Both the position numbers and the translations under genes were made by a program. Positions 1 through 64,000 of a DNA stretch of 64,000 nucleotides are shown in pieces. The stretch is from assembly GCA_937922675.1 (NCBI GenBank), contig CALAJN010000005.1, forward strand, positions 124,001 through 188,000. The letters run 5' to 3'. The notes beneath the pieces were generated by a model that did no database searches, was not told the DNA's origin, and saw only the letters and a list, made by a program, of their open reading frames with translations. The DNA comes from an uncultured Granulosicoccaceae bacterium (GTDB taxonomy: Bacteria > Pseudomonadota > Gammaproteobacteria > Granulosicoccales > Granulosicoccaceae). The stretch's first letter is position 1. Each line of letters opens with the position of its first letter.

Positions 1-2233
1 CTTCCAGTACGGCGATCAACGCATACTCTATCGAGCCAGTGACATCCTCGGGATCCGTTGACAGATACACACCTTCAGTCAATCGGTCGCGCGCCTCATT
101 GCGATCCAGCAGTATTCGGGCGCAGGCTTGCATCAGCCGATCGTTAGGGGTGCGATAACGTCGCCCAAGCGGAAACACGATGCCACGCAACAGCAGACCA
201 ACAGGTGTTGACGGGAAGTTTCTGAGTATTTGATCCAGAGCCACCTGAGTCTCGAACAACGCGTGGCGTACCGACCACTCCATCAAGGGTTGATCTTCAG
301 CGGGTTCACCGGTGTCCTGGTAACGCTTGAGAACCGCTGAAGCCATATACATATGCATCAAGCCATCAGCAAAACGGCCCGACAACATCTCCCGGCGCTT
401 CAGGCCCCCACCGAGAAACAGCATCGCAAAATCTGCCAGAAAGGCATAGCTTGCGCTCATGCGGGCCAGGCGACGATAGTACTTTGAGTTGCTGACGCCC
501 TTGGGCGCTGAGGCGAACATTGCTTTGGTCAGGCCATGAAACAGTGCACGTGCCCCATTGCCAATCGCGTAGCCGATATGGCCCGTCAGTGCTTCATCAA
601 AAGCGTCTATAGCCTCTTGCTTGTTTGACAATGAGGCGGCCTCGATCTCTTGCATGAGATAGGGGTGGCAGCGAATGGCACCTTGCCCGAACACGATCAA
701 GCTGCGGGTCAGGATGTTTGCCCCTTCGACAGTAATGCCGACAGGTACCGCCTGGTAGGGTCTTCCCAGGAAGTTGCTGGGCCCCATGCAGATTCCCTTG
801 CCACCGATGATATCCATGCCATCGTTGATCACCGTCCGCATGCTCTCGGTGTTGTAGTACTTCAGGATGGCAGACACGACCGATGGCTTCTCGCCCTGAT
901 CCAGGCCAGAACAGGTCAAGCGACGACCGGCGTCCATGGTGTACGTCAGCCCGGCGATGCGTCCGAGGCGCTCCTCGATCCCCTCGAACTTGCCAATCGG
1001 CATGTTGAACTGGGTCCGTACGCGAGCGTAAGCGCCGACAAAGCGTGATGCAGCCTTGCCCGAGGCCACACCATTGGACGGCAAGGAAATACCTCGCCCG
1101 ACCGACAGCGACTCCATCAGCATGCGCCACCCCTGCCCGACCATTGGCTGACCACCAATGATCCATTCCATCGGGATGAACACGCCATCGCCTGAATTGG
1201 GGCCATTCATGAAGGCACCGTTGAGCGGAAAGTGGCGCCGACCAATATTGACTCCCGGTGTGCTGGAGGGAATCAGTGCGCAAGTGATACCCAGCTCTTC
1301 CGTGTTGCCGAGAAGACCGTCAGGGTCATAGGCCTTGAAGGCAAGACCCAACAGGGTGGCAACGGGACCGAGTGTGATGTAGCGCTTTTCCCAGGTCACG
1401 CGAAGTCCAAGAACCTCCTGACCGTTGTGCTCACCCTTGCAAACTATGCCGTAGTCCGGCATGGCGCCGGCGTCAGAGCCGGCCGATGGGCCGGTCAATG
1501 CGAAACACGGGATCTCGCGACCGTCAGCAAGACGCGGCAGGTAGTAGCTCTTTTGCTCTTCGGTGCCGTAGTGCAACAGCAACTCGGCAGGGCCAAGGGA
1601 GTTGGGCACCATGACCGTGACCGCGCCAGAGACTGAGCGTGTGGCGAGTTTGGTGACCACCTCGGAGTGTCCCATCGCGGAAAACCCGAGACCGCCGAAC
1701 TCCTCGGGAATGACCATGCCAAGAAATCGCTCGTCCTTGATGTAGCGCCATACGGGCTCGGGCAGGTCATTCAGCTCGTAGGTAATCTCCCAATCATCCA
1801 TCATCGAGCACAAGGTCTCCACCGGACCATCGAGAAAGGCCTGTTCCTTTTCGCTCAGGCTTGCCTCGGGTACCGTTGCCAGACGCTGCCAGTCGGGCTC
1901 GCCACGAAACAGCTCAGCCTCCCACCAGACCGTGCCTGCCTCTATGGCGACGCGCTCGGTATCAGACATGGGAGGCAGCACAGCACGCACGTACTTGAGC
2001 AATGGCAGGCTGACAAAGCGATGACGCAGCGAGCGGGTGTTGAACAGGACTGCCGCGCCTATGGCCAGCAGGGTCAGGATCACGCCTGTAGCGCCGCCCA
2101 AAAAGCCAAGGCTCCACGCGACCACACCGACAACAGCAGCACCGACCGAGAACACCAGCAGGCCTGGTCGCGCCTTGGCAAGCAAAACGAGTGTGGCGGC
2201 GGCAACCACGATCCAGAAAAGCACAGCTGTCAT
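1..2233 (-). CDS. fadE: Acyl-CoA dehydrogenase FadE, C-terminus cut off by the window edge
   Basis: Carries out the first dehydrogenation step of fatty acid beta-oxidation, using FAD. The start ATG at 2233 follows an AAGGAG ribosome site. The reading frame stays open to the window edge, giving 744 codons of a family that usually has about 815. Residues 1-70 hold two hydrophobic segments, as in the membrane-associated FadE group. The stretch MVIPEEFGGLG, the region with LTGPSAGSDAG and the region with ITVEGANILTRSLIVFGQG are typical acyl-CoA dehydrogenase blocks. The C-terminal DUF1974-type helical region runs off the edge. The next gene upstream is an ABC exporter 68 bases away on the same strand, with no evident functional link. 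Function is confident; the missing end is an edge effect, not a truncation seen in the sequence. Confidence 0.93.
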   Translation of the reverse strand, partial: MTAVLFWIVVAAATLVLLAKARPGLLVFSVGAAVVGVVAWSLGFLGGATGVILTLLAIGAAVLFNTRSLRHRFVSLPLLKYVRAVLPPMSDTERVAIEAGTVWWEAELFRGEPDWQRLATVPEASLSEKEQAFLDGPVETLCSMMDDWEITYELNDLPEPVWRYIKDERFLGMVIPEEFGGLGFSAMGHSEVVTKLATRSVSGAVTVMVPNSLGPAELLLHYGTEEQKSYYLPRLADGREIPCFALTGPSAGSDAGAMPDYGIVCKGEHNGQEVLGLRVTWEKRYITLGPVATLLGLAFKAYDPDGLLGNTEELGITCALIPSSTPGVNIGRRHFPLNGAFMNGPNSGDGVFIPMEWIIGGQPMVGQGWRMLMESLSVGRGISLPSNGVASGKAASRFVGAYARVRTQFNMPIGKFEGIEERLGRIAGLTYTMDAGRRLTCSGLDQGEKPSVVSAILKYYNTESMRTVINDGMDIIGGKGICMGPSNFLGRPYQAVPVGITVEGANILTRSLIVFGQGAIRCHPYLMQEIEAASLSNKQEAIDAFDEALTGHIGYAIGNGARALFHGLTKAMFASAPKGVSNSKYYRRLARMSASYAFLADFAMLFLGGGLKRREMLSGRFADGLMHMYMASAVLKRYQDTGEPAEDQPLMEWSVRHALFETQVALDQILRNFPSTPVGLLLRGIVFPLGRRYRTPNDRLMQACARILLDRNEARDRLTEGVYLSTDPEDVTGSIEYALIAVLE

Positions 2234-2301
2234 GAAAAACTCCTTGGGTTACCTGGCAGGTATCGGCTGAACTGACCACAGCGTGAGCTCAAGTGTAGCG
2301 T

Positions 2302-4131
2302 TCATGGGCAGTTGTCGGAACCCGTTACATGGTGATCACCCTCGCCCTGCTGCAACTGCCAGAGCGTGGCGTACAGCCCCTCCTCAGCCAGCAGGCTCTC
2401 GTGTGTGCCACGCTCGACAATACGCCCGGCATCCAGCACGAGGATCTGATCTGCATCAACGACCGTGGAGAGCCTGTGAGCGATGACGAGCGAGGTAGCA
2501 CGCCGCGCAGCGGCATCGAGGCTGACCAGAATCTGTTGCTCGGTCTGGGTATCCAGGCTCGATGTGGCCTCGTCAAACACGATGATAGGTGGGTCCTTGA
2601 GTATCACGCGAGCAATTGCCATCCGTTGTTTCTCACCGCCTGAGAGTTTGAGACCGCGTTCACCAACGATGGTTTCGTAACCCTGTGGTAGCTGCTCGAT
2701 GAATGCATTCAGATTGGCTTGACGAGTGGCTGCCTCGATACGCTCCTGTGGCAAGTCCACATCGGCGTAGGCAAGGTTGTAACGGATCGACTCATTAAAC
2801 ATGACCGTGTCCTGTGGCACCACACCAAGAGCGCGGCGCAGGCTGTCCTGGCGAACACTTCTGACATCGTGCCCATCAATACGGATGGCCCCTGAATCCA
2901 CATCATAAAACCGAAACAGCAAGCGCGACAGGGTTGATTTTCCGGAACCTGACGGACCAACGACTGCCACCTTCTGGCCCGGCTGCACCTCAAAGCTCAC
3001 TCCCTTGAGTATGGGGCGTTCTTCAAGGTAGGCGAAATGCACATCGTCAAACTCGATGCGCGCATCGCTTACGTGTAGCTCGGTCGCAGCCTCACTGTCG
3101 CGTATCTCAGGTTCGCGCTCCAGCAGACGGAGCACCAGATCCATGTCAGCCAATGCATATTGAAGCCCACGGTAGACAACACCGAGAAAGTTGAGCGGAA
3201 CGAACAATTGCAACATCAAGGCGTTGATGAGCACGATGTCACCGATACTGATCGTGCCAGCAGATACGTCCCGTGCTGCCAACATCAGAATCAGAGTAAC
3301 GCCGACCGCAACGATTGCTGATTGCACAAAATTAAGCGTGCTCATCGTGATCTGACTCTTGACACCTGCATCAGCCCAGTCACTCATGTGCTGATCGTAT
3401 GACTCGACTTCCAGGGATTCATTGTTGAAGTACTTGACCGTTTCGTAGTTGAGAAGACTGTCTACGGCCCGCCCATTGGCCAGCGAGTCGAGGCGATTCA
3501 TCTCATGGCGGAACTGCATCCTCCAACCGGAGAATTTCAAGGTAAACGCGATGTACAACCCCACCGTAACCACGACCACCAGCGTGTAATGCCAGCCATA
3601 GCCGGACAACAGGATGCCAGCGACCAGAAGAAACTCGGCAGCGGTCGGAAAGATGTTGAACACCAGAAGGTTGGATATGGTTGAAAGACTGTTTGTGCCT
3701 CGCGACAAGTCCTTGGAAATACTGCCGGTGCGACGCTCCAGGTGAAAGCCCAACGACAGGCGATGCAAGTGCGTCAATACACGCGTCGACAGCTGATGCA
3801 TGGCGCGGTAGCGAACGCGCGAGAACACCGAGTCTCTGAGTTCATTGAATAGTGAGCTCGCTATTCGCAGCCCGCCATAGGCTGCGACAAATCCCAATGC
3901 GATGACCAGTAGCTCTTCACTACCGATACCGTCCGGCCCCGGCGCTACATCCAGGGTATCGACGATGCGTTTGAGCACCAGTGGAACTGCCACAACGGCA
4001 AGCTTGGCAACCATCAGACACGCTAGTGCAACCAGCACTCTTCCGCGGTATTCCCACAGATAGGTTGACAGTTTTTTCAGGTTTTCAAAATCACGCCTGT
4101 TGCTGTGAGGCGCTTCAACACGACCGTGCAT
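2302..4131 (-). CDS. Atm1/HMT1-type ABC exporter, fused membrane and ATPase domains
   Basis: A 609-residue half-transporter expected to work as an inner-membrane homodimer. Residues 25-330 form the six-helix ABC transmembrane domain. The ATPase domain follows, with Walker A GPSGSGKST at 392-400, Q-loop VVPQDT, signature LSGGEKQR, Walker B IIVFDEAT and H-loop AHRLST. The segment LNYETVKYFNNES near 227-239 is very close to the conserved one of the Atm1/ABCB7 group, which exports glutathione-linked sulfur or metal-thiol compounds. That substrate is inferred from family resemblance only. The ATG at 4131 lies 11 bases after the dusA stop, so the two genes are probably cotranscribed; no clear ribosome site is visible. 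Confidence 0.88.
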   Translation of the reverse strand: MHGRVEAPHSNRRDFENLKKLSTYLWEYRGRVLVALACLMVAKLAVVAVPLVLKRIVDTLDVAPGPDGIGSEELLVIALGFVAAYGGLRIASSLFNELRDSVFSRVRYRAMHQLSTRVLTHLHRLSLGFHLERRTGSISKDLSRGTNSLSTISNLLVFNIFPTAAEFLLVAGILLSGYGWHYTLVVVVTVGLYIAFTLKFSGWRMQFRHEMNRLDSLANGRAVDSLLNYETVKYFNNESLEVESYDQHMSDWADAGVKSQITMSTLNFVQSAIVAVGVTLILMLAARDVSAGTISIGDIVLINALMLQLFVPLNFLGVVYRGLQYALADMDLVLRLLEREPEIRDSEAATELHVSDARIEFDDVHFAYLEERPILKGVSFEVQPGQKVAVVGPSGSGKSTLSRLLFRFYDVDSGAIRIDGHDVRSVRQDSLRRALGVVPQDTVMFNESIRYNLAYADVDLPQERIEAATRQANLNAFIEQLPQGYETIVGERGLKLSGGEKQRMAIARVILKDPPIIVFDEATSSLDTQTEQQILVSLDAAARRATSLVIAHRLSTVVDADQILVLDAGRIVERGTHESLLAEEGLYATLWQLQQGEGDHHVTGSDNCP

Positions 4132-4142
4132 TCAGTGGGGTT

Positions 4143-5174
4143 TCAGGTAGTTGTGTGCGAGTGGTGCTGTAGGTGGCGTGATTCAACGGGTTCAAGAGCA
4201 TGCTCAACCAAGGCACGTACATCTGTAGCTGTCGCAGCGCCTTCTGACAAACGGCGTCGCCACAAGCGTGCACCGGGTACCTCTTGAAACAAGGCAATGA
4301 CATGGCGCGTCAGAGTGCTCGCGCGCATGCCGCGATCAAGCCATGATTGCATATAGCCTGCGTAGTCACGCGCTACAGCTGCCAGGTCCTCGATCGTCAC
4401 AACCGGCTCATTGCCATTGGGTAGATCCGAATAGTGAATGGCGTCCACCTGTCCCATGCAGGCCGGTGTGTAGTAAGCAGCTCTACCGAGCATGATCCCG
4501 TCAAGGCCTGGTAGATGCTCGTGAGCGGATTCAGGGCCTGCCAGGCCCCCGTTCAGAGTGATATGCAAAGACGGATAGCGCGACTTCAATCTCCTGACAA
4601 ACTCATAACGCAATGGTGGCACCGTTCTGTTCTCCCTGGGGCTCAGGCCATCAAGCCAGGCTTTACGCGCATGTACGACAAAATAGGTACAGCCTTGCTC
4701 TGCAACGATGTCAACAAAGCGCTCAAGGCTGTCATAGCTGTCATCGCGGTCTATACCGAGGCGGCATTTGACGGTCACAGGAACGTGTACGGATGACCGC
4801 ATGCGTGCCACCACCTGCCCTACCAGCTCAGCCTCAGCCATCAGGCAGGCGCCAAAGCGACCGGCTTGTACGCGATCGCTGGGGCAGCCGCAATTGATGT
4901 TGATTTCCCCGTAGCCCATGGACTCCCCGATGGCAGCGGCTTCGGCCATCTCACCCGGGTCCGAGCCTCCAAGCTGCAAGACCACTGGCCCATCATCACT
5001 ATGTCCGAGCAAACGCTCACGATCCCCGTGCACAACGGCAGCACTCGTGACCATCTCGGTCCACAGCAAGCTGTGCCGTGTCAGCCGGCGCATCAGCCAC
5101 CGAAAGTGGCGATCAGTGAGCTCCATCATCGGGGCCACCTGCACGCGTCTATGCCTGTCGTCAAACACCGTCAT
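4143..5174 (-). CDS. dusA: tRNA-dihydrouridine(20/20a) synthase DusA
   Basis: FMN enzyme that reduces uridine to dihydrouridine in the D-loop of tRNAs. At 343 residues it has the usual family length. The N-terminal barrel strand VAPMMELTDRH (residues 13-23) is diagnostic. The catalytic cysteine is C97 in the block NINCGCPSDRVQ, and the phosphate/tRNA-binding block VHARKAWLDGLSP follows. The presence of KAWL and SDRVQAG favours DusA over DusB or DusC. It sits between a PhyH-like oxygenase gene (11 bases upstream) and the ABC exporter (11 bases downstream), all on the minus strand, so the three may form one transcript without an obvious shared task. Confidence 0.95.
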   Translation of the reverse strand: MTVFDDRHRRVQVAPMMELTDRHFRWLMRRLTRHSLLWTEMVTSAAVVHGDRERLLGHSDDGPVVLQLGGSDPGEMAEAAAIGESMGYGEININCGCPSDRVQAGRFGACLMAEAELVGQVVARMRSSVHVPVTVKCRLGIDRDDSYDSLERFVDIVAEQGCTYFVVHARKAWLDGLSPRENRTVPPLRYEFVRRLKSRYPSLHITLNGGLAGPESAHEHLPGLDGIMLGRAAYYTPACMGQVDAIHYSDLPNGNEPVVTIEDLAAVARDYAGYMQSWLDRGMRASTLTRHVIALFQEVPGARLWRRRLSEGAATATDVRALVEHALEPVESRHLQHHSHTTT

Positions 5175-5185
5175 GGTCTCGCCAG

Positions 5186-6361
5186 CTAGCAGGAACGCTT
5201 CAATGCGTGTTGAGCACTCAATGCCCGGTCAAGTTGCTCGGGTGTCCACTGTTGTTCAAGGCCTTCACGCAGCAAGTCCTGCTGACTGGCCGGCGGCAGG
5301 TGTCCACGCGGCGGCTCCAGCTCCAGGTTCGCTGGAAACGCGTAACCATCGGCACTAGCAGCAATGATGCGCTCGAGCGCTGCGACATCCACTGTCTGTG
5401 TCTGTACTCGCTCAAGCAGACTCGGGTAGATATGCCTCACTATACGCAGGGAGTCCACCACTTCCATTGTGCGGCCCCACGCGGCACTAATCTGCAGAAG
5501 ATTAGCCAAACGCTGAACGTCGGCGGTGTGATTGGCGCCAGCAGCGTGCAAAAGCGCTGGATTGAAAAACAAGGCATCCCCCTTGAACAACTCGATCTGA
5601 ACACGGTGGGCGTCAAAAACGGCATCCACATCACTGCGGCCTTTGACAAGATACCCAGGTGGCCAAAGCTGCGAGAAGGGAAACAACTGGGTCGGCCCGC
5701 TGGCAACTGGCATGTCGACATGGGCAACCGCGCCCTGAAGCGTCAGTGCCGCAGAAAGACGATGCGATTGGACAGGAAACCGCGCCAACAGCGTGGCCGG
5801 TTGAAAGCCCATGTGATAGTCACGGTGTGGCTCCTGTGCCTCGCCTCCAGGACGTACCAGATTCAGCTGTGTCGTCACCCGGTAGAGTGGTCCAAGCCAG
5901 GCAAGACTTGCCAACGCCAGCGTTGGGTTGGCGTTGTAATCAATGAACACTTCCGGTGCGCGTACCGCGAGCTTCTCGTGAGCGTTCCAGACACGCGCAT
6001 TGGCGCCGGCCGTAGCAAAGTGATCTCCCGAGCCAGTGCCTGTTGATTGCTCGTCGTGCAGGATCTGTTCGAAGACAGCGTTGGCCCGGTCCAGAGTCGC
6101 TGAGTCCCATGCCCCGCGAATCACTATCGCACCCGCACCCTCGCAGAGCACGCGATGCCATTCTGCAGCCAATGCCGGAGAATCCGACCCTGAGTTCACG
6201 GCATCTCCTACCGCCTCGGAGGAGTAGACAGGGACGTTTGCCACAATGTCGGCTGCCAGGGGTACTGACTCTGCGGCAGTTGTGCGCTCGGCCAGTGCCG
6301 CCAGGCCAGGTAGATCAATCGCCTGCGGATCGAGCCAGACATCAGAGGTGTCAGAAGTCAT
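5186..6361 (-). CDS. Phytanoyl-CoA dioxygenase (PhyH) family Fe(II)/2-oxoglutarate oxygenase
   Basis: Predicted non-haem iron, 2-oxoglutarate-dependent oxygenase of 391 residues. The iron-binding triad is visible as the HxD in EPHRDYHMGF and a distal histidine in NPALLHAAGAN. A following arginine in DVQRLANLLQ is a candidate for binding the 2-oxoglutarate carboxylate. Substrate is unknown; PhyH relatives hydroxylate acyl-CoAs, ectoine, phosphonates and other small molecules. The frame extends 13 codons upstream to a TTG at 6400, but ATG 6361 (MTSDTSDVWLD) is the simpler start. Neither has a good ribosome site. No signal peptide, so cytoplasmic. Confidence 0.8.
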   Translation of the reverse strand: MTSDTSDVWLDPQAIDLPGLAALAERTTAAESVPLAADIVANVPVYSSEAVGDAVNSGSDSPALAAEWHRVLCEGAGAIVIRGAWDSATLDRANAVFEQILHDEQSTGTGSGDHFATAGANARVWNAHEKLAVRAPEVFIDYNANPTLALASLAWLGPLYRVTTQLNLVRPGGEAQEPHRDYHMGFQPATLLARFPVQSHRLSAALTLQGAVAHVDMPVASGPTQLFPFSQLWPPGYLVKGRSDVDAVFDAHRVQIELFKGDALFFNPALLHAAGANHTADVQRLANLLQISAAWGRTMEVVDSLRIVRHIYPSLLERVQTQTVDVAALERIIAASADGYAFPANLELEPPRGHLPPASQQDLLREGLEQQWTPEQLDRALSAQHALKRSC

Positions 6362-6502
6362 CAAATGGGGGAATCGAGAGTGTGTTCGCCGGTGGGTCAA
6401 CGACCTTGGCTCCCATCATCTCGCGTTCTGGCCCTGGCTGCCATCCTTTGTACTGTCGAATTGACCAGGGCAGCGCCCTTTCAATCACCCCACTGGTCAA
6501 CA

Positions 6503-6524
6503 AGACGCCCCTTTCGGGGCGCCT
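6503..6524 (-). terminator. Candidate hairpin terminator after the 6536-8251 lipoprotein gene
   Basis: CGCCCC at 6506-6511 pairs with GGGGCG at 6516-6521 around a four-base loop. On the minus strand the stem is followed by a moderately T-rich TCTTGTTGA. It lies just downstream of the lipoprotein stop. Weak by intrinsic-terminator standards because the T tract is broken. Confidence 0.4.
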
Positions 6525-6535
6525 CATCCACCGGA

Positions 6536-8251
6536 TCAGTAGTTCCAGTTGACCGCTTCAAAGAGCTGAGTTTCTGTCAGTCCTTCGGCCAGCTCACTAC
6601 CGGGAGTTGGTGTGACGTCAAACAATGTCGCCAGATCCAGCGCCTGACTGAACGTCTGTGACAGACCGTGGAAGAACATCAGCGCTCGCGTCTCACCGGC
6701 AGGGATGACCACATCGATTCGGGCCGTCAAACCCTGATCACCCCAACAATTGAAAACCGAGCTGCCGGTAAAAACCGAGTTGGACACCGGCGAGTCCGGT
6801 CCGAACAATACGGTCGTATTGGTCGGATCACCATACTCGGTGCTGTAGTCATCTGTGATGACCCACCGATCATCAGCGCCAAACTCAAGATCGCCGCTGC
6901 TCGATTGCACGATCTGGTTACCATTATCTGCGCCGAAGTTGGACGCCACATTTACAACGATGAAGATGTCGTCTGGAGTGTCATTGGTAAACGATGTGTA
7001 GTTTCTCAATACCGGTTGCGTGCTGATCGCGTGATACTCGGTGGCTATGGTCAGATCAGCCATCGGAACGCTGGAAAAGTTGGAGGTGGAATCATTGGCA
7101 GAACGCAACCATCCTCCGACTTGCTCGCCGTTGACCCACATCAGTGAAGCAAAATCAAACGCATCGTAACGATCGGGCAGGCTGGCATCAGTGATTCCGA
7201 CGCCGCTACCTGCACCGGCACCGTAGGAGCAACTGCCCGTGTTCCATGAGCCTGTGCTGGTTGATAGACCGTCACTGATATACCAGGACGAGTTGCCACC
7301 ACCGGTGAGAGTTGCGGTGTTGGCATCAACACCGGTGACCGGCTCATCAATCGGTGTGGTCAGCACCAGCGTCGCTGCACGACTGCGATAGCCTTCGTTG
7401 TCGACGGAATAGACATCGTACGTGTATTCAGTCTCTGGCAAGACGCTTCCGTCATAAAAGCTCAGCGCGTCCACAAGACTGGTCAATTGCTCATCATTGC
7501 GATAGATGTCATAGCCGATCACGACGCCGTCAGTATCAACGGCGCGAGTCCAGAACAGCTCCAGGTCATAGCCTGAGTATTCGATGCTGATCAACTCGGC
7601 AACCGGATCAGGGGCACCTGCGATCTCCACAAAATCCGGGTCGGTGCCAAGGGTAAGCTCGTCGAGGTTGCTGACACCATCCTCATCGTTGTCCCAGCGG
7701 TCACTATCGAATTCACTGGCCGCTATTGTGTAGGTCTCTGCCGCTTGCACAGAGGTTCTGAAACTTGTCTCAAACGTGGCAAGCGTCGTTGATCCGAAGT
7801 GGTCGTGGAATGACACATACAGCCGTTCCTCTGTGTCAAGCGGCAGCTGCGCGCTCGTGGTCCATGTCTCGTCGGCTACCCAGCTGGCCTGCAAGCTCGT
7901 GGTACCCCACAGCACATCGAGTTGAAGTTCATCTGATTGATACGCCGGAACGGTAATATCGAACCTGACCTCGGTTGACGAAAACTCCGGCGAGTCAACT
8001 GTGCCCGTACCCGTGTCTGGGTCCGCCCCTACGGTGCCGTCACCGCCAGTCGTTGGTACGGTGACAGGCACCGCGACGCCACCATCGTTCTGAACATCAG
8101 GCGAATCATCCCCACTGCCTGACTCACCGCAGGCGGCTAGTGCGCAGGTCAGCACAGGTAGTAGCAAACGTGAACCGACTCGACCGATTGGCATCAATCG
8201 CCACGCAGTTTGCGCTGACAGCGTCTGGCATTCTATGGACTTGTTGGACAC
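6536..8251 (-). CDS. Predicted lipoprotein with a fibronectin-III-like segment and a calcium-binding-type repeat, unknown function
   Basis: 571 residues. ATG 8251 has a strong ribosome site (AAGGAG, 7 bases away). The signal region is long, ending in a lipobox TCALAAC with the cysteine at residue 41; an internal methionine at 20 would give a more conventional signal but lacks that site. After a Gly/Asp/Thr-rich linker there is a beta-rich region. The stretch DNDEDGVSNLDELTLGTDPD (about residue 190) resembles a thrombospondin type-3 calcium-binding loop. Next comes a fibronectin-III-like domain (FWTRAVDTDGVVIGYDIYRND to about residue 300), then about 270 residues that I do not recognise, rich in Ser, Thr, Asp and Asn. 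Probably surface or periplasm-facing and calcium-dependent. No enzymatic motif seen. Confidence 0.8.
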   Translation of the reverse strand: MSNKSIECQTLSAQTAWRLMPIGRVGSRLLLPVLTCALAACGESGSGDDSPDVQNDGGVAVPVTVPTTGGDGTVGADPDTGTGTVDSPEFSSTEVRFDITVPAYQSDELQLDVLWGTTSLQASWVADETWTTSAQLPLDTEERLYVSFHDHFGSTTLATFETSFRTSVQAAETYTIAASEFDSDRWDNDEDGVSNLDELTLGTDPDFVEIAGAPDPVAELISIEYSGYDLELFWTRAVDTDGVVIGYDIYRNDEQLTSLVDALSFYDGSVLPETEYTYDVYSVDNEGYRSRAATLVLTTPIDEPVTGVDANTATLTGGGNSSWYISDGLSTSTGSWNTGSCSYGAGAGSGVGITDASLPDRYDAFDFASLMWVNGEQVGGWLRSANDSTSNFSSVPMADLTIATEYHAISTQPVLRNYTSFTNDTPDDIFIVVNVASNFGADNGNQIVQSSSGDLEFGADDRWVITDDYSTEYGDPTNTTVLFGPDSPVSNSVFTGSSVFNCWGDQGLTARIDVVIPAGETRALMFFHGLSQTFSQALDLATLFDVTPTPGSELAEGLTETQLFEAVNWNY

Positions 8252-8301
8252 ATCCCGTCTCCTTGAGCTTGTGACCCAAGTATTACCAACAAGTCATTTA
8301 T

Positions 8302-8330
8302 CAGGTAAGGAAATAGTGGCTTTTGGTCAA
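8302..8330 (-). promoter_or_regulatory. Candidate sigma70 promoter for the FN3-like lipoprotein gene
   Basis: On the minus strand TTGACC (8325-8330) and TACCTG (8302-8307) are separated by 17 bases, about 50 bases upstream of ATG 8251. The -35 is good, the -10 is poor. An alternative -10 (ATAAAT region, slightly further downstream) would give too long a spacer. Confidence 0.35.
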
Positions 8331-8393
8331 AGTACCGCAGTAGCCATTGAAACTAATAAACACCCTCACCAACGGCCTTTTCGATCCATTGCA

Positions 8394-8699
8394 TTATTCG
8401 GCTGGTAGAGAAGACGACGTTGCCGCACTCAGTACGCGTGGCTGAACTGCGAACAACAGGCTGTCCCCGAGGGCCGAACGCTGGCTGGTATCGACATCAC
8501 CCAACAGCGGCTTGGCTGCTCTGCGCGAACTGGACCGATCAGCCTTGATCGCAACGACTTGCTCCGGCTGTTCGAACACCGGGTGTTCAGCTGCCTCGGC
8601 CCCACGTCGATCACTGCACGCGACCTGGCTGGATACAAGGGCGACACACACCAGGATGCTTCGTAGCGACATAGGTTTGGCTCTCTGTGTACGAGCCAT
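8394..8699 (-). CDS. Small predicted lipoprotein, unknown function
   Basis: 101 residues from ATG 8699 (MARTQRAKP...), or 92 from ATG 8672. Both starts give a basic n-region, a hydrophobic stretch ILVCVALVS and a lipobox SQVAC. The mature part is short, with no domain that I recognise and probably disordered (Ser, Arg, Glu, Ala). It is divergent from selO, 175 bases apart, so the promoters of both should lie in 8700-8874. The signal peptide is the main argument that this is a real gene. Confidence 0.55.
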   Translation of the reverse strand: MARTQRAKPMSLRSILVCVALVSSQVACSDRRGAEAAEHPVFEQPEQVVAIKADRSSSRRAAKPLLGDVDTSQRSALGDSLLFAVQPRVLSAATSSSLPAE

Positions 8700-8874
8700 C
8701 GTGTGCGGCTCTTGTTCAGGCGATGATCTTGCGAGCCGGGCATTATGATCAGCGCTACTCGCGTTTTCCGGAACCTGTCGACACACCAGTCGTACAAACC
8801 GTGATCTGATCTCAATTTCAAAGTGAACCGGTCAGCGACGGCGTTGTCGGGCCTGATGACGTAGGCTTGAGTCC

Positions 8875-10356
8875 ATGACCGACATACACGCAGCACACAC
8901 CCCGGTAGATCTTGGGGGTGTTTTGGAAAACACCTTCGCGCAACTGCCTGAAACACTCTTTGAGCGCGTGCTGCCCACGCCTGTTTCAGATCCCTCATTA
9001 CTTGCATTGAATCAGGCGCTCGCCTCCAGTCTTGGTCTGGATGCGGATCGGTTGGCAAGTGTCGATGGCGTGTCAGTGCTTGCGGGAAATGCCCTGGCAA
9101 AGGGGTCTGTGCCCATCGCAACGGCCTATGCCGGGCATCAGTTCGGCAACTGGGTGCCACAACTGGGTGACGGACGTGCGATTTTCATCGGCGAGCGAAT
9201 TGATGAAACAGGACTGAGGCAGGAAGTGCAGCTCAAGGGTGCAGGTCGCACCGCATGGTCACGCGGCGGAGATGGGCGTTGCGCCCTCGGCCCCGCGATC
9301 AGGGAATATGTGCTCAGTGAAGCCATGCACGCCCTGGGTGTACCGACAACACGCGCCTTGGCCGTGCTTGCAACCGGTGACATGATCCTTCGTGAAACAC
9401 TGCTTCCCGGCGCCATCGTTGTGCGAATTGCGCGCAGTCATGTACGAGTTGGCACCTTTCAGTACTTTACGGCACGCGGTGATCTCGACACGCTCCGATC
9501 ACTGATGACTCATGTCATTGACAATCACTTTGTCGAGGCTGCAAACGCGGAACGGCCCGCGTTGGCGCTGCTCGACGAGGTGGTAAAACGTCAGGCAGAA
9601 CTCGTTGCACAGTGGATGTCGGTGGGTTTTATTCATGGTGTGATGAACACCGACAACTGCTGCATCGTCGGTGACACAATAGATTATGGGCCTGCTGCGT
9701 TCATGGATGAATTCAACTCGCACAAGGTGTTCAGCTCGATTGATGTTCAAGGTCGGTATGCGTGGGCAAATCAACCGCAGATGGCGCACTGGAACCTGGG
9801 CAACTTTGCACAGTGCCTGCTGCCACTGATTGATGAGGATATGGAGGTTGCCGTGCCGCTGGCTCAGCAGAGTGTCAATGCCTTTGCAGATGGCTACAAG
9901 AGTGCATGGGCTCACAAACTCAGCGCCAAGCTAGGGCTGCCGGATGCCAGCGCCGCTGACCTCGGCCATCGTTATCTGGGTCTGTTGGAGGAGGCTGGAG
10001 CCGACTTCACTCAGGGCTTCCGTGCATTAGGTGACTACACGACAGCGCAATCCCTGTTTGAACAGCTGATACCCGAGTTTGATCAATGGTGGACGGATCG
10101 CGATGCGGCCTTGCGTATGGCTGATGTGTCAGCAGAGCAAGCGCGCATCTGCATGGCGGCACAAAACCCGGTTCGCATCCCGCGTAATCATCAAGTTGAG
10201 TCGGTCATACAGTCAGCCTTGTCCGGGGACATGACTCCACTGCAGGAACTGGTGGCAGCACTGGCTCATCCATACACGGATGACGAGAGCTACTCAGCAT
10301 ACGAACAGCCACCTCAGATCACAGAGCGCGTTACACACACCTACTGTGGAACCTGA
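8875..10356 (+). CDS. selO: Protein adenylyltransferase SelO (YdiU family)
   Basis: Pseudokinase-fold enzyme that transfers AMP from ATP to hydroxyl groups of protein side chains; in bacteria it is linked to redox stress. 493 residues, normal length. Family blocks are clear: YAGHQFGNWVPQLGDGRA, the nucleotide-binding LKGAGRTAWSRGGDGR, and NTDNCCIVGDTIDYGP, which includes the metal-binding Asn and Asp. It ends YCGT, keeping the near-terminal cysteine that is selenocysteine in eukaryotic SelO; here it is an ordinary TGT codon. Convergent with the phosphorylase gene that ends at 10397. It stands alone in its orientation, so it is probably monocistronic. Confidence 0.95.
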   Translation: MTDIHAAHTPVDLGGVLENTFAQLPETLFERVLPTPVSDPSLLALNQALASSLGLDADRLASVDGVSVLAGNALAKGSVPIATAYAGHQFGNWVPQLGDGRAIFIGERIDETGLRQEVQLKGAGRTAWSRGGDGRCALGPAIREYVLSEAMHALGVPTTRALAVLATGDMILRETLLPGAIVVRIARSHVRVGTFQYFTARGDLDTLRSLMTHVIDNHFVEAANAERPALALLDEVVKRQAELVAQWMSVGFIHGVMNTDNCCIVGDTIDYGPAAFMDEFNSHKVFSSIDVQGRYAWANQPQMAHWNLGNFAQCLLPLIDEDMEVAVPLAQQSVNAFADGYKSAWAHKLSAKLGLPDASAADLGHRYLGLLEEAGADFTQGFRALGDYTTAQSLFEQLIPEFDQWWTDRDAALRMADVSAEQARICMAAQNPVRIPRNHQVESVIQSALSGDMTPLQELVAALAHPYTDDESYSAYEQPPQITERVTHTYCGT

Positions 10357-10396
10357 TCAGGCCGCGAGCGGGCCCTGGTGGCAGAACCTGTGCGCC

Positions 10397-11146
10397 CTAC
10401 TTGAGTGTGGCTACCGCAGCGGTCAAGACCTCACTTACTTTCAACATGCCTGCGGTGGTTGAGGCTTTCATGCTCTCAAGATCAAGTTTTGCCCCCGCGA
10501 GTCCCGCAGCACGGTTCACGACTACGGCACAACTCGCGTAAGCGATCTCGAGCTCACGCGCAAGAACCGCCTCGGGCATGCCAGTCATACCCACGATGGT
10601 ATTGCCCTCACCTGCCAGACGACGTATCTCCGCTGCAGTCTCGAAACGTGGTCCTTGCATAGCAGCGTAACAGCCTGTCTCGACACAGTTGGTGGAGCTC
10701 ACCGATGCGGCACCCGTGATCAATGACTGGCGCAACGCCTCATCATAGGGCCAACTGAAATCCACGTGTTGCCAGTTCTCGGCAGACGCGTCTGAAAAAC
10801 TGCTCTCTCGCCCTTGCGTGTAGTCGATGAGCTGGTCTGGAATCACGATGGTGCCGGGGGTGCATTCTTCTGTGATTCCGCCGACAGCGCTGGTCGCAAG
10901 GATATGCGTGACCCCTACCGATTTGAGCGCCCACAAGTTAGCGCAGTAGTTGATGCGGTGTGGCGGAATACGCTGCGAGGATCCGTGTCGCGCCAGATAC
11001 ACCACGGGCACCTCCCCCAGGGTGCCAAAGGACAAGGGGCAGGAAGGTGCACCAAATGGGGTCTTGACCATCTCCCGTCGAGTGATGGACAAACCGTCCA
11101 TTCGGGAGAGTCCGGTGCCGCCAATGATCGCCAGTGTCATGCTCAT
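10397..11146 (-). CDS. S-methyl-5'-thioinosine / methylthioadenosine phosphorylase
   Basis: Member of the PNP/MTAP family (249 residues) that cleaves a methylthio-nucleoside with phosphate to methylthioribose-1-phosphate and a purine base, recycling the by-product of polyamine synthesis. Visible blocks are AIIGGTGLS, the phosphate-binding ARHGSS and HRINYCANLWALK, and the substrate pocket MQGPRFETAAEIR with MTGMPEAVLARELE. The residue that is Asp in adenine-preferring MTAPs appears to be Asn (VVNRAAGLAG), favouring methylthioinosine, as in Pseudomonas MTIP; this is inference. Start chosen at 11146 because GGGAGG lies 7 bases upstream, although the frame extends further. It begins 16 bases after ispF and is the last gene of the long operon. 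Confidence 0.87.
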   Translation of the reverse strand: MSMTLAIIGGTGLSRMDGLSITRREMVKTPFGAPSCPLSFGTLGEVPVVYLARHGSSQRIPPHRINYCANLWALKSVGVTHILATSAVGGITEECTPGTIVIPDQLIDYTQGRESSFSDASAENWQHVDFSWPYDEALRQSLITGAASVSSTNCVETGCYAAMQGPRFETAAEIRRLAGEGNTIVGMTGMPEAVLARELEIAYASCAVVVNRAAGLAGAKLDLESMKASTTAGMLKVSEVLTAAVATLK

Positions 11147-11162
11147 GCTGTGTCCTCCCGGA

Positions 11163-11642
11163 CTAATCCTGTGTTTCTTCAAGAAGCACCGAAGCCATTG
11201 CCGCTATTCCTTCTTCGCGGCCACAAAAACCAAGGGTTTCACTGGTCGTCGCCTTGACGTTGACTCGGTCAAGGGGCATCCCGAGATCGGCTGCAATACG
11301 TTGCACCATGTTATCGATATGGATACCCAGCTTGGGACGCTCGGCAATGACAGTGGCATCGACACTGATACAACTCAGGCCTTTGTCAGACAAGCGTACG
11401 ACGACATCGCGCAAGAGAACACGACTATCGATGTCGGCATAGGCTGCATCAGTATCGGGAAAGTGTCTGCCAATATCACCGAGGCCAGCTGCTCCGAGCA
11501 GTGCATCGGTTATCGCGTGAAGCAGTACGTCGCCATCCGAGTGAGCACGAAATCCCTTGTCAAAAGGAATACGTACCCCGCCCAGCGTGACGTGGTCGCC
11601 TGCCTCAAAAGCGTGTACGTCAAATCCGTTACCGATGCGCAT
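11163..11642 (-). CDS. ispF: 2-C-methyl-D-erythritol 2,4-cyclodiphosphate synthase
   Basis: Fifth step of the MEP isoprenoid pathway. It forms the cyclic diphosphate and releases CMP. 159 residues, the same length as the E. coli protein, when started at ATG 11642 ([12 protein letters not shown]). The zinc ligands are in GFDVH and the later histidine of [32 protein letters not shown] and [17 protein letters not shown] are standard family blocks. The frame is open for 84 further codons upstream, but that part is the ispD coding region read in another frame. It overlaps the ispD 3' end by 14 bases, supporting cotranslation of the two enzymes. Confidence 0.97.
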
Positions 11643-12379
11643 GAGTTGAGGCAGAACGTTGCGATGACAGCAGTGCCGACGCCACGGCAAGGTCATCCGG
11701 GTGGGTGACTTTGGGGTTGGGATGCTCGGATACCACAAGAATACAGCCATGACCGGCACGCTCCATTGCGGATGCCTCATCGGTGACGGGGGCAACGCCG
11801 GAATCGCCGCCGCAAGCAAGTGCATCGGCCAGTGCATCGCCCAGTGCTCCGCACCTGAACATCTGTGGCGTTTGTGCACGCCACAAATCCTCACGTGCCA
11901 CCGTCGCGGTGATCAAGCCATCGCTTGTCGCGCGTTTTATCGTGTCAGTCACCTCGGCTGCAAGGATTCCGCCACACTGGCCAGCGAGCACACGATCAAG
12001 CAGTCGGTCCACGTCACTGCGGGCAACAAGAGGGCGTGCTGCATCGTGCACAAGGACCCAGGCTGCATCGCCTTGCTGTGCGCGTACGGCAGCCACACCG
12101 GCCGCCACAGACTCAGCGCGCGAATTACCACCGCAAACACAGTGAACTCGAGTGTCGTCGGCTGCGGGCAATGTGCAAAAATAAGAATCCTCAGCGGCGA
12201 TTACAACGACAACCGCTTCAATGCGCGGCACGGCAAGCATTGCATTTATGCTGCGTTGCAGAACAGTCTCGCCATGGAGTTCGAGGTACTGTTTTGGCAG
12301 CGCCGCACCAAAGCGTGTGCCAACGCCCGCAGCGGGAATGACGCCGATAATCGACTCAACTTCACGCTGAGATCTCGAC

Positions 12380-12387
<8 letters not shown>
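11629..12387 (-). CDS. ispD: 2-C-methyl-D-erythritol 4-phosphate cytidylyltransferase
   Basis: Third step of the MEP pathway, joining CTP and methylerythritol phosphate. 252 residues. The nucleotide-binding block is [20 protein letters not shown] (residues 17-36). [10 protein letters not shown] and the block with RAQTPQMFR follow, and the C-terminal [13 protein letters not shown] is typical. Its start codon lies inside the end of ftsB (8-base overlap) and its end overlaps ispF. No independent promoter is evident. Confidence 0.97.
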
Positions 12388-15039
<2,652 letters not shown>

Positions 15040-15069
15040 AAGGCGATCCTCAGAAAATGATGGGGCGAA

Positions 15070-16848
<1,779 letters not shown>

Positions 16849-16891
16849 CTACCAGAGCACAGAGCAGATCTGAGCTTGCTCATCCGTTTGA

Positions 16892-18277
16892 TCATGCAGG
16901 TTCTGCCAGCTGACCAGGCGAACCCTGTTCGGCAACTGCTACTGCAGATTCAGGCGTTCGGTAGTCCGAGGCGACGGCCACATTCCAGACCACGATCAGG
17001 CGCTCATCGACATACAGCAAGGGCACTCGGTCCCGTTGCCATGGGGGTACGGCCGCTTCCTGCAACAATTTCTTGACAGACTTGTGGAACGCAGGCTCGC
17101 CCAGTTTGATCAACTCGCCACCGCGCCGACTGCGCACCGATACGACCTTGCCTTGCGGGAGCTTGATTCCCTGTGATTCGCAGTCCTCCTTACGCAGCAC
17201 GACACCCGTGCCTGGAACGAGCAGATCGTCAAAGGGTGCTACCCAGGGGATATTGAACGCTTCCACCGGCACAGTGGGCGGCAACAGGTACAGACGATCA
17301 CCGTGTCTGCGAAACTCATAGTCGCGCACATTGACCAGGCCAAGAGAGTCCTGTCTTGCCAACACCAGTTCGTCCATCACGCGAGACAAATCCTGCAGAC
17401 GCGGCATACGCAGATTCGATTGGCGCACCCACAGGCGCAGCGCGTTGTAGGCACGCTCTCGCGGCAGAGCGCGCAGCTCTGATACTGAAAACTCGTTGGT
17501 GCCGCGCAGGCGCACAGTCCCGAGGTCTTCGTCGGCAAGCCCAAGGAGCGTCTGACTGGCAGCTGCGCTGCGCATGGCCGACCGGCCAAGTGTGCGATAG
17601 GCCGCAGGCCAGCGTTCTCGCATCAGCGGCATGATCTCGTGTCGCAGGTAGTTGCGATCAAGCGACAGGTCCTGATTGGATGGGTCCTCGATCCAGTCAA
17701 GTGCGCAATCGGCTGCGTAGGTATCCAGCGCTGCCGGCATGCAGGCGATGAGCGGACGCGCCATGATGCCTGCCGCGAAGATGCGCTTGCGTGGCATTGA
17801 GGCCAAGCCGTCAGGTCCACTGCCACGCAAGGCTTGCAACAGGAATGTTTCTGCTTGATCGGCCGCATGCTGCGCCAATAGCAAGTGCTCATCGGGCTTT
17901 AGAAAGTCGGCAAAGGCTGCATAGCGTGCCGTACGTGCGGCAGCCTCGAGTCCGTCGCCAGAAGCCTCGATACGTACACGCTTCACGACCAACTCCACGC
18001 CTAGCCGGGTCGCCGTCTTGACGCAGTGAGCCGCCCAGCTCGCACTGGCATCACTGAGTGCGTGATCCACATGGATAGCGCGCAGTTCGATGGTATCAAT
18101 CTCACCAAAGAGGCTTGCCGCCGCATGCAGCAGCACGTGCGAGTCACGCCCACCGGAGTAGGCCACGCAATAGTGAGTTACTGACGGGTTCTGCGCTGCG
18201 TAGTCTGCCAGTGCCGCAGACGGGTGACCGATCGAGTCTTGTGTCGTGCGGCGCCGACTATCCTGTGGCATCCCCAT
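16892..18277 (-). CDS. tilS: tRNA(Ile)-lysidine synthase TilS
   Basis: Modifies cytidine 34 of the AUA-reading tRNA-Ile with lysine, an essential decoding step. 461 residues. The PP-loop is YSGGRDSHVLLH; IHVDHALSDAS, the block with HAADQAETFLLQALRGSG and the segment DWIEDPSNQDLSLDRNYLRH are typical. The C-terminal half has the lysine-tRNA binding domain (RSRRGGELIKLG and FHKSVKKLLQEAAVPPWQRD). The ATG at 18277 shares a base with the accA stop (TGATG), so translation is probably coupled to accA. Confidence 0.96.
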   Translation of the reverse strand: MGMPQDSRRRTTQDSIGHPSAALADYAAQNPSVTHYCVAYSGGRDSHVLLHAAASLFGEIDTIELRAIHVDHALSDASASWAAHCVKTATRLGVELVVKRVRIEASGDGLEAAARTARYAAFADFLKPDEHLLLAQHAADQAETFLLQALRGSGPDGLASMPRKRIFAAGIMARPLIACMPAALDTYAADCALDWIEDPSNQDLSLDRNYLRHEIMPLMRERWPAAYRTLGRSAMRSAAASQTLLGLADEDLGTVRLRGTNEFSVSELRALPRERAYNALRLWVRQSNLRMPRLQDLSRVMDELVLARQDSLGLVNVRDYEFRRHGDRLYLLPPTVPVEAFNIPWVAPFDDLLVPGTGVVLRKEDCESQGIKLPQGKVVSVRSRRGGELIKLGEPAFHKSVKKLLQEAAVPPWQRDRVPLLYVDERLIVVWNVAVASDYRTPESAVAVAEQGSPGQLAEPA

Positions 18278-19236
18278 CAAGCCTCGGTGAACTGGCCGTA
18301 GGCGCGCAATTTCTCGTGGCGCGCCGCCACCAAAGCCTCAGCAGACAGCCCATCGAGTGAGCTGAGCTCCTGGACGAGCGCACGGCGCAAGCTCTCTGCC
18401 ATCAATGCCGGATCGCGATGGGCGCCGCCTGTGGGTTCCTCTACAACTCGATCCACCAAACCGAGCTTGTGCAAGCGTGCCGAGGTGATGCCCATCGCGT
18501 CGGCAGCATCACTGGCCTTCTCGACGCTCTTGTACAAGATCGAGGCGCAACCCTCCGGGCTGATGACGGAGTACACGCTGTATTCGAGCATCATCACACG
18601 GTCGCCAACACCGATTGCCAGCGCGCCTCCTGATCCACCCTCACCGATGACGGTGCAGATGATCGGCACCTTGAGCCCCGCCATGACGTACAGATTACGC
18701 GCGATGGCCTCGCTTTGGCCGCGCTCCTCGGCGCCAATGCCCGGATAGGCTCCCGGTGTGTCGATGAAGGTGATCACTGGCAGACCAAAGCGCTCGGCCA
18801 ACTCCATCAAGCGTTTGGCCTTGCGGTAACCTTCGGGGCGTGGCATGCCAAAGTTGCGTCGGATCTTCTCCTTGGTGTCGCGGCCCTTCTCGTGTCCGAT
18901 AACGACCACAGGCTTGCCGTCCAACCGCGCAATACCGCCAATGATGGCGCGATCGTCGGCGAAGGCTCGATCACCGTGCAATTCGTCAAAATCGCTGAAG
19001 ACCGTATCGATGTAATGACGCGTGTACGGGCGCTGCGGGTGTCGAGCGAGTTGGGCAATCTGCCAGGAGCTGAGCTTCTGAAAGATGCTCCTGGTCAGCG
19101 AGTCACACTTTTCCTGCAGGCCCTTGATTTCGTCTGACACGTCAACGTGCGCGTCGTCGCTTGCGAACTGCAGCTCCCGAATCTTTGCCTCAAGCTCCGC
19201 AATCGGCTGTTCAAAATCAAGAAAATTCGGGTTCAT
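18277..19236 (-). CDS. accA: Acetyl-CoA carboxylase carboxyltransferase, alpha subunit
   Basis: Works with AccD to transfer the carboxyl group from biotin to acetyl-CoA, giving malonyl-CoA for fatty acid synthesis. 319 residues, usual length. Blocks: [83 protein letters not shown] and [12 protein letters not shown]. It follows dnaE after a 125-base gap, where a TATAGAAT-like element upstream of the ATG could be a -10, but no matching -35 was found. Confidence 0.98.
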
Positions 19237-19361
19237 CAGCAGTGTGACAAGGCCGTAAGCTGGGTTCCCCCGATTCTATACGACGCCATGCCATAGCGCC
19301 CGCTTCAATGAGAAACACCTTCAATGTGTAACTCACTCAACAGCGCTCAAGGGATCCGGGT

Positions 19362-22300
19362 TCAGCCTCGGTACAACAGCTTTACGTGACCCTGACCCAG
19401 CAGTTTCTCCAGCGATGCTATCAATGCTGCTGCCGGGCGGACTGCATAACGCGGACCAGCTGGAAACCGGACTTCGGCCTCCGCGTTGCGCCACACGATG
19501 CCAAGTGGTGTTGTCCCGCCCTTGTATTCCTTCAGGAGCTCGAGCAAAGCACTATGCCGCCGATCGTCCATCGCCTCCGACTCGAGCTTTAGAACCAGGC
19601 GACGCGCAAACCGATCACGGGCTGCCGCCAGATCCATGACCTCACGCGCACGCACGCGGTAGCCGCCTGAGAAGTCATCGAAACTGACCTCCCCTTCGAC
19701 CACCAGTACCTCGTCGCGCTGCACGGATTCGGCCGCACGATCGATGAGCTCGCCACGCAGCACTGCCTCCACGCGCCCGGTGCCATCGTCGAGGGTCACG
19801 ATCAACATGCGCCCGCCTTGTCCGTCGCGTTGGCGGATGCCAAGCACCAGGCCGGCGGCGACCACGCTGGGGCCAGCGCGCCTCCATTGACCGCCGCCGC
19901 CACTGCCGCCGCCGTCCCCGGCCTTGGCGCAGACCTCCTTCAGAGTGCCGTGGGTGAAGTGACGAAGCTCCTCGGCAAAGGCTTCTATCGGATGTCCGGA
20001 CAGATACAGCCCGAGCGTGTCCTTCTCGGCACTCAGACGTTCCCGGTCAGTCCAGTCGGGCACCTGAGCTTGAGGTGCAACCGCTGCAGGCTCGGGTGGG
20101 CTTTCGTCCAGCCCGAACAAGTCCACTTGTCCAGCGTCCTTGTTCTTGTGAAATTGAAGTGCGCCCGCAAGCGCAGGTCCTATGGACGCAAACAGACTGG
20201 CGCGCTCATCGTAGGCCTCACGCTCAGGATTATCCGTTGTCAGGGGCCAAAGAGCGTCGCAGGCACCGGCACGGACCAGAGCCTCGAGTATGCGTCGGTT
20301 GAGAGTACCCGCAGGAATGCGTCGACACAGATCATCAAGGCTTGCGAAGGGACCGCCCTCGCAGCGCTCCTCGAGCACGGCACCAAGGGCACCCTCACCC
20401 ACACCTTTGATGGCTGCGAGTCCATAGAGCACCGTGTGATCATCAGGGACAGAGAAGCGCACCTCGGAGCGATTGATATCAGGTGACTCCACGGTCAACC
20501 CCATCTCCTTGCACTCCTCGATCAGCACCACGACCTTGTCGGTATTGTCCATGTCAGCGGACAACACCGCTGACATGAAGGCTGCAGGATGATGGCACTT
20601 GAGCCACGCGGTTTGGTAGCTCAACAGTGCATAGGCTGCCGAGTGACTCTTGTTGAAGCCGTATCCGGCAAACTTTTCAACCAGATCAAAGATGTTGCCG
20701 GCAAGGTCTGCATCGATACCCTGAGAGGTACAGCCATCGAGAAAGACCTGCCGCTGCTTGGCCATCTCCTCAGGCTTTTTCTTGCCCATGGCTCGCCGCA
20801 GGATGTCGGCGGTGCCAAGCGAGAACCCCGCCATGGTCTGAGCGATGCCCATGACCTGCTCCTGATACAGGATGACACCGTAGGTCGGTTCCAGAATCGG
20901 GCGCAGGGACTCCAGTTGGTAGTCTTCATGCGGCCAGGCCATCTTCTTGCGCCCGTGCTTGCGATCAATGAAATCATCGACCATGCCTGACTGCAGGGGG
21001 CCCGGACGATACAGAGCGACAAGCGCGATGATGTCCTCAAAGCTGTCCGGGCGAAGTCGCTCGATGAGACGCTTCATGCCAGCGGATTCGAGCTGAAAGA
21101 CCGCTGTGGTCCTTGCCTTTTGCAACAGCGTGTAGGTCGGGCGATCATCGAGCGGCAAGCCGATCAAATCCAGTGCTGGCTCACCGGCTGCCGCACGCTT
21201 GACATCGATGACCTTTACCGCGTTGTCGATGATGGTCAGCGTGCGCAAGCCCAGGAAGTCGAACTTGACCAGACCAACCGCTTCGGCATCGTCCTTGTCG
21301 AACTGTGTGACCAGACTCGAACCATCTGGCTCGCAGTAAAGCGGCGCGAAGTCTGTAAGAGCCGTGGGCGCGATAACCACGCCGCCCGCGTGCTTGCCGC
21401 AATTTCGTGACAAGCCTTCGAGCGAGAGCGCCATGTCGATGACCGCGGTGACCTCTTCGTCGTCGCGGTAGGCGGTTTGCAGGTCTTCGGACTCCGCCAT
21501 CGCCTTGTTGAGCGTCATGCCCACCTCGAACGGCACCATCTTGGCGAGCCGATCTACGAAGCCGTAGGGGTGGCTCATGACCCTGCCCACATCGCGCACC
21601 ACGGCCTTGGCCGCCATGGTGCCGTAAGTGATGATCTGGCTGACGCGATGATGGCCGTACTTCTCGGCCACATAGGCGATGACACGATCGCGGCCGTCCA
21701 TGCAGAAATCGATATCAAAATCCGGCATTGACACTCGTTCCGGATTCAGAAATCGCTCGAACAGCAAGTCATATTCGAGCGGGTCGAGATCGGTAATGGT
21801 CAAGGCATAGGCAACCAGAGAGCCGGCACCGGAGCCTCGCCCGGGACCAACCGGTACATCGTTTTCACGTGCCCAGCGAATGAAGTCGGCAACAATCAGG
21901 AAATAGCCAGGAAAGCCCATGCCAGCGATGACGTCCAGCTCGATCTGCAAACGTTCATCGTAGGGCTTGCGGATGTCGGCAAAATCAGACGCAGTGCGAT
22001 CAAACAGCTGATCGAGGCGCTTTTCGAGCCCCTCGCGAGCCGTCGCATAGAAGTACTCGGTCTCGGTCATACCGTCGGGAATCGGGAAGTCCGGCAGTAC
22101 CGGTGTGCCGAGCGCAAGTTCGAGGTTGCAGCGACGGGCGATCTCGATACTGTTGTCGAGCGCTACGGGGATATCGGCAAACAAGGCCTCCATCTCCTCG
22201 GGCGACTTCAGGTATTGCTCTTCGCTGATGTGCTGCGGGCGTTTGGGATCGGCAAGCACATAGCCTGCTGCGATACACACCCTCGCCTCATGGCTGCGAA

Positions 22301-23030
22301 AGTCATCTCGAGCGAGGAACCGTACATCGTTGCTTGCGACTACGGGTACACCATGCCTGGCGGCAAACTGGCAGGCTGCCGCGATGTACTCATCCTCGAA
22401 TTCGCGCTGCGTGCGCACCAGCTCAAGGTAGTAGCGATCACCGAAAACCTTTTTCCAGCGCTGAACGGCTGCGTCTGCCTCTTCGGGCTTGTTGCGTCTG
22501 AGCGCAAGACCAACATCTCCGTCAACACCACCGGACAACATGATCAACCCGTCATGGGCCTGCTCCAGCCACGCCGTCTGTATAACTGGCTCGCCACTTT
22601 CCTGACCCTCCTGGTAGGCCATGGAAACGAGTTTGGTCACATTCAAATGGCCCTGCTCGTTCATGACCAGCAGCGTAGCTCTGACCAGCGCCCCATCGGT
22701 TGTCGCGCCGCCTAATCGCACATCAACACCCGCGATCGGTTTGACGCCTGCGCCCATCGCAGCCCGATAGAACTTGACCAGGGAAAAGAGATTGGAGCGA
22801 TCGGTGACCGCGATAGCGGGCATGTTCGACGCCACAGCCTTTGTCAATGGCTTGATGCGCAGCGTTGAATCAACCAGCGAGAACTCGGTGTGCACCGACA
22901 GGTGCACAAAACCGCGACGCTTCCTGCCGGGCGCTGCAGCTGCGGGGATCACATCATCAACAGGCGTGCTTTCATCGATTTCGTCGCGAACCGAATCAGC
23001 AAAGAATTCTTCGGGGCGAGCCGCACTCAT
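19362..23030 (-). CDS. dnaE: DNA polymerase III alpha subunit
   Basis: Replicative DNA polymerase, 1222 residues. The PHP domain starts near residue 40 ([16 protein letters not shown]) after an acidic/basic extension not present in E. coli DnaE (1160 residues). The polymerase core shows [16 protein letters not shown] and the catalytic aspartates in [34 protein letters not shown] and [10 protein letters not shown] follow. The C-terminal OB domain is preceded by a Gly-rich linker encoded at about 19891-19918. Its start overlaps the end of rnhB by 4 bases (ATGA), so the two are probably coupled. Confidence 0.98.
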
Positions 23031-23614
23031 GGCTGAACACGCTCCCGGATCGGTGCGAAAGAGCGACGATGTGCGGCAGTCACACCATGGCTGTCGAGCG
23101 CTGCCAGATGTTGCGCGGTCCCGTAGCCCTTGTGACGGTCGAATCCGTAGGCCGGAAATTGCTGATGTAGCGCGACCATGCTGCTATCGCGGGCGACCTT
23201 GGCGATGATCGACGCAGCGCAGATGCTGGCGACGCGCCCGTCGCCTTTGACGATGGCCGACTCCAAAAAGCCAGACCCCGGCAGCTTGTTACCATCAACA
23301 AGGACCAGGTCAGGATGAATATCGAGCGCGCGCAAGCCCTCGATGGCGCGACGCATGGCCAGGTGAGTTGCGTGATATATGTTCAAGCTGTCGATTTCCT
23401 GCACCGAGGCCTCACCAAAAGCAAAGCCCAGAGCCCGTGCACGTATCACCAGATCAAGCCGTTGGCGCGCCGATTCATCCAGGGTCTTGGAGTCCGCGAG
23501 GCCGTCCACCGGACGCCGCGGATCAAGTACTACCGCGGCAGCCACCACCGAACCTGCAAGCGGGCCCCGACCAACCTCATCAACGCCCGCAATCAGGTAG
23601 GGGGATTCACTCAT
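23027..23614 (-). CDS. rnhB: Ribonuclease HII
   Basis: Cleaves the RNA strand of RNA-DNA hybrids and single ribonucleotides in DNA. 195 residues from ATG 23614 ([17 protein letters not shown]). The metal-binding acidic residues are in [12 protein letters not shown] and [22 protein letters not shown] and [15 protein letters not shown] are family blocks. The frame opens 16 codons upstream without a better start. It is coupled to dnaE. In many gammaproteobacteria lpxB precedes it, but not here. Confidence 0.96.
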
Positions 23615-23701
23615 GGCAGAAGGATACGGTGTCGCCGCCAGTCGGGAAAGTCTCACCGGCAAACTGTGACCGACCGTAACGCTCGGCGCCTCGCAGCACG
23701 C

Positions 23702-24259
23702 TCAGCGGTTGCGCGTCTGGTTAACGTCTATCACCTTGTCAAGATCAAATCCGAGCGCCTGGGCCCGAGCGCGAAACTCGCCAAGCGCGTCCACATCCAC
23801 TTCGGGCTCACGCGACAGGTACCAGAGCGTTGAGCGGTCGTTGCCCGTGACCCAGGCGTTCTGATAGTTCTCGTCGATCTCGAACACGACGTAGCTGGCA
23901 TAGAACGGTCCAAAGAACGACACCGCCAGGTGCGCCTCGTCCTCATCACCAACGAATTTGGCTCGGCCCTCAGCTTGCACCCATTCGCCGTCCGCTGTGT
24001 TCCAGCCGCGATTGAGCACTCGCACGCTCCCATCCTCGCGCGAGCTGTAGGTCGCACTCACCGCTTCAAGCCCACGCTCGAAACGATTGTCCATGCGCGC
24101 CACCTCGTACCAGGTCCCGAGATACCGCTCCAGCTCAAAGTCTGCAATCGGTTCAATGCCTGGAGGCAGCCCCGTACTGGTGCATGCCCCACCCGCGAGC
24201 GTAAATAGCACCATGACAATCCGTACTGCAACGCGCTCAACTCGTGTTTTGAAGCTCAT
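23702..24259 (-). CDS. blc: Outer-membrane lipoprotein lipocalin (Blc family)
   Basis: 185 residues. Signal peptide with lipobox LAGGAC. The lipocalin signature is complete: a GTWYEVARMDNRFERG block near residue 50 and SATYSSREDGSVRVLNRG, then the structurally conserved YVVFEIDENYQNAWVTG and a third block with STLWYLSREPEV. Blc binds fatty acids or lysophospholipids in the outer membrane. It lies 87 bases upstream of rnhB on the same strand and is divergent from the M24 gene across only 42 bases, so promoters must be compact or lie within coding sequence. Confidence 0.93.
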   Translation of the reverse strand: MSFKTRVERVAVRIVMVLFTLAGGACTSTGLPPGIEPIADFELERYLGTWYEVARMDNRFERGLEAVSATYSSREDGSVRVLNRGWNTADGEWVQAEGRAKFVGDEDEAHLAVSFFGPFYASYVVFEIDENYQNAWVTGNDRSTLWYLSREPEVDVDALGEFRARAQALGFDLDKVIDVNQTRNR

Positions 24260-24301
24260 TGCCAGATGCTCTCACAACCGCCGCACTGCGTATAGGCGAG
24301 T

Positions 24302-25492
24302 ATGCTCGGGGCGCACCTCAACGCAGATTTTGACATGAGTGCAGGCTTCGGGATCGAGGAGCACCGCGACCGTATCGCGCGTGCTCAGACCGCCATGCGC
24401 GCCGCAGGCATCGATGTCCTGTGGCTGACCACTGAGCCTGAGTTCTTCTGGTTTACAGGATTTCTGACCGCTTTCTGGCAAAGCCCGACAAGGGCCTGGC
24501 ATCTGTTGATCCCGGGCTCGGGAGATCCGGTGGCCGTTATCCCGCACATCGGTGCTGCCTGCTACTCGCGCACAGGCTTCACTGAACTGCGCTGCTTTGA
24601 CTCACCACACCCGGACGCGCTCGGTGTCGAACTGTTGGTCGATACCCTTCGTGATGTGGCTGGCGCCTCACCTGTCGTCGGTCGGCTGGAAGGGGCTGGT
24701 ACAACCGCGCGATTGCCACTGGCTGATATTGCCCGTCTGGAGGCAAGACTATCCTTCGCACAATGGCGAGATGCCACTGGCCTCGTACACGCGCTCAGGC
24801 ACATCAAGTCGGCGGGAGAAATCCGGCGACTTGAAGGCGTATGCACACTGGCGTCTGATCTTTTTGATCATGTGCCTGACGTGGTGGGCACAAGCCACGA
24901 CGAGCGGCAGCTGTTTCGCGCCGTGCGTCACAAGGCGCATGAACTGGGTATCGATGAGGTGCCTTTTCTGGTCGGCGGTACCGGTGCCGGGGGGATCAAA
25001 GACATCATTGCTCCGCCGACCTCGCGGGTAATGGAGGCGGGCGATATTCTGTTGTTGGATACCGGTTGTCGGATGCAGGGCTATTTTTGCGACTTTGACC
25101 GCAACTGGGCCATCGGTCATGCACCCGATCCTGCAGCCTCGGCGTATGCCATTGCCTGGGAGGCAACAGAAGCAGGCCTTGCCGCCGTGCAGCCCGGACG
25201 CACCTGCGCTGACATCTACCATGCAATGCACAGGGTACTTGCACTGTACGACAAGGACACCAGCGGCAACGTCGGGCGCCTCGGTCACGGGCTCGGGGTA
25301 GAGCTGACCGAGACTCCATCGTTAACGCCGTTTGATCAAACCGTACTGCAAGCAGGCATGGTGCTGGCCCTTGAACCCGCATTGATCTACGGTGATGGCT
25401 TTGTGATGGTGCATGAGGAGAATATCGTGGTAACTGATGAGGGCTATGCTCTGCTCTCACGGCGCGCGCCTGCACAACTACCTGTCATCTAA
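24302..25492 (+). CDS. M24 (aminopeptidase P / creatinase-fold) metallohydrolase
   Basis: 396 residues. An N-terminal creatinase-like domain (WLTTEPEFFWFTGF) is followed by a pita-bread catalytic domain. All five usual metal ligands are seen: the two Asp in LLLDTGCRMQGYFCDFDRNW, the His of LGHGLGVELTETPSL, the Glu of MVLALEPAL and the Glu of VHEENIVV. Substrate cannot be read from this; candidates are Xaa-Pro peptides or an ectoine-hydrolase (DoeA/EutD) type reaction. The latter is worth testing because the next gene, 15 bases downstream, is a racemase-like enzyme as in some eut clusters. ATG 24302 is used; ATG 24335 (MSAGFGIEEHRDRIA) is a reasonable alternative. Confidence 0.85.
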   Translation: MLGAHLNADFDMSAGFGIEEHRDRIARAQTAMRAAGIDVLWLTTEPEFFWFTGFLTAFWQSPTRAWHLLIPGSGDPVAVIPHIGAACYSRTGFTELRCFDSPHPDALGVELLVDTLRDVAGASPVVGRLEGAGTTARLPLADIARLEARLSFAQWRDATGLVHALRHIKSAGEIRRLEGVCTLASDLFDHVPDVVGTSHDERQLFRAVRHKAHELGIDEVPFLVGGTGAGGIKDIIAPPTSRVMEAGDILLLDTGCRMQGYFCDFDRNWAIGHAPDPAASAYAIAWEATEAGLAAVQPGRTCADIYHAMHRVLALYDKDTSGNVGRLGHGLGVELTETPSLTPFDQTVLQAGMVLALEPALIYGDGFVMVHEENIVVTDEGYALLSRRAPAQLPVI

Positions 25493-25507
25493 GTCAGAGC
25501 AAATTGC

Positions 25508-26221
25508 ATGCGTTTCATCGAACCTGAATTTGAGTCGTATGGCATGGCGGTCGGTGTGCTGGTGCTCAAGAGCGACGAAGCCATGGAGCCTGAACTCAGA
25601 CACTGGTTGCCTTCGGATATCGCCCTGCACCACGCACGCGTCAATAACGCAACCGTGGTCAATCGCGACACATTGGCTGCGATGTTGGCAGAACTCCCCG
25701 GCGCCGTACAACAGTTACCCGACGCACCCGACTATTCAGTGATTGCCTACGGCTGTACTTCGGGCTCCATGGTGATTGGTAGCAGCAAGGTACGCGATGC
25801 CATACAAAGCGTTCACGGGGGTGTCGGGGTGACTGATCCATTCACGGCCTTGAAGGCAAAACTGAAAAGCGTCGGTGCCCGCCGTATCGGGTTGCTCGTA
25901 CCGTACGAGCCCGAGGTAGCACAGGGCATCATCGATGGTTTGCACGAGGCTGGGCTCGAGGTCATTGCCTCGGCGAGCTTTCACGAGTCACGTGACGATC
26001 AGGTGTGCAGGATTTCGCGTGACTCTGTCAGGCAGGGCTTGTTGGCCGTTGGGCAAGATCCGAACGTACAGGCGGTAGTCGGGTCGTGTACCAATTTACG
26101 CTCAGCAGACGTGCTTGAGGATGTTGTTGCAACACTTGGCAAGCCGGTGATGAGCAGCAACTCGGCGCTTGCCTGGCACATCGCGTATCTGTGTGGCCGG
26201 GCCAGTGAGAACGGCTCGTGA
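25508..26221 (+). CDS. Asp/Glu racemase superfamily protein (maleate isomerase / EutA-like), two catalytic cysteines
   Basis: 237 residues. The fold family includes aspartate/glutamate racemase, maleate cis-trans isomerase and arylmalonate decarboxylase. Both halves keep a cysteine in the expected block: C83 in AYGCTSGSMVIG and C194 in VGSCTNLRSADV. Arylmalonate decarboxylase has only the second, so racemase or isomerase chemistry is more likely; EutA-type proteins of ectoine clusters look similar. Cytoplasmic. It starts 15 bases after the M24 gene, so they form an operon. The gene ends 18 bases before the convergent DUF1989 gene. Confidence 0.82.
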   Translation: MRFIEPEFESYGMAVGVLVLKSDEAMEPELRHWLPSDIALHHARVNNATVVNRDTLAAMLAELPGAVQQLPDAPDYSVIAYGCTSGSMVIGSSKVRDAIQSVHGGVGVTDPFTALKAKLKSVGARRIGLLVPYEPEVAQGIIDGLHEAGLEVIASASFHESRDDQVCRISRDSVRQGLLAVGQDPNVQAVVGSCTNLRSADVLEDVVATLGKPVMSSNSALAWHIAYLCGRASENGS

Positions 26222-26239
26222 GTACTCATATGACAGCTT

Positions 26240-27088
26240 CTAGCTGTTTCCATGTGTGCGGCTGTAGCCAGAAGCCTCAGCAGCTGAGTGAGCTTGCAAC
26301 ACCGACACAGACGGTTTGAGTACATCCACGTGCAAGGGATAACACTGAGTCTGATCGTTGGAATGTGTAGCTGAACAATCGCCACCCGGGCAGGCGGACA
26401 AGCCAACCAACAGATCAATCTCTGCCAGAAAATCGATATGATCCCCTGGCCTCACCGGGCTTGCCTTCATGAAGTACTGCTGTGTGTCCAGGGTAAAGCC
26501 TGTGCACATGAACACGTTCATGACATCGTGTACGTAGCGCTCGGCGTCATGCAAGGCGAGCCCCGTATATTGCGCCAACGCACGGGTCAAGTTGGAGTGA
26601 CAGCAATAATGATAGTCCGTCCCTGCCAGAAGATGATTGGTGTAGGGATCGCATCTCGTGCCGATCACATCATGAACACCTGCACCATCCTCGTCACGGC
26701 CGTACCAGGCGAGTGTGTCGTCGATGATCGTGGCAAGCGGCCGCACGTAAGGAAAACTACTCCATAAACGATCTCCCGTTGACACATGAGATGCCTGTAG
26801 CTGACGCGTCTTGCCACTGTAGAAACGCTCATCAAGATCATTGGCATTCCACAAGTTCAAATCGCCCACTTGAGGCCCCTCTACCGAACGGATACGGAAC
26901 ACGTGCCCGCGTGGCACGGCCAACACACGACCATCACGCGGTGGCACGATCACCGTCTCCACCCATTCAAGTGAATCCAATGCCTGTTGGTGCAGCGCGA
27001 GATCAAGTGGTGGCAGTTGGTCCACGGTGTAGCAGACAACGGGTTTGCCTGCACGACGTTCAGCTGCGTCTTTTGGTTCCTTGTTCAT
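26240..27088 (-). CDS. DUF1989 family protein (urea carboxylase-associated type)
   Basis: 282 residues. The conserved DUF1989 core is visible as GHVFRIRSVEGPQVGDLNLW, SGKTRQLQASHVSTGDRLWS, a block with TIIDDTLAWYGRDEDGAGVHD and GTRCDPYTNHLL, ending in MNVFMCTGF and GLSACPGGDCS, which hold likely metal-binding Cys and His. Relatives sit beside urea carboxylase/allophanate hydrolase or aminomethyltransferase genes, and the family's reaction is still poorly defined. Here there is no such partner; it converges on the racemase-like gene. ATG 27088 has GAGGAG immediately upstream. Confidence 0.85.
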   Translation of the reverse strand: MNKEPKDAAERRAGKPVVCYTVDQLPPLDLALHQQALDSLEWVETVIVPPRDGRVLAVPRGHVFRIRSVEGPQVGDLNLWNANDLDERFYSGKTRQLQASHVSTGDRLWSSFPYVRPLATIIDDTLAWYGRDEDGAGVHDVIGTRCDPYTNHLLAGTDYHYCCHSNLTRALAQYTGLALHDAERYVHDVMNVFMCTGFTLDTQQYFMKASPVRPGDHIDFLAEIDLLVGLSACPGGDCSATHSNDQTQCYPLHVDVLKPSVSVLQAHSAAEASGYSRTHGNS

Positions 27089-27115
27089 TGCTCCTCAGCG
27101 GGTATCGCACACCTA

Positions 27116-27550
27116 TCAACAGTGGGTCCATTCAAACTGTATGTGTGTATCATTTTGGCCTACTTCGATAAATCCGAGTTGCTCGTACAGCCTGCGCGCA
27201 CGAGGGTTGACCTTGAGAACTTGCGGTCGAACCGGCAGGCAGCGAGCTTCCGCATCTGCCAACACGAGACGAATTACCCTGGTTCCGATACCACGACCTT
27301 GATAGGCTGGGTCAATCTCGATGTTCTGAAGATCGAACATTCCCTGTTTGACTTCCAGATCCAGAAAACCAATGTCATCATCCTCGCAACTTATGACAAG
27401 GCGTTTCGACGGGTCAAAGTGTTCATGAAAATGAGCAATCTGCCACGCCTCATCCCATCCCCAGGTCAACTCTACGTAGTCCTTCAGAGCCGCCCGATGG
27501 ACGTCGAACAATCGGTCAATATCACTGTGTTTTGCCGGCCTGAGGAGCAT
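27116..27550 (-). CDS. GNAT family N-acetyltransferase
   Basis: 144 residues from ATG 27550 (MLLRPAKHSDIDRLF). The acetyl-CoA-binding motif A is IDPAYQGRGIGTRVIRLVL, and the C-terminal LKVNPRARRLYEQLGFIEVGQ is motif B. Acceptor is unknown. The frame opens 12 codons upstream to a TTG at 27586 without a better ribosome site. It ends 27 bases before the DUF1989 start on the same strand, so they may share a transcript. Confidence 0.88.
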   Translation of the reverse strand: MLLRPAKHSDIDRLFDVHRAALKDYVELTWGWDEAWQIAHFHEHFDPSKRLVISCEDDDIGFLDLEVKQGMFDLQNIEIDPAYQGRGIGTRVIRLVLADAEARCLPVRPQVLKVNPRARRLYEQLGFIEVGQNDTHIQFEWTHC

Positions 27551-27594
27551 CGTGAAAGGTCGATCAGCAGCGTAACCTGTAACCAAGGCGCAGT

Positions 27595-27879
27595 CTAACG
27601 TTCAAGGCTCTTGAACAGCGAAAATTCCCCAACAACCCTGGACAAGGTCGAAGCGCTGATATCCCCCGTTCGCACCAGGTACAAGGCACCCCCTTCAGCA
27701 AAGTCGCTGTCGAGAATCTGTGTCTGCACACGTGCACGGAAGTAGCGCTCGATCAACCCATCTGCGCGCCGTGAAAAATCAGTATTGATACGCACGCGAA
27801 TCCGGTTGCCCGGCGTCAGCTCTGCAAGCCCGAAGATCAACCAGCGCCTGGTGAGGCGCCTTGCCCATCTCGGCGACAC
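27595..27879 (-). CDS. Short ORF of uncertain status, possibly the C-terminal half of a YigZ/IMPACT-like gene
   Basis: 94 codons from a GTG at 27879. The core reads as one small alpha/beta domain (RIRVRINTDFSRRADGLIERYF, then QTQILDSDFAEGGALYLVRTG). The order of elements recalls the DUF1949 domain ending YigZ/IMPACT proteins, but no N-terminal YigZ domain precedes it. A perfect GC-rich hairpin at 27844-27859 falls in its first codons. It could be a real small gene, a decayed remnant or a chance frame. If it is not a gene, the 430 bases from 27551 to 27988 hold nothing else that I can identify. Confidence 0.35.
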   Translation of the reverse strand: MSPRWARRLTRRWLIFGLAELTPGNRIRVRINTDFSRRADGLIERYFRARVQTQILDSDFAEGGALYLVRTGDISASTLSRVVGEFSLFKSLER

Positions 27880-27988
27880 TGCGCTAATCGATGTGCATTT
27901 GCCCTATACATAGTCGAATAGCGTCTCAAAAGAGGCCGGTCAGGAGTATGATTTCAGGGTAATCAACTACTTGACGTGGTCCGACCCC

Positions 27989-29386
27989 ATGACTCAAACC
28001 CATCAGGTGCTGGCGCATGTCGATGAGACCATCGACGAGGCGGTGGCGCGCTTGTTCGAGTTGCTGAGTATCCAGAGTATCTCGACAGACTCGGCCTTTG
28101 CCAGCGAGTGCGTTCGCGCTGCTGATTGGTTGGCCAGGGACCTGGGCACTATCGGTCTGGTGGCTTCGCGTCGCGATACGACTGGTCATCCGATGGTCGT
28201 CGGTCACACCAGCAACGACAGTACAGACACGCGTCCGCATCTGCTCTTCTACGGTCACTATGATGTGCAGCCAGTGGACCCGCTTGAGCTATGGAACAGA
28301 CCGCCGTTCGAGCCGGCCATCGAAGAGACGTCGGCGGGCCCCGTGATTCGAGCGCGGGGAGCGGCTGACGACAAAGGTCAGTTGATGACCTTTGTCGAGG
28401 CTTGTCGAGCCTGGCAAGCGGTCACAGGATCCCTGCCCGCAAAAATCACCATGTTCTTTGAAGGAGAGGAGGAATCCGGTTCCCCTTCGCTGATCCCTTT
28501 CATGAAGACGCATGCAGATGAGCTCAAAGCCGACCTTGCTCTGGTATGCGACACCGGTATGTGGGACACCGATACTCCGGTCATTTCCACGCGACTGCGT
28601 GGCATGTTTGCCGAACAGATCACCATTCATGGTCCCTCACTGGACTTGCATTCAGGCATGTACGGCGGCCCTGCCATCAATCCGATACGTGTGCTTTCCC
28701 GCGTGCTGGCTGACCTTCACGATGAAACCGGCCGCATCACGCTCGACGGTTTTTATGACGGGGTGAGCGAGATCAGTGATGCGGTGCTTGATCAATGGCG
28801 CGGTCTCGGCTTGAACGAGCAGGAGTGGCTTGATGCCGTTGGGCTGTCGACACCCGCCGGAGAGTCTGGTCGTTCGGTTCTGGAGCAGATCTGGTCTCGA
28901 CCGACCGCTGAGGTCAACGGCATTTCCGGAGGCTATGCCGGTGAAGGCTTCAAGACCGTTTTGCCATCCAAGGCGACCGCCAAGGTGAGTTTCAGACTGG
29001 TTGGAGATCAAGACCCGGAACACGTAAAACGCGCTTGGCGTGCACACGTTGAGGCGCGCCTACCGCAAGACTGCACGGCTGAATTTCTGACCAAGGATGG
29101 CTCCAGCGCAACCGTCATGGAAACCACACGCACCGAGTTTGAAAGCGCACGTGTGGCACTGACAGAGGAATGGCCCAACCCCGCTGTGTTTGCCGGTTGC
29201 GGTGGATCGATACCGGTTGTCGGGCACATCAAGGATCTGCTTGGTATGGACAGTCTCTTGATCGGCTTTGGTCTTGACGATGACGCCATCCACTCACCCA
29301 ACGAGAAATACTCGATGCGCAGTTTTCACAAGGGAATTCGAAGTTGGGTGCGCGTGTTGGCAGCCCTCAGCGAGCGACGCGCCTGA
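27989..29386 (+). CDS. M20 family metallopeptidase (dipeptidase)
   Basis: 465 residues from ATG 27989 (MTQTHQVLAHVDE). Zinc-binding and catalytic blocks of M20 peptidases are present: LLFYGHYDVQPVDP, RGAADDKGQLMTF and FFEGEEESGSPSL, the histidine of LDLHSGMYGG in the dimerisation domain, and a C-terminal histidine in DDAIHSPNEKYSMRSF. The ASDKG-type block with long spacing fits the carnosinase/CPG2-like dipeptidases rather than ArgE or DapE. No signal peptide, so cytoplasmic. Convergent with the fructosamine kinase-like gene. Confidence 0.9.
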   Translation: MTQTHQVLAHVDETIDEAVARLFELLSIQSISTDSAFASECVRAADWLARDLGTIGLVASRRDTTGHPMVVGHTSNDSTDTRPHLLFYGHYDVQPVDPLELWNRPPFEPAIEETSAGPVIRARGAADDKGQLMTFVEACRAWQAVTGSLPAKITMFFEGEEESGSPSLIPFMKTHADELKADLALVCDTGMWDTDTPVISTRLRGMFAEQITIHGPSLDLHSGMYGGPAINPIRVLSRVLADLHDETGRITLDGFYDGVSEISDAVLDQWRGLGLNEQEWLDAVGLSTPAGESGRSVLEQIWSRPTAEVNGISGGYAGEGFKTVLPSKATAKVSFRLVGDQDPEHVKRAWRAHVEARLPQDCTAEFLTKDGSSATVMETTRTEFESARVALTEEWPNPAVFAGCGGSIPVVGHIKDLLGMDSLLIGFGLDDDAIHSPNEKYSMRSFHKGIRSWVRVLAALSERRA

Positions 29387-29432
29387 TCCGTGTGGTGAGC
29401 CGTTCGCCTGTCTCTACTCGTACCTGGCCATC

Positions 29433-30305
29433 TCAAACATAAACCTGGACCGCCTGTGCAACCGAGGCGACATACCCGCCACCAAACTTGATCGCGTGCA
29501 CAATCAGTGGTGCCAATTGATGAAGCGACACCCGTTGCCTCCAGCCATCGCCAAGAGGTGAGGCTTCGTTGTAAGCGCTGAACACGTCGTCCTCGTAGCC
29601 ACCAAACAACCGCATCATGGCAAGGTCGAACTCACGATGTCCGGCATGAGCTGCTGGATCGAGTATCCAGCTGTGCCCTGCGGTATCGATAACCCGGTTG
29701 CCTGCCCACAAGTCTCCATGCAAGCGTGCTGGTGGCTCGTCGGCGGCACCAAATTCCGGGAGCCGATCAGCTATGGCCTCTATGGCCTTGACCTCACGAG
29801 CACCAAGCACGTGCTTGTCGGCAGCCAACTTCGCGAGCGGACGCAAGCGGCAGTCAGCATAGAAAGTGGCCCAGGTCTCGTGCATCTCATTCGGCAGCGC
29901 AAGGCTGCCTGTAGTGCGTCGATCTTCACGGCCAAAGTGCTCAGCCCCCGACTGGTGCAAGGCAGCCAGGGCCCTGCCGAAGTCGGCTTCATCAGCCCCT
30001 GCTGCTCGACGACCGCCAACGTTGATCCACTCAAGCGCGAGCCAGTGGGTTTCATCAGACACACCAAGCACTTCTGGCACTCTGACATGCCCAGGTGCGC
30101 GAAGCCACGCGAGGCCTGCAGCTTCTGTTGAAAAAAAATGCGCCGGCGGACGAGTATGCGTCTTGATAAAGACAGTGCGCCCGTCGTCAAGCTGGCCACA
30201 GTGTGACTCTGCAAAGTCACCGCCTGCGACCGCTCGCAAGGAGCTGAACGCTGCTCCGAGCTCACGCTCGGCGTCCTCTTGCCAGGTAGAACGGTTGTTG
30301 CTCAT
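29433..30305 (-). CDS. Fructosamine kinase family protein
   Basis: 290 residues from ATG 30305 (MSNNRSTWQEDAERELG). Protein-kinase-like fold. Lys in TVFIKTHTRP and Glu in STEAAGLAWLRA fit ATP binding. The catalytic loop is ARLHGDLWAGNRVID and the metal-binding segment is WILDPAAHAGHREFDLAMMRLFGGY. Family members phosphorylate ketosamines (glycated amines) to trigger deglycation; the bacterial substrate is probably low-molecular-weight glycated amines. Divergent from the histidine phosphatase gene, about 100 bases apart. Confidence 0.9.
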   Translation of the reverse strand: MSNNRSTWQEDAERELGAAFSSLRAVAGGDFAESHCGQLDDGRTVFIKTHTRPPAHFFSTEAAGLAWLRAPGHVRVPEVLGVSDETHWLALEWINVGGRRAAGADEADFGRALAALHQSGAEHFGREDRRTTGSLALPNEMHETWATFYADCRLRPLAKLAADKHVLGAREVKAIEAIADRLPEFGAADEPPARLHGDLWAGNRVIDTAGHSWILDPAAHAGHREFDLAMMRLFGGYEDDVFSAYNEASPLGDGWRQRVSLHQLAPLIVHAIKFGGGYVASVAQAVQVYV

Positions 30306-30405
30306 GCACTGTTTTCCTGCATTACATGGACCCATGGCAAACGACAAGCGTGCCCGTCCCGCTACAATTGCATCGCAAGCTTTATATCATTGACGTCTAC
30401 ACCCC

Positions 30406-31065
30406 ATGATTCTGCATCTCATCCGGCACGGTCAGACAGACTGGAACGCCGTGCGGCGCGTACAGGGCCAAACCGACTCGCAGCTTGACGATACCGGCAA
30501 GCTTCAAGCGTCGGATCTGGGGCAGGACCTTGTCGACATTGACTTCAAGCGCGCGTACGTGAGTACCAGCGTGCGTACGCGACAAACAGCGGACCTGTTG
30601 TTGAAAGATCGCGACATTCCCACCGTATTCTCGGACGATCTACGTGAGATGCGACTTGGGCGTTGGGAGACGCACATGTGGCCCGACATCGAGCGCGACG
30701 AACCTGAAACAGTAAGCCACTATCAGGCATTTGATGACCGCTTTTCAGTCGCAGGCGCGGAAAGCCTCAAGGAGATGCAGCAGCGTGGCATCGATGCGAT
30801 AGAGCGGGTGATCGCGGCCGAGCGTGAGGCGGGTAGCCCTGCCGACACGCACATCGTGATCGTTTCGCATGGTTTTTTGCTGCGCGCGATCCTGGCCCAC
30901 TACCTTGGTCTGCCCTTGCAGGCATTTGCGGGCAGTGAAGGACTTCCCAATTGCGCTCACAACATCGTCGTGGTGCGTGATGATGCCCGGCACGTCACGA
31001 CCATTGCCGGCGAGCCTGCCAACGACAGCTTGTGGCGGGACATCATTGCGACATCAGCAAATTGA
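30406..31065 (+). CDS. Histidine phosphatase family protein (GpmB/CobC-like)
   Basis: 219 residues. The N-terminal phosphohistidine block LIRHGQTDWNAVRRVQGQTD is classic. SVRTRQTAD and LREMRLGRWETH follow, and the second histidine lies in IVIVSHGFLLRAILAHYLG. Substrate is unknown; the family covers sugar phosphates and cofactor precursors. A TACAAT hexamer at 30363-30368 could be the -10, but its -35 is poor. Followed at 51 bases by the CDGSH gene on the same strand. Confidence 0.88.
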   Translation: MILHLIRHGQTDWNAVRRVQGQTDSQLDDTGKLQASDLGQDLVDIDFKRAYVSTSVRTRQTADLLLKDRDIPTVFSDDLREMRLGRWETHMWPDIERDEPETVSHYQAFDDRFSVAGAESLKEMQQRGIDAIERVIAAEREAGSPADTHIVIVSHGFLLRAILAHYLGLPLQAFAGSEGLPNCAHNIVVVRDDARHVTTIAGEPANDSLWRDIIATSAN

Positions 31066-31116
31066 CTAAACACTGCCTGTTATTCTCGGCACAGACACCA
31101 GAAGAGAAGACTGCAC

Positions 31117-31329
31117 ATGACAACACACTCAACAGAAAACGGCTCCGTACGCATGGAAGTCATGCCCGACGGCCCACTGCGCGTATCGGGGCCAGTCGAA
31201 ATCGTTGACAGCGATGGCAATGTTGTTTTTGCCGGTGAGAAAACGGCCATATGCCGCTGTGGCTTGTCAGCCAACAAGCCCTTCTGTGACGGCACACATC
31301 GCAAGGAAGGCTGGTCTGACAAGGCCTGA
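31117..31329 (+). CDS. Small CDGSH-type iron-sulfur protein
   Basis: 70 residues. The single CDGSH motif CRCGLSANKPFCDGTH holds the three Cys and one His that bind a [2Fe-2S] cluster. It is preceded by a beta-rich segment with GPLRVSGPVEIVDSDGN, as in bacterial one-motif CDGSH proteins. No membrane anchor, so soluble. AGAG lies about 9 bases before ATG 31117. It precedes the CoA-transferase by 42 bases. Role is probably redox or cluster transfer; the partner is not evident. Confidence 0.92.
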   Translation: MTTHSTENGSVRMEVMPDGPLRVSGPVEIVDSDGNVVFAGEKTAICRCGLSANKPFCDGTHRKEGWSDKA

Positions 31330-31371
31330 GCCTGGCGGTATTGTCCCCTCGGCGACGACTGACACAGCTCG

Positions 31372-32559
31372 GTGAACTGGCCAGCGGCTGACAAGGCTGG
31401 TGATGCACCGGCCGAGCCACGCGCAAAACCGCTTGCTGGCCTCAAGGTTGTAGAGCTTGCGCGTATTCTGGCGGGTCCCTGGGTCGGCCAAATCCTGGCA
31501 GACCTCGGTGCGGATGTCATCAAGATTGAAAGCCCGCCGGGTGATGACACTCGCGGGTGGGGCCCCCCATGGATTGGCGACTCTGACGAGCATACGGCAG
31601 CGTATTTCCACAGCTGCAATCGTGGCAAGCGCTCGGTTGTTGCAGACCTGAAACAGGATGACGATCGCAAGCGCGTTATCAAGCTTGCGAGTCACGCCGA
31701 CGTATTTGTTGAAAACTTTCGTGTCGGTGGCCTTGAAAAATACGGTCTGGATGCAAAGGCGCTGAGACGCCTGAACTCTGGCCTGGTGTATTGCTCGATC
31801 ACAGGCTTTGGTCAGGACGGCCCTTATGCGCAACGTGCTGGCTACGACTTCATGATCCAGGGAATGGCCGGGATCATGAGCCTGACAGGAGAACCTGATG
31901 GTGAGCCACAGAAGATGGGGGTTGCCTTTGCAGACATCTTCACCGCGCTCTATGCAACGAATGCCATCCAGGCTGCTCTCGCCGAGCGCGAGCGCACAGG
32001 TGCAGGTGCGCATGTAGACATGGCGCTCTTTGATTGCATGTCTGGCGTGTTAGCGAATCAAGCCATGAATTATTTGGCAACGGGCACCGTGCCCAACCGG
32101 CTTGGCAACCGTCATCCCAATATCGCGCCCTATCGATCCATTGTGCTGCGCGATGGGCACGCCATTCTGGCTGTCGGCAACGATGGGCAGTTCGCGCGTC
32201 TTGTCAAGGTCCTCGGTGTACCGGAGCTGGCAACCGATGCACGCTTTACCAGCAATGCGCTGCGCGTTGAAAACAGCCACGACCTGGACGCGCTCATTGA
32301 TCCTGTTCTGCTGACCTGGGAGCGTGATGAGCTTCTCGCCGCTCTGGACGAGGCGGTAGTGCCAGCAGGCCCTATCAACACACTGGCTCATCTCTTTGAT
32401 GATAAGCAATTCAAACACCGCCAGATGCGTATTGAAAACGAGGGCGTTGCAGGTATTCGTACGCCCATCGTAATCAATGGTCAACCGACCGTGGCGGAAT
32501 CAGGCTCTCCATCGCTCGGCGAGCATGGACGTATCGGGGATCTTTTCGGCGCCGATTGA
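31372..32559 (+). CDS. CaiB/BaiF family (class III) CoA-transferase
   Basis: 395 residues. Moves CoA between carboxylic acids through an aspartyl-CoA intermediate. Family blocks: LAGLKVVELARILAGPWVGQ, LADLGADVIKIESPPGDDTR, the segment with NRGKRSVVADLK, SITGFGQDGPYAQRAGYDFM (with the probable catalytic Asp, D163) and GEPQKMGVAFADIFTALYA. The start is GTG 31372, the only reasonable one, with a weak ribosome site. The first 20 residues are Ala/Pro-rich and not conserved. Substrate is unknown. Convergent with the hydroxyacid dehydrogenase gene. Confidence 0.92.
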   Translation: MNWPAADKAGDAPAEPRAKPLAGLKVVELARILAGPWVGQILADLGADVIKIESPPGDDTRGWGPPWIGDSDEHTAAYFHSCNRGKRSVVADLKQDDDRKRVIKLASHADVFVENFRVGGLEKYGLDAKALRRLNSGLVYCSITGFGQDGPYAQRAGYDFMIQGMAGIMSLTGEPDGEPQKMGVAFADIFTALYATNAIQAALAERERTGAGAHVDMALFDCMSGVLANQAMNYLATGTVPNRLGNRHPNIAPYRSIVLRDGHAILAVGNDGQFARLVKVLGVPELATDARFTSNALRVENSHDLDALIDPVLLTWERDELLAALDEAVVPAGPINTLAHLFDDKQFKHRQMRIENEGVAGIRTPIVINGQPTVAESGSPSLGEHGRIGDLFGAD

Positions 32560-32639
32560 TTCTCTTGCCGCGAGACTAGCCAGTGCAACCGAACCCTGTG
32601 TACACCGTGAGAAACTGACAGCTTGGCAGGCTTCAGTGG

Positions 32640-33662
32640 CTAACTCGACGCAACCGGTCGGCTCATCATCCGTCCCACCAGCTCTCGCTCGGCGCGCTTG
32701 CAATTACCCGGTGGCAGACCACGATTCATCAGCTCGATATCGGCCACCACGCGCTCGCCGATTTCCTTGAGGGCCGAGTCGAGTGCACCGGCTCTGTGCG
32801 CTGAAAACATCAAGCCTGGCGTTGTGCGAATGGGATCATCCGCTGCGACCGGTTCGACCGGAAATACGTCCGTTCCTGCAATGATGTGCCCTCGCCTGCA
32901 GGCGTCTTTCAAAGCATCGAAATCAACCACGTCAGCTCGGCTCAACAGCAAGAAACGTGTGCCGGCTTTCATGCGTTCAAATGCTTCTTTGCCCAGCATG
33001 CCTTTGTTGGTGTCAGTGACCGCCGAGACTGTGAAGATCAGATCACAGCCTTTCAAGACTTCATCAAGAGACACGCTACTGAGCCCGTCACGTGCGAGCA
33101 TCTCTGGCGATATCCACGGATCATGAATGCGTATGTCACAGTGAAACGGTGCCAACAGCGACAGAATGGCACGGCCCAGATCGCCGAAACCGATAAAACC
33201 GACTGAGCTACGCTGCAACAGACGACTGTCCCCGTTGCCCTCAAGTCCATAGCGTTCTTCTGCATTCAAGAAATCATGATGGGCGCCGTGCAGGTTGCGC
33301 ATCAAGGAAAGAGCCATGCCCAGGGCAAGCTCTGCAACCGGCCTTGCAAACACAGGGCTCACCGTCAGCACGTGTACACCCTTTGCAAAGCAGGTGTCGT
33401 AGTCCATGTTCTGCAGGAAATTGCTCTCGACGTTGAAAATTGCTTTCAGACGTGTCGCGCGCTTGAGCATGTCAGCTGACAATGCCGGTTGACCGATCAC
33501 ATAGCTGGCCGACGGCAGATGCTGCGCATAAAACGCATCAGCATCGCCGCCCTCCCTCACCAACACGTCTACCTGATCGAGCAGACGCTCGTGTACCGAC
33601 GACCTGAAGATCTCCTCAACAGTGCGCGGATGCGGGTCGAGCAAGGCAACAAGCCTGTCCAT
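32640..33662 (-). CDS. D-2-hydroxyacid dehydrogenase family NAD(P)-dependent oxidoreductase
   Basis: 340 residues. The Rossmann motif is VGFIGFGDLGRAIL. ARPVAELALGMALSLMR is the conserved helix before it. The catalytic Arg appears in LLSRADVVDFDAL, the Glu in DVFPVEPVA and the His in MFSAHRAGALD, so the catalytic triad is intact. Reduces or oxidises a 2-hydroxy acid, or a sugar acid given the 340-residue length and modified blocks. Its ATG overlaps the stop of the SnoaL-like gene upstream (TGATG), so the two are translationally coupled and likely act together. Confidence 0.88.
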   Translation of the reverse strand: MDRLVALLDPHPRTVEEIFRSSVHERLLDQVDVLVREGGDADAFYAQHLPSASYVIGQPALSADMLKRATRLKAIFNVESNFLQNMDYDTCFAKGVHVLTVSPVFARPVAELALGMALSLMRNLHGAHHDFLNAEERYGLEGNGDSRLLQRSSVGFIGFGDLGRAILSLLAPFHCDIRIHDPWISPEMLARDGLSSVSLDEVLKGCDLIFTVSAVTDTNKGMLGKEAFERMKAGTRFLLLSRADVVDFDALKDACRRGHIIAGTDVFPVEPVAADDPIRTTPGLMFSAHRAGALDSALKEIGERVVADIELMNRGLPPGNCKRAERELVGRMMSRPVASS

Positions 33663-34720
33663 CAGCCGCTACCAAGCAGTATCTGTTTCCAGATAGCTGT
33701 CTCGTCGATAGCCACACATTCCCGCCGCAGGCCCCAGGGACCAAACTCGGCATGGCTGATACCCATGACATGCACATCAGCCTGAGTGGGCGGCCCGAAA
33801 GCACCAAAGCCTTCGTGCTTGCCGGTCAATGACCAACGCACAGCCGCACGTGGTGGCATCTCGGGATCATCCCGTCCGATCGTGTGATGCACCTCGAAGT
33901 GCGCCGATGGAAAGGCTGAGCGCAGATTCATCCAGAATTCATCTGCCGCGGCATCACCGTGCGCGGATACACCACCGGGTAGTTCAAGATGACAGGCCCT
34001 ATCGTAGAGTGCCGGGATCACCGACATCTCAGCCGCCATGATGCGTTGCAGCAAGTCTGCATAGCGGGCACCGAGAGCATGCTCATTGCCACGGCCGGTA
34101 TATGGGCCTTGCTTGTCGACAGCAGGAGTAAAGGGGCGCGAGGCGTTCTCAGCGCCACCTTGTCGGGTAATTTCATCGGCCGCATAGGTTTTCGGATCGA
34201 TGCCGAGTTGCCGCACGATAGCGCCTTGATCGCGCACAATCCATTCATCATCGATGACATTACCTTTGGCTGCACAATCCGCGATGATACGATATTGCAG
34301 GCGCGTCCCCGTAGCCTTGCCGTAGACGCCGTCGTTGACGTGCGTAGCAGTCGAAAACAAGCGGTGTGAAGACAAGTACCGTCCGCCACCCGCGTCGCTC
34401 CAAATGACATCTTCACCCAGCAACACGCGATCAGGAAATTCGGCGAGAGTCATCATGGTGGCAGCGATGACGTTCTCGTTGCCTTGTACAATCCCTGCCG
34501 GCGCGCGCACCAGAATGTTGCCACTGTAGTAGTCGTGCAGACGGCTGATGCCGCGATCCTCCCAAATCTCTTTGGTGATGCCCAGAATGTAGTCTGGAAA
34601 GTCAGTCCATCGTGAATCAAAGCCGTCGAAGCTCATAAACCATGCTCGTTGAAGACGCGCGCTGCGCGGTACAAAGCGCAGATTGACACGCTTTGCGAGG
34701 GTATTCAAACTCTGAAGCAT
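33662..34720 (-). CDS. Two-domain SnoaL/NTF2-like protein (ester cyclase type)
   Basis: About 352 residues from ATG 34720, which has GAGG 5 bases upstream; ATG 34636 (MSFDGFDSRWTDFPDY) is the alternative start. Two cone-shaped NTF2-like domains are suggested. The first covers ILGITKEIWEDRGISRLHDY to VIDDEWIVRDQGAIVRQLG; the second runs from ALGARYADLLQRIMAAEMSV to VMGISHAEFGPWGLRRE. Relatives are annotated as ester cyclase or nuclear transport factor 2 family proteins; a catalytic role in isomerising or cyclising a small acid is inference. It is coupled to the hydroxyacid dehydrogenase and divergent from a second protein of the same type. Confidence 0.75.
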   Translation of the reverse strand: MLQSLNTLAKRVNLRFVPRSARLQRAWFMSFDGFDSRWTDFPDYILGITKEIWEDRGISRLHDYYSGNILVRAPAGIVQGNENVIAATMMTLAEFPDRVLLGEDVIWSDAGGGRYLSSHRLFSTATHVNDGVYGKATGTRLQYRIIADCAAKGNVIDDEWIVRDQGAIVRQLGIDPKTYAADEITRQGGAENASRPFTPAVDKQGPYTGRGNEHALGARYADLLQRIMAAEMSVIPALYDRACHLELPGGVSAHGDAAADEFWMNLRSAFPSAHFEVHHTIGRDDPEMPPRAAVRWSLTGKHEGFGAFGPPTQADVHVMGISHAEFGPWGLRRECVAIDETAIWKQILLGSG

Positions 34721-34748
34721 CGCCACCTCAGGACGTGTATCCAGCTCA

Positions 34749-35825
34749 GTGCCTCATAAAGACACCTTCGACTCAGAGACACGCCTGCGTCTGCTCACAG
34801 CCCTTCGAGAGCTCAGCGAAGCAGACGATGCCGGGCTTGAGGCTGCAGCCGCGCAGTTGTATTCAGAGAACGTCGCCTGGCGCGGCTCCCACCCGATGAA
34901 CGAAATCAGTGGTTGCTCAGCCGTGCTCGACACGGTCTGGCGACCACTGCGCAAGGCCCTTCCTGATCTTGAGCGACGCGACGAGATCTTTATCTGCGGT
35001 GAGTACAGGGGCCATCAGCTGGTTGCAACCATGGGCCACTACTGCGGCACCTTTGACAAGGCGTGGCTGGGTATTCCGGCAACCGGGCATCCGCTATGGC
35101 TACGTTATGGTGAAGTACACCAGATCGAGGGCGGCAAGGTCGTTCAATCCAGCTGCCTGTGGGACGTGCTTGATGTCATGCACCAGGCGGGCTTTCAGCC
35201 ACTGGCGGCGAGTCTTGGGCATGAGTTCCGATGGGGTGGGCCGTTGACCGCTGATGGCATTCGCCTCCAGCCCTCGCCGCCTGAGCAAGGCGCTGCGAGC
35301 ATCGCTCAAACTCTCGCCATGCACGCGACACTGGCAGCCCACGATGATCGCCGCAATCTGTCCCGGCAAGCGCTGCTGGATATGCCACAGAAAGAACACT
35401 GGCACCCCAGGATGATGTGGTACGGGCCGAGTGGCATTGGTACAACGCGTGCACTGGCAGGCTTTGTTGATCGTCATCAGCTGCCCTTCAGGCACGCCTT
35501 TCCCGGGCGCAAGGCGGGCGATGCTCTATCTGCGATGATCGAATGCGGAGAGGCGCCACAAGGCGGCGGTCACTACATCCGCGTCGGCGATGGTCCCTAC
35601 TCAGTCACAGGCGGGTGGCCCAGTGTATATGCACCGCATGAGGGCGGCAGCATCTTCGGCATTGCCGGCACAGCAAAATTTGTCGGTATGCGCGTGATGG
35701 ACTTCTATCTCCATCATGAGGGCCTGATACGCGAGAACTGGGTACCGATCGATGTGATTGATGTGTTGCTGCAGCTGGGTGTGGACGTCTTTGATCGAAT
35801 GCAGCTGGCTTTCGAGCGGCGTTGA
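34749..35825 (+). CDS. Second two-domain SnoaL/NTF2-like protein
   Basis: 358 residues starting at GTG 34749 with no strong ribosome site. Domain one runs from about residue 12 (RLLTALRELSEADDAGLEAA) to QSSCLWDVLDVMHQAGF. Domain two runs from about residue 225 (PSGIGTTRALAGFVDRHQLP) to ENWVPIDVIDVLLQLG, including HAFPGRK and VTGGWPSVYAPHEGG. It looks like a distant relative of the gene across the 28-base divergent gap. Function is unknown; likely the same small-molecule pathway as the neighbouring hydroxyacid dehydrogenase. Convergent with the M32 carboxypeptidase, 13 bases apart. Confidence 0.75.
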   Translation: MPHKDTFDSETRLRLLTALRELSEADDAGLEAAAAQLYSENVAWRGSHPMNEISGCSAVLDTVWRPLRKALPDLERRDEIFICGEYRGHQLVATMGHYCGTFDKAWLGIPATGHPLWLRYGEVHQIEGGKVVQSSCLWDVLDVMHQAGFQPLAASLGHEFRWGGPLTADGIRLQPSPPEQGAASIAQTLAMHATLAAHDDRRNLSRQALLDMPQKEHWHPRMMWYGPSGIGTTRALAGFVDRHQLPFRHAFPGRKAGDALSAMIECGEAPQGGGHYIRVGDGPYSVTGGWPSVYAPHEGGSIFGIAGTAKFVGMRVMDFYLHHEGLIRENWVPIDVIDVLLQLGVDVFDRMQLAFERR

Positions 35826-35838
35826 GGCTTTCGCGGAC

Positions 35839-37347
35839 TCAAACCGACTCGTCGATATAGCGCCGTTCAAGGTGTTGCAATAGATGCGCAGGATCCGCAG
35901 ATGCACCGGTAGCCTCACGCATCAGCGTGTCCGCATCCACTGTGCTCGCACGAGACCAGATATGGCGGCCCAGCCAATCGCGTAGTTCAGGGATCACATC
36001 GCAATCACCGCGCCCTAGATTGGCTCGCCAGTCAGGCAAGTCCCGGTCGATGCTTGCGGCGAGTTGCGCTGCATTGACAGCACCCAGGGTGTAGGACGGA
36101 AAGTAGCCAAACGCACCATCAGTCCAGTGAATGTCCTGCAGACAGCCATTGGTGAAGTCCCCTCGTGTATCAATGCCAAGCAAGCGCTGCATGGACGCAT
36201 CCCAGGCCTCGGGTACATCACTCGCCTCGATAGCAGCATTCATCAGATCGCGCTCGATCTCATAGCGCAACAACACGTGCAAGGGATAGGTCACCTCATC
36301 CGCCTCGACCCGAATACGACTTGGGCCGACACCAAGCTGGCTACGCCAGAGCTGTTGACTGTCGTAGCCTTCGAGTGGTGGAAAAGAGTCATGGATGGCC
36401 GTTGCAAATCCGACTTGAAAGGCACGCGACAAGAACAGGTGCTTCTCGAAGAACAGGCTCTGGCTCTCGTGCACGCTCATGCTGCGCGAGGCGCCCACCG
36501 GCTCGTTGGCCCAGCGTTCTGGCAGCCCGCCTTCATAGCTTGCATGCCCTATTTCGTGAGCGGTGGCCTGCAGAGAATCAAACAAGTCTTCATCCACGTA
36601 GCGAGTGGTGATCCTGAGATCGCCGCGACTACCGGTGCTGAACGGGTGCAGACTGGTATCGAGTCTTCCCGAGTCAAAATCAAAACCCAGTCGCAACGCC
36701 AGATGCCGGCCAAGGTCGACCTGCTGCTCACGCGCAAAGGGCCCTGCAATCATCGATATTGGATTGCCTTTCTGGTGCTCCATGACACGGGCCAGCAGTG
36801 GCGGCAGACGCTCAGCCAATTCAGCGAAAACGGCATTGACCGTTTCGGGCTTGTCGCCATTGCAGTGCTGCGCCATGAGCGCGTCATAACGTGTGGCGTA
36901 GCTGTCAGGCTCAGCCGCACGGTAAGCATCGGCAACCTCGCGCGCGATGGATACCACAGGTTTGAAGTTTTCAACAAAGCCGGCCCAGTCATTGTCTGGA
37001 CGTTGTTGCCGCCAGCCTTGCTCACAGGCAGAGCCCACTGTGATACGCGCTCGCACAAGATCTGCCGGCAGCGCTGTTGCCTCGCGGTGCTCACGCTGCA
37101 TTTCTTGCACACGCGCACGGTCAAGCGGTGTGCTGACCGAAGACTCAGCCAGTGCAAGCCAGTCCCCGACCTCAGGGGCTGTCAACACCTCGTGCCTGAG
37201 GCTGGCGAGTTCTGCAATGGCCTCACTGCGACCGACGCTGCCCGCAGGCGGCATCATCACCATCTGGTCCCAGCCGAGGTAGGTCATCGCATGATCGAGT
37301 TTTGCGATGCGCGCAAAGCGCTCTGCGAGCTGTTCAAGAACCGTCAT
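35839..37347 (-). CDS. M32 family carboxypeptidase (thermostable carboxypeptidase 1 type)
   Basis: 502 residues, usual length. Zinc metallocarboxypeptidase with the HEXXH motif in ATAHEIGHASYEGGLP. Other M32 signatures are DLRITTRYV, SVHESQSLFFEKHLF (with the third zinc ligand Glu), RVEADEVTYPLHVLLRYEIE and WTDGAFGYFPSYTLGA. N-terminal YLGWDQMVMMPPAG is also conserved. Cytoplasmic, removing C-terminal residues from peptides. ATG 37347 is supported by conservation of MTVLEQLAERFARIAKLDHA. Confidence 0.95.
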   Translation of the reverse strand: MTVLEQLAERFARIAKLDHAMTYLGWDQMVMMPPAGSVGRSEAIAELASLRHEVLTAPEVGDWLALAESSVSTPLDRARVQEMQREHREATALPADLVRARITVGSACEQGWRQQRPDNDWAGFVENFKPVVSIAREVADAYRAAEPDSYATRYDALMAQHCNGDKPETVNAVFAELAERLPPLLARVMEHQKGNPISMIAGPFAREQQVDLGRHLALRLGFDFDSGRLDTSLHPFSTGSRGDLRITTRYVDEDLFDSLQATAHEIGHASYEGGLPERWANEPVGASRSMSVHESQSLFFEKHLFLSRAFQVGFATAIHDSFPPLEGYDSQQLWRSQLGVGPSRIRVEADEVTYPLHVLLRYEIERDLMNAAIEASDVPEAWDASMQRLLGIDTRGDFTNGCLQDIHWTDGAFGYFPSYTLGAVNAAQLAASIDRDLPDWRANLGRGDCDVIPELRDWLGRHIWSRASTVDADTLMREATGASADPAHLLQHLERRYIDESV

Positions 37348-37396
37348 GTTTGGTAACAGGTAGTGCCGTCAGGCTGAGCAAGGGGCGATCGTGGTT

Positions 37397-38446
37397 TCAT
37401 CTCGGAGCCAGTTGTGCGGTGAATCCCGGGCTACGCCAGATGGAAAACCTGGCATCGCTATTCCCGTCATCGATAACAGAGACCAGCTGTACTTCCAACT
37501 GCTGTTGCTGCACCAACGTCTGCGCCTCATCGACCCCGACAATCAGCAAGGCCGTTGCCCAGGCATCAGCGGCCATAGTGGTGTCTGCAATGACGGTAAC
37601 CGAGACCAGGTCATGTGTGACCGGTCTGGCATCGCGTCCGTCGATGATGTGTGACACACGAATGCCATCGATCTCTTGCCAGTCCCGGTAGCTACCGGAT
37701 GTAGCGAGGTTCCCATCCGTCAGCAGTAGACCTTCGGATACACTTTCGTCCGGCAACTCGATGCCCACTGCCCACGGTTGAGCGTTCCCGGCAAGACCGC
37801 GCGTGCGTACCTCGCCACCGATCTCGACAAGGTGGTGCGGGTAGCCCTCTGCCTCGAGTAGCGCACCGATTCGATCGACCGCATAACCCTTGGCGATGGA
37901 GGACAGATCTATCCGCACCTCAGGATGCGGCTTGCGCCACGTATCACCCCGACGTTCTATCGGCCGGCGACGCGCGCGTTGCAGCGCATCGTCGATCAAG
38001 GGATATCGCGACGACAAGGCAGCCTGATCAGCCTCTGCGCCGCCACCCGCTTCCACGCCGACGCCATAGTGGGCAAACACTTCTCCAAGCCATACATCGT
38101 AGGCACCGTCGGTTGCTGCGGACACTTCTTGCGCTGCGGTGAGTACCGCACCGATTTCGCTACTCAAACCGACAAAGCCATCTGAGCGATCTGCATTGAA
38201 AACAGAAAGCTCGGACGTATCGTCCCAGGTCGACATCAGCCGATTGATCGCATCCAGATCAGCCTGAATCAAGGTCTGCATTCGGTTGGCTTCCTCGAGC
38301 TTTTCCTCCACCGGCAGCACCACGGTCCAGACAGTACCCATGGTCGGACCCCGGTAGCGTGTCTCGACACGCTCAGAAGCCGTTCCTGCTGCAGGCAGTA
38401 TTGACAGTGCTGTGAACAACAGCAACGCCGTGGCCGAGGTGGGCAT
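37397..38446 (-). CDS. apbE: FAD:protein FMN transferase ApbE
   Basis: 349 residues. Transfers FMN from FAD onto Thr of partner flavoproteins (as in Nqr/Rnf subunits) on the periplasmic side. A signal peptide is predicted for residues 1-25 (ALLLFTALSILPAAGTAS). Family blocks: RYRGPTMGTVWTV, LMSTWDDTSELSVFNA, DGAYDVWLG, IDLSSIAKGYAVDRI, LVEIGGEVRTRGL, NLATSGSYRDW and HIIDGRDARPV, with the metal-binding Asp/Thr in TMAADAWATALLI. ATG 38446 shares its A with the SET gene stop (TGATG). No Rnf or Nqr genes are in the window. It lacks an obvious lipobox, unlike many ApbE proteins. Confidence 0.93.
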   Translation of the reverse strand: MPTSATALLLFTALSILPAAGTASERVETRYRGPTMGTVWTVVLPVEEKLEEANRMQTLIQADLDAINRLMSTWDDTSELSVFNADRSDGFVGLSSEIGAVLTAAQEVSAATDGAYDVWLGEVFAHYGVGVEAGGGAEADQAALSSRYPLIDDALQRARRRPIERRGDTWRKPHPEVRIDLSSIAKGYAVDRIGALLEAEGYPHHLVEIGGEVRTRGLAGNAQPWAVGIELPDESVSEGLLLTDGNLATSGSYRDWQEIDGIRVSHIIDGRDARPVTHDLVSVTVIADTTMAADAWATALLIVGVDEAQTLVQQQQLEVQLVSVIDDGNSDARFSIWRSPGFTAQLAPR

Positions 38447-38784
38447 CACCACCCGTAGTCGTGCAACAGCTCCTCTCCTGCTGCAATGTCTGACAAGGTG
38501 ACAGCATCGACGTCAGAGAAGGCGACGTTGGCGGGCCGACCGTGGTTGATGAATCTCAGGTCATTGATCAGCTCAAGGCCAAGATCATCCTGAATCCAGA
38601 GCACGTACTCATCGTCGTCATGCGTCGGCATGCCGACGAGTCTACCGAGCACGACATCGGCAGGGATATCTACCGCTGCGAACAAACCGAAACCGTGCAG
38701 CTCGCTCCTGGCGACATACACAAGCGACGAGACATCACTGTCGCGACGTTTTTTTACAGATTTTTTTTTAGTGGAGCGGGCCAT
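38446..38784 (-). CDS. Small SET-domain protein
   Basis: 112 residues from ATG 38784 (MARSTKKKSVKKRRDS), with AAGG 9 bases upstream. The body is a minimal SET domain: VARSELHGFGLFAAVDIPAD, then FINHGRPANVAFSD (the N-H-x-x-x-P-N type pocket) and GEELLHDYGW at the C-terminus (Tyr of the active site). SET domains transfer methyl groups from S-adenosylmethionine to lysines. The target here is unknown. The N-terminus is highly basic, and two long A tracts encode its lysines. It is coupled to apbE and follows pilZ by 66 bases, breaking the usual holB-pilZ operon end. Confidence 0.78.
   Translation of the reverse strand: MARSTKKKSVKKRRDSDVSSLVYVARSELHGFGLFAAVDIPADVVLGRLVGMPTHDDDEYVLWIQDDLGLELINDLRFINHGRPANVAFSDVDAVTLSDIAAGEELLHDYGW
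38749..38769 (-). repeat. Homopolymer tracts A9 and A7 inside the SET gene
   Basis: On the coding (minus) strand an A9 run (38761-38769) and an A7 run (38749-38755) are separated by TCTGT. They lie 15-35 bases after ATG 38784, encoding Lys codons. A gain or loss of one base would shift the frame of the SET gene. This is a possible slippage site; nothing here shows that it varies. Confidence 0.9.
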
Positions 38785-38850
38785 GCGGACGCCTTTGTTG
38801 AAGAAGACCGCATGGTAGCCCAGCACGACAGGCGCTGAGCGCCTGTCCAC

Positions 38851-39198
38851 CTACATCGTCTGGGTGGGACGCTCGCTCTGCAGGGTCGCTGCCAGGTGAT
38901 TCTCAATGTTTGAGCGCGAGGCACCGTTGTCACCAGCATCGAACTGCACACCGATACCCGGGACCTTGTTGCCCTGAGCACCGGCAGGGGTGACCCAGAC
39001 AACCTTGGCATTGATAGCAGCCGGGGTCGTCTCGTCCATCAGTTTGAGCAGCATGAACACCGTGTCGCCCAGCTCGTAGTTTCGTGCGGTCGGCACGAAG
39101 ACACCGCCGTTGTTCACGAACGACATATAGGAGGAATACAGAGCGCCTCGATCAGTGATCGAGAACGATATGACGCCTTTGCGTGTTTCCGTGGTCAT
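38851..39198 (-). CDS. pilZ: Type IV pilus assembly protein PilZ
   Basis: 115 residues of the small PilZ subgroup required for type IV pilus biogenesis. Its order of elements is GVISFSITDRGALYSSYMSF, NGGVFVPTARNYELGDTVFM, and VVWVTPAGAQGNKVPGIGVQF. The c-di-GMP-binding RxxxR motif is absent, as is usual for this subgroup. ATG 39198 directly follows the holB stop (TGAATG), so translation is coupled. No pil structural genes are in this window. Confidence 0.94.
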   Translation of the reverse strand: MTTETRKGVISFSITDRGALYSSYMSFVNNGGVFVPTARNYELGDTVFMLLKLMDETTPAAINAKVVWVTPAGAQGNKVPGIGVQFDAGDNGASRSNIENHLAATLQSERPTQTM

Positions 39199-40245
39199 TC
39201 ACACACCTTCATGAGTCAGCATGAGACGGATATCGGCAAGAAGTCCCTCAAGCACAGTCTGAGTCTTGAAGCTTGGTCCGTCGATTCGATGTAAACGCTC
39301 GATTCGATCTCGAATTGTGAACCATTGCTCGTTTTCGAGGCAGTGGGCCACTGACGCTACACGCTCGTTCTCCGCAGGATCCGGGCCAGACGGCAAGCCT
39401 GAGCGTGTACGAAGTGCTAACGCGGTGTATCTGAGCAGTGTCTCCAGGCATCTGCGGACAGGTAGTTCAGAAAGACTACCCGCTATACGACCCACACTGC
39501 CACGGTGGCCAAACAGGTCATCCCAGGCGGCGGCGAGTAATTCTTCCTCGGCCTTGTTGGCTGGATCTGCCAAGGTAACTGCCCGGTAAGGTGCGCCTGC
39601 GGCGCGCGCCAGCAGGACCTCAGCCGCTGCCGGTTCAACGTCTGCGCTACTGGCTACCCACTGAAGAGCAAGTTGTGGGTCACTGGCGTTGATGAGCAGC
39701 TCCTGACACCGACTGCGTACGGTTGCTGGCAGCTTCGCCGCATGATCTGCCACAAGAAGGATCAGGGCACGTTCGGCTGGCTCTTCCAGGGTCTTGAGCA
39801 AACAATTCGCCGCATTGCGATTCATCGTATCGGCGCTATCTATCAGCGCGATGCGCCAACGCTCTGGTGGCGCCGCTATGTGCAGCCATGACACCAGGTC
39901 GCGCGCATCATCAACCTTGATAACAGCCTTCTCGGGAACCAACTCGCGATAGTCAGGGTGTGCTTGTACCCGATGCTGAGCACACGACGGGCAGCTGCCG
40001 CAGGCGGATCCTGCCGTTGCCTGATTACAATGCAGCCCCTCTGCAAACCAGCGAGCAAAGGCTCGCTTGCCAACACCCGGCAAGCCGCGCAACAACACAG
40101 CATGAGGCAGATGGCCCGAGTCCGTGCGCTCCAGCAGTTGCTCTGCGGGCTTGGTAAGCCAGGGAGGGCAGCGTGACAGCTCACGTTCCAATGCCGTTTC
40201 AGCAGCATCGCCAGCCTGTCGTCGTGACTTACGTCGACCGGCCAT
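39199..40245 (-). CDS. holB: DNA polymerase III delta' subunit
   Basis: 348 residues, clamp-loader subunit. The AAA+ core has the P-loop GLPGVGKRAFARWF, a zinc-binding Cys cluster (CNQATAGSACGSCPSC) and the helix IDSADTMNRNAANCLLKTLEEP, followed by LPATVRSRCQ (arginine finger region SRC). The N-terminal 25 residues are basic/Ala-rich and not conserved. It overlaps tmk by 17 bases. Confidence 0.95.
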   Translation of the reverse strand: MAGRRKSRRQAGDAAETALERELSRCPPWLTKPAEQLLERTDSGHLPHAVLLRGLPGVGKRAFARWFAEGLHCNQATAGSACGSCPSCAQHRVQAHPDYRELVPEKAVIKVDDARDLVSWLHIAAPPERWRIALIDSADTMNRNAANCLLKTLEEPAERALILLVADHAAKLPATVRSRCQELLINASDPQLALQWVASSADVEPAAAEVLLARAAGAPYRAVTLADPANKAEEELLAAAWDDLFGHRGSVGRIAGSLSELPVRRCLETLLRYTALALRTRSGLPSGPDPAENERVASVAHCLENEQWFTIRDRIERLHRIDGPSFKTQTVLEGLLADIRLMLTHEGV

Positions 40246-40972
40246 GGCACTCGCCCAGCTCTACGTTGGACTCGATACTGCCCATCGGCGCTACGCCTAT
40301 CGCAGGTCTGTCGCCGAGCCACTCTTGCAGTCCGTCGTCCAGGCGGTCCTTGACGGCAACTTGCACGGCGATCAGAGGATACGCGGCATTGATCACGGTC
40401 ATCCTCAAGGGCTCCGCTTGCGCTTGCGCAAGATAAGCCGCCCGCGCACGCTCAAAAAAGGCCAGTGATTCCTGCTCTATGCGGTCAGGCTCGCCTCGCG
40501 TATGCATCCGCTCCAGGCCCGCTTCCACGCTCATGTCGAGTAGCAAGGTCAAATCCGGTTGTAGCGTCACGCCGATGTACTGATGCAGGGACAGGACCTG
40601 CTCAGCGCCAAGTTCTCTTCCTCCACCCTGGTACGCAAGGCTTGCATCCAGATAACGGTCAGAGACGACCCAGCGCCCGGCCGCAAGCGCAGGCTCGATA
40701 ACGGTATTGACGTGCTCAAGACGCGCAGCGGCGATGACCATGAGCTCCGTCATCGCGCTCATCTGGTGACCGCTGCCGAGGACGACCTTTCGCAAGGCCT
40801 CGCCAATCTCGGTTCCGCCGGGTTCACGGGTGACCAATGGGTCGATACCGTGGTCCTGCAGGTGGGAAACGATGGTCTCCAGGTTGCTCGTCTTGCCAAC
40901 CCCTTCGAGCCCTTCAAGGGTGATAAAGCGCCCACGCATCAGATTGGCTTCCGCAGCTGTCGCCGTTGTCAT
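40229..40972 (-). CDS. tmk: Thymidylate kinase
   Basis: Phosphorylates dTMP to dTDP. 247 residues. P-loop GLEGVGKTSN at about 20-29, DR-type block TREPGGTEIGEALR, VSDRYLDASLAYQGGGREL and DLTLLLDMSVEAGLER. ATG 40972 overlaps the mltG stop (ATGA); ATG 40939 (MRGRFITLEG) is where most family members begin and also has a fair ribosome site. The C-terminal tail after residue 215 is extra and overlaps holB. Confidence 0.95.
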   Translation of the reverse strand: MTTATAAEANLMRGRFITLEGLEGVGKTSNLETIVSHLQDHGIDPLVTREPGGTEIGEALRKVVLGSGHQMSAMTELMVIAAARLEHVNTVIEPALAAGRWVVSDRYLDASLAYQGGGRELGAEQVLSLHQYIGVTLQPDLTLLLDMSVEAGLERMHTRGEPDRIEQESLAFFERARAAYLAQAQAEPLRMTVINAAYPLIAVQVAVKDRLDDGLQEWLGDRPAIGVAPMGSIESNVELGECHGRST

Positions 40973-41985
40973 CGACCGAGCTGGTACTTGCGTACTGCGG
41001 CATTGTGCTCTTCGAGCGTCTCGGAGAACTGGTGGGTGCCGTCGCCCCTGGAGACAAAATACAGCTTGGTGGTCGATTGCGGGTGCATCACCGCGTGTAT
41101 GGCCTCGCGACCGACCATCGAAATGGGTGTGGGCGGCAGGCCCGCGCGCGTGTACGTGTTGTACGGCGTATCGGTGGTCAGATCCCGACGCCTGATATCA
41201 CCATCGAAGGACTCACCGATACCGTAGATTACGGTCGGGTCGGTTTGCAGTCGCATGCCCTTGTTCAACCGCGACATGAACACGCCGGCGATGAGGGGGC
41301 GCTCTGCAGCGACCGCGGTCTCTTTCTCGACAATAGAGGCGAGCACCAGGGCTTGATACGGTGTTTCAAGCGGCAAGCCGGCGGCACGACCTGCCCATTC
41401 CTCTTCAAGCACCCGGTCGAGCATGCGTTTGGCCCGCGAAAAGAACTCCACGTCCGTGGTATCAGTCGGGAAGCGGTAGGTGTCGGCAAAGAACTGGCCC
41501 TCGGGATGCAGATCGGCATGGCCGATTGCCTCCATGAGCGCCGCACCACGTTCATCAAAGGAGCCTTGCTCGCCGATGGTGTGTTTGAGCTGCTCCACAC
41601 CAGCCGCTCGCGTGAGCATCTCGCGAAAATTATTGCCTTCGATAATCGTGTGGGCATAGTCGCGCGTGCGCCCCTGCTCGAAGACATCCAGCAGCCCCGC
41701 AACCGTAGTGCCGGGCTGAATCGTGTACTCGCCTGAACGAATACCGGCCGCCTTGCCCGAGCGCCGCGCCTCGAACTCAAACCAGTGCGGCTTGTCGATC
41801 AGTCCTGCCGATTCAAGCTCGCGACTGACTCGTCGCGCCGACCAGCCTCGCTCAATGGTGAATGCGACGGCAGACGGAGCTGCTACCTCCGCGGAGACGC
41901 TTTGCCGGTAGTCGTTCCACCCCCATGCCGCAACTGCACACGCCGCGAGCACCACTGCGGCACACAGCACCAGAAAGGCGCGCAT
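40969..41985 (-). CDS. mltG: Endolytic murein transglycosylase MltG (YceG)
   Basis: 338 residues. Cleaves nascent glycan strands of peptidoglycan at the inner membrane. One N-terminal membrane segment is followed by a LysM-like part (FTIERGWSARRVSRELESAG). The YceG domain includes LEGQFFADTYRFP-like EGQFFADTYRFPTDTTD, the catalytic Glu block LASIVEKETAVAAERPL, RLNKGMRLQTDPTVIYGIG and DTPYNTYTRAGLPPTPI. Begins 6 bases after fabF; in E. coli pabC lies between fabF and mltG but is absent here. Confidence 0.95.
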   Translation of the reverse strand: MRAFLVLCAAVVLAACAVAAWGWNDYRQSVSAEVAAPSAVAFTIERGWSARRVSRELESAGLIDKPHWFEFEARRSGKAAGIRSGEYTIQPGTTVAGLLDVFEQGRTRDYAHTIIEGNNFREMLTRAAGVEQLKHTIGEQGSFDERGAALMEAIGHADLHPEGQFFADTYRFPTDTTDVEFFSRAKRMLDRVLEEEWAGRAAGLPLETPYQALVLASIVEKETAVAAERPLIAGVFMSRLNKGMRLQTDPTVIYGIGESFDGDIRRRDLTTDTPYNTYTRAGLPPTPISMVGREAIHAVMHPQSTTKLYFVSRGDGTHQFSETLEEHNAAVRKYQLGR

Positions 41986-41991
41986 GTCAGA

Positions 41992-43248
41992 TCAGACCGG
42001 TTCGCGGGTAAAGACGACAGTACCGTTGGTACCGCCAAAGCCAAAGGAGTTGGACAGCACCACGTTCAGCGGTTTTTCTCGCTTGAGCCCCGCGGTGTAA
42101 TCGAGATCGCAACCCTCACCTGGCGTGTCCAGATTGATCGTGGGCGGGACAACACTGTCGCGCATGGCGAGTACCGAGAATACGGCCTCGACACCGCCGG
42201 CAGCACCCAGGAGGTGTCCGGTCATGCTCTTGGTCGAGCTGATCGAGACCGTATCGGCGCGACTGCCAAATACCGACTTCACCGCATCGGTCTCGGCGCG
42301 ATCGCCGGCGCCCGTCGATGTGCCGTGAGCGTTGATGTAGTCCACATCGTCTGGCGCAAGGCCTGCATTCTTAAGCGCTGCTTTCATACAACGAGCGGCA
42401 CCCTCTCCATTGGCCGATGGCATGGTCATGTGGTGAGCATCACCGGACATGCCGTAACCTGCGAGAACCGCGTAGATCCTGGCACCGCGTGCGCGTGCGT
42501 GCTCATACTCCTCGAGAACCATGATACCGGCCCCGTCACCTAGTACAAATCCGTCCCGGTCAGCATCCCAGGGGCGACTGGCGGCAGCAGGATCATCATT
42601 ACGTGTAGACAGCGCACGCGCTGCCCCAAAGCCTGCAAGCCCCAAAGGAGACGTTGCCATCTCGGCACCTCCGGCAATCATCACATCGGCATCGCCATAT
42701 TCGATCAGACGAGCGGCATCACCGATGTTGTGAGTCCCGCTGGTACAGGCTGTTACCGTGCACAGATTGGGGCCCTTGTATCCGAAGCGAATGGACACAT
42801 TGCCCGCAATCATGTTGATGATGGTGGACGGCACAAAGAAAGGTGAGACCTTGCGTGGCCCACTGTTCAACAGGTTCTTGTATTGGGTTTCGATGTTGGG
42901 CAGCCCACCGATGCCTGAACCGATGGATACACCAACGCGTTCACGATCAAGGCCTTCGACATCCTCAAGCCCAGCGTCGGTTACCGCCTGTGCGGCAGCG
43001 GCCATGCCGAAGTGCACAAATACGTCCATCTTCTTGACATCCTTCGGGCTGACCCAGTCTGTGGGGTCAAATCCCTGCACTGACGCACTGAATTTTGTCG
43101 CGAAAGCCTCGGTGTCAAAGCTCTCGATCAGTCGAGCACCTGACTTGCCAGCGAGAATATTGGACCAGGAGGTAGCGACATCGTTACCCACAGGGGTGAC
43201 GAGACCGAGTCCTGTGACCGCCACGCGGCGCTTGGGAGACGACGTCAT
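41992..43248 (-). CDS. fabF: Beta-ketoacyl-ACP synthase II (FabF)
   Basis: 418 residues. Elongation condensing enzyme of fatty acid synthesis. The Cys-His-His triad is present: [29 protein letters not shown] and [13 protein letters not shown]. The C-terminal [15 protein letters not shown] is typical. It follows acpP after 107 bases that hold a long inverted repeat. Confidence 0.97.
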
Positions 43249-43277
43249 GATTCAGCGATTGCGCTCAATTCGACAGA

Positions 43278-43349
43278 TGCTGTTTGTATGACCGGCCCAC
43301 TGGCAACGCCAGGCGAGGCAACACCATGCAGCCAGCCGGTCATACAGCA
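43278..43349 (-). promoter_or_regulatory. Inverted repeat between acpP and fabF
   Basis: GTATGACCGGC (43286-43296) pairs perfectly with GCCGGTCATAC (43335-43345). TGCT (43278-43281) can pair with AGCA (43346-43349) across a 4-base bulge. The loop contains a further TGGC/GCCA pairing. There is no T tract, so it may be an attenuator, processing site or operator rather than a plain terminator; it could lower fabF expression relative to acpP. Confidence 0.5.
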
Positions 43350-43355
43350 ACGATC

Positions 43356-43595
43356 TCAGGTGTCGAGATGGGCGTTGACGTAATCAACCGCCTGCTGGAC
43401 GGTCGTGATCTTTTCAGCTTCCTCGTCGGGAATCTCGCACTCGAACTCTTCTTCAAGAGCCATTACCAGCTCTACGGTGTCAAGTGAGTCGGCACCAAGA
43501 TCCTCAACGAAAGAGGCTGCGTTGGTGACCTCGTCTTCTTTGACGCCGAGTTGCTCAACAACGATCTTCTTGACGCGCTCGTCGATACTGCTCAT
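43356..43595 (-). CDS. acpP: Acyl carrier protein
   Basis: 79 residues, acidic. The phosphopantetheine attachment serine is in [18 protein letters not shown]. Carries growing acyl chains for the Fab enzymes on either side. A strong GGAGG lies 11 bases upstream of ATG 43595 (43607-43611). A TACAAT -10-like hexamer at 43645-43650 lies in the 156-base gap after fabG, with no properly spaced -35 (a TTGACG is only 9 bases away), so a dedicated acpP promoter is plausible but unproven. Confidence 0.98.
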
Positions 43596-43751
43596 GTCTG
43601 GATAGACCTCCGGGTACAGGGGGCGGCACCAAGCCGCTGGGGTTATTGTAAGTGAAACCCGTCAAGAATCGACGGCCGCTGGGAGACTATAGGGCTGTGA
43701 ACGCACAAGACAAGCGCAGTGGGCATTGTTGTGCTGGTCAAAAACCCTGTT

Positions 43752-44498
43752 TCAGCCCATGTACATGCCGCCGTTGACGGCAATTGTCTGCCCGGTGACG
43801 TAAGCCGCACCCGGAGAAACCAGCCAGGCAACCGCGTCTGCAATCTCATCAGGGCGTCCGAGTCGCCCCAGCGAGATGTCGGACTTGAGCTTGTCTTTTT
43901 GAGCCTCTGGCAAGGAATTGGTCATGTCAGACTCGATAAAACCCGGCGCCACCGAATTGACAGTGATATTGCGCGAGCCGAGCTCGCGGGCCAGCGACTT
44001 GCTCAATCCAACGACGCCAGCCTTGGCCGCCGCATAGTTGGCCTGCCCTGCATTACCTGTCTGCCCTACCACCGAAGTGATGTTGACGATTCGCCCGCCA
44101 CGCGCTTTCACCATCGGTTTTACGACCAGCCGACACAGGCGATAAACCGCTGACAAGTTGGTTCCGATCACCGCATCCCACTCCTCGTCCTTCATGCGCA
44201 TGAACAGATTGTCCCGGGTGATACCGGCATTGTTGACGAGAATAGTGATTGCGCCGTGCTGTTCTGTGATGGTTTTTACCACCGCTTCGGTAGCGTCTGC
44301 ATCGGTCACATCCAGCGTCATGCCCTGTCCGGCAACACCCGCGGCTGCAAAGCGCTCCGTGATCGCTGCAGCTCCGCTATCGCTGGTAGCCGTTCCTATC
44401 ACGGTAGCGCCGTCCGCACCGAGTCGATCGGCAATGGCTGCGCCGATACCCCGGCTCGCCCCGGTCACAAGCACGACTTGCCCTGACAAAGCGCTCAT
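43752..44498 (-). CDS. fabG: 3-oxoacyl-ACP reductase FabG
   Basis: 248 residues of the short-chain dehydrogenase family. Cofactor motif VTGASRGIGAAIADRLG. NNAGITRDNLFMRM and the Ser-Tyr-Lys catalytic region (NITSVVGQTGNAGQANYAAAKAG) follow. C-terminal DEIADAVAWLVSPGAAYVTG is typical. NADPH-dependent reduction in the elongation cycle. ATG 44498 overlaps the fabD stop by 4 bases. Confidence 0.97.
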   Translation of the reverse strand: MSALSGQVVLVTGASRGIGAAIADRLGADGATVIGTATSDSGAAAITERFAAAGVAGQGMTLDVTDADATEAVVKTITEQHGAITILVNNAGITRDNLFMRMKDEEWDAVIGTNLSAVYRLCRLVVKPMVKARGGRIVNITSVVGQTGNAGQANYAAAKAGVVGLSKSLARELGSRNITVNSVAPGFIESDMTNSLPEAQKDKLKSDISLGRLGRPDEIADAVAWLVSPGAAYVTGQTIAVNGGMYMG

Positions 44499-45469
44499 GC
44501 CTCTGCTCCAGCCGCGTGTGCAGACGTCAGTGCATCAAGCGCGGCACTGAGGCCTTGAGGGGTATCTGTGGCAAGGCATGGCAGGTGTTTATCGATCCGT
44601 TTGGACAAGCCGGAGAGCACCTTTCCAGGCCCGCACTCAACAAGTGATGTGACACCGTGGGCGTCTCTGAGCGCCTCGATGGAAGCGGTCCAGTATACCG
44701 GGCTGAATACGTGCGATTTGAGGCTGTCAACAAGCGCATCGAGCGATGCTGGAGCACCCGCTTGCGCGTTTTGCACAATCGGGCACTGCGGCTCCTGCCA
44801 TGGCACTGCATCGATGGCCGTTTGCAGCTCCGCTCCTGCTTCGCGCATCAAGGAGCTGTGGTTGGGAACGCTGACAGGGAGCAACATCGCCCGCCTTGCG
44901 CCGCGCTCAAGAGCCAGCTCGCAGGCCGCCTCAACCGCATCGAGATGGCCCGACAAGGCGACTTGCCCCGGGGCATTGAAGTTGACGGCCTCGACGAGAT
45001 GACCGTCCTTGCGTGCAGCGCAGATCTGTTCGCACACCGAGATGACGACCTCATCGTCTGCACCAATAATCGCAGCCATACCGCCTTCGCCTTCAGCAAC
45101 GGCAGCGGACATGAGCTCAGCGCGACGCTGAACAAGTGCAAGCCCTGCAGAAAACTCAAGCGCGCCACAGGCGACCAGCGCCGCAAACTCGCCCAGGCTA
45201 TGACCGGCAACCGCACGTGGCATGGGCATACCCGAGGCCTGCAAAGTCCGCCACAGAGCAATGTCGGCGGTGAACATCAGTGGCTGTGTGATACGCGTGT
45301 CTGCAAGCGCCTCTGCAGGACCGCTCTGCGACAAGGCCCAGAGGTCCTTGCCGAGAACGCTTTCAGCTTCGGCGAAGGTCTCGGCGATCTGCGGGTTGGC
45401 AGAAGCGATGTCTGCCAGCATGCCAACGGATTGTGAGCCCTGGCCTGGGAAAACGACAGCGGTGGTCAC
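44495..45469 (-). CDS. fabD: Malonyl-CoA:ACP transacylase
   Basis: 324 residues. Loads malonyl groups on ACP. The nucleophile elbow is VAGHSLGEFAALVACGAL. N-terminal VVFPGQGSQSVGML and QPLMFTADIALWRTLQ are standard, and LPVSVPNHSSLMREAG holds the second catalytic histidine. Starts at GTG 45469. plsX and fabH, its usual upstream neighbours, are not here; the next gene upstream is an exported protein of unknown function. Confidence 0.97.
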   Translation of the reverse strand: MTTAVVFPGQGSQSVGMLADIASANPQIAETFAEAESVLGKDLWALSQSGPAEALADTRITQPLMFTADIALWRTLQASGMPMPRAVAGHSLGEFAALVACGALEFSAGLALVQRRAELMSAAVAEGEGGMAAIIGADDEVVISVCEQICAARKDGHLVEAVNFNAPGQVALSGHLDAVEAACELALERGARRAMLLPVSVPNHSSLMREAGAELQTAIDAVPWQEPQCPIVQNAQAGAPASLDALVDSLKSHVFSPVYWTASIEALRDAHGVTSLVECGPGKVLSGLSKRIDKHLPCLATDTPQGLSAALDALTSAHAAGAEA

Positions 45470-45527
45470 GAGGGCTTTCCGGAGAGAATGTGCCCCTAGT
45501 GTACCAACGACATACGCACGAGCGGTG

Positions 45528-46172
45528 CTAGTCGATAGTGGCGACGTGCACAGCCGGGGGGCTCAATGACAAACGCGTGAGACCACGCATGCGAGTCAAG
45601 GCCGCAGCCAATTCTGGTTCGTGAGCTGGCGCCAACGCATCAACGGACGCCTTCACCGCAGCGTGTATCGGCGCACTCGATAGTCTGAAATCGACATGCA
45701 TTATCGATTCGTCCGGTCGGTAGTCCCAGCGCCGCTCGAAATACAGGCCTGCCACCGACACTCTCGTCAAACCGACTGCATCACCCGCAGGTGGGTTGAA
45801 CTCCATGTCATCGACCCTGACGTCGACCACATGCCAAAGATCGAATTCATCGAGCGAGGAACGCTCCTGCTGCCACACATCTATCGCACGAGCAAGAGCA
45901 TCGGCGGCAAGTTCTACCGAGGCGCCGGCTGCGAGTGTGTGTTCAACATGCGTGTACGACGGCTTTACTGCCGGCAGGCTGGCTTGCTCGGGTTCCGTGT
46001 TGTACAGCGGATCGGGTTCTGGCGCCACAATCGGAGTCAGTGAGGTCTCATCGAGCAAAGACAGAGCCTCGGCGTTATCTGCCTCGACGGAGCTTGCGCC
46101 CAAACCTATCATCAGCGCCGCTATGGCAGACGCCAGGCGCGCCCTCGTCCCGTGCTCAACTGTACTGTACAT
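45528..46172 (-). CDS. Exported protein of unknown function
   Basis: 214 residues. A signal peptide of about 31 residues (SAIAALMIGLGASSVEA) is predicted. ATG 46172 has GGAGG 8 bases upstream. A Pro/Glu-rich segment is followed by a compact region with VELAADALARAIDVWQQERS, WHVVDVRVDDMEFNPPAG and VAGLYFERRWDYRPDESIMHVD, looking like an alpha/beta periplasmic domain. No family recognised. It lies between dapB and fabD on the same strand, 58 bases from fabD. Confidence 0.7.
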   Translation of the reverse strand: MYSTVEHGTRARLASAIAALMIGLGASSVEADNAEALSLLDETSLTPIVAPEPDPLYNTEPEQASLPAVKPSYTHVEHTLAAGASVELAADALARAIDVWQQERSSLDEFDLWHVVDVRVDDMEFNPPAGDAVGLTRVSVAGLYFERRWDYRPDESIMHVDFRLSSAPIHAAVKASVDALAPAHEPELAAALTRMRGLTRLSLSPPAVHVATID

Positions 46173-46190
46173 CGACGCTACCTCCAGGTT

Positions 46191-46229
46191 CTTTCCAGCT
46201 GTCGGCTGAACACCTCCCTATCTGGAAAG
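46191..46229 (-). promoter_or_regulatory. Perfect 8-base inverted repeat upstream of the exported-protein gene
   Basis: CTTTCCAG (46191-46198) and CTGGAAAG (46222-46229) flank 23 bases, just before the GGAGG and ATG 46172. It could form a 5' leader stem or be an operator. No T tract follows on either strand, so it is not a typical terminator for dapB. Confidence 0.35.
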
Positions 46230-46280
46230 CCGTGTAGCAACAGTGAGAACCAGGCGGCGTGCACACGCCACAAACAAAGC

Positions 46281-50204
<3,924 letters not shown>

Positions 50205-50308
50205 TCAGAGCCTCGTTGCGAGCCTGATACACAGGCTCTGATCAGAGTCACACGCGTTATCGCATGCGCCAAAAGCACTAACACCACACAGAATGTCACG
50301 CATACAAA

Positions 50309-53300
50309 TCAAGCGCCAGCCAGCTCGACCGCCGCATGCACATCAACCGCAACCAACCGGGAAACACCCGGCTCGTTCATGGTGACACCCATGAGCTGCT
50401 CGGCCATTTCCATGGTGACCTTGTTGTGCGTGATGAAGATAAATTGTACACGCTTGGACATCTCCTTAACGAGCTCGCAGAAGCGTCCTACGTTAGCGTC
50501 ATCAAGCGGTGCATCGACCTCATCGAGCATGCAGAAAGGCGACGGATTGAGCTCGAAAAAGGCGAACACAAGCGCAACCGCCGTCAAGGCCTTTTCGCCG
50601 CCAGACAACAGTTGAATATTGGTCACGCGCTTGCCAGGCGGCTGAGCCATCACACCGACCCCCGTACTCAGTAAATCATCGCCGGTCAATTGCAGCGACG
50701 CCTTGCCCCCGCCGAACAGACGCGGGAAGAACTCCTGAAATTTCCCGTCAACCGCATCAAAGGTCTCCTTGAAGCGCTGTCGGGTTTCCCGATCAATCTT
50801 GGCAATGGCTCGCTCGAGGGTGTCCAGCGCTTCGGTGACATCCGCGTGCTGGGTATCCAGATAGGACTTGCGCTCCAACTGCTCGCTGTGCTCGTCAATA
50901 GCGGCGAGATTTATCGGGCCGAGTCGCTGGATCTTTTGCTCAAGCGTTGCCAACTCCGTCTCCCACAGCGACACGCTGGCATCGCCATCGAGTTGCTCAA
51001 GAATGCTCTGCAGCTCGTAGCCGTGTTCAGCCAGTTGTTCATCGATCGTCTTCAGGCGCACCAGCGTCTCCTGACCATTCAAGCGCGCCTCCTGCAGAGT
51101 CTCGCGCAGGCGCTGCGCGCGACTGTCGTGGCGCACCCTGGCCTGCTCGTGCTCACGCAGGCGTGACTCGACACTCTCAAGTGCCTCACGTGCTGTCTTC
51201 AAGCTCGACTCGCCGGCCTGGCGCGTTGCCACTTCTGTCACCAACTGGGCTTCCAGTGCCTGCAACGGGTTTTCATCGACGCTGGCAAACAGACGGTCCA
51301 GTTCGTCGCGTCGCGCCGTCAAGGACACGATGCTGTCCTGCACTCGCACCAGATTTTGCTCCGTCGCCTCGCGCGCGCTCTTCATCGATTCCACGCGGAT
51401 GGCAAGTGCTTGCCCTTCGGTTCTTTCCTGCTCGGCTGATGCCCGAAATTCTGCCAGGGTGGCGCGCAAGGCTTCGCCCTCCTGTTCGAGCGATTCGGAT
51501 TCGGTTTCAAGCGATTGCAGCGACCCCATGGCTTGCTGACACAAGCGCGATGCTTCTGCGAGTTCGGCATCGTCGCGTTCAACCAGCAAACGCACTTCCT
51601 CGTACTCCTCACTCAATTGTCTGCTGCGGCTTTGCACCTGCTCCAGGCGTGTACGCTCGGCATTGAGACCTGAACGCACTTCGGACAGCCGACGTACGGC
51701 ATCATTGAAGCTGTGCAACACGGTTTCGCGCCGTGCTTCGTGCTCACGCAGCGTGGTAGTCAATTCTTCTACCTCGTGGTTGCCCTTGGCAATCGTTTGC
51801 TCGAGCGCGCTGCGCTCTTCGGTGAGCTGCTCTATTTCACGAGCCCGCAACAACACGCTGTCCTCGTCCACACCGCGTACCACGCGCAACCAGGAAGCAC
51901 CGAACCACAGCCCGTCGCGTGTGACCACCGATTGGCCCGCCCCAAGACGCGAACGCAGGACAAGTGCCGCTGCCAGGTCATCGGCCACATGAATGCCGGC
52001 CAACAGGTCGGCAAGCACAGAGTGACCTTGTACATGGGCCGCCAGGGTCTCGCTCGTTGCCGTATCCACCTGCTCGCCCGAGCCTGTCACCAGTTGGACA
52101 TCTGCGTCAGGTGGTGTGCCTGCACAACGCGCCAAAACCGCCTCATCGTCTACGCAAATCGCCTCCAGTTTTCCGGCCAACACCACCTCGGCTGCGCGCT
52201 CCCAACCTGCATCGACCTTGAGCTCTGCCCCGAGGCGCGGAGCATCCAGCAACTGATTGTCACGCAGCCACTGCTCGGCAGCCTGACCTTCAGGCTCGAG
52301 AGCCGCCTGCTGCAAGACCTCAAGCGATGCCAAACGCCCTGCCAGGGCCTGCTCGCGCGAGCGCCCTGCATCGAGCGCTTGTTGGCTCAGCTTGAGCTGT
52401 TCACGCACACCGGTCTGACGCTCACCGGTGTCCCTCAGTGACTGCTCCAGCAAGGCTTCCTGTTCTGCTGCCTCGATCTCCTCGGCAATGAACAGCTCGA
52501 TTGCATCGGCAATCGGCGTCGCGTCGAGCGAGTCTATTTCTTGTTTCAGCCGCTGCAATCGCTCCCGCGCACCCTCAAGTGAGCGCTCAAGCTGGGAAGC
52601 TCGCGATCTTTCGACCTGGGCCGCGCGTTGTGCCTCGGCGTTGCGCGATGCCCAGGCATCACGGCGCGCCTGCCAGGCACCAACATTGGATTCAGCGGTG
52701 GCGAGTCGCTCGCCCGACTCGCGTTGTGCGTCTCCAAGGGCCTCGAACGCCGGCATGTCTTGTTCAATTGACACCTTGATGCCGGCGATGCGTTGTGAGT
52801 CGGACTCCAGATGCCGACGCGCCTCCTCCAGCGCGCGGTCGGTCTCGGCAAGCTCGCGAGAGCGTTCGGCTCGACTCTCTCGGGTGTGTTGTATGGCCTG
52901 TTCAAGGCGGGCAACTTCGGCCCCGACGCGGTAGAACTCCTGCTGCACCCGACCAAAACCTTCCGAGGCCTCGCGCTGTTGCTCGCGGGCCTGCTCAATG
53001 GCCGCTTCGGCGGATCGCAGTTCCGCCACGATCCCTTCGAGCTCTGTTTCCTGCTCGGAGAGCTGTGCCGCGTGCTGCGCGTGCTCCGCTTCGTATTCGC
53101 GTCGGCGCAGCGCGAGAAGCTCGCCGCGCTTCTGACGTTCTTCAGCCTTGAGCGTCTGATAACGCTCTGCCGTGTTTGCCTGACGCTTGAGCTTGTCAAG
53201 TTGCTTGTCGACTTCCTCGCGCAGGTCATCGAGCCGGTCCAGATTGTCGCGCGTGTGCCGAATACGATTTTCTGTCTCGCGACGACGCTCCTTGTATTTG

Positions 53301-53812
53301 GAGATGCCAGCGGCCTCCTCCATGAACACTCGCAGATCCTCGGGCTTGGCCTCGATCAGGCGCGAGATCATGCCCTGCTCGATGATGGCGTAGCTGCGCG
53401 GTCCGAGCCCGGTGCCGAGAAACAGATCGCGGATATCGCGCCGGCGGCAGCGGGTGTTGTTCAGCAGATAGCGACTGGTGCCGTCGCGAGTGACCTCTCG
53501 ACGCACGGCAATTTCTGCGTATTTGGCATATTCGCCGCCCAGCTTGCCCTCGGCGTTGTCAAACACCAGCTCCACAGAGGCTTGGCCAACGGGCTTGCGC
53601 GTATTGGAGCCTGTGAAGATCACATCGTCCATGGACTCGCCGCGCAAGTGCTTGGCGCTGGACTCACCCATGACCCAACGCACGGCATCGATGGTGTTGG
53701 ACTTGCCGCAGCCGTTAGGACCAACGATGCCGACCAGCGAACTGGGGAGCTTCAGATCGGTGGGGTCTACAAACGACTTGAACCCTGCGAGTTTGATCCG
53801 GCTCAATCGCAT
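50309..53812 (-). CDS. smc: Chromosome segregation protein SMC
   Basis: 1167 residues. ATPase that organises the chromosome with ScpA and ScpB. Walker A GPNGCGKSNTIDAV is near residue 32. Two long coiled coils flank a hinge (about residues 515-640). The C-terminal head has the signature LSGGEKALTAVALVFAFF and Walker B CMLDEVDAPLDDANV. Presence of smc with zipA and ligA, rather than mukBEF, fits Pseudomonas-like and other non-enteric gammaproteobacteria. ATG 53812 lacks a clear ribosome site. Upstream 53813-54018 separates it from a divergent gene. Confidence 0.97.
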   Translation of the reverse strand: MRLSRIKLAGFKSFVDPTDLKLPSSLVGIVGPNGCGKSNTIDAVRWVMGESSAKHLRGESMDDVIFTGSNTRKPVGQASVELVFDNAEGKLGGEYAKYAEIAVRREVTRDGTSRYLLNNTRCRRRDIRDLFLGTGLGPRSYAIIEQGMISRLIEAKPEDLRVFMEEAAGISKYKERRRETENRIRHTRDNLDRLDDLREEVDKQLDKLKRQANTAERYQTLKAEERQKRGELLALRRREYEAEHAQHAAQLSEQETELEGIVAELRSAEAAIEQAREQQREASEGFGRVQQEFYRVGAEVARLEQAIQHTRESRAERSRELAETDRALEEARRHLESDSQRIAGIKVSIEQDMPAFEALGDAQRESGERLATAESNVGAWQARRDAWASRNAEAQRAAQVERSRASQLERSLEGARERLQRLKQEIDSLDATPIADAIELFIAEEIEAAEQEALLEQSLRDTGERQTGVREQLKLSQQALDAGRSREQALAGRLASLEVLQQAALEPEGQAAEQWLRDNQLLDAPRLGAELKVDAGWERAAEVVLAGKLEAICVDDEAVLARCAGTPPDADVQLVTGSGEQVDTATSETLAAHVQGHSVLADLLAGIHVADDLAAALVLRSRLGAGQSVVTRDGLWFGASWLRVVRGVDEDSVLLRAREIEQLTEERSALEQTIAKGNHEVEELTTTLREHEARRETVLHSFNDAVRRLSEVRSGLNAERTRLEQVQSRSRQLSEEYEEVRLLVERDDAELAEASRLCQQAMGSLQSLETESESLEQEGEALRATLAEFRASAEQERTEGQALAIRVESMKSAREATEQNLVRVQDSIVSLTARRDELDRLFASVDENPLQALEAQLVTEVATRQAGESSLKTAREALESVESRLREHEQARVRHDSRAQRLRETLQEARLNGQETLVRLKTIDEQLAEHGYELQSILEQLDGDASVSLWETELATLEQKIQRLGPINLAAIDEHSEQLERKSYLDTQHADVTEALDTLERAIAKIDRETRQRFKETFDAVDGKFQEFFPRLFGGGKASLQLTGDDLLSTGVGVMAQPPGKRVTNIQLLSGGEKALTAVALVFAFFELNPSPFCMLDEVDAPLDDANVGRFCELVKEMSKRVQFIFITHNKVTMEMAEQLMGVTMNEPGVSRLVAVDVHAAVELAGA

Positions 53813-54018
53813 CGATTGTATTGGCTCCAGCGGACGCGGTCGTCCGGGTGATCAGATAGGTCGGCCGCCTCGAACTGACGGTCCAGCTGGGTGCGTAGTG
53901 TAACGATTCTGAGCGAACTGTGACGCTGCCGACACATCGCATTCGCGGACAGCTGGATACTTGGCAATACAAGCACATACCTCTGGCTGATCTCGGCTCG
54001 GCCTGGATGCAACGCTTC

Positions 54019-56352
54019 ATGATGCAGCGACACGATCACCCACCGTGCACACGCCATCGTCGAATGGCGGCCGTGGCCATAGTGGGGTCACCGTCAGCCT
54101 TGTTGCTGGCCAGCGTGTGCGCTTGCAGTGTGGTGTCGATTGCACACGCAGACCCAGACGGTGCTTCCAGCGATGTGGCGCCGAAGGCCATCGTGACCGT
54201 GCGCCCGAGTGTTGCGCGGCAGTGGACTGATGCAGCCCTGTTTGCTATCCGCCGGGATTTGGCACGCCCGACGGTACACGCACGCAATCTTTATCACTTG
54301 TCTGCGGCCATGTACGACGCGTGGGCGGTGTTCAACGCTCCGTCTCGAACGCTCTTTTTGTCGCCAGCTGCCGATGAACCGGAGTGCCGCCTGACAAGCT
54401 CGCAGCGCGACCGACTGTACACTGCAGCGAACAACAGCCGGTCTCTGGACGCTGATCGCAGACGCGCCATTGGTTACGCTGCCTGGCGCCTGTTGGCCGA
54501 GCGTTATTCCCGCTCCAGTACCGGAGGAGATATCCGTGACGAGCTACAGCGGGTTGCTACAAATCAACGCCTGACAGCTCAGGTAAGGATCAACGATACC
54601 GCTGCTGCGCTCGGGCTGAAGATCGCCGAATGCATTATCAAGCGCGGTCTTGAAGACGGCTCGAATGAGCGAGAGGACTACGCCAACCGCGCCTACCAGC
54701 CTGCCAACCCGCCTATGGACCCGTCAAGCTCCGGGGTCGGAGAGCTGACCGATCCGGACCGATGGCAGCCCTTGAAGCTGACCCGGTTCATCGATCAGTC
54801 TGGCAACGCCGCCGATGCCGCCCATTTTATTGGGGCCGAGTGGGGTGGACTTGCGCCTTTCGCGATGACGCCGAATGATGCTTCAGTGATCACCTGCCAT
54901 GACCGGGAGCATCAGGTGTGGCTCGATCCGGGCCCACCACCGCTCTCGACTGGTGACGATGCCGCAGAGTACCGCGATAATTTTGTGTTGACGGCCCTGT
55001 GGTCTGCGCATCTGGACCCTCGCGACGGCGTCATGATCGACATCTCGCCTGCCGTGGCGGGCAACGCCTTGCCCATGAAAGACAGACTGACAACCAAGCG
55101 GGAGCAGCTCGATGCCTATGACGCACTTGAGGGCGGCATGGAGAGCCTGGGCCACGCCATAGACCCTGCGACGGGCCAGCCATATGCTGCCAATCGGGTA
55201 CTGCGTGGCGACTACACACGCGTGGTGGCCGAGTTCTGGGCGGATGGCCCCGATAGCGAAACCCCTCCCGGCCACTGGTTTCGAATCTATAACGATCATG
55301 TGGCCGACCACACCGCATCCACTGTCGGTTGGACCACGCTCGAACGTGCTCTGGGCGCTCCTCTCACCGCTCTCGATTTTGACATACTTGCCTATCTCGC
55401 ACTCGGCGGCGCGATGCATGACTCGGCCATAGCGGCGTGGAGTGTCAAGGGCGCCTACGACTACGTACGTCCCGTAACGGCGGTGCGTTTCATGGCAAGC
55501 CAGGGTCAGTCCAGTGACCCATCAGCCGACAACTACTCGCCCCTCGGACTACCGCTGGTCCCCAATGTGATCGGTGTCGTTGAACCGGGCGATCGGCTCG
55601 CCCGCGGCAAGCCTGAAAACATCGGTCAAGCTGCCTTGTATGCCTGGCGCGGTCCGAATGCCATCTCTGACCCTGCTACCGATACTGCAGGCGTGGGCTG
55701 GATACTCGCCAAAGACTGGTGGCCCTACCAGCGACCCGACTTTGTGACCCCGGCTTTTGCAGGGTATGTGTCTGGGCACTCCACATTTTCGCGTGCGGCT
55801 GCCGAGGTGCTCGAGCGGCTGACGGCCGACGCCTTCTTCCCCGGGGGTATAGCCGAGTTTACAGCGCCAGCAAACGAGTTCCTGGTGTTCGAACGTGGCC
55901 CCAGCAAGGATGTGGTGTTGCAGTGGGCAACGTATCGGGATGCTGCCGATCAAACCAGTTTGTCGCGAAACTGGGGCGGCATCCACCCGCCCGCAGACGA
56001 TCTGCCGGGACGCCGCATGGGTGCCACCCTTGGTGAAAGCGCCTGGGCTCACGCGCTTGCGTCATTTACAGGTGACAAAGCACTTGCTGAGGCGCTTGCG
56101 AATGCGACCACAAATGCCTCGCGGTCCGTGCCTTCCGAGCAAACTGCCATGCCAGCCAGCATCGCGCCTGAGCGCCCGACTGTCATGACCCACGACCACA
56201 CGCCAGGCAATCACGCGTCCAGGGGAGCTGAACCCGCAGTGACACAAGATGCTCAAGACGCTGGTCCGGAACACACTTTAACGGCGCAGCCTTCCCTCAT
56301 GGCGCGCACCGCACGAGCCGGTTGTGCCAGTACCAGCGACTCACGCGCTTGA
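54019..56352 (+). CDS. Exported vanadium-dependent haloperoxidase-like protein
   Basis: 777 residues from ATG 54019; the frame opens at GTG 53920, and ATGs 54007, 54022 and 54064 are alternatives. A basic n-region (TRHRR), hydrophobic core and Ala-rich end (SIAHA) predict export. The vanadate-binding set of the PAP2/haloperoxidase superfamily is complete: KGAYDYVRP (K477, R484), YVSGHSTFSRAA (S585-H587) and SRNWGGIHPPADD (R650, H656). Could be a haloperoxidase or a phosphatase-like relative; halide specificity cannot be read here. Residues after about 690 are a low-complexity Ala/Thr/Pro/Ser tail. Followed by two paralogous lipoproteins. Confidence 0.83.
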   Translation: MMQRHDHPPCTRHRRMAAVAIVGSPSALLLASVCACSVVSIAHADPDGASSDVAPKAIVTVRPSVARQWTDAALFAIRRDLARPTVHARNLYHLSAAMYDAWAVFNAPSRTLFLSPAADEPECRLTSSQRDRLYTAANNSRSLDADRRRAIGYAAWRLLAERYSRSSTGGDIRDELQRVATNQRLTAQVRINDTAAALGLKIAECIIKRGLEDGSNEREDYANRAYQPANPPMDPSSSGVGELTDPDRWQPLKLTRFIDQSGNAADAAHFIGAEWGGLAPFAMTPNDASVITCHDREHQVWLDPGPPPLSTGDDAAEYRDNFVLTALWSAHLDPRDGVMIDISPAVAGNALPMKDRLTTKREQLDAYDALEGGMESLGHAIDPATGQPYAANRVLRGDYTRVVAEFWADGPDSETPPGHWFRIYNDHVADHTASTVGWTTLERALGAPLTALDFDILAYLALGGAMHDSAIAAWSVKGAYDYVRPVTAVRFMASQGQSSDPSADNYSPLGLPLVPNVIGVVEPGDRLARGKPENIGQAALYAWRGPNAISDPATDTAGVGWILAKDWWPYQRPDFVTPAFAGYVSGHSTFSRAAAEVLERLTADAFFPGGIAEFTAPANEFLVFERGPSKDVVLQWATYRDAADQTSLSRNWGGIHPPADDLPGRRMGATLGESAWAHALASFTGDKALAEALANATTNASRSVPSEQTAMPASIAPERPTVMTHDHTPGNHASRGAEPAVTQDAQDAGPEHTLTAQPSLMARTARAGCASTSDSRA

Positions 56353-56527
56353 CTGGAGGCTTCATGGCTACTGCTGGTGCTGCTGGGTTCAAGACGTGGT
56401 CGACGTTTGTACACCGACCCATGTTTACCGATCAAGGGCTGGCTACGACGTATGTGTAAAGCGTGATGTAGTGCCAAAAGCAAAACAGCCGACGTCCGTA
56501 GACTCGGTCGACAGAGAGGAACCTGTT

Positions 56528-57577
56528 GTGAGACAAGCGAAGATGCGCCCGATTTATCGAGCACGTTACAAAGGAACTGCAGTTGCTGCTCTGACGCTGT
56601 TCGTCTTGTCTGCATGTTCAACGTCCTCGGGCCCGGTGAATCCGATAGACACAGAACCGACCGACGCAGCGGCCCAGAGGTCAACAACAGCGACAGACAT
56701 GGATGATCTGATCGCTCGCAGTCTCATCTCGGCGACCGCACAGATCAATGATTTGCCGCCGTGGTCCACGACGGTTCAGATCAACGTTCCCACCTCTTCA
56801 TTCGGCAACGCACTTTTCAACGCACTCGAAGAGGCAGGCTATGGCGTGCAACGGGTGCCTGATGATCAAGGTACAAACTACATCTCTTATCGCTCTTCTA
56901 TCGAACAGTCAGAATCCGGCCGTGTACACACGTACGGTATGTGGGTCGGGGGGCGAATTGCACTGGAGCGACAATTCAGGGAAACGGGTGGAACGTTGCT
57001 ACCTGATTCACCTCTGGTCCTCGTTGGCGTACGGCCAAAAACGATAAACATCGATGATCGAGGGTTCGCCTCACAGACACGCGCCGGCATAGAGTTTCCA
57101 AGTGGTGTTGAGTTCCGTGACGAAGCCTACGAACTCATTCAGTCTCGCGAGCTGGGTAGCATCACAACCGGTAAAGGCAACGGCTCCCTGTCAGCCGCCA
57201 GACGTATTTCCGAAATTCAGGTAGAAGAAATCCTTGCGCCCTATCGTCCAAAGCGACAAGCCACATTGAGTTTTCCATCGGCCGCCAACAACGTTCTGGG
57301 CGACCCGAACAAGCAGGCCATCGTTGCCATCTCCGACGCCTACAGGCCATCGACCGATATCTTTCTGGTTTCGGGATGTCGCCCGGCAACGTTCTCATCG
57401 CCGGCGGAGCCAGAAGCAGATTCCATTGCGCGCACACAGCGTGTACGAGCAGAGCTGCTCAACCGCGGCTACGCCAGTGGCGTCATTCTAGAGGAGAACT
57501 GCGAGCCAGGCCGTTACAACGAAAAACTGCCGCGAAGAGCCGTGGTGTTAACGCTGGAGCGTTTGCGCGACACCTGA
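56528..57577 (+). CDS. Predicted lipoprotein A of a tandem paralogous pair, divergent OmpA-like C-terminus
   Basis: 349 residues from GTG 56528, with AGAGG about 9 bases upstream; ATG 56543 is possible and the frame opens earlier at 56324. Signal with lipobox VLSACS. N-domain contains the STTVQINVPTSSFGNALFNA block, then GYGVQRVPDDQGTNYISYRS. The C-domain (from about residue 245) runs from FPSAANNVLGDPNKQAIVAI through FLVSGC to an alpha-helix ARTQRVRAELLNRGYAS and PRRAVVLTLER. This layout recalls OmpA C-terminal domains but without the canonical NxxLSxxRA. Two Cys (SGC, ENC) are shared with the next gene. Function is unknown. Confidence 0.75.
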   Translation: MRQAKMRPIYRARYKGTAVAALTLFVLSACSTSSGPVNPIDTEPTDAAAQRSTTATDMDDLIARSLISATAQINDLPPWSTTVQINVPTSSFGNALFNALEEAGYGVQRVPDDQGTNYISYRSSIEQSESGRVHTYGMWVGGRIALERQFRETGGTLLPDSPLVLVGVRPKTINIDDRGFASQTRAGIEFPSGVEFRDEAYELIQSRELGSITTGKGNGSLSAARRISEIQVEEILAPYRPKRQATLSFPSAANNVLGDPNKQAIVAISDAYRPSTDIFLVSGCRPATFSSPAEPEADSIARTQRVRAELLNRGYASGVILEENCEPGRYNEKLPRRAVVLTLERLRDT

Positions 57578-57618
57578 CCCTGAAATCAGCAAAACAGATT
57601 CATAAAAAGAGTTAGAAC

Positions 57619-58668
57619 ATGAAGACGCAACCCTTGTACGGCATCGCAGTGCTAGCGCTCGGCCTTCTGGTAGGCGCTTGCAGCTCCACTGGTGACAATG
57701 CCGAAATCCCTGGCCTGCTGGACTCGCGCGATGAAGCGGCCATTGCCGAAAACCTGGTGCTTACCATCGCTCAAGTGCCTTCACTGAGTCCCCTGATCAA
57801 TACCGTGCAGATGTCACCGCCGGTTACCAGCTTCGGCAAGCGCGTTGCCAGTCTGCTCGCCGATAACGGGTATGGCATCCAGACAGTTGATGGCGATACC
57901 GGAGAATTTTTTGTGCGCTATCGAGAAGAGGAAATCCGCAGCGAGCTGGGTCTCGAGACCAGCTTTGTTGTAGCCATAGGAGACGTTTCAGTGGCGCGTA
58001 GCTTTGACCTGAGCGAGAGTAATAACCCTGTCCCCATATCTCCACTCTTTGTAGCTGGCGCGCCGGAGTTCGATATCGTATTGAATGATGAGGTATTTGA
58101 AAACGTCTCGAGCGAAGTGTCCTACGCACTTTTTGACGACGTATCAAGCCCGCAGGTGTTTGACTTTGACACCCAAACGACCCAGGCCATCACCAGCGAT
58201 GACGACGTCATCACTATCACAGGCGTCGCAAACAACAATGCAACTCCGGCAGGCACTCAAGCACTGTCTCCGGAGAGCATTATCAGACGAAACGTCTACG
58301 ACATCGTTGAGAGCAACTTCGCCGATATCTTTGTTGACTACGATGATGTCAAGTCAGAGGTACTTGTTTTTGGAAATGACTCGATGCGACTTGGCGACAA
58401 CAACAAGCGCATCGTTCAACAGTACGTAGAGCTGTTCAATCCCGAGACAGACCTTGTGTCTATCATCGGCTGCAGTCATGGCAACACAGCAGTGCGCAAC
58501 GGTAACGCTGTTCTGGCTGTAGGGCGCGCAAACCGCGTCAAGGAAGCTTTTCTGTTCGCAGGCCTCGATGACGAAAAAGTGCTGGAAGAGGGCTGCTGGG
58601 CAGGGGAATACCATGAGCGAATGCCACGCCGTGGGGTGCTCCTGACGTTGAAGCGCCGCGCTGGTTGA
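57619..58668 (+). CDS. Predicted lipoprotein B of the tandem pair, divergent OmpA-like C-terminus
   Basis: 349 residues, exactly the length of lipoprotein A. Lipobox LLVGAC. Shares the N-domain NTVQMSPPVTSFGKRVASLL and GYGIQTVDGDTG, and the C-domain DNNKRIVQQYVELFNPETDL, VSIIGC, VGRANRVKEAFLFAGL, EEGC and MPRRGVLLTLKRR. It has an acidic, Asp/Val-rich central part of about 60 residues (VFDFDTQTTQAITSDDDV) that A lacks in the same form. Begins 41 bases after A with a fair ribosome site, so cotranscribed. The two conserved Cys could form a disulfide in the periplasm. Function is unknown. Confidence 0.78.
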   Translation: MKTQPLYGIAVLALGLLVGACSSTGDNAEIPGLLDSRDEAAIAENLVLTIAQVPSLSPLINTVQMSPPVTSFGKRVASLLADNGYGIQTVDGDTGEFFVRYREEEIRSELGLETSFVVAIGDVSVARSFDLSESNNPVPISPLFVAGAPEFDIVLNDEVFENVSSEVSYALFDDVSSPQVFDFDTQTTQAITSDDDVITITGVANNNATPAGTQALSPESIIRRNVYDIVESNFADIFVDYDDVKSEVLVFGNDSMRLGDNNKRIVQQYVELFNPETDLVSIIGCSHGNTAVRNGNAVLAVGRANRVKEAFLFAGLDDEKVLEEGCWAGEYHERMPRRGVLLTLKRRAG

Positions 58669-58784
58669 TACCTGTCGCCAATGGTGAGCCACTGGCGAGC
58701 CAATGGCCAGCTTGTGGGGCTTGACAGCGGCTTGGGCGGGTATTGCTGCCCGCTCAAACCGCATCCGTTAGCTAGTCTTGTGGT

Positions 58785-59594
58785 ATGCGCAACGACCCGC
58801 CACGACCACCCCCCTTCCCTGACCAAAGGCCGCCAGGCACCCCTTTTGGCAGGAGGCTCCCTCCGCTGTATTTGCCAATAGGTCTGCGCTTGCTCGCAAG
58901 ACCCGGTATTCGCCGTTTTGTGTTGGTGCCGCTGCTGATCAACATGGCGATCTTTGGCGTTCTCGGTTGGTGGGTTACAACATCGGTCAGTGGATGGCTG
59001 GCACCCGCTGTTGGCGATACGGATGCCGGCTGGCTCATGACTACGTTTGCCCGCCTTCGTGAACTGGCGGCGCTCGCCGCAACAGTTGTGCTGTGGCTAT
59101 CGTTGGCCTGGTTCTACACGCTCATAGCCAACATCGTCGCTGCTCCGTTCAACGGGCTGTTGTCCGAGCGGGTTGAGGCCCATTTGACCGGGCGAGAGAT
59201 TCCGCCTGGCGGGGACTTCCTCGCCCTCTACCTGGAAGTCCCCCGGGCCCTGGCTTCCGAGGCTGCCAAGCTGTGGTACCTCTTCTCGCGCTTTGTTCCT
59301 CTGTTTCTGATCGGTTTCATACCGGGGCTGAACCTCATCGCTCCTCTGCTGCTGTTTGTGTTCGGGGCCTGGGTATTCGCTCTTGAGTACCTTGAATACC
59401 CGATGGGCAACCGCGGGATGCGTTTTCGGGATGTCCGCAGGAGTGCCGCTCGGCATCGCACCACATCCTTGAGTTTTGGGGCAGTGGTTGCGATGGCAAG
59501 CTCGATCCCGATCATCAATCTGATTGTCATGCCGGCCGCGGTTGCAGGCGCTACGGCCCTGTGGCTTGATCGCTGGGAGCACAAGAGCGCCTGA
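58785..59594 (+). CDS. CysZ/EI24-like inner membrane protein
   Basis: 269 residues. A Pro-rich cytoplasmic N-terminus is followed by about four to six hydrophobic segments (FVLVPLLINMAIFGVLGWWV, LAALAATVVLWLSLAWFYT, FVPLFLIGFIPGLNLIAPLL). The family block LIANIVAAPFNGLLSERVE and the segment LEYLEYPMGNRGMRFRDVRR are typical of EI24/CysZ proteins. E. coli CysZ imports sulfate, but no sulfur-assimilation gene is nearby, so that role is not assured. Starts 116 bases after lipoprotein B; 59595-59637 leads to the M23 gene. Confidence 0.86.
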   Translation: MRNDPPRPPPFPDQRPPGTPFGRRLPPLYLPIGLRLLARPGIRRFVLVPLLINMAIFGVLGWWVTTSVSGWLAPAVGDTDAGWLMTTFARLRELAALAATVVLWLSLAWFYTLIANIVAAPFNGLLSERVEAHLTGREIPPGGDFLALYLEVPRALASEAAKLWYLFSRFVPLFLIGFIPGLNLIAPLLLFVFGAWVFALEYLEYPMGNRGMRFRDVRRSAARHRTTSLSFGAVVAMASSIPIINLIVMPAAVAGATALWLDRWEHKSA

Positions 59595-59637
59595 GCAGGT
59601 AGGATCTTGAGATTCCACACTCTTTCGACGTCGATCA

Positions 59638-60564
59638 GTGCATACGCGACTCTCTCGTTTTTCGCTTGTACCGCTGTTACCACGTGCCTGGATTTTGCTC
59701 GCCGCACTGTTGTGCGCCCCACCAGTCCATGCCAATACCCACACAACGCTTCAGCGTTTCGGGCCACTGAAGCATGCGCCGATACCAGGTGGAATTGCGC
59801 TGATCCTGCTGGAACAGCCGGTTTCATCAGTGAGGTCCATCGCACTCGAGGGTCAGCGCATCGCGTTCTCCGGCAGTCGCGATAGCGATCAACCTGGTCG
59901 ACGGCTACCCAGCAACGATGGCAAGGCTGTCGCCATGGTCGGTATCGCCTTGTCCACCGAGCCTGGCAGCCACTCAATCGATGTCCTGAGCACTGATGGT
60001 CAGTCTCGAGCCTATGCCTTCAACGTCGATGCGCATGCCTACGAGGAGCAGCGCATCGTCATCAAGGATGACAACAAGGTCAATCCTGCACCACTGGACC
60101 TGGAGCGCATCAAACGAGACAACGCCCGCCTTGCAACAGTCAAGAGCACGCACAGCGAGCGCTTGCTCACAAGCGATGACTTTCTGCTGCCAGTTGATGG
60201 CATTCTCACCAGTCCGTTCGGACTGAGGCGTTTTTTCAATGATCAAGCCCGTCGTCCACATGGAGGGATAGACATCGCTGCTGACACCGGCACACCAGTA
60301 GCGGCACCAGCTCGTGGCATCGTCATTGACACGGGAGAGTACTTTTTCAACGGCAATAGCGTCTTCATCGAGCATGGCCTGGGTTTGCAGACCTTCTATG
60401 CACACCTGTCGCGCATCAGCGTCCAACAAGGGCAGATCGTTGAGGCAGGCGAGATCATTGGAGAGGTGGGAGCCACCGGGCGGGTCACCGGCCCACACCT
60501 TCACTGGTCAGTGGGACTCAATGGAACCTGGATCGATCCCAATTTGCTGTTGCGCAGCGAGTAG
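59638..60564 (+). CDS. M23 (LytM) family metallopeptidase, exported
   Basis: 308 residues from GTG 59638; no ATG fits the signal peptide (residues 1-33, WILLAALLCAPPVHA). The C-terminal half is a LytM domain: SPFGLRRFF, zinc ligands in RRPHGGIDIAADTG, GNSVFIEHGLGLQTFYAHLS and GPHLHWSVG. N-terminal region 35-170 is a beta-rich domain as in some periplasmic endopeptidases. Expected to cleave peptidoglycan cross-links. Ends 18 bases from the convergent lipoprotein gene. Confidence 0.92.
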   Translation: MHTRLSRFSLVPLLPRAWILLAALLCAPPVHANTHTTLQRFGPLKHAPIPGGIALILLEQPVSSVRSIALEGQRIAFSGSRDSDQPGRRLPSNDGKAVAMVGIALSTEPGSHSIDVLSTDGQSRAYAFNVDAHAYEEQRIVIKDDNKVNPAPLDLERIKRDNARLATVKSTHSERLLTSDDFLLPVDGILTSPFGLRRFFNDQARRPHGGIDIAADTGTPVAAPARGIVIDTGEYFFNGNSVFIEHGLGLQTFYAHLSRISVQQGQIVEAGEIIGEVGATGRVTGPHLHWSVGLNGTWIDPNLLLRSE

Positions 60565-60582
60565 CCCGATACTGGACCCGGT

Positions 60583-61653
60583 CTACAGACACAGACCGAA
60601 CCGAAACTCCTCTTCGCCCAGACATTCAGCAGGTGCAATCCACTCTCGCTCGATCACTGTCTCGTTGCCGTCACTGTCGGTCAACTGATAGATCAACGTA
60701 GCGTCTTGCGAACGTGAAAGCACACGCAACGCACTTCCGTCGCCACTCGTCATCAAAAGCACCCCCTCGGCCCAGGCATCACCTCGATGCGACAAAACAC
60801 CGCTCTCATCGCCATTGGCATAGACCACGGCCGGGTCAATGCGGATCTGCCCGACAAACGGCCCCTCAGCCAGCGCCCCCAAGGCCAGATCAATGTCGGC
60901 TGCACCAGATTCTGAAAACTGGTGCACCACCCCATCCGGCGCACCGTCTTGCAATATGGAGTGGCTAAAGCTCTGTTCATAGACAACATTACTGGCCGAT
61001 TCAGTGTTGCCGAGGTAGCTACGCGTGTAGTCGCTCACCTCAGCAGAGTAGAGGTAGCGTTCGCTGGTCCCTGAAACGGTGACGCGCTTGCTGATGGATC
61101 CGGTCACGGCAACGGACTCATCATCATGGGTAAAGGCTGTGTCGGATAACCCGTAGACGGTGACCCACTGTGCTGCGCTACGACTGGCAGGCGATGAACG
61201 CTCCCACTCGTAGCTGAGCGCTCCATCGAGTTGCCCCAGATCGACGTTGCAGGACTCAAAGGAGATCGAGCTGCGCACGATCAATATCGGTTCACGAGCG
61301 TTGTCAAACACCGGCGCTGCGCTGACCAGACGACTGGCTGTGCCACCACCAGGGCAGTCAATAACGCGTGTTCCGGTTTCGGTCTCGAACAAGGGCCCAA
61401 ATCCGTTGACAACAATATCGTCAACCGCGGTCAAAAGCGTATTCACCCCGTCAAGTCTCAACATGGCCAAAGCGGACGACAGCCGAGTTTCGTAGTTGAG
61501 GGCACTTATCGATAGCGAGTCATCGCCGAAGACAGGCTCTTGCTCCGTGCCAGGACCTGCATCCACCGACATGGAGCCATCATTGTCGGAACAGGCTCCC
61601 AACAGCAGAAGTGTCGCGCACAGCGTGATGGATATTTTCAGGCGCATTTGCAT
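60583..61653 (-). CDS. Predicted lipoprotein, unknown function
   Basis: 356 residues. Lipobox LLLGAC. Mature chain is acidic and rich in Ser, Gly and Val. I see alternating beta-like segments (SISKRVTVSGTSERYLYSAE, NVVYEQSFSHSIL) and three further Cys: a pair at CPGG and SFESC, and two near the end (AECLG, GLCL). No domain recognised. It is 58 bases downstream of der on the same strand; two small palindromes lie in that gap. Its ATG 61653 is followed by a normal n-region (MQMRLKIS). Confidence 0.72.
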   Translation of the reverse strand: MQMRLKISITLCATLLLLGACSDNDGSMSVDAGPGTEQEPVFGDDSLSISALNYETRLSSALAMLRLDGVNTLLTAVDDIVVNGFGPLFETETGTRVIDCPGGGTASRLVSAAPVFDNAREPILIVRSSISFESCNVDLGQLDGALSYEWERSSPASRSAAQWVTVYGLSDTAFTHDDESVAVTGSISKRVTVSGTSERYLYSAEVSDYTRSYLGNTESASNVVYEQSFSHSILQDGAPDGVVHQFSESGAADIDLALGALAEGPFVGQIRIDPAVVYANGDESGVLSHRGDAWAEGVLLMTSGDGSALRVLSRSQDATLIYQLTDSDGNETVIEREWIAPAECLGEEEFRFGLCL

Positions 61654-61683
61654 AGTGAGACTGCCCTTTGGTAGCGCCTACAC

Positions 61684-61708
61684 GCCACATGTGTGGCTGT
61701 TGGCAACA
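61684..61708 (-). promoter_or_regulatory. Two adjacent short palindromes between der and the lipoprotein gene
   Basis: GCCACATGTGTGGC (61684-61697) is a perfect 14-base palindrome, and TGTTGGCAACA (61698-61708) is palindromic apart from its centre. They sit just after the der stop and about 30-55 bases before ATG 61653. They could be an operator pair for the lipoprotein, or a hairpin downstream of der without T tract. Confidence 0.35.
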
Positions 61709-61711
61709 ATG

Positions 61712-63163
61712 TTACCGCTGCTTTTTACTGCCCATCTTGCCAGAGCGCGGCGAAAATGGATTATCACCCTGACGAAACTCGATTCTGAGTGGCGTGCCAA
61801 ACAGTTTGAGTTGTTTGAGGAACCAGTTTGACAAGTAACGCTTGTAGCTCTGCGATACCTTGTCCGCCTGGCGCCCATGCACCACGATGATCGGTGGGTT
61901 GACCCCGCCCTGATGCGCATAGCGGAGCTTGATCCTGCGTCCGGCGATCATCGGCGGTTGATGCTGGGTCACAGCGAGCTCAAGCAGGCGCGTCAGTTGT
62001 GGTGTGGACATGTTCACAAAGGCTGATCGGTGTGCCTTGTCGATAGACTTGAACAGATCAGCAACACCAGAGCCCTTCAAGGCACTGATGAAGTGTATCC
62101 GCGTGAACTTCAAGAACTCGACGCGTCGTTCAAGCACACTCTTGACGTTGTCACGTTGCTCACTATTCAAGGCGTCCCACTTGTTGACTGCTACTACCAA
62201 CGCACGGCCCTTGTCGATTACATGTGACAGCAGATGCAGGTCTTGCTCGGTCAGGCCCTCGGAGGCATCGACGAGCATCACACACACGTTGGCCTCTTCA
62301 ATTGCCTTGAGCGTCTTGATGATGCTGAAGGTCTCCACCTTCTCGGTGACCTTGCCGCGGCGTCGAATTCCCGCTGTGTCCACAAGCGTGTAATGACGAC
62401 CGTTGCGTTCAAAAGGGATTGCCACGGTGTCGCGTGTAGTGCCTGGCTTGTCATAGGCGATGACACGCTCACTGCCGAGCAAACGATTGACAAGCGTTGA
62501 CTTGCCCACGTTCGGCCGCCCGATAAAGCCGATGCGGATATCGTCATCATGCGGGCTTGTTTGCTCTGGGGCTGCATCAATTACTGACCCGTTACCGGCT
62601 TCGCTCAATGGCTCGCTCTTGCGTGAGCGTCGTCGTTTTGAACGTGTCTCGGGCTGACGCAGTGCAGGATCTATGTCAAGGAGATCCGCAGCCGCCTCGA
62701 TCATGCTGTGGACACCGCGATTGTGCGATGCCGCGGTTTGTACCAGATGCTCGAACCCGAGCTCATGAAACTCAAGCGAAGCGCGGTCTTCACCTATACC
62801 GTCAATCTTGTTTACGCACAGCAGTACGCGCTTTTCACCGCGACGCAAGCGTTCCGCTATCTCGACATCGGTGGAAATCAGACCCTCACGCCCATCGACG
62901 ATAAACACCACCAGGTCCGCCTCATCAATGGCGGCATGGGTCTGGCTCGCCATCGCTGCATCAAGTGACTCAGGCTCACCGGACAAACCGCCTGTGTCGA
63001 CCACGATATAGGGCCAGCCGCCCACCTTGCCCGTTCCGTATTGGCGGTCACGTGTCAGGCCCGGGTAGTCTGCCACCAGCGCATCCTGGCTGCGCGTCAG
63101 TCGGTTGAACAGTGTTGACTTGCCGACATTGGGTCGACCGACAAGGGCAATGGTTGTTATCAC
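61712..63163 (-). CDS. der: GTPase Der (EngA)
   Basis: 483 residues. Essential GTPase for 50S ribosome assembly, with two consecutive G domains. G1 motifs GRPNVGKSTLFNRL (residue 9) and GRPNVGKSTLVNRLL (about 215), DTGG and DTAG G3 motifs, VNKID and VNKWD G4 motifs. A basic/acidic linker (RSKRRRSRKSEPL) separates the domains. The C-terminal KH-like domain (PPMIAGRRIKLRYAHQGGV and SNWFLKQLKLFG) is present. Gene order bamB-der is common in gammaproteobacteria. 48 bases separate it from bamB. Confidence 0.97.
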   Translation of the reverse strand: MITTIALVGRPNVGKSTLFNRLTRSQDALVADYPGLTRDRQYGTGKVGGWPYIVVDTGGLSGEPESLDAAMASQTHAAIDEADLVVFIVDGREGLISTDVEIAERLRRGEKRVLLCVNKIDGIGEDRASLEFHELGFEHLVQTAASHNRGVHSMIEAAADLLDIDPALRQPETRSKRRRSRKSEPLSEAGNGSVIDAAPEQTSPHDDDIRIGFIGRPNVGKSTLVNRLLGSERVIAYDKPGTTRDTVAIPFERNGRHYTLVDTAGIRRRGKVTEKVETFSIIKTLKAIEEANVCVMLVDASEGLTEQDLHLLSHVIDKGRALVVAVNKWDALNSEQRDNVKSVLERRVEFLKFTRIHFISALKGSGVADLFKSIDKAHRSAFVNMSTPQLTRLLELAVTQHQPPMIAGRRIKLRYAHQGGVNPPIIVVHGRQADKVSQSYKRYLSNWFLKQLKLFGTPLRIEFRQGDNPFSPRSGKMGSKKQR

Positions 63164-63210
63164 GTCATAGCTCAGGGGCTAACGGGTTGATCGACAGATG
63201 AGCCGACCCA

Positions 63211-64000
63211 CTAGTTGGCTCCTGTTGATAACAAGCGCAACACGCGTATCTCACCCTCGGTGGACTGAACCACAAGGCTGCGACGATCGCCCACCGGCTG
63301 CTCACGTATCGCTCCGTCAGCAACATCGCGACGACCCTGGAGCACGCCCGTATTCGCATCCAGCACATGCAGATAGCCCTCAAAGTCTCCAACGACAACG
63401 GAATCCTCGATCAACGCCGGCCCGCTTGGCCTTCGACCACGAAGCGCTTGCTGCACCCAGAGGGTGGAGCCTGAATTCTTGTCCAGAGCGTGCACATGCC
63501 CTTCATCGTCGACGATCACAACCCTTGTGTCATCCACTGCAAGCCCGGATGTCGATGACATGTCGACGGCCCAATCGATCCCGCCTCTGCCTGGTTCCAG
63601 CCGCACGGCTCTACCCTGAAAATTAACCGCATAGATTCCGTCAGCATCCACCACTATGTCAGCATCGACATCGACCATACGCTCGATCTCGGAGCGCCCG
63701 GTCGGGCGGCTCAGCACGGCCTCCCACAACACCCGTCCATTGGCTGAGTTAAGCGCCAGAACACGACCATCATCAAGACCTAACAACACTCCTCCATCGA
63801 CCACCAAGGGACTACTGTATCCGTTGATCGTCAAGGCAGGTGGTGTCCAGGAGCTGGACCAGCGTTCACTGCCATCAGCGAGATCCAGGCGCACGATCCT
63901 GCCGTCAGCACTACGAACAATCGCTGTGTCAAAAGCAAGCGCCACCGGTGCCAGCACGTCGGAGGAGACCTGCGTACGCCACACTTCGTTACCGCTGGTC
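63211..64000 (-). CDS. bamB: Outer membrane assembly protein BamB, N-terminus cut off by the window edge
   Basis: 263 codons visible of about 380-400. The chain enters the window in frame at 64000 (TSGNEVWRT); a GTG at 63984 would be a false start. It is built of PQQ/WD-like beta-propeller repeats, each with a DSAIV, DLADGSERWS, LALNSANGRVLWE, ALDKNSGSTLWVQQAL, VLDANTGVLQGRR type strand set. Lipoprotein part of the Bam complex that folds outer-membrane proteins. The signal and lipobox lie outside the window. Confidence 0.9.
   Translation of the reverse strand, partial: TSGNEVWRTQVSSDVLAPVALAFDTAIVRSADGRIVRLDLADGSERWSSSWTPPALTINGYSSPLVVDGGVLLGLDDGRVLALNSANGRVLWEAVLSRPTGRSEIERMVDVDADIVVDADGIYAVNFQGRAVRLEPGRGGIDWAVDMSSTSGLAVDDTRVVIVDDEGHVHALDKNSGSTLWVQQALRGRRPSGPALIEDSVVVGDFEGYLHVLDANTGVLQGRRDVADGAIREQPVGDRRSLVVQSTEGEIRVLRLLSTGAN

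Follow-up and report, generated by a model that had tools for sequence, protein, structure and literature searches.

The window (the whole 64,000-nucleotide stretch analysed, from an uncultured Granulosicoccaceae bacterium) contains two adjacent rightwards-transcribed genes, P0001 and P0002, that code for tandem lipoprotein paralogues, each a fusion of a TrbH-like N-terminal domain with an OmpA-like C-terminal domain. They belong to a multi-copy family present across the genus, in which a thioredoxin-like gene is the usual partner of the tandem loci, and both of these features had been overlooked by a first-pass annotation of this DNA. We tentatively favor a reading in which the two products would be heteromeric outer-membrane lipoproteins, with a TrbH-like docking domain and a thioredoxin-tended, disulfide-containing OmpA-like domain at the wall. 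The features of the pair, with the gene upstream, are as follows.

53920..56352, forward strand: vanadium-haloperoxidase-like protein (PF22778, E 5.9e-7), outside the conserved system
56528..57577, forward strand: P0001, GTG start, 349 aa, type-I TrbH-OmpA fusion lipoprotein with a degenerate C-domain
56615..56617, forward strand: P0001 lipobox Cys30, followed by Ser (from the sequence)
56702..57121, forward strand: P0001 TrbH-like N-domain (family N-domain HMM, 134 bits)
57188..57568, forward strand: P0001 OmpA-like C-domain, degenerate (family C-domain HMM, 110 bits)
57377..57379, forward strand: P0001 conserved Cys284 (alignment, rows of family alignment A3, member count)
57500..57502, forward strand: P0001 conserved Cys325 (alignment, A3 rows, member count)
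57619..58668, forward strand: P0002, 349 aa, canonical TrbH-OmpA fusion lipoprotein
57679..57681, forward strand: P0002 lipobox Cys21, followed by Ser (from the sequence)
57733..58134, forward strand: P0002 TrbH-like N-domain (profile comparison, family HMM, model)
58147..58260, forward strand: P0002 linker, residues 177–214, probably disordered (pLDDT below 50)
58279..58659, forward strand: P0002 OmpA-like C-domain (family HMM, Foldseek, VIA, hhalign)
58471..58473, forward strand: P0002 conserved Cys285, at the position of the His in the OmpA GHTD motif
58594..58596, forward strand: P0002 conserved Cys326, in place of the aromatic residue of the OmpA GYG motif

The two proteins align by BLASTP with 27% identity over 364 columns (E 7e-33), far beyond chance, which bears out the earlier proposal that they are duplicated lipoproteins; the shared blocks reported with it (VQ..P..SFG, GYG-Q-V, G-C, an RV helix, E-E-x-C, and PRR-V-LTL) occur in the same order in this alignment, and both lipoboxes can be read directly from the sequence, at Cys30 and Cys21. 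A cysteine occupies the lipobox column in 60 of 66 alignment rows of the family. The identical length that had been emphasized is real in that both proteins are 349 aa, but it is a coincidence: the P0001 frame is open from a GTG at 56324 (417 aa) and yields 349 aa only if the GTG at 56528 is the start, the pairwise alignment needs 42 gap columns, and the relatives, with those broken or cut by contig ends counted, are 232 to 462 residues long. The genes are separated by 41 bases on the same strand, and so probably form one operon; a promoter scan returned none, and a terminator scan returned two against 3.0 expected. Serine after the lipobox cysteine directs a lipoprotein to the outer membrane by the general sorting rule, and both proteins would therefore fit that location. 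The full-length model of P0002 has a mean pLDDT of 83.5 and a pTM of 0.52.

The N-domain is related to TrbH along most of the length of that protein. Compared by hhalign with 17 plasmid TrbHs, the family N-domain gave a probability of 98.7% (E 1.9e-16, 100 columns, covering 43–160 of 165 in TrbH), against 0.5% for the C-domain and 0.1–0.2% for five column-shuffled alignments, and we therefore describe it as TrbH-like. Searches with the single proteins are weaker: a TrbH HMM finds P0001 at E 1.9e-7 and P0002 at E 3.7e-4, and the NCBIfam TrbH model finds P0001 at E 5.3e-5 (23.2 bits, under the curated cut-off of 162), with no TrbH match at E up to 1 for P0002 in NCBIfam or for either protein in Pfam. 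The first-pass statement that no family with this arrangement is known thus stands insofar as no Pfam or NCBIfam family is reached above cut-off, but it missed the TrbH-like domain. When 72,556 plasmid records were searched by tblastn with a family member linked to a type IV secretion system (T4SS), 96 of them matched at E up to 1; the best 20 are without exception annotated as TrbH, at E-values that are weak (7e-4 to 0.5).

In a review table (PMC12624023), TrbH is given as the counterpart of VirB7 and placed in the outer-membrane core complex; DotD is likewise given as a VirB7 equivalent. Like TrbH, the family proteins are lipoproteins; unlike TrbH, which has about 160 aa, they add a linker and an OmpA-like domain to reach about 350 aa. 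The Xanthomonas VirB7, as described in PMC3093366, is also a T4SS lipoprotein enlarged by a globular domain, but that domain is of the N0 type and the predicted layout of the family N-domain differs from it. Plasmid R751 (L102:30557-30985) carries TrbH and a separate, unfused OmpA-family protein downstream of the same transfer genes.

Modelled alone, the P0002 N-domain has a pLDDT of 93.1 and a pTM of 0.88, with a predicted layout of a helix followed by strand-helix-strand-strand-strand-strand. A Foldseek search of the PDB with this model returned nothing at E 0.001 or below (best E 0.14, to unrelated chains), and sequence and structure searches for TrbH relatives gave no convincing match to natural solved chains. 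Several candidates were set aside: Tim21, whose top VIA rows have Z of 4.6 and 4.3; designed proteins, with matches of about 30 residues (best E 1.7e-5 and 0.0052) that we take as chance; and plant endo-glucanase, xyloglucan-modifying enzymes, and an oxidoreductase, whose solved-structure sequence matches at E 0.04 or worse are also taken as chance. No N0-type match of the secretin N0/DotD kind is listed for the N-domain, for which the best VIA Z is 4.6. LptE gives VIA Z of 3.2–3.8 and an hhalign probability of 51.5%, over 38 columns only, against at most 1.4% for eight shuffles; TrbH itself scores 10.3% against LptE, and this likeness is a lead only.

The C-domain has the OmpA fold, as had been suggested. 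By Foldseek it matches 3td5, an OmpA-like domain whose structure was determined with a peptidoglycan peptide, at E 9.4e-6; its top two VIA matches are 9uu2 (Z 13.1) and 3td5 (Z 12.9); and hhalign pairs it with 20 OmpA-domain stretches of the same genome at 95.9% (E 5.7e-9), with the N-domain control at 0.7%. P0002 falls short of the PF00691 gathering score (18.8 versus 27.2 bits), and P0001 has no OmpA match in Pfam at E up to 1. Chains of the Dot/Icm core complex, which we take to be DotK, are also among the Foldseek matches of the C-domain. DotD and DotK are separate proteins in Dot/Icm, whereas here there is one fused protein.

With residue positions assigned from the OmpA alignment and motif spacing, Cys285 of P0002 takes the place of the His in GHTD, His287 that of the diaminopimelate-binding Asp, Arg303 that of the diaminopimelate-binding Arg, and Cys326 that of the aromatic residue in GYG; in Acinetobacter baumannii OmpA, Asp271 and Arg286 are reported to bind diaminopimelate (PMC5974059). 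P0002 resembles OmpA and Pal (PF00691) in keeping the N..L[AS]..RA..V block together with the diaminopimelate-site Arg, a position conserved in 115 of 117 two-domain members and in all 87 that lie outside the type-I clade described below. At the Asp position, 34 of those 87 have His, 24 Asn, 11 Leu, and 8 Thr; Asp is present in 22 of the 30 type-I rows, where it may reflect an alignment shift. The earlier view that the canonical peptidoglycan-binding residues are absent therefore holds for the Asp, replaced by His287, but not for Arg303 and the preceding Asn, which P0002 retains. With this wall-binding Asp gone, the ligand may be something other than peptidoglycan.

The two conserved cysteines reported in the first pass are present in 66 of 66 A3 rows; exactly two C-domain cysteines occur in 115 of 117 two-domain members, the members without the pair being one each in L187 and L201, and the N-domain has no cysteine in 116 of 117. 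They set the family apart from OmpA, and none of the 20 OmpA stretches of the same genome has a cysteine at either motif. The pair is also kept in members at single loci that have no thioredoxin-like gene, so that a plain structural disulfide is possible.

These properties bear on an alternative that we consider somewhat unlikely, in which the family would be an ordinary Pal-like tether from outer membrane to wall, with a structural disulfide, a thioredoxin-like gene serving folding or other purposes, and a TrbH-like domain that is generic. The OmpA fold, the universal Arg outside the type-I clade, and the persistence of the cysteine pair at single loci without a thioredoxin-like gene agree with a tether of this type, against which stand the altered Asp position, the pairing with a degenerate paralogue and the several copies per genome, both unexpected of a Pal, and a thioredoxin-like neighbour at 22 of the 32 tandem loci.

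As judged by sequence matches, the family occurs in the Granulosicoccaceae only, among the genomes and collections searched. A search with P0002 matched 32 of 95 genomes, and none of the 47 genomes of the same class that lie outside the taxonomic family. The A3 profile at E 0.001 matched 41 of 48 Granulosicoccaceae genomes when weak, generic OmpA matches are counted; strong matches occur in about 30 of the 48, comprising 26 of the 27 genomes in the genus plus four genomes that belong to two other genera, and the remaining matched genomes have N-domain-only or generic OmpA stretches. Those 26 genomes have two to seven A3 matches each, pieces and a few generic OmpA domains counted. A pattern scan of a named species collection gave 60 matches, of which 42 proved to be relatives, each in a record titled Granulosicoccus or Granulosicoccaceae; the scan used two short C-domain patterns from closer members, so divergent or N-domain-only members elsewhere could be missed. 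Plasmids searched with P0002 gave nothing at E 0.01, and viral contigs gave pattern matches but no confirmed relative. The titles and abstract openings of literature on Granulosicoccus lipoproteins and type IV secretion, on TrbH structure, and on TrbH with OmpA describe no such family, and literature searches on disulfide OmpA-like domains with thioredoxin-like proteins and periplasmic lipoproteins returned nothing.

The genome that carries the window has the pair and a third copy, with a stop between its N-domain and a C-domain remnant (L004:7663-8581, G000:C4). This third copy has two recurrent genes beside it, one for an acidic membrane protein, which turns up near 12 of the 91 distinct loci described below, and a small one that by eye resembles HspQ.

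The 118 loci collected, including the window and L004, reduce to 91 distinct loci, of which 32 are tandem and 59 single; the single loci comprise 44 with two-domain members, 13 with the N-domain only, and two with the C-domain only. Trees of the 117 two-domain members were built with FastTree and IQ-TREE, the 13 N-domain-only and two C-domain-only single loci being excluded. FastTree groups P0001 with 29 other members (local support 99) in a clade that we call type I and whose C-domains are degenerate; 30 of the 32 tandem loci contribute one member each, L053 and L187 being the exceptions, and none comes from the 44 single two-domain loci. IQ-TREE recovers the same clade with support of 99 but without the T4SS-linked member, giving 29 of 32 tandem loci, and the tree in which that member is held inside the clade is better by 16.9 log units (AU p 0.81); in an earlier tree of 69 rows the type-I rows grouped weakly (SH-aLRT 33), with the T4SS-linked row outside. 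Because the trees place it differently, the first gene of the T4SS-linked pair is likely, not certainly, a type-I member. FastTree places P0002 in another clade, of 20 members (support 96), among which are the partners at L047 (T4SS), L061, L063, L072, L125, L126, and L129 as well as members from single loci. At L053 (7509-10618), two similar tandem members are found near a TerY-type vWA gene, with phosphatase-, kinase-, and caspase-like genes recognized by eye in the surroundings.

A thioredoxin-like gene is the immediate neighbour at those 22 tandem loci. The products are 160–192 aa with a signal peptide by eye and a CxxC in all listed rows but one, and six of the seven that were scanned pass the Pfam AhpC-TSA cut-off, the seventh being just below. 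One further thioredoxin-like gene, at L094, adjoins a member cut by a contig end. Every thioredoxin-like gene found in the 91 loci is at distance 1 from a family member; the search used a model built from ten such neighbours and covered the fetched family loci, so that copies elsewhere in those genomes are uncounted. The tandem loci without this neighbour are the window, L047, L053, L063 (at a contig end), L187–L190, L192, and L193. For the window pair the nearest homologue is on another contig (L142:8560-9318, G000:C8), where it adjoins a frame that looks by eye like a membrane sensor kinase. The thioredoxin-like neighbourhood and the conserved cysteine pair together suggest a redox function, although neither proves one. 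A solute-binding protein of family 3 is encoded within three genes at 21 of the 32 tandem loci, and is present at L187–L190 despite the missing thioredoxin-like gene.

Six genes around the pair in the window do not share in this conserved setting. The earlier suggestion that the pair works with the haloperoxidase-like enzyme upstream is not supported: tblastn with the haloperoxidase found no match at E 1e-3 in the 117 other loci, and the same holds for the SMC, CysZ, M23 peptidase, and Der genes and the hypothetical gene at 60583. Conservation of the pair together with its neighbour, which had been put forward for checking, is thus seen for the pair, with tandem arrangements at 32 loci, but not for the haloperoxidase. 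The hypothetical gene (60583-61653, reverse strand) codes for a lipoprotein-like protein of 356 aa with no Pfam or NCBIfam match at E up to 1. Elsewhere, the single members at L037, L043, L044, and L178 share a conserved neighbourhood, which at L043 includes a weak DUF2946 match and MbnP, MauG, and copper-chaperone PCuAC genes.

A few members lie within or near secretion or export loci. Genome G003 has two members in one T4SS operon: the first comes immediately after VirB10/TrbI, and a bacterial-PH-domain gene separates it from the second. The same operon encodes homologues of VirB6, VirB8, and VirB9 and a frame resembling VirB4 (TraG P-loop); the linked members thus follow TrbI, in contrast to the TrbG-TrbH-TrbI order of R751. 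In genome G012 a single member comes after two genes, one for a TrwB/TraG-type coupling protein and one with DUF4400. A FliR/SctT-family gene is found within three genes of members at five of the 91 loci (L137, L138, L172, L198, and L095, the last being the same place as L135), with N-domain-only members as its immediate neighbours at L137, L138, and L198, and export genes confirmed by Pfam (FliP, FliR, FlhB/YscU, and the C-domain of the type III secretion ATPase), which may be of injectisome or flagellar type, occur at L135 (= L095), L136, L137, and L138. Together with the listing of TrbH as a VirB7 equivalent (PMC12624023), these placements are what would be expected if the family served envelope secretion machines as accessory lipoproteins, having spread by copying to many loci and acting at each as docking rings or pilotins. 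We regard this as quite unlikely, as TrbI is present in two of the 27 genomes of the genus, 25 giving none, against family members in 26; neither CagX nor TrbI was found in a search of the genome carrying the window; and the majority of the 91 loci lack every secretion marker used. P0001 and P0002 themselves, with two domains each and no CagX or TrbI in their genome, do not occupy the position between TrbG and TrbI that is typical of TrbH.

RcsF is the comparison for a lipoprotein that signals to an inner-membrane kinase, and we give little credence to a similar stress or redox sensor here, since, although the thioredoxin-like homologue of the same genome adjoins the sensor-kinase-like frame, response-regulator-like genes occur by eye within three genes at four of the 91 loci and kinase-like genes at three, and family 3 solute-binding proteins are common beside tandem loci, only L061 among the regulator loci is tandem and all three kinase-like loci are single, so that a kinase does not regularly accompany the pair.

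In the heteromeric, thioredoxin-tended arrangement that we tentatively favor, the lipid would anchor P0001 and P0002 in the outer membrane, the TrbH-like (VirB7-equivalent) N-domain would dock on an outer-membrane or other envelope partner, and the flexible linker would let the OmpA-like domain reach the peptidoglycan layer. The two C-domain cysteines would form a disulfide at the rim of the groove that binds the peptide in OmpA, and the periplasmic thioredoxin-like protein would set or repair it, so that contact with the wall or a partner would follow the periplasmic redox state. Subunits of the P0001 type, with their degenerate groove, may be obligate partners of the canonical subunits, because they are found only beside one. 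The periplasmic adaptor of the first-pass annotation would fit this picture. The domain identities are firm and, like the cysteine conservation, the pairing and the gene neighbourhood, come from computation, whereas lipid sorting, hetero-oligomer, disulfide, redox control and wall contact are inferred.

A broader proposal, which we think unlikely, is that the family represents a new envelope module, in which a TrbH-like domain independent of T4SS is joined to a disulfide-gated OmpA-like domain and multiplied throughout a bacterial family as obligate hetero-pairs with their own periplasmic thioredoxin, so that outer-membrane machines would be attached to the wall in a redox-switched way, and which has moved into T4SS and type III export loci as well. 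The order of events could be either that a conjugation lipoprotein was domesticated and fused, or that a chromosomal lipoprotein was lent to a T4SS. TrbH has been treated as part of the conjugation machine, and the several chromosomal copies per genome, in a genus whose genomes mostly gave no TrbI, suggest that TrbH-like domains have a life of their own. The family provides a large alignment and a high-confidence model for the TrbH-like domain, and it points to a testable redox link from the outer membrane to the wall.
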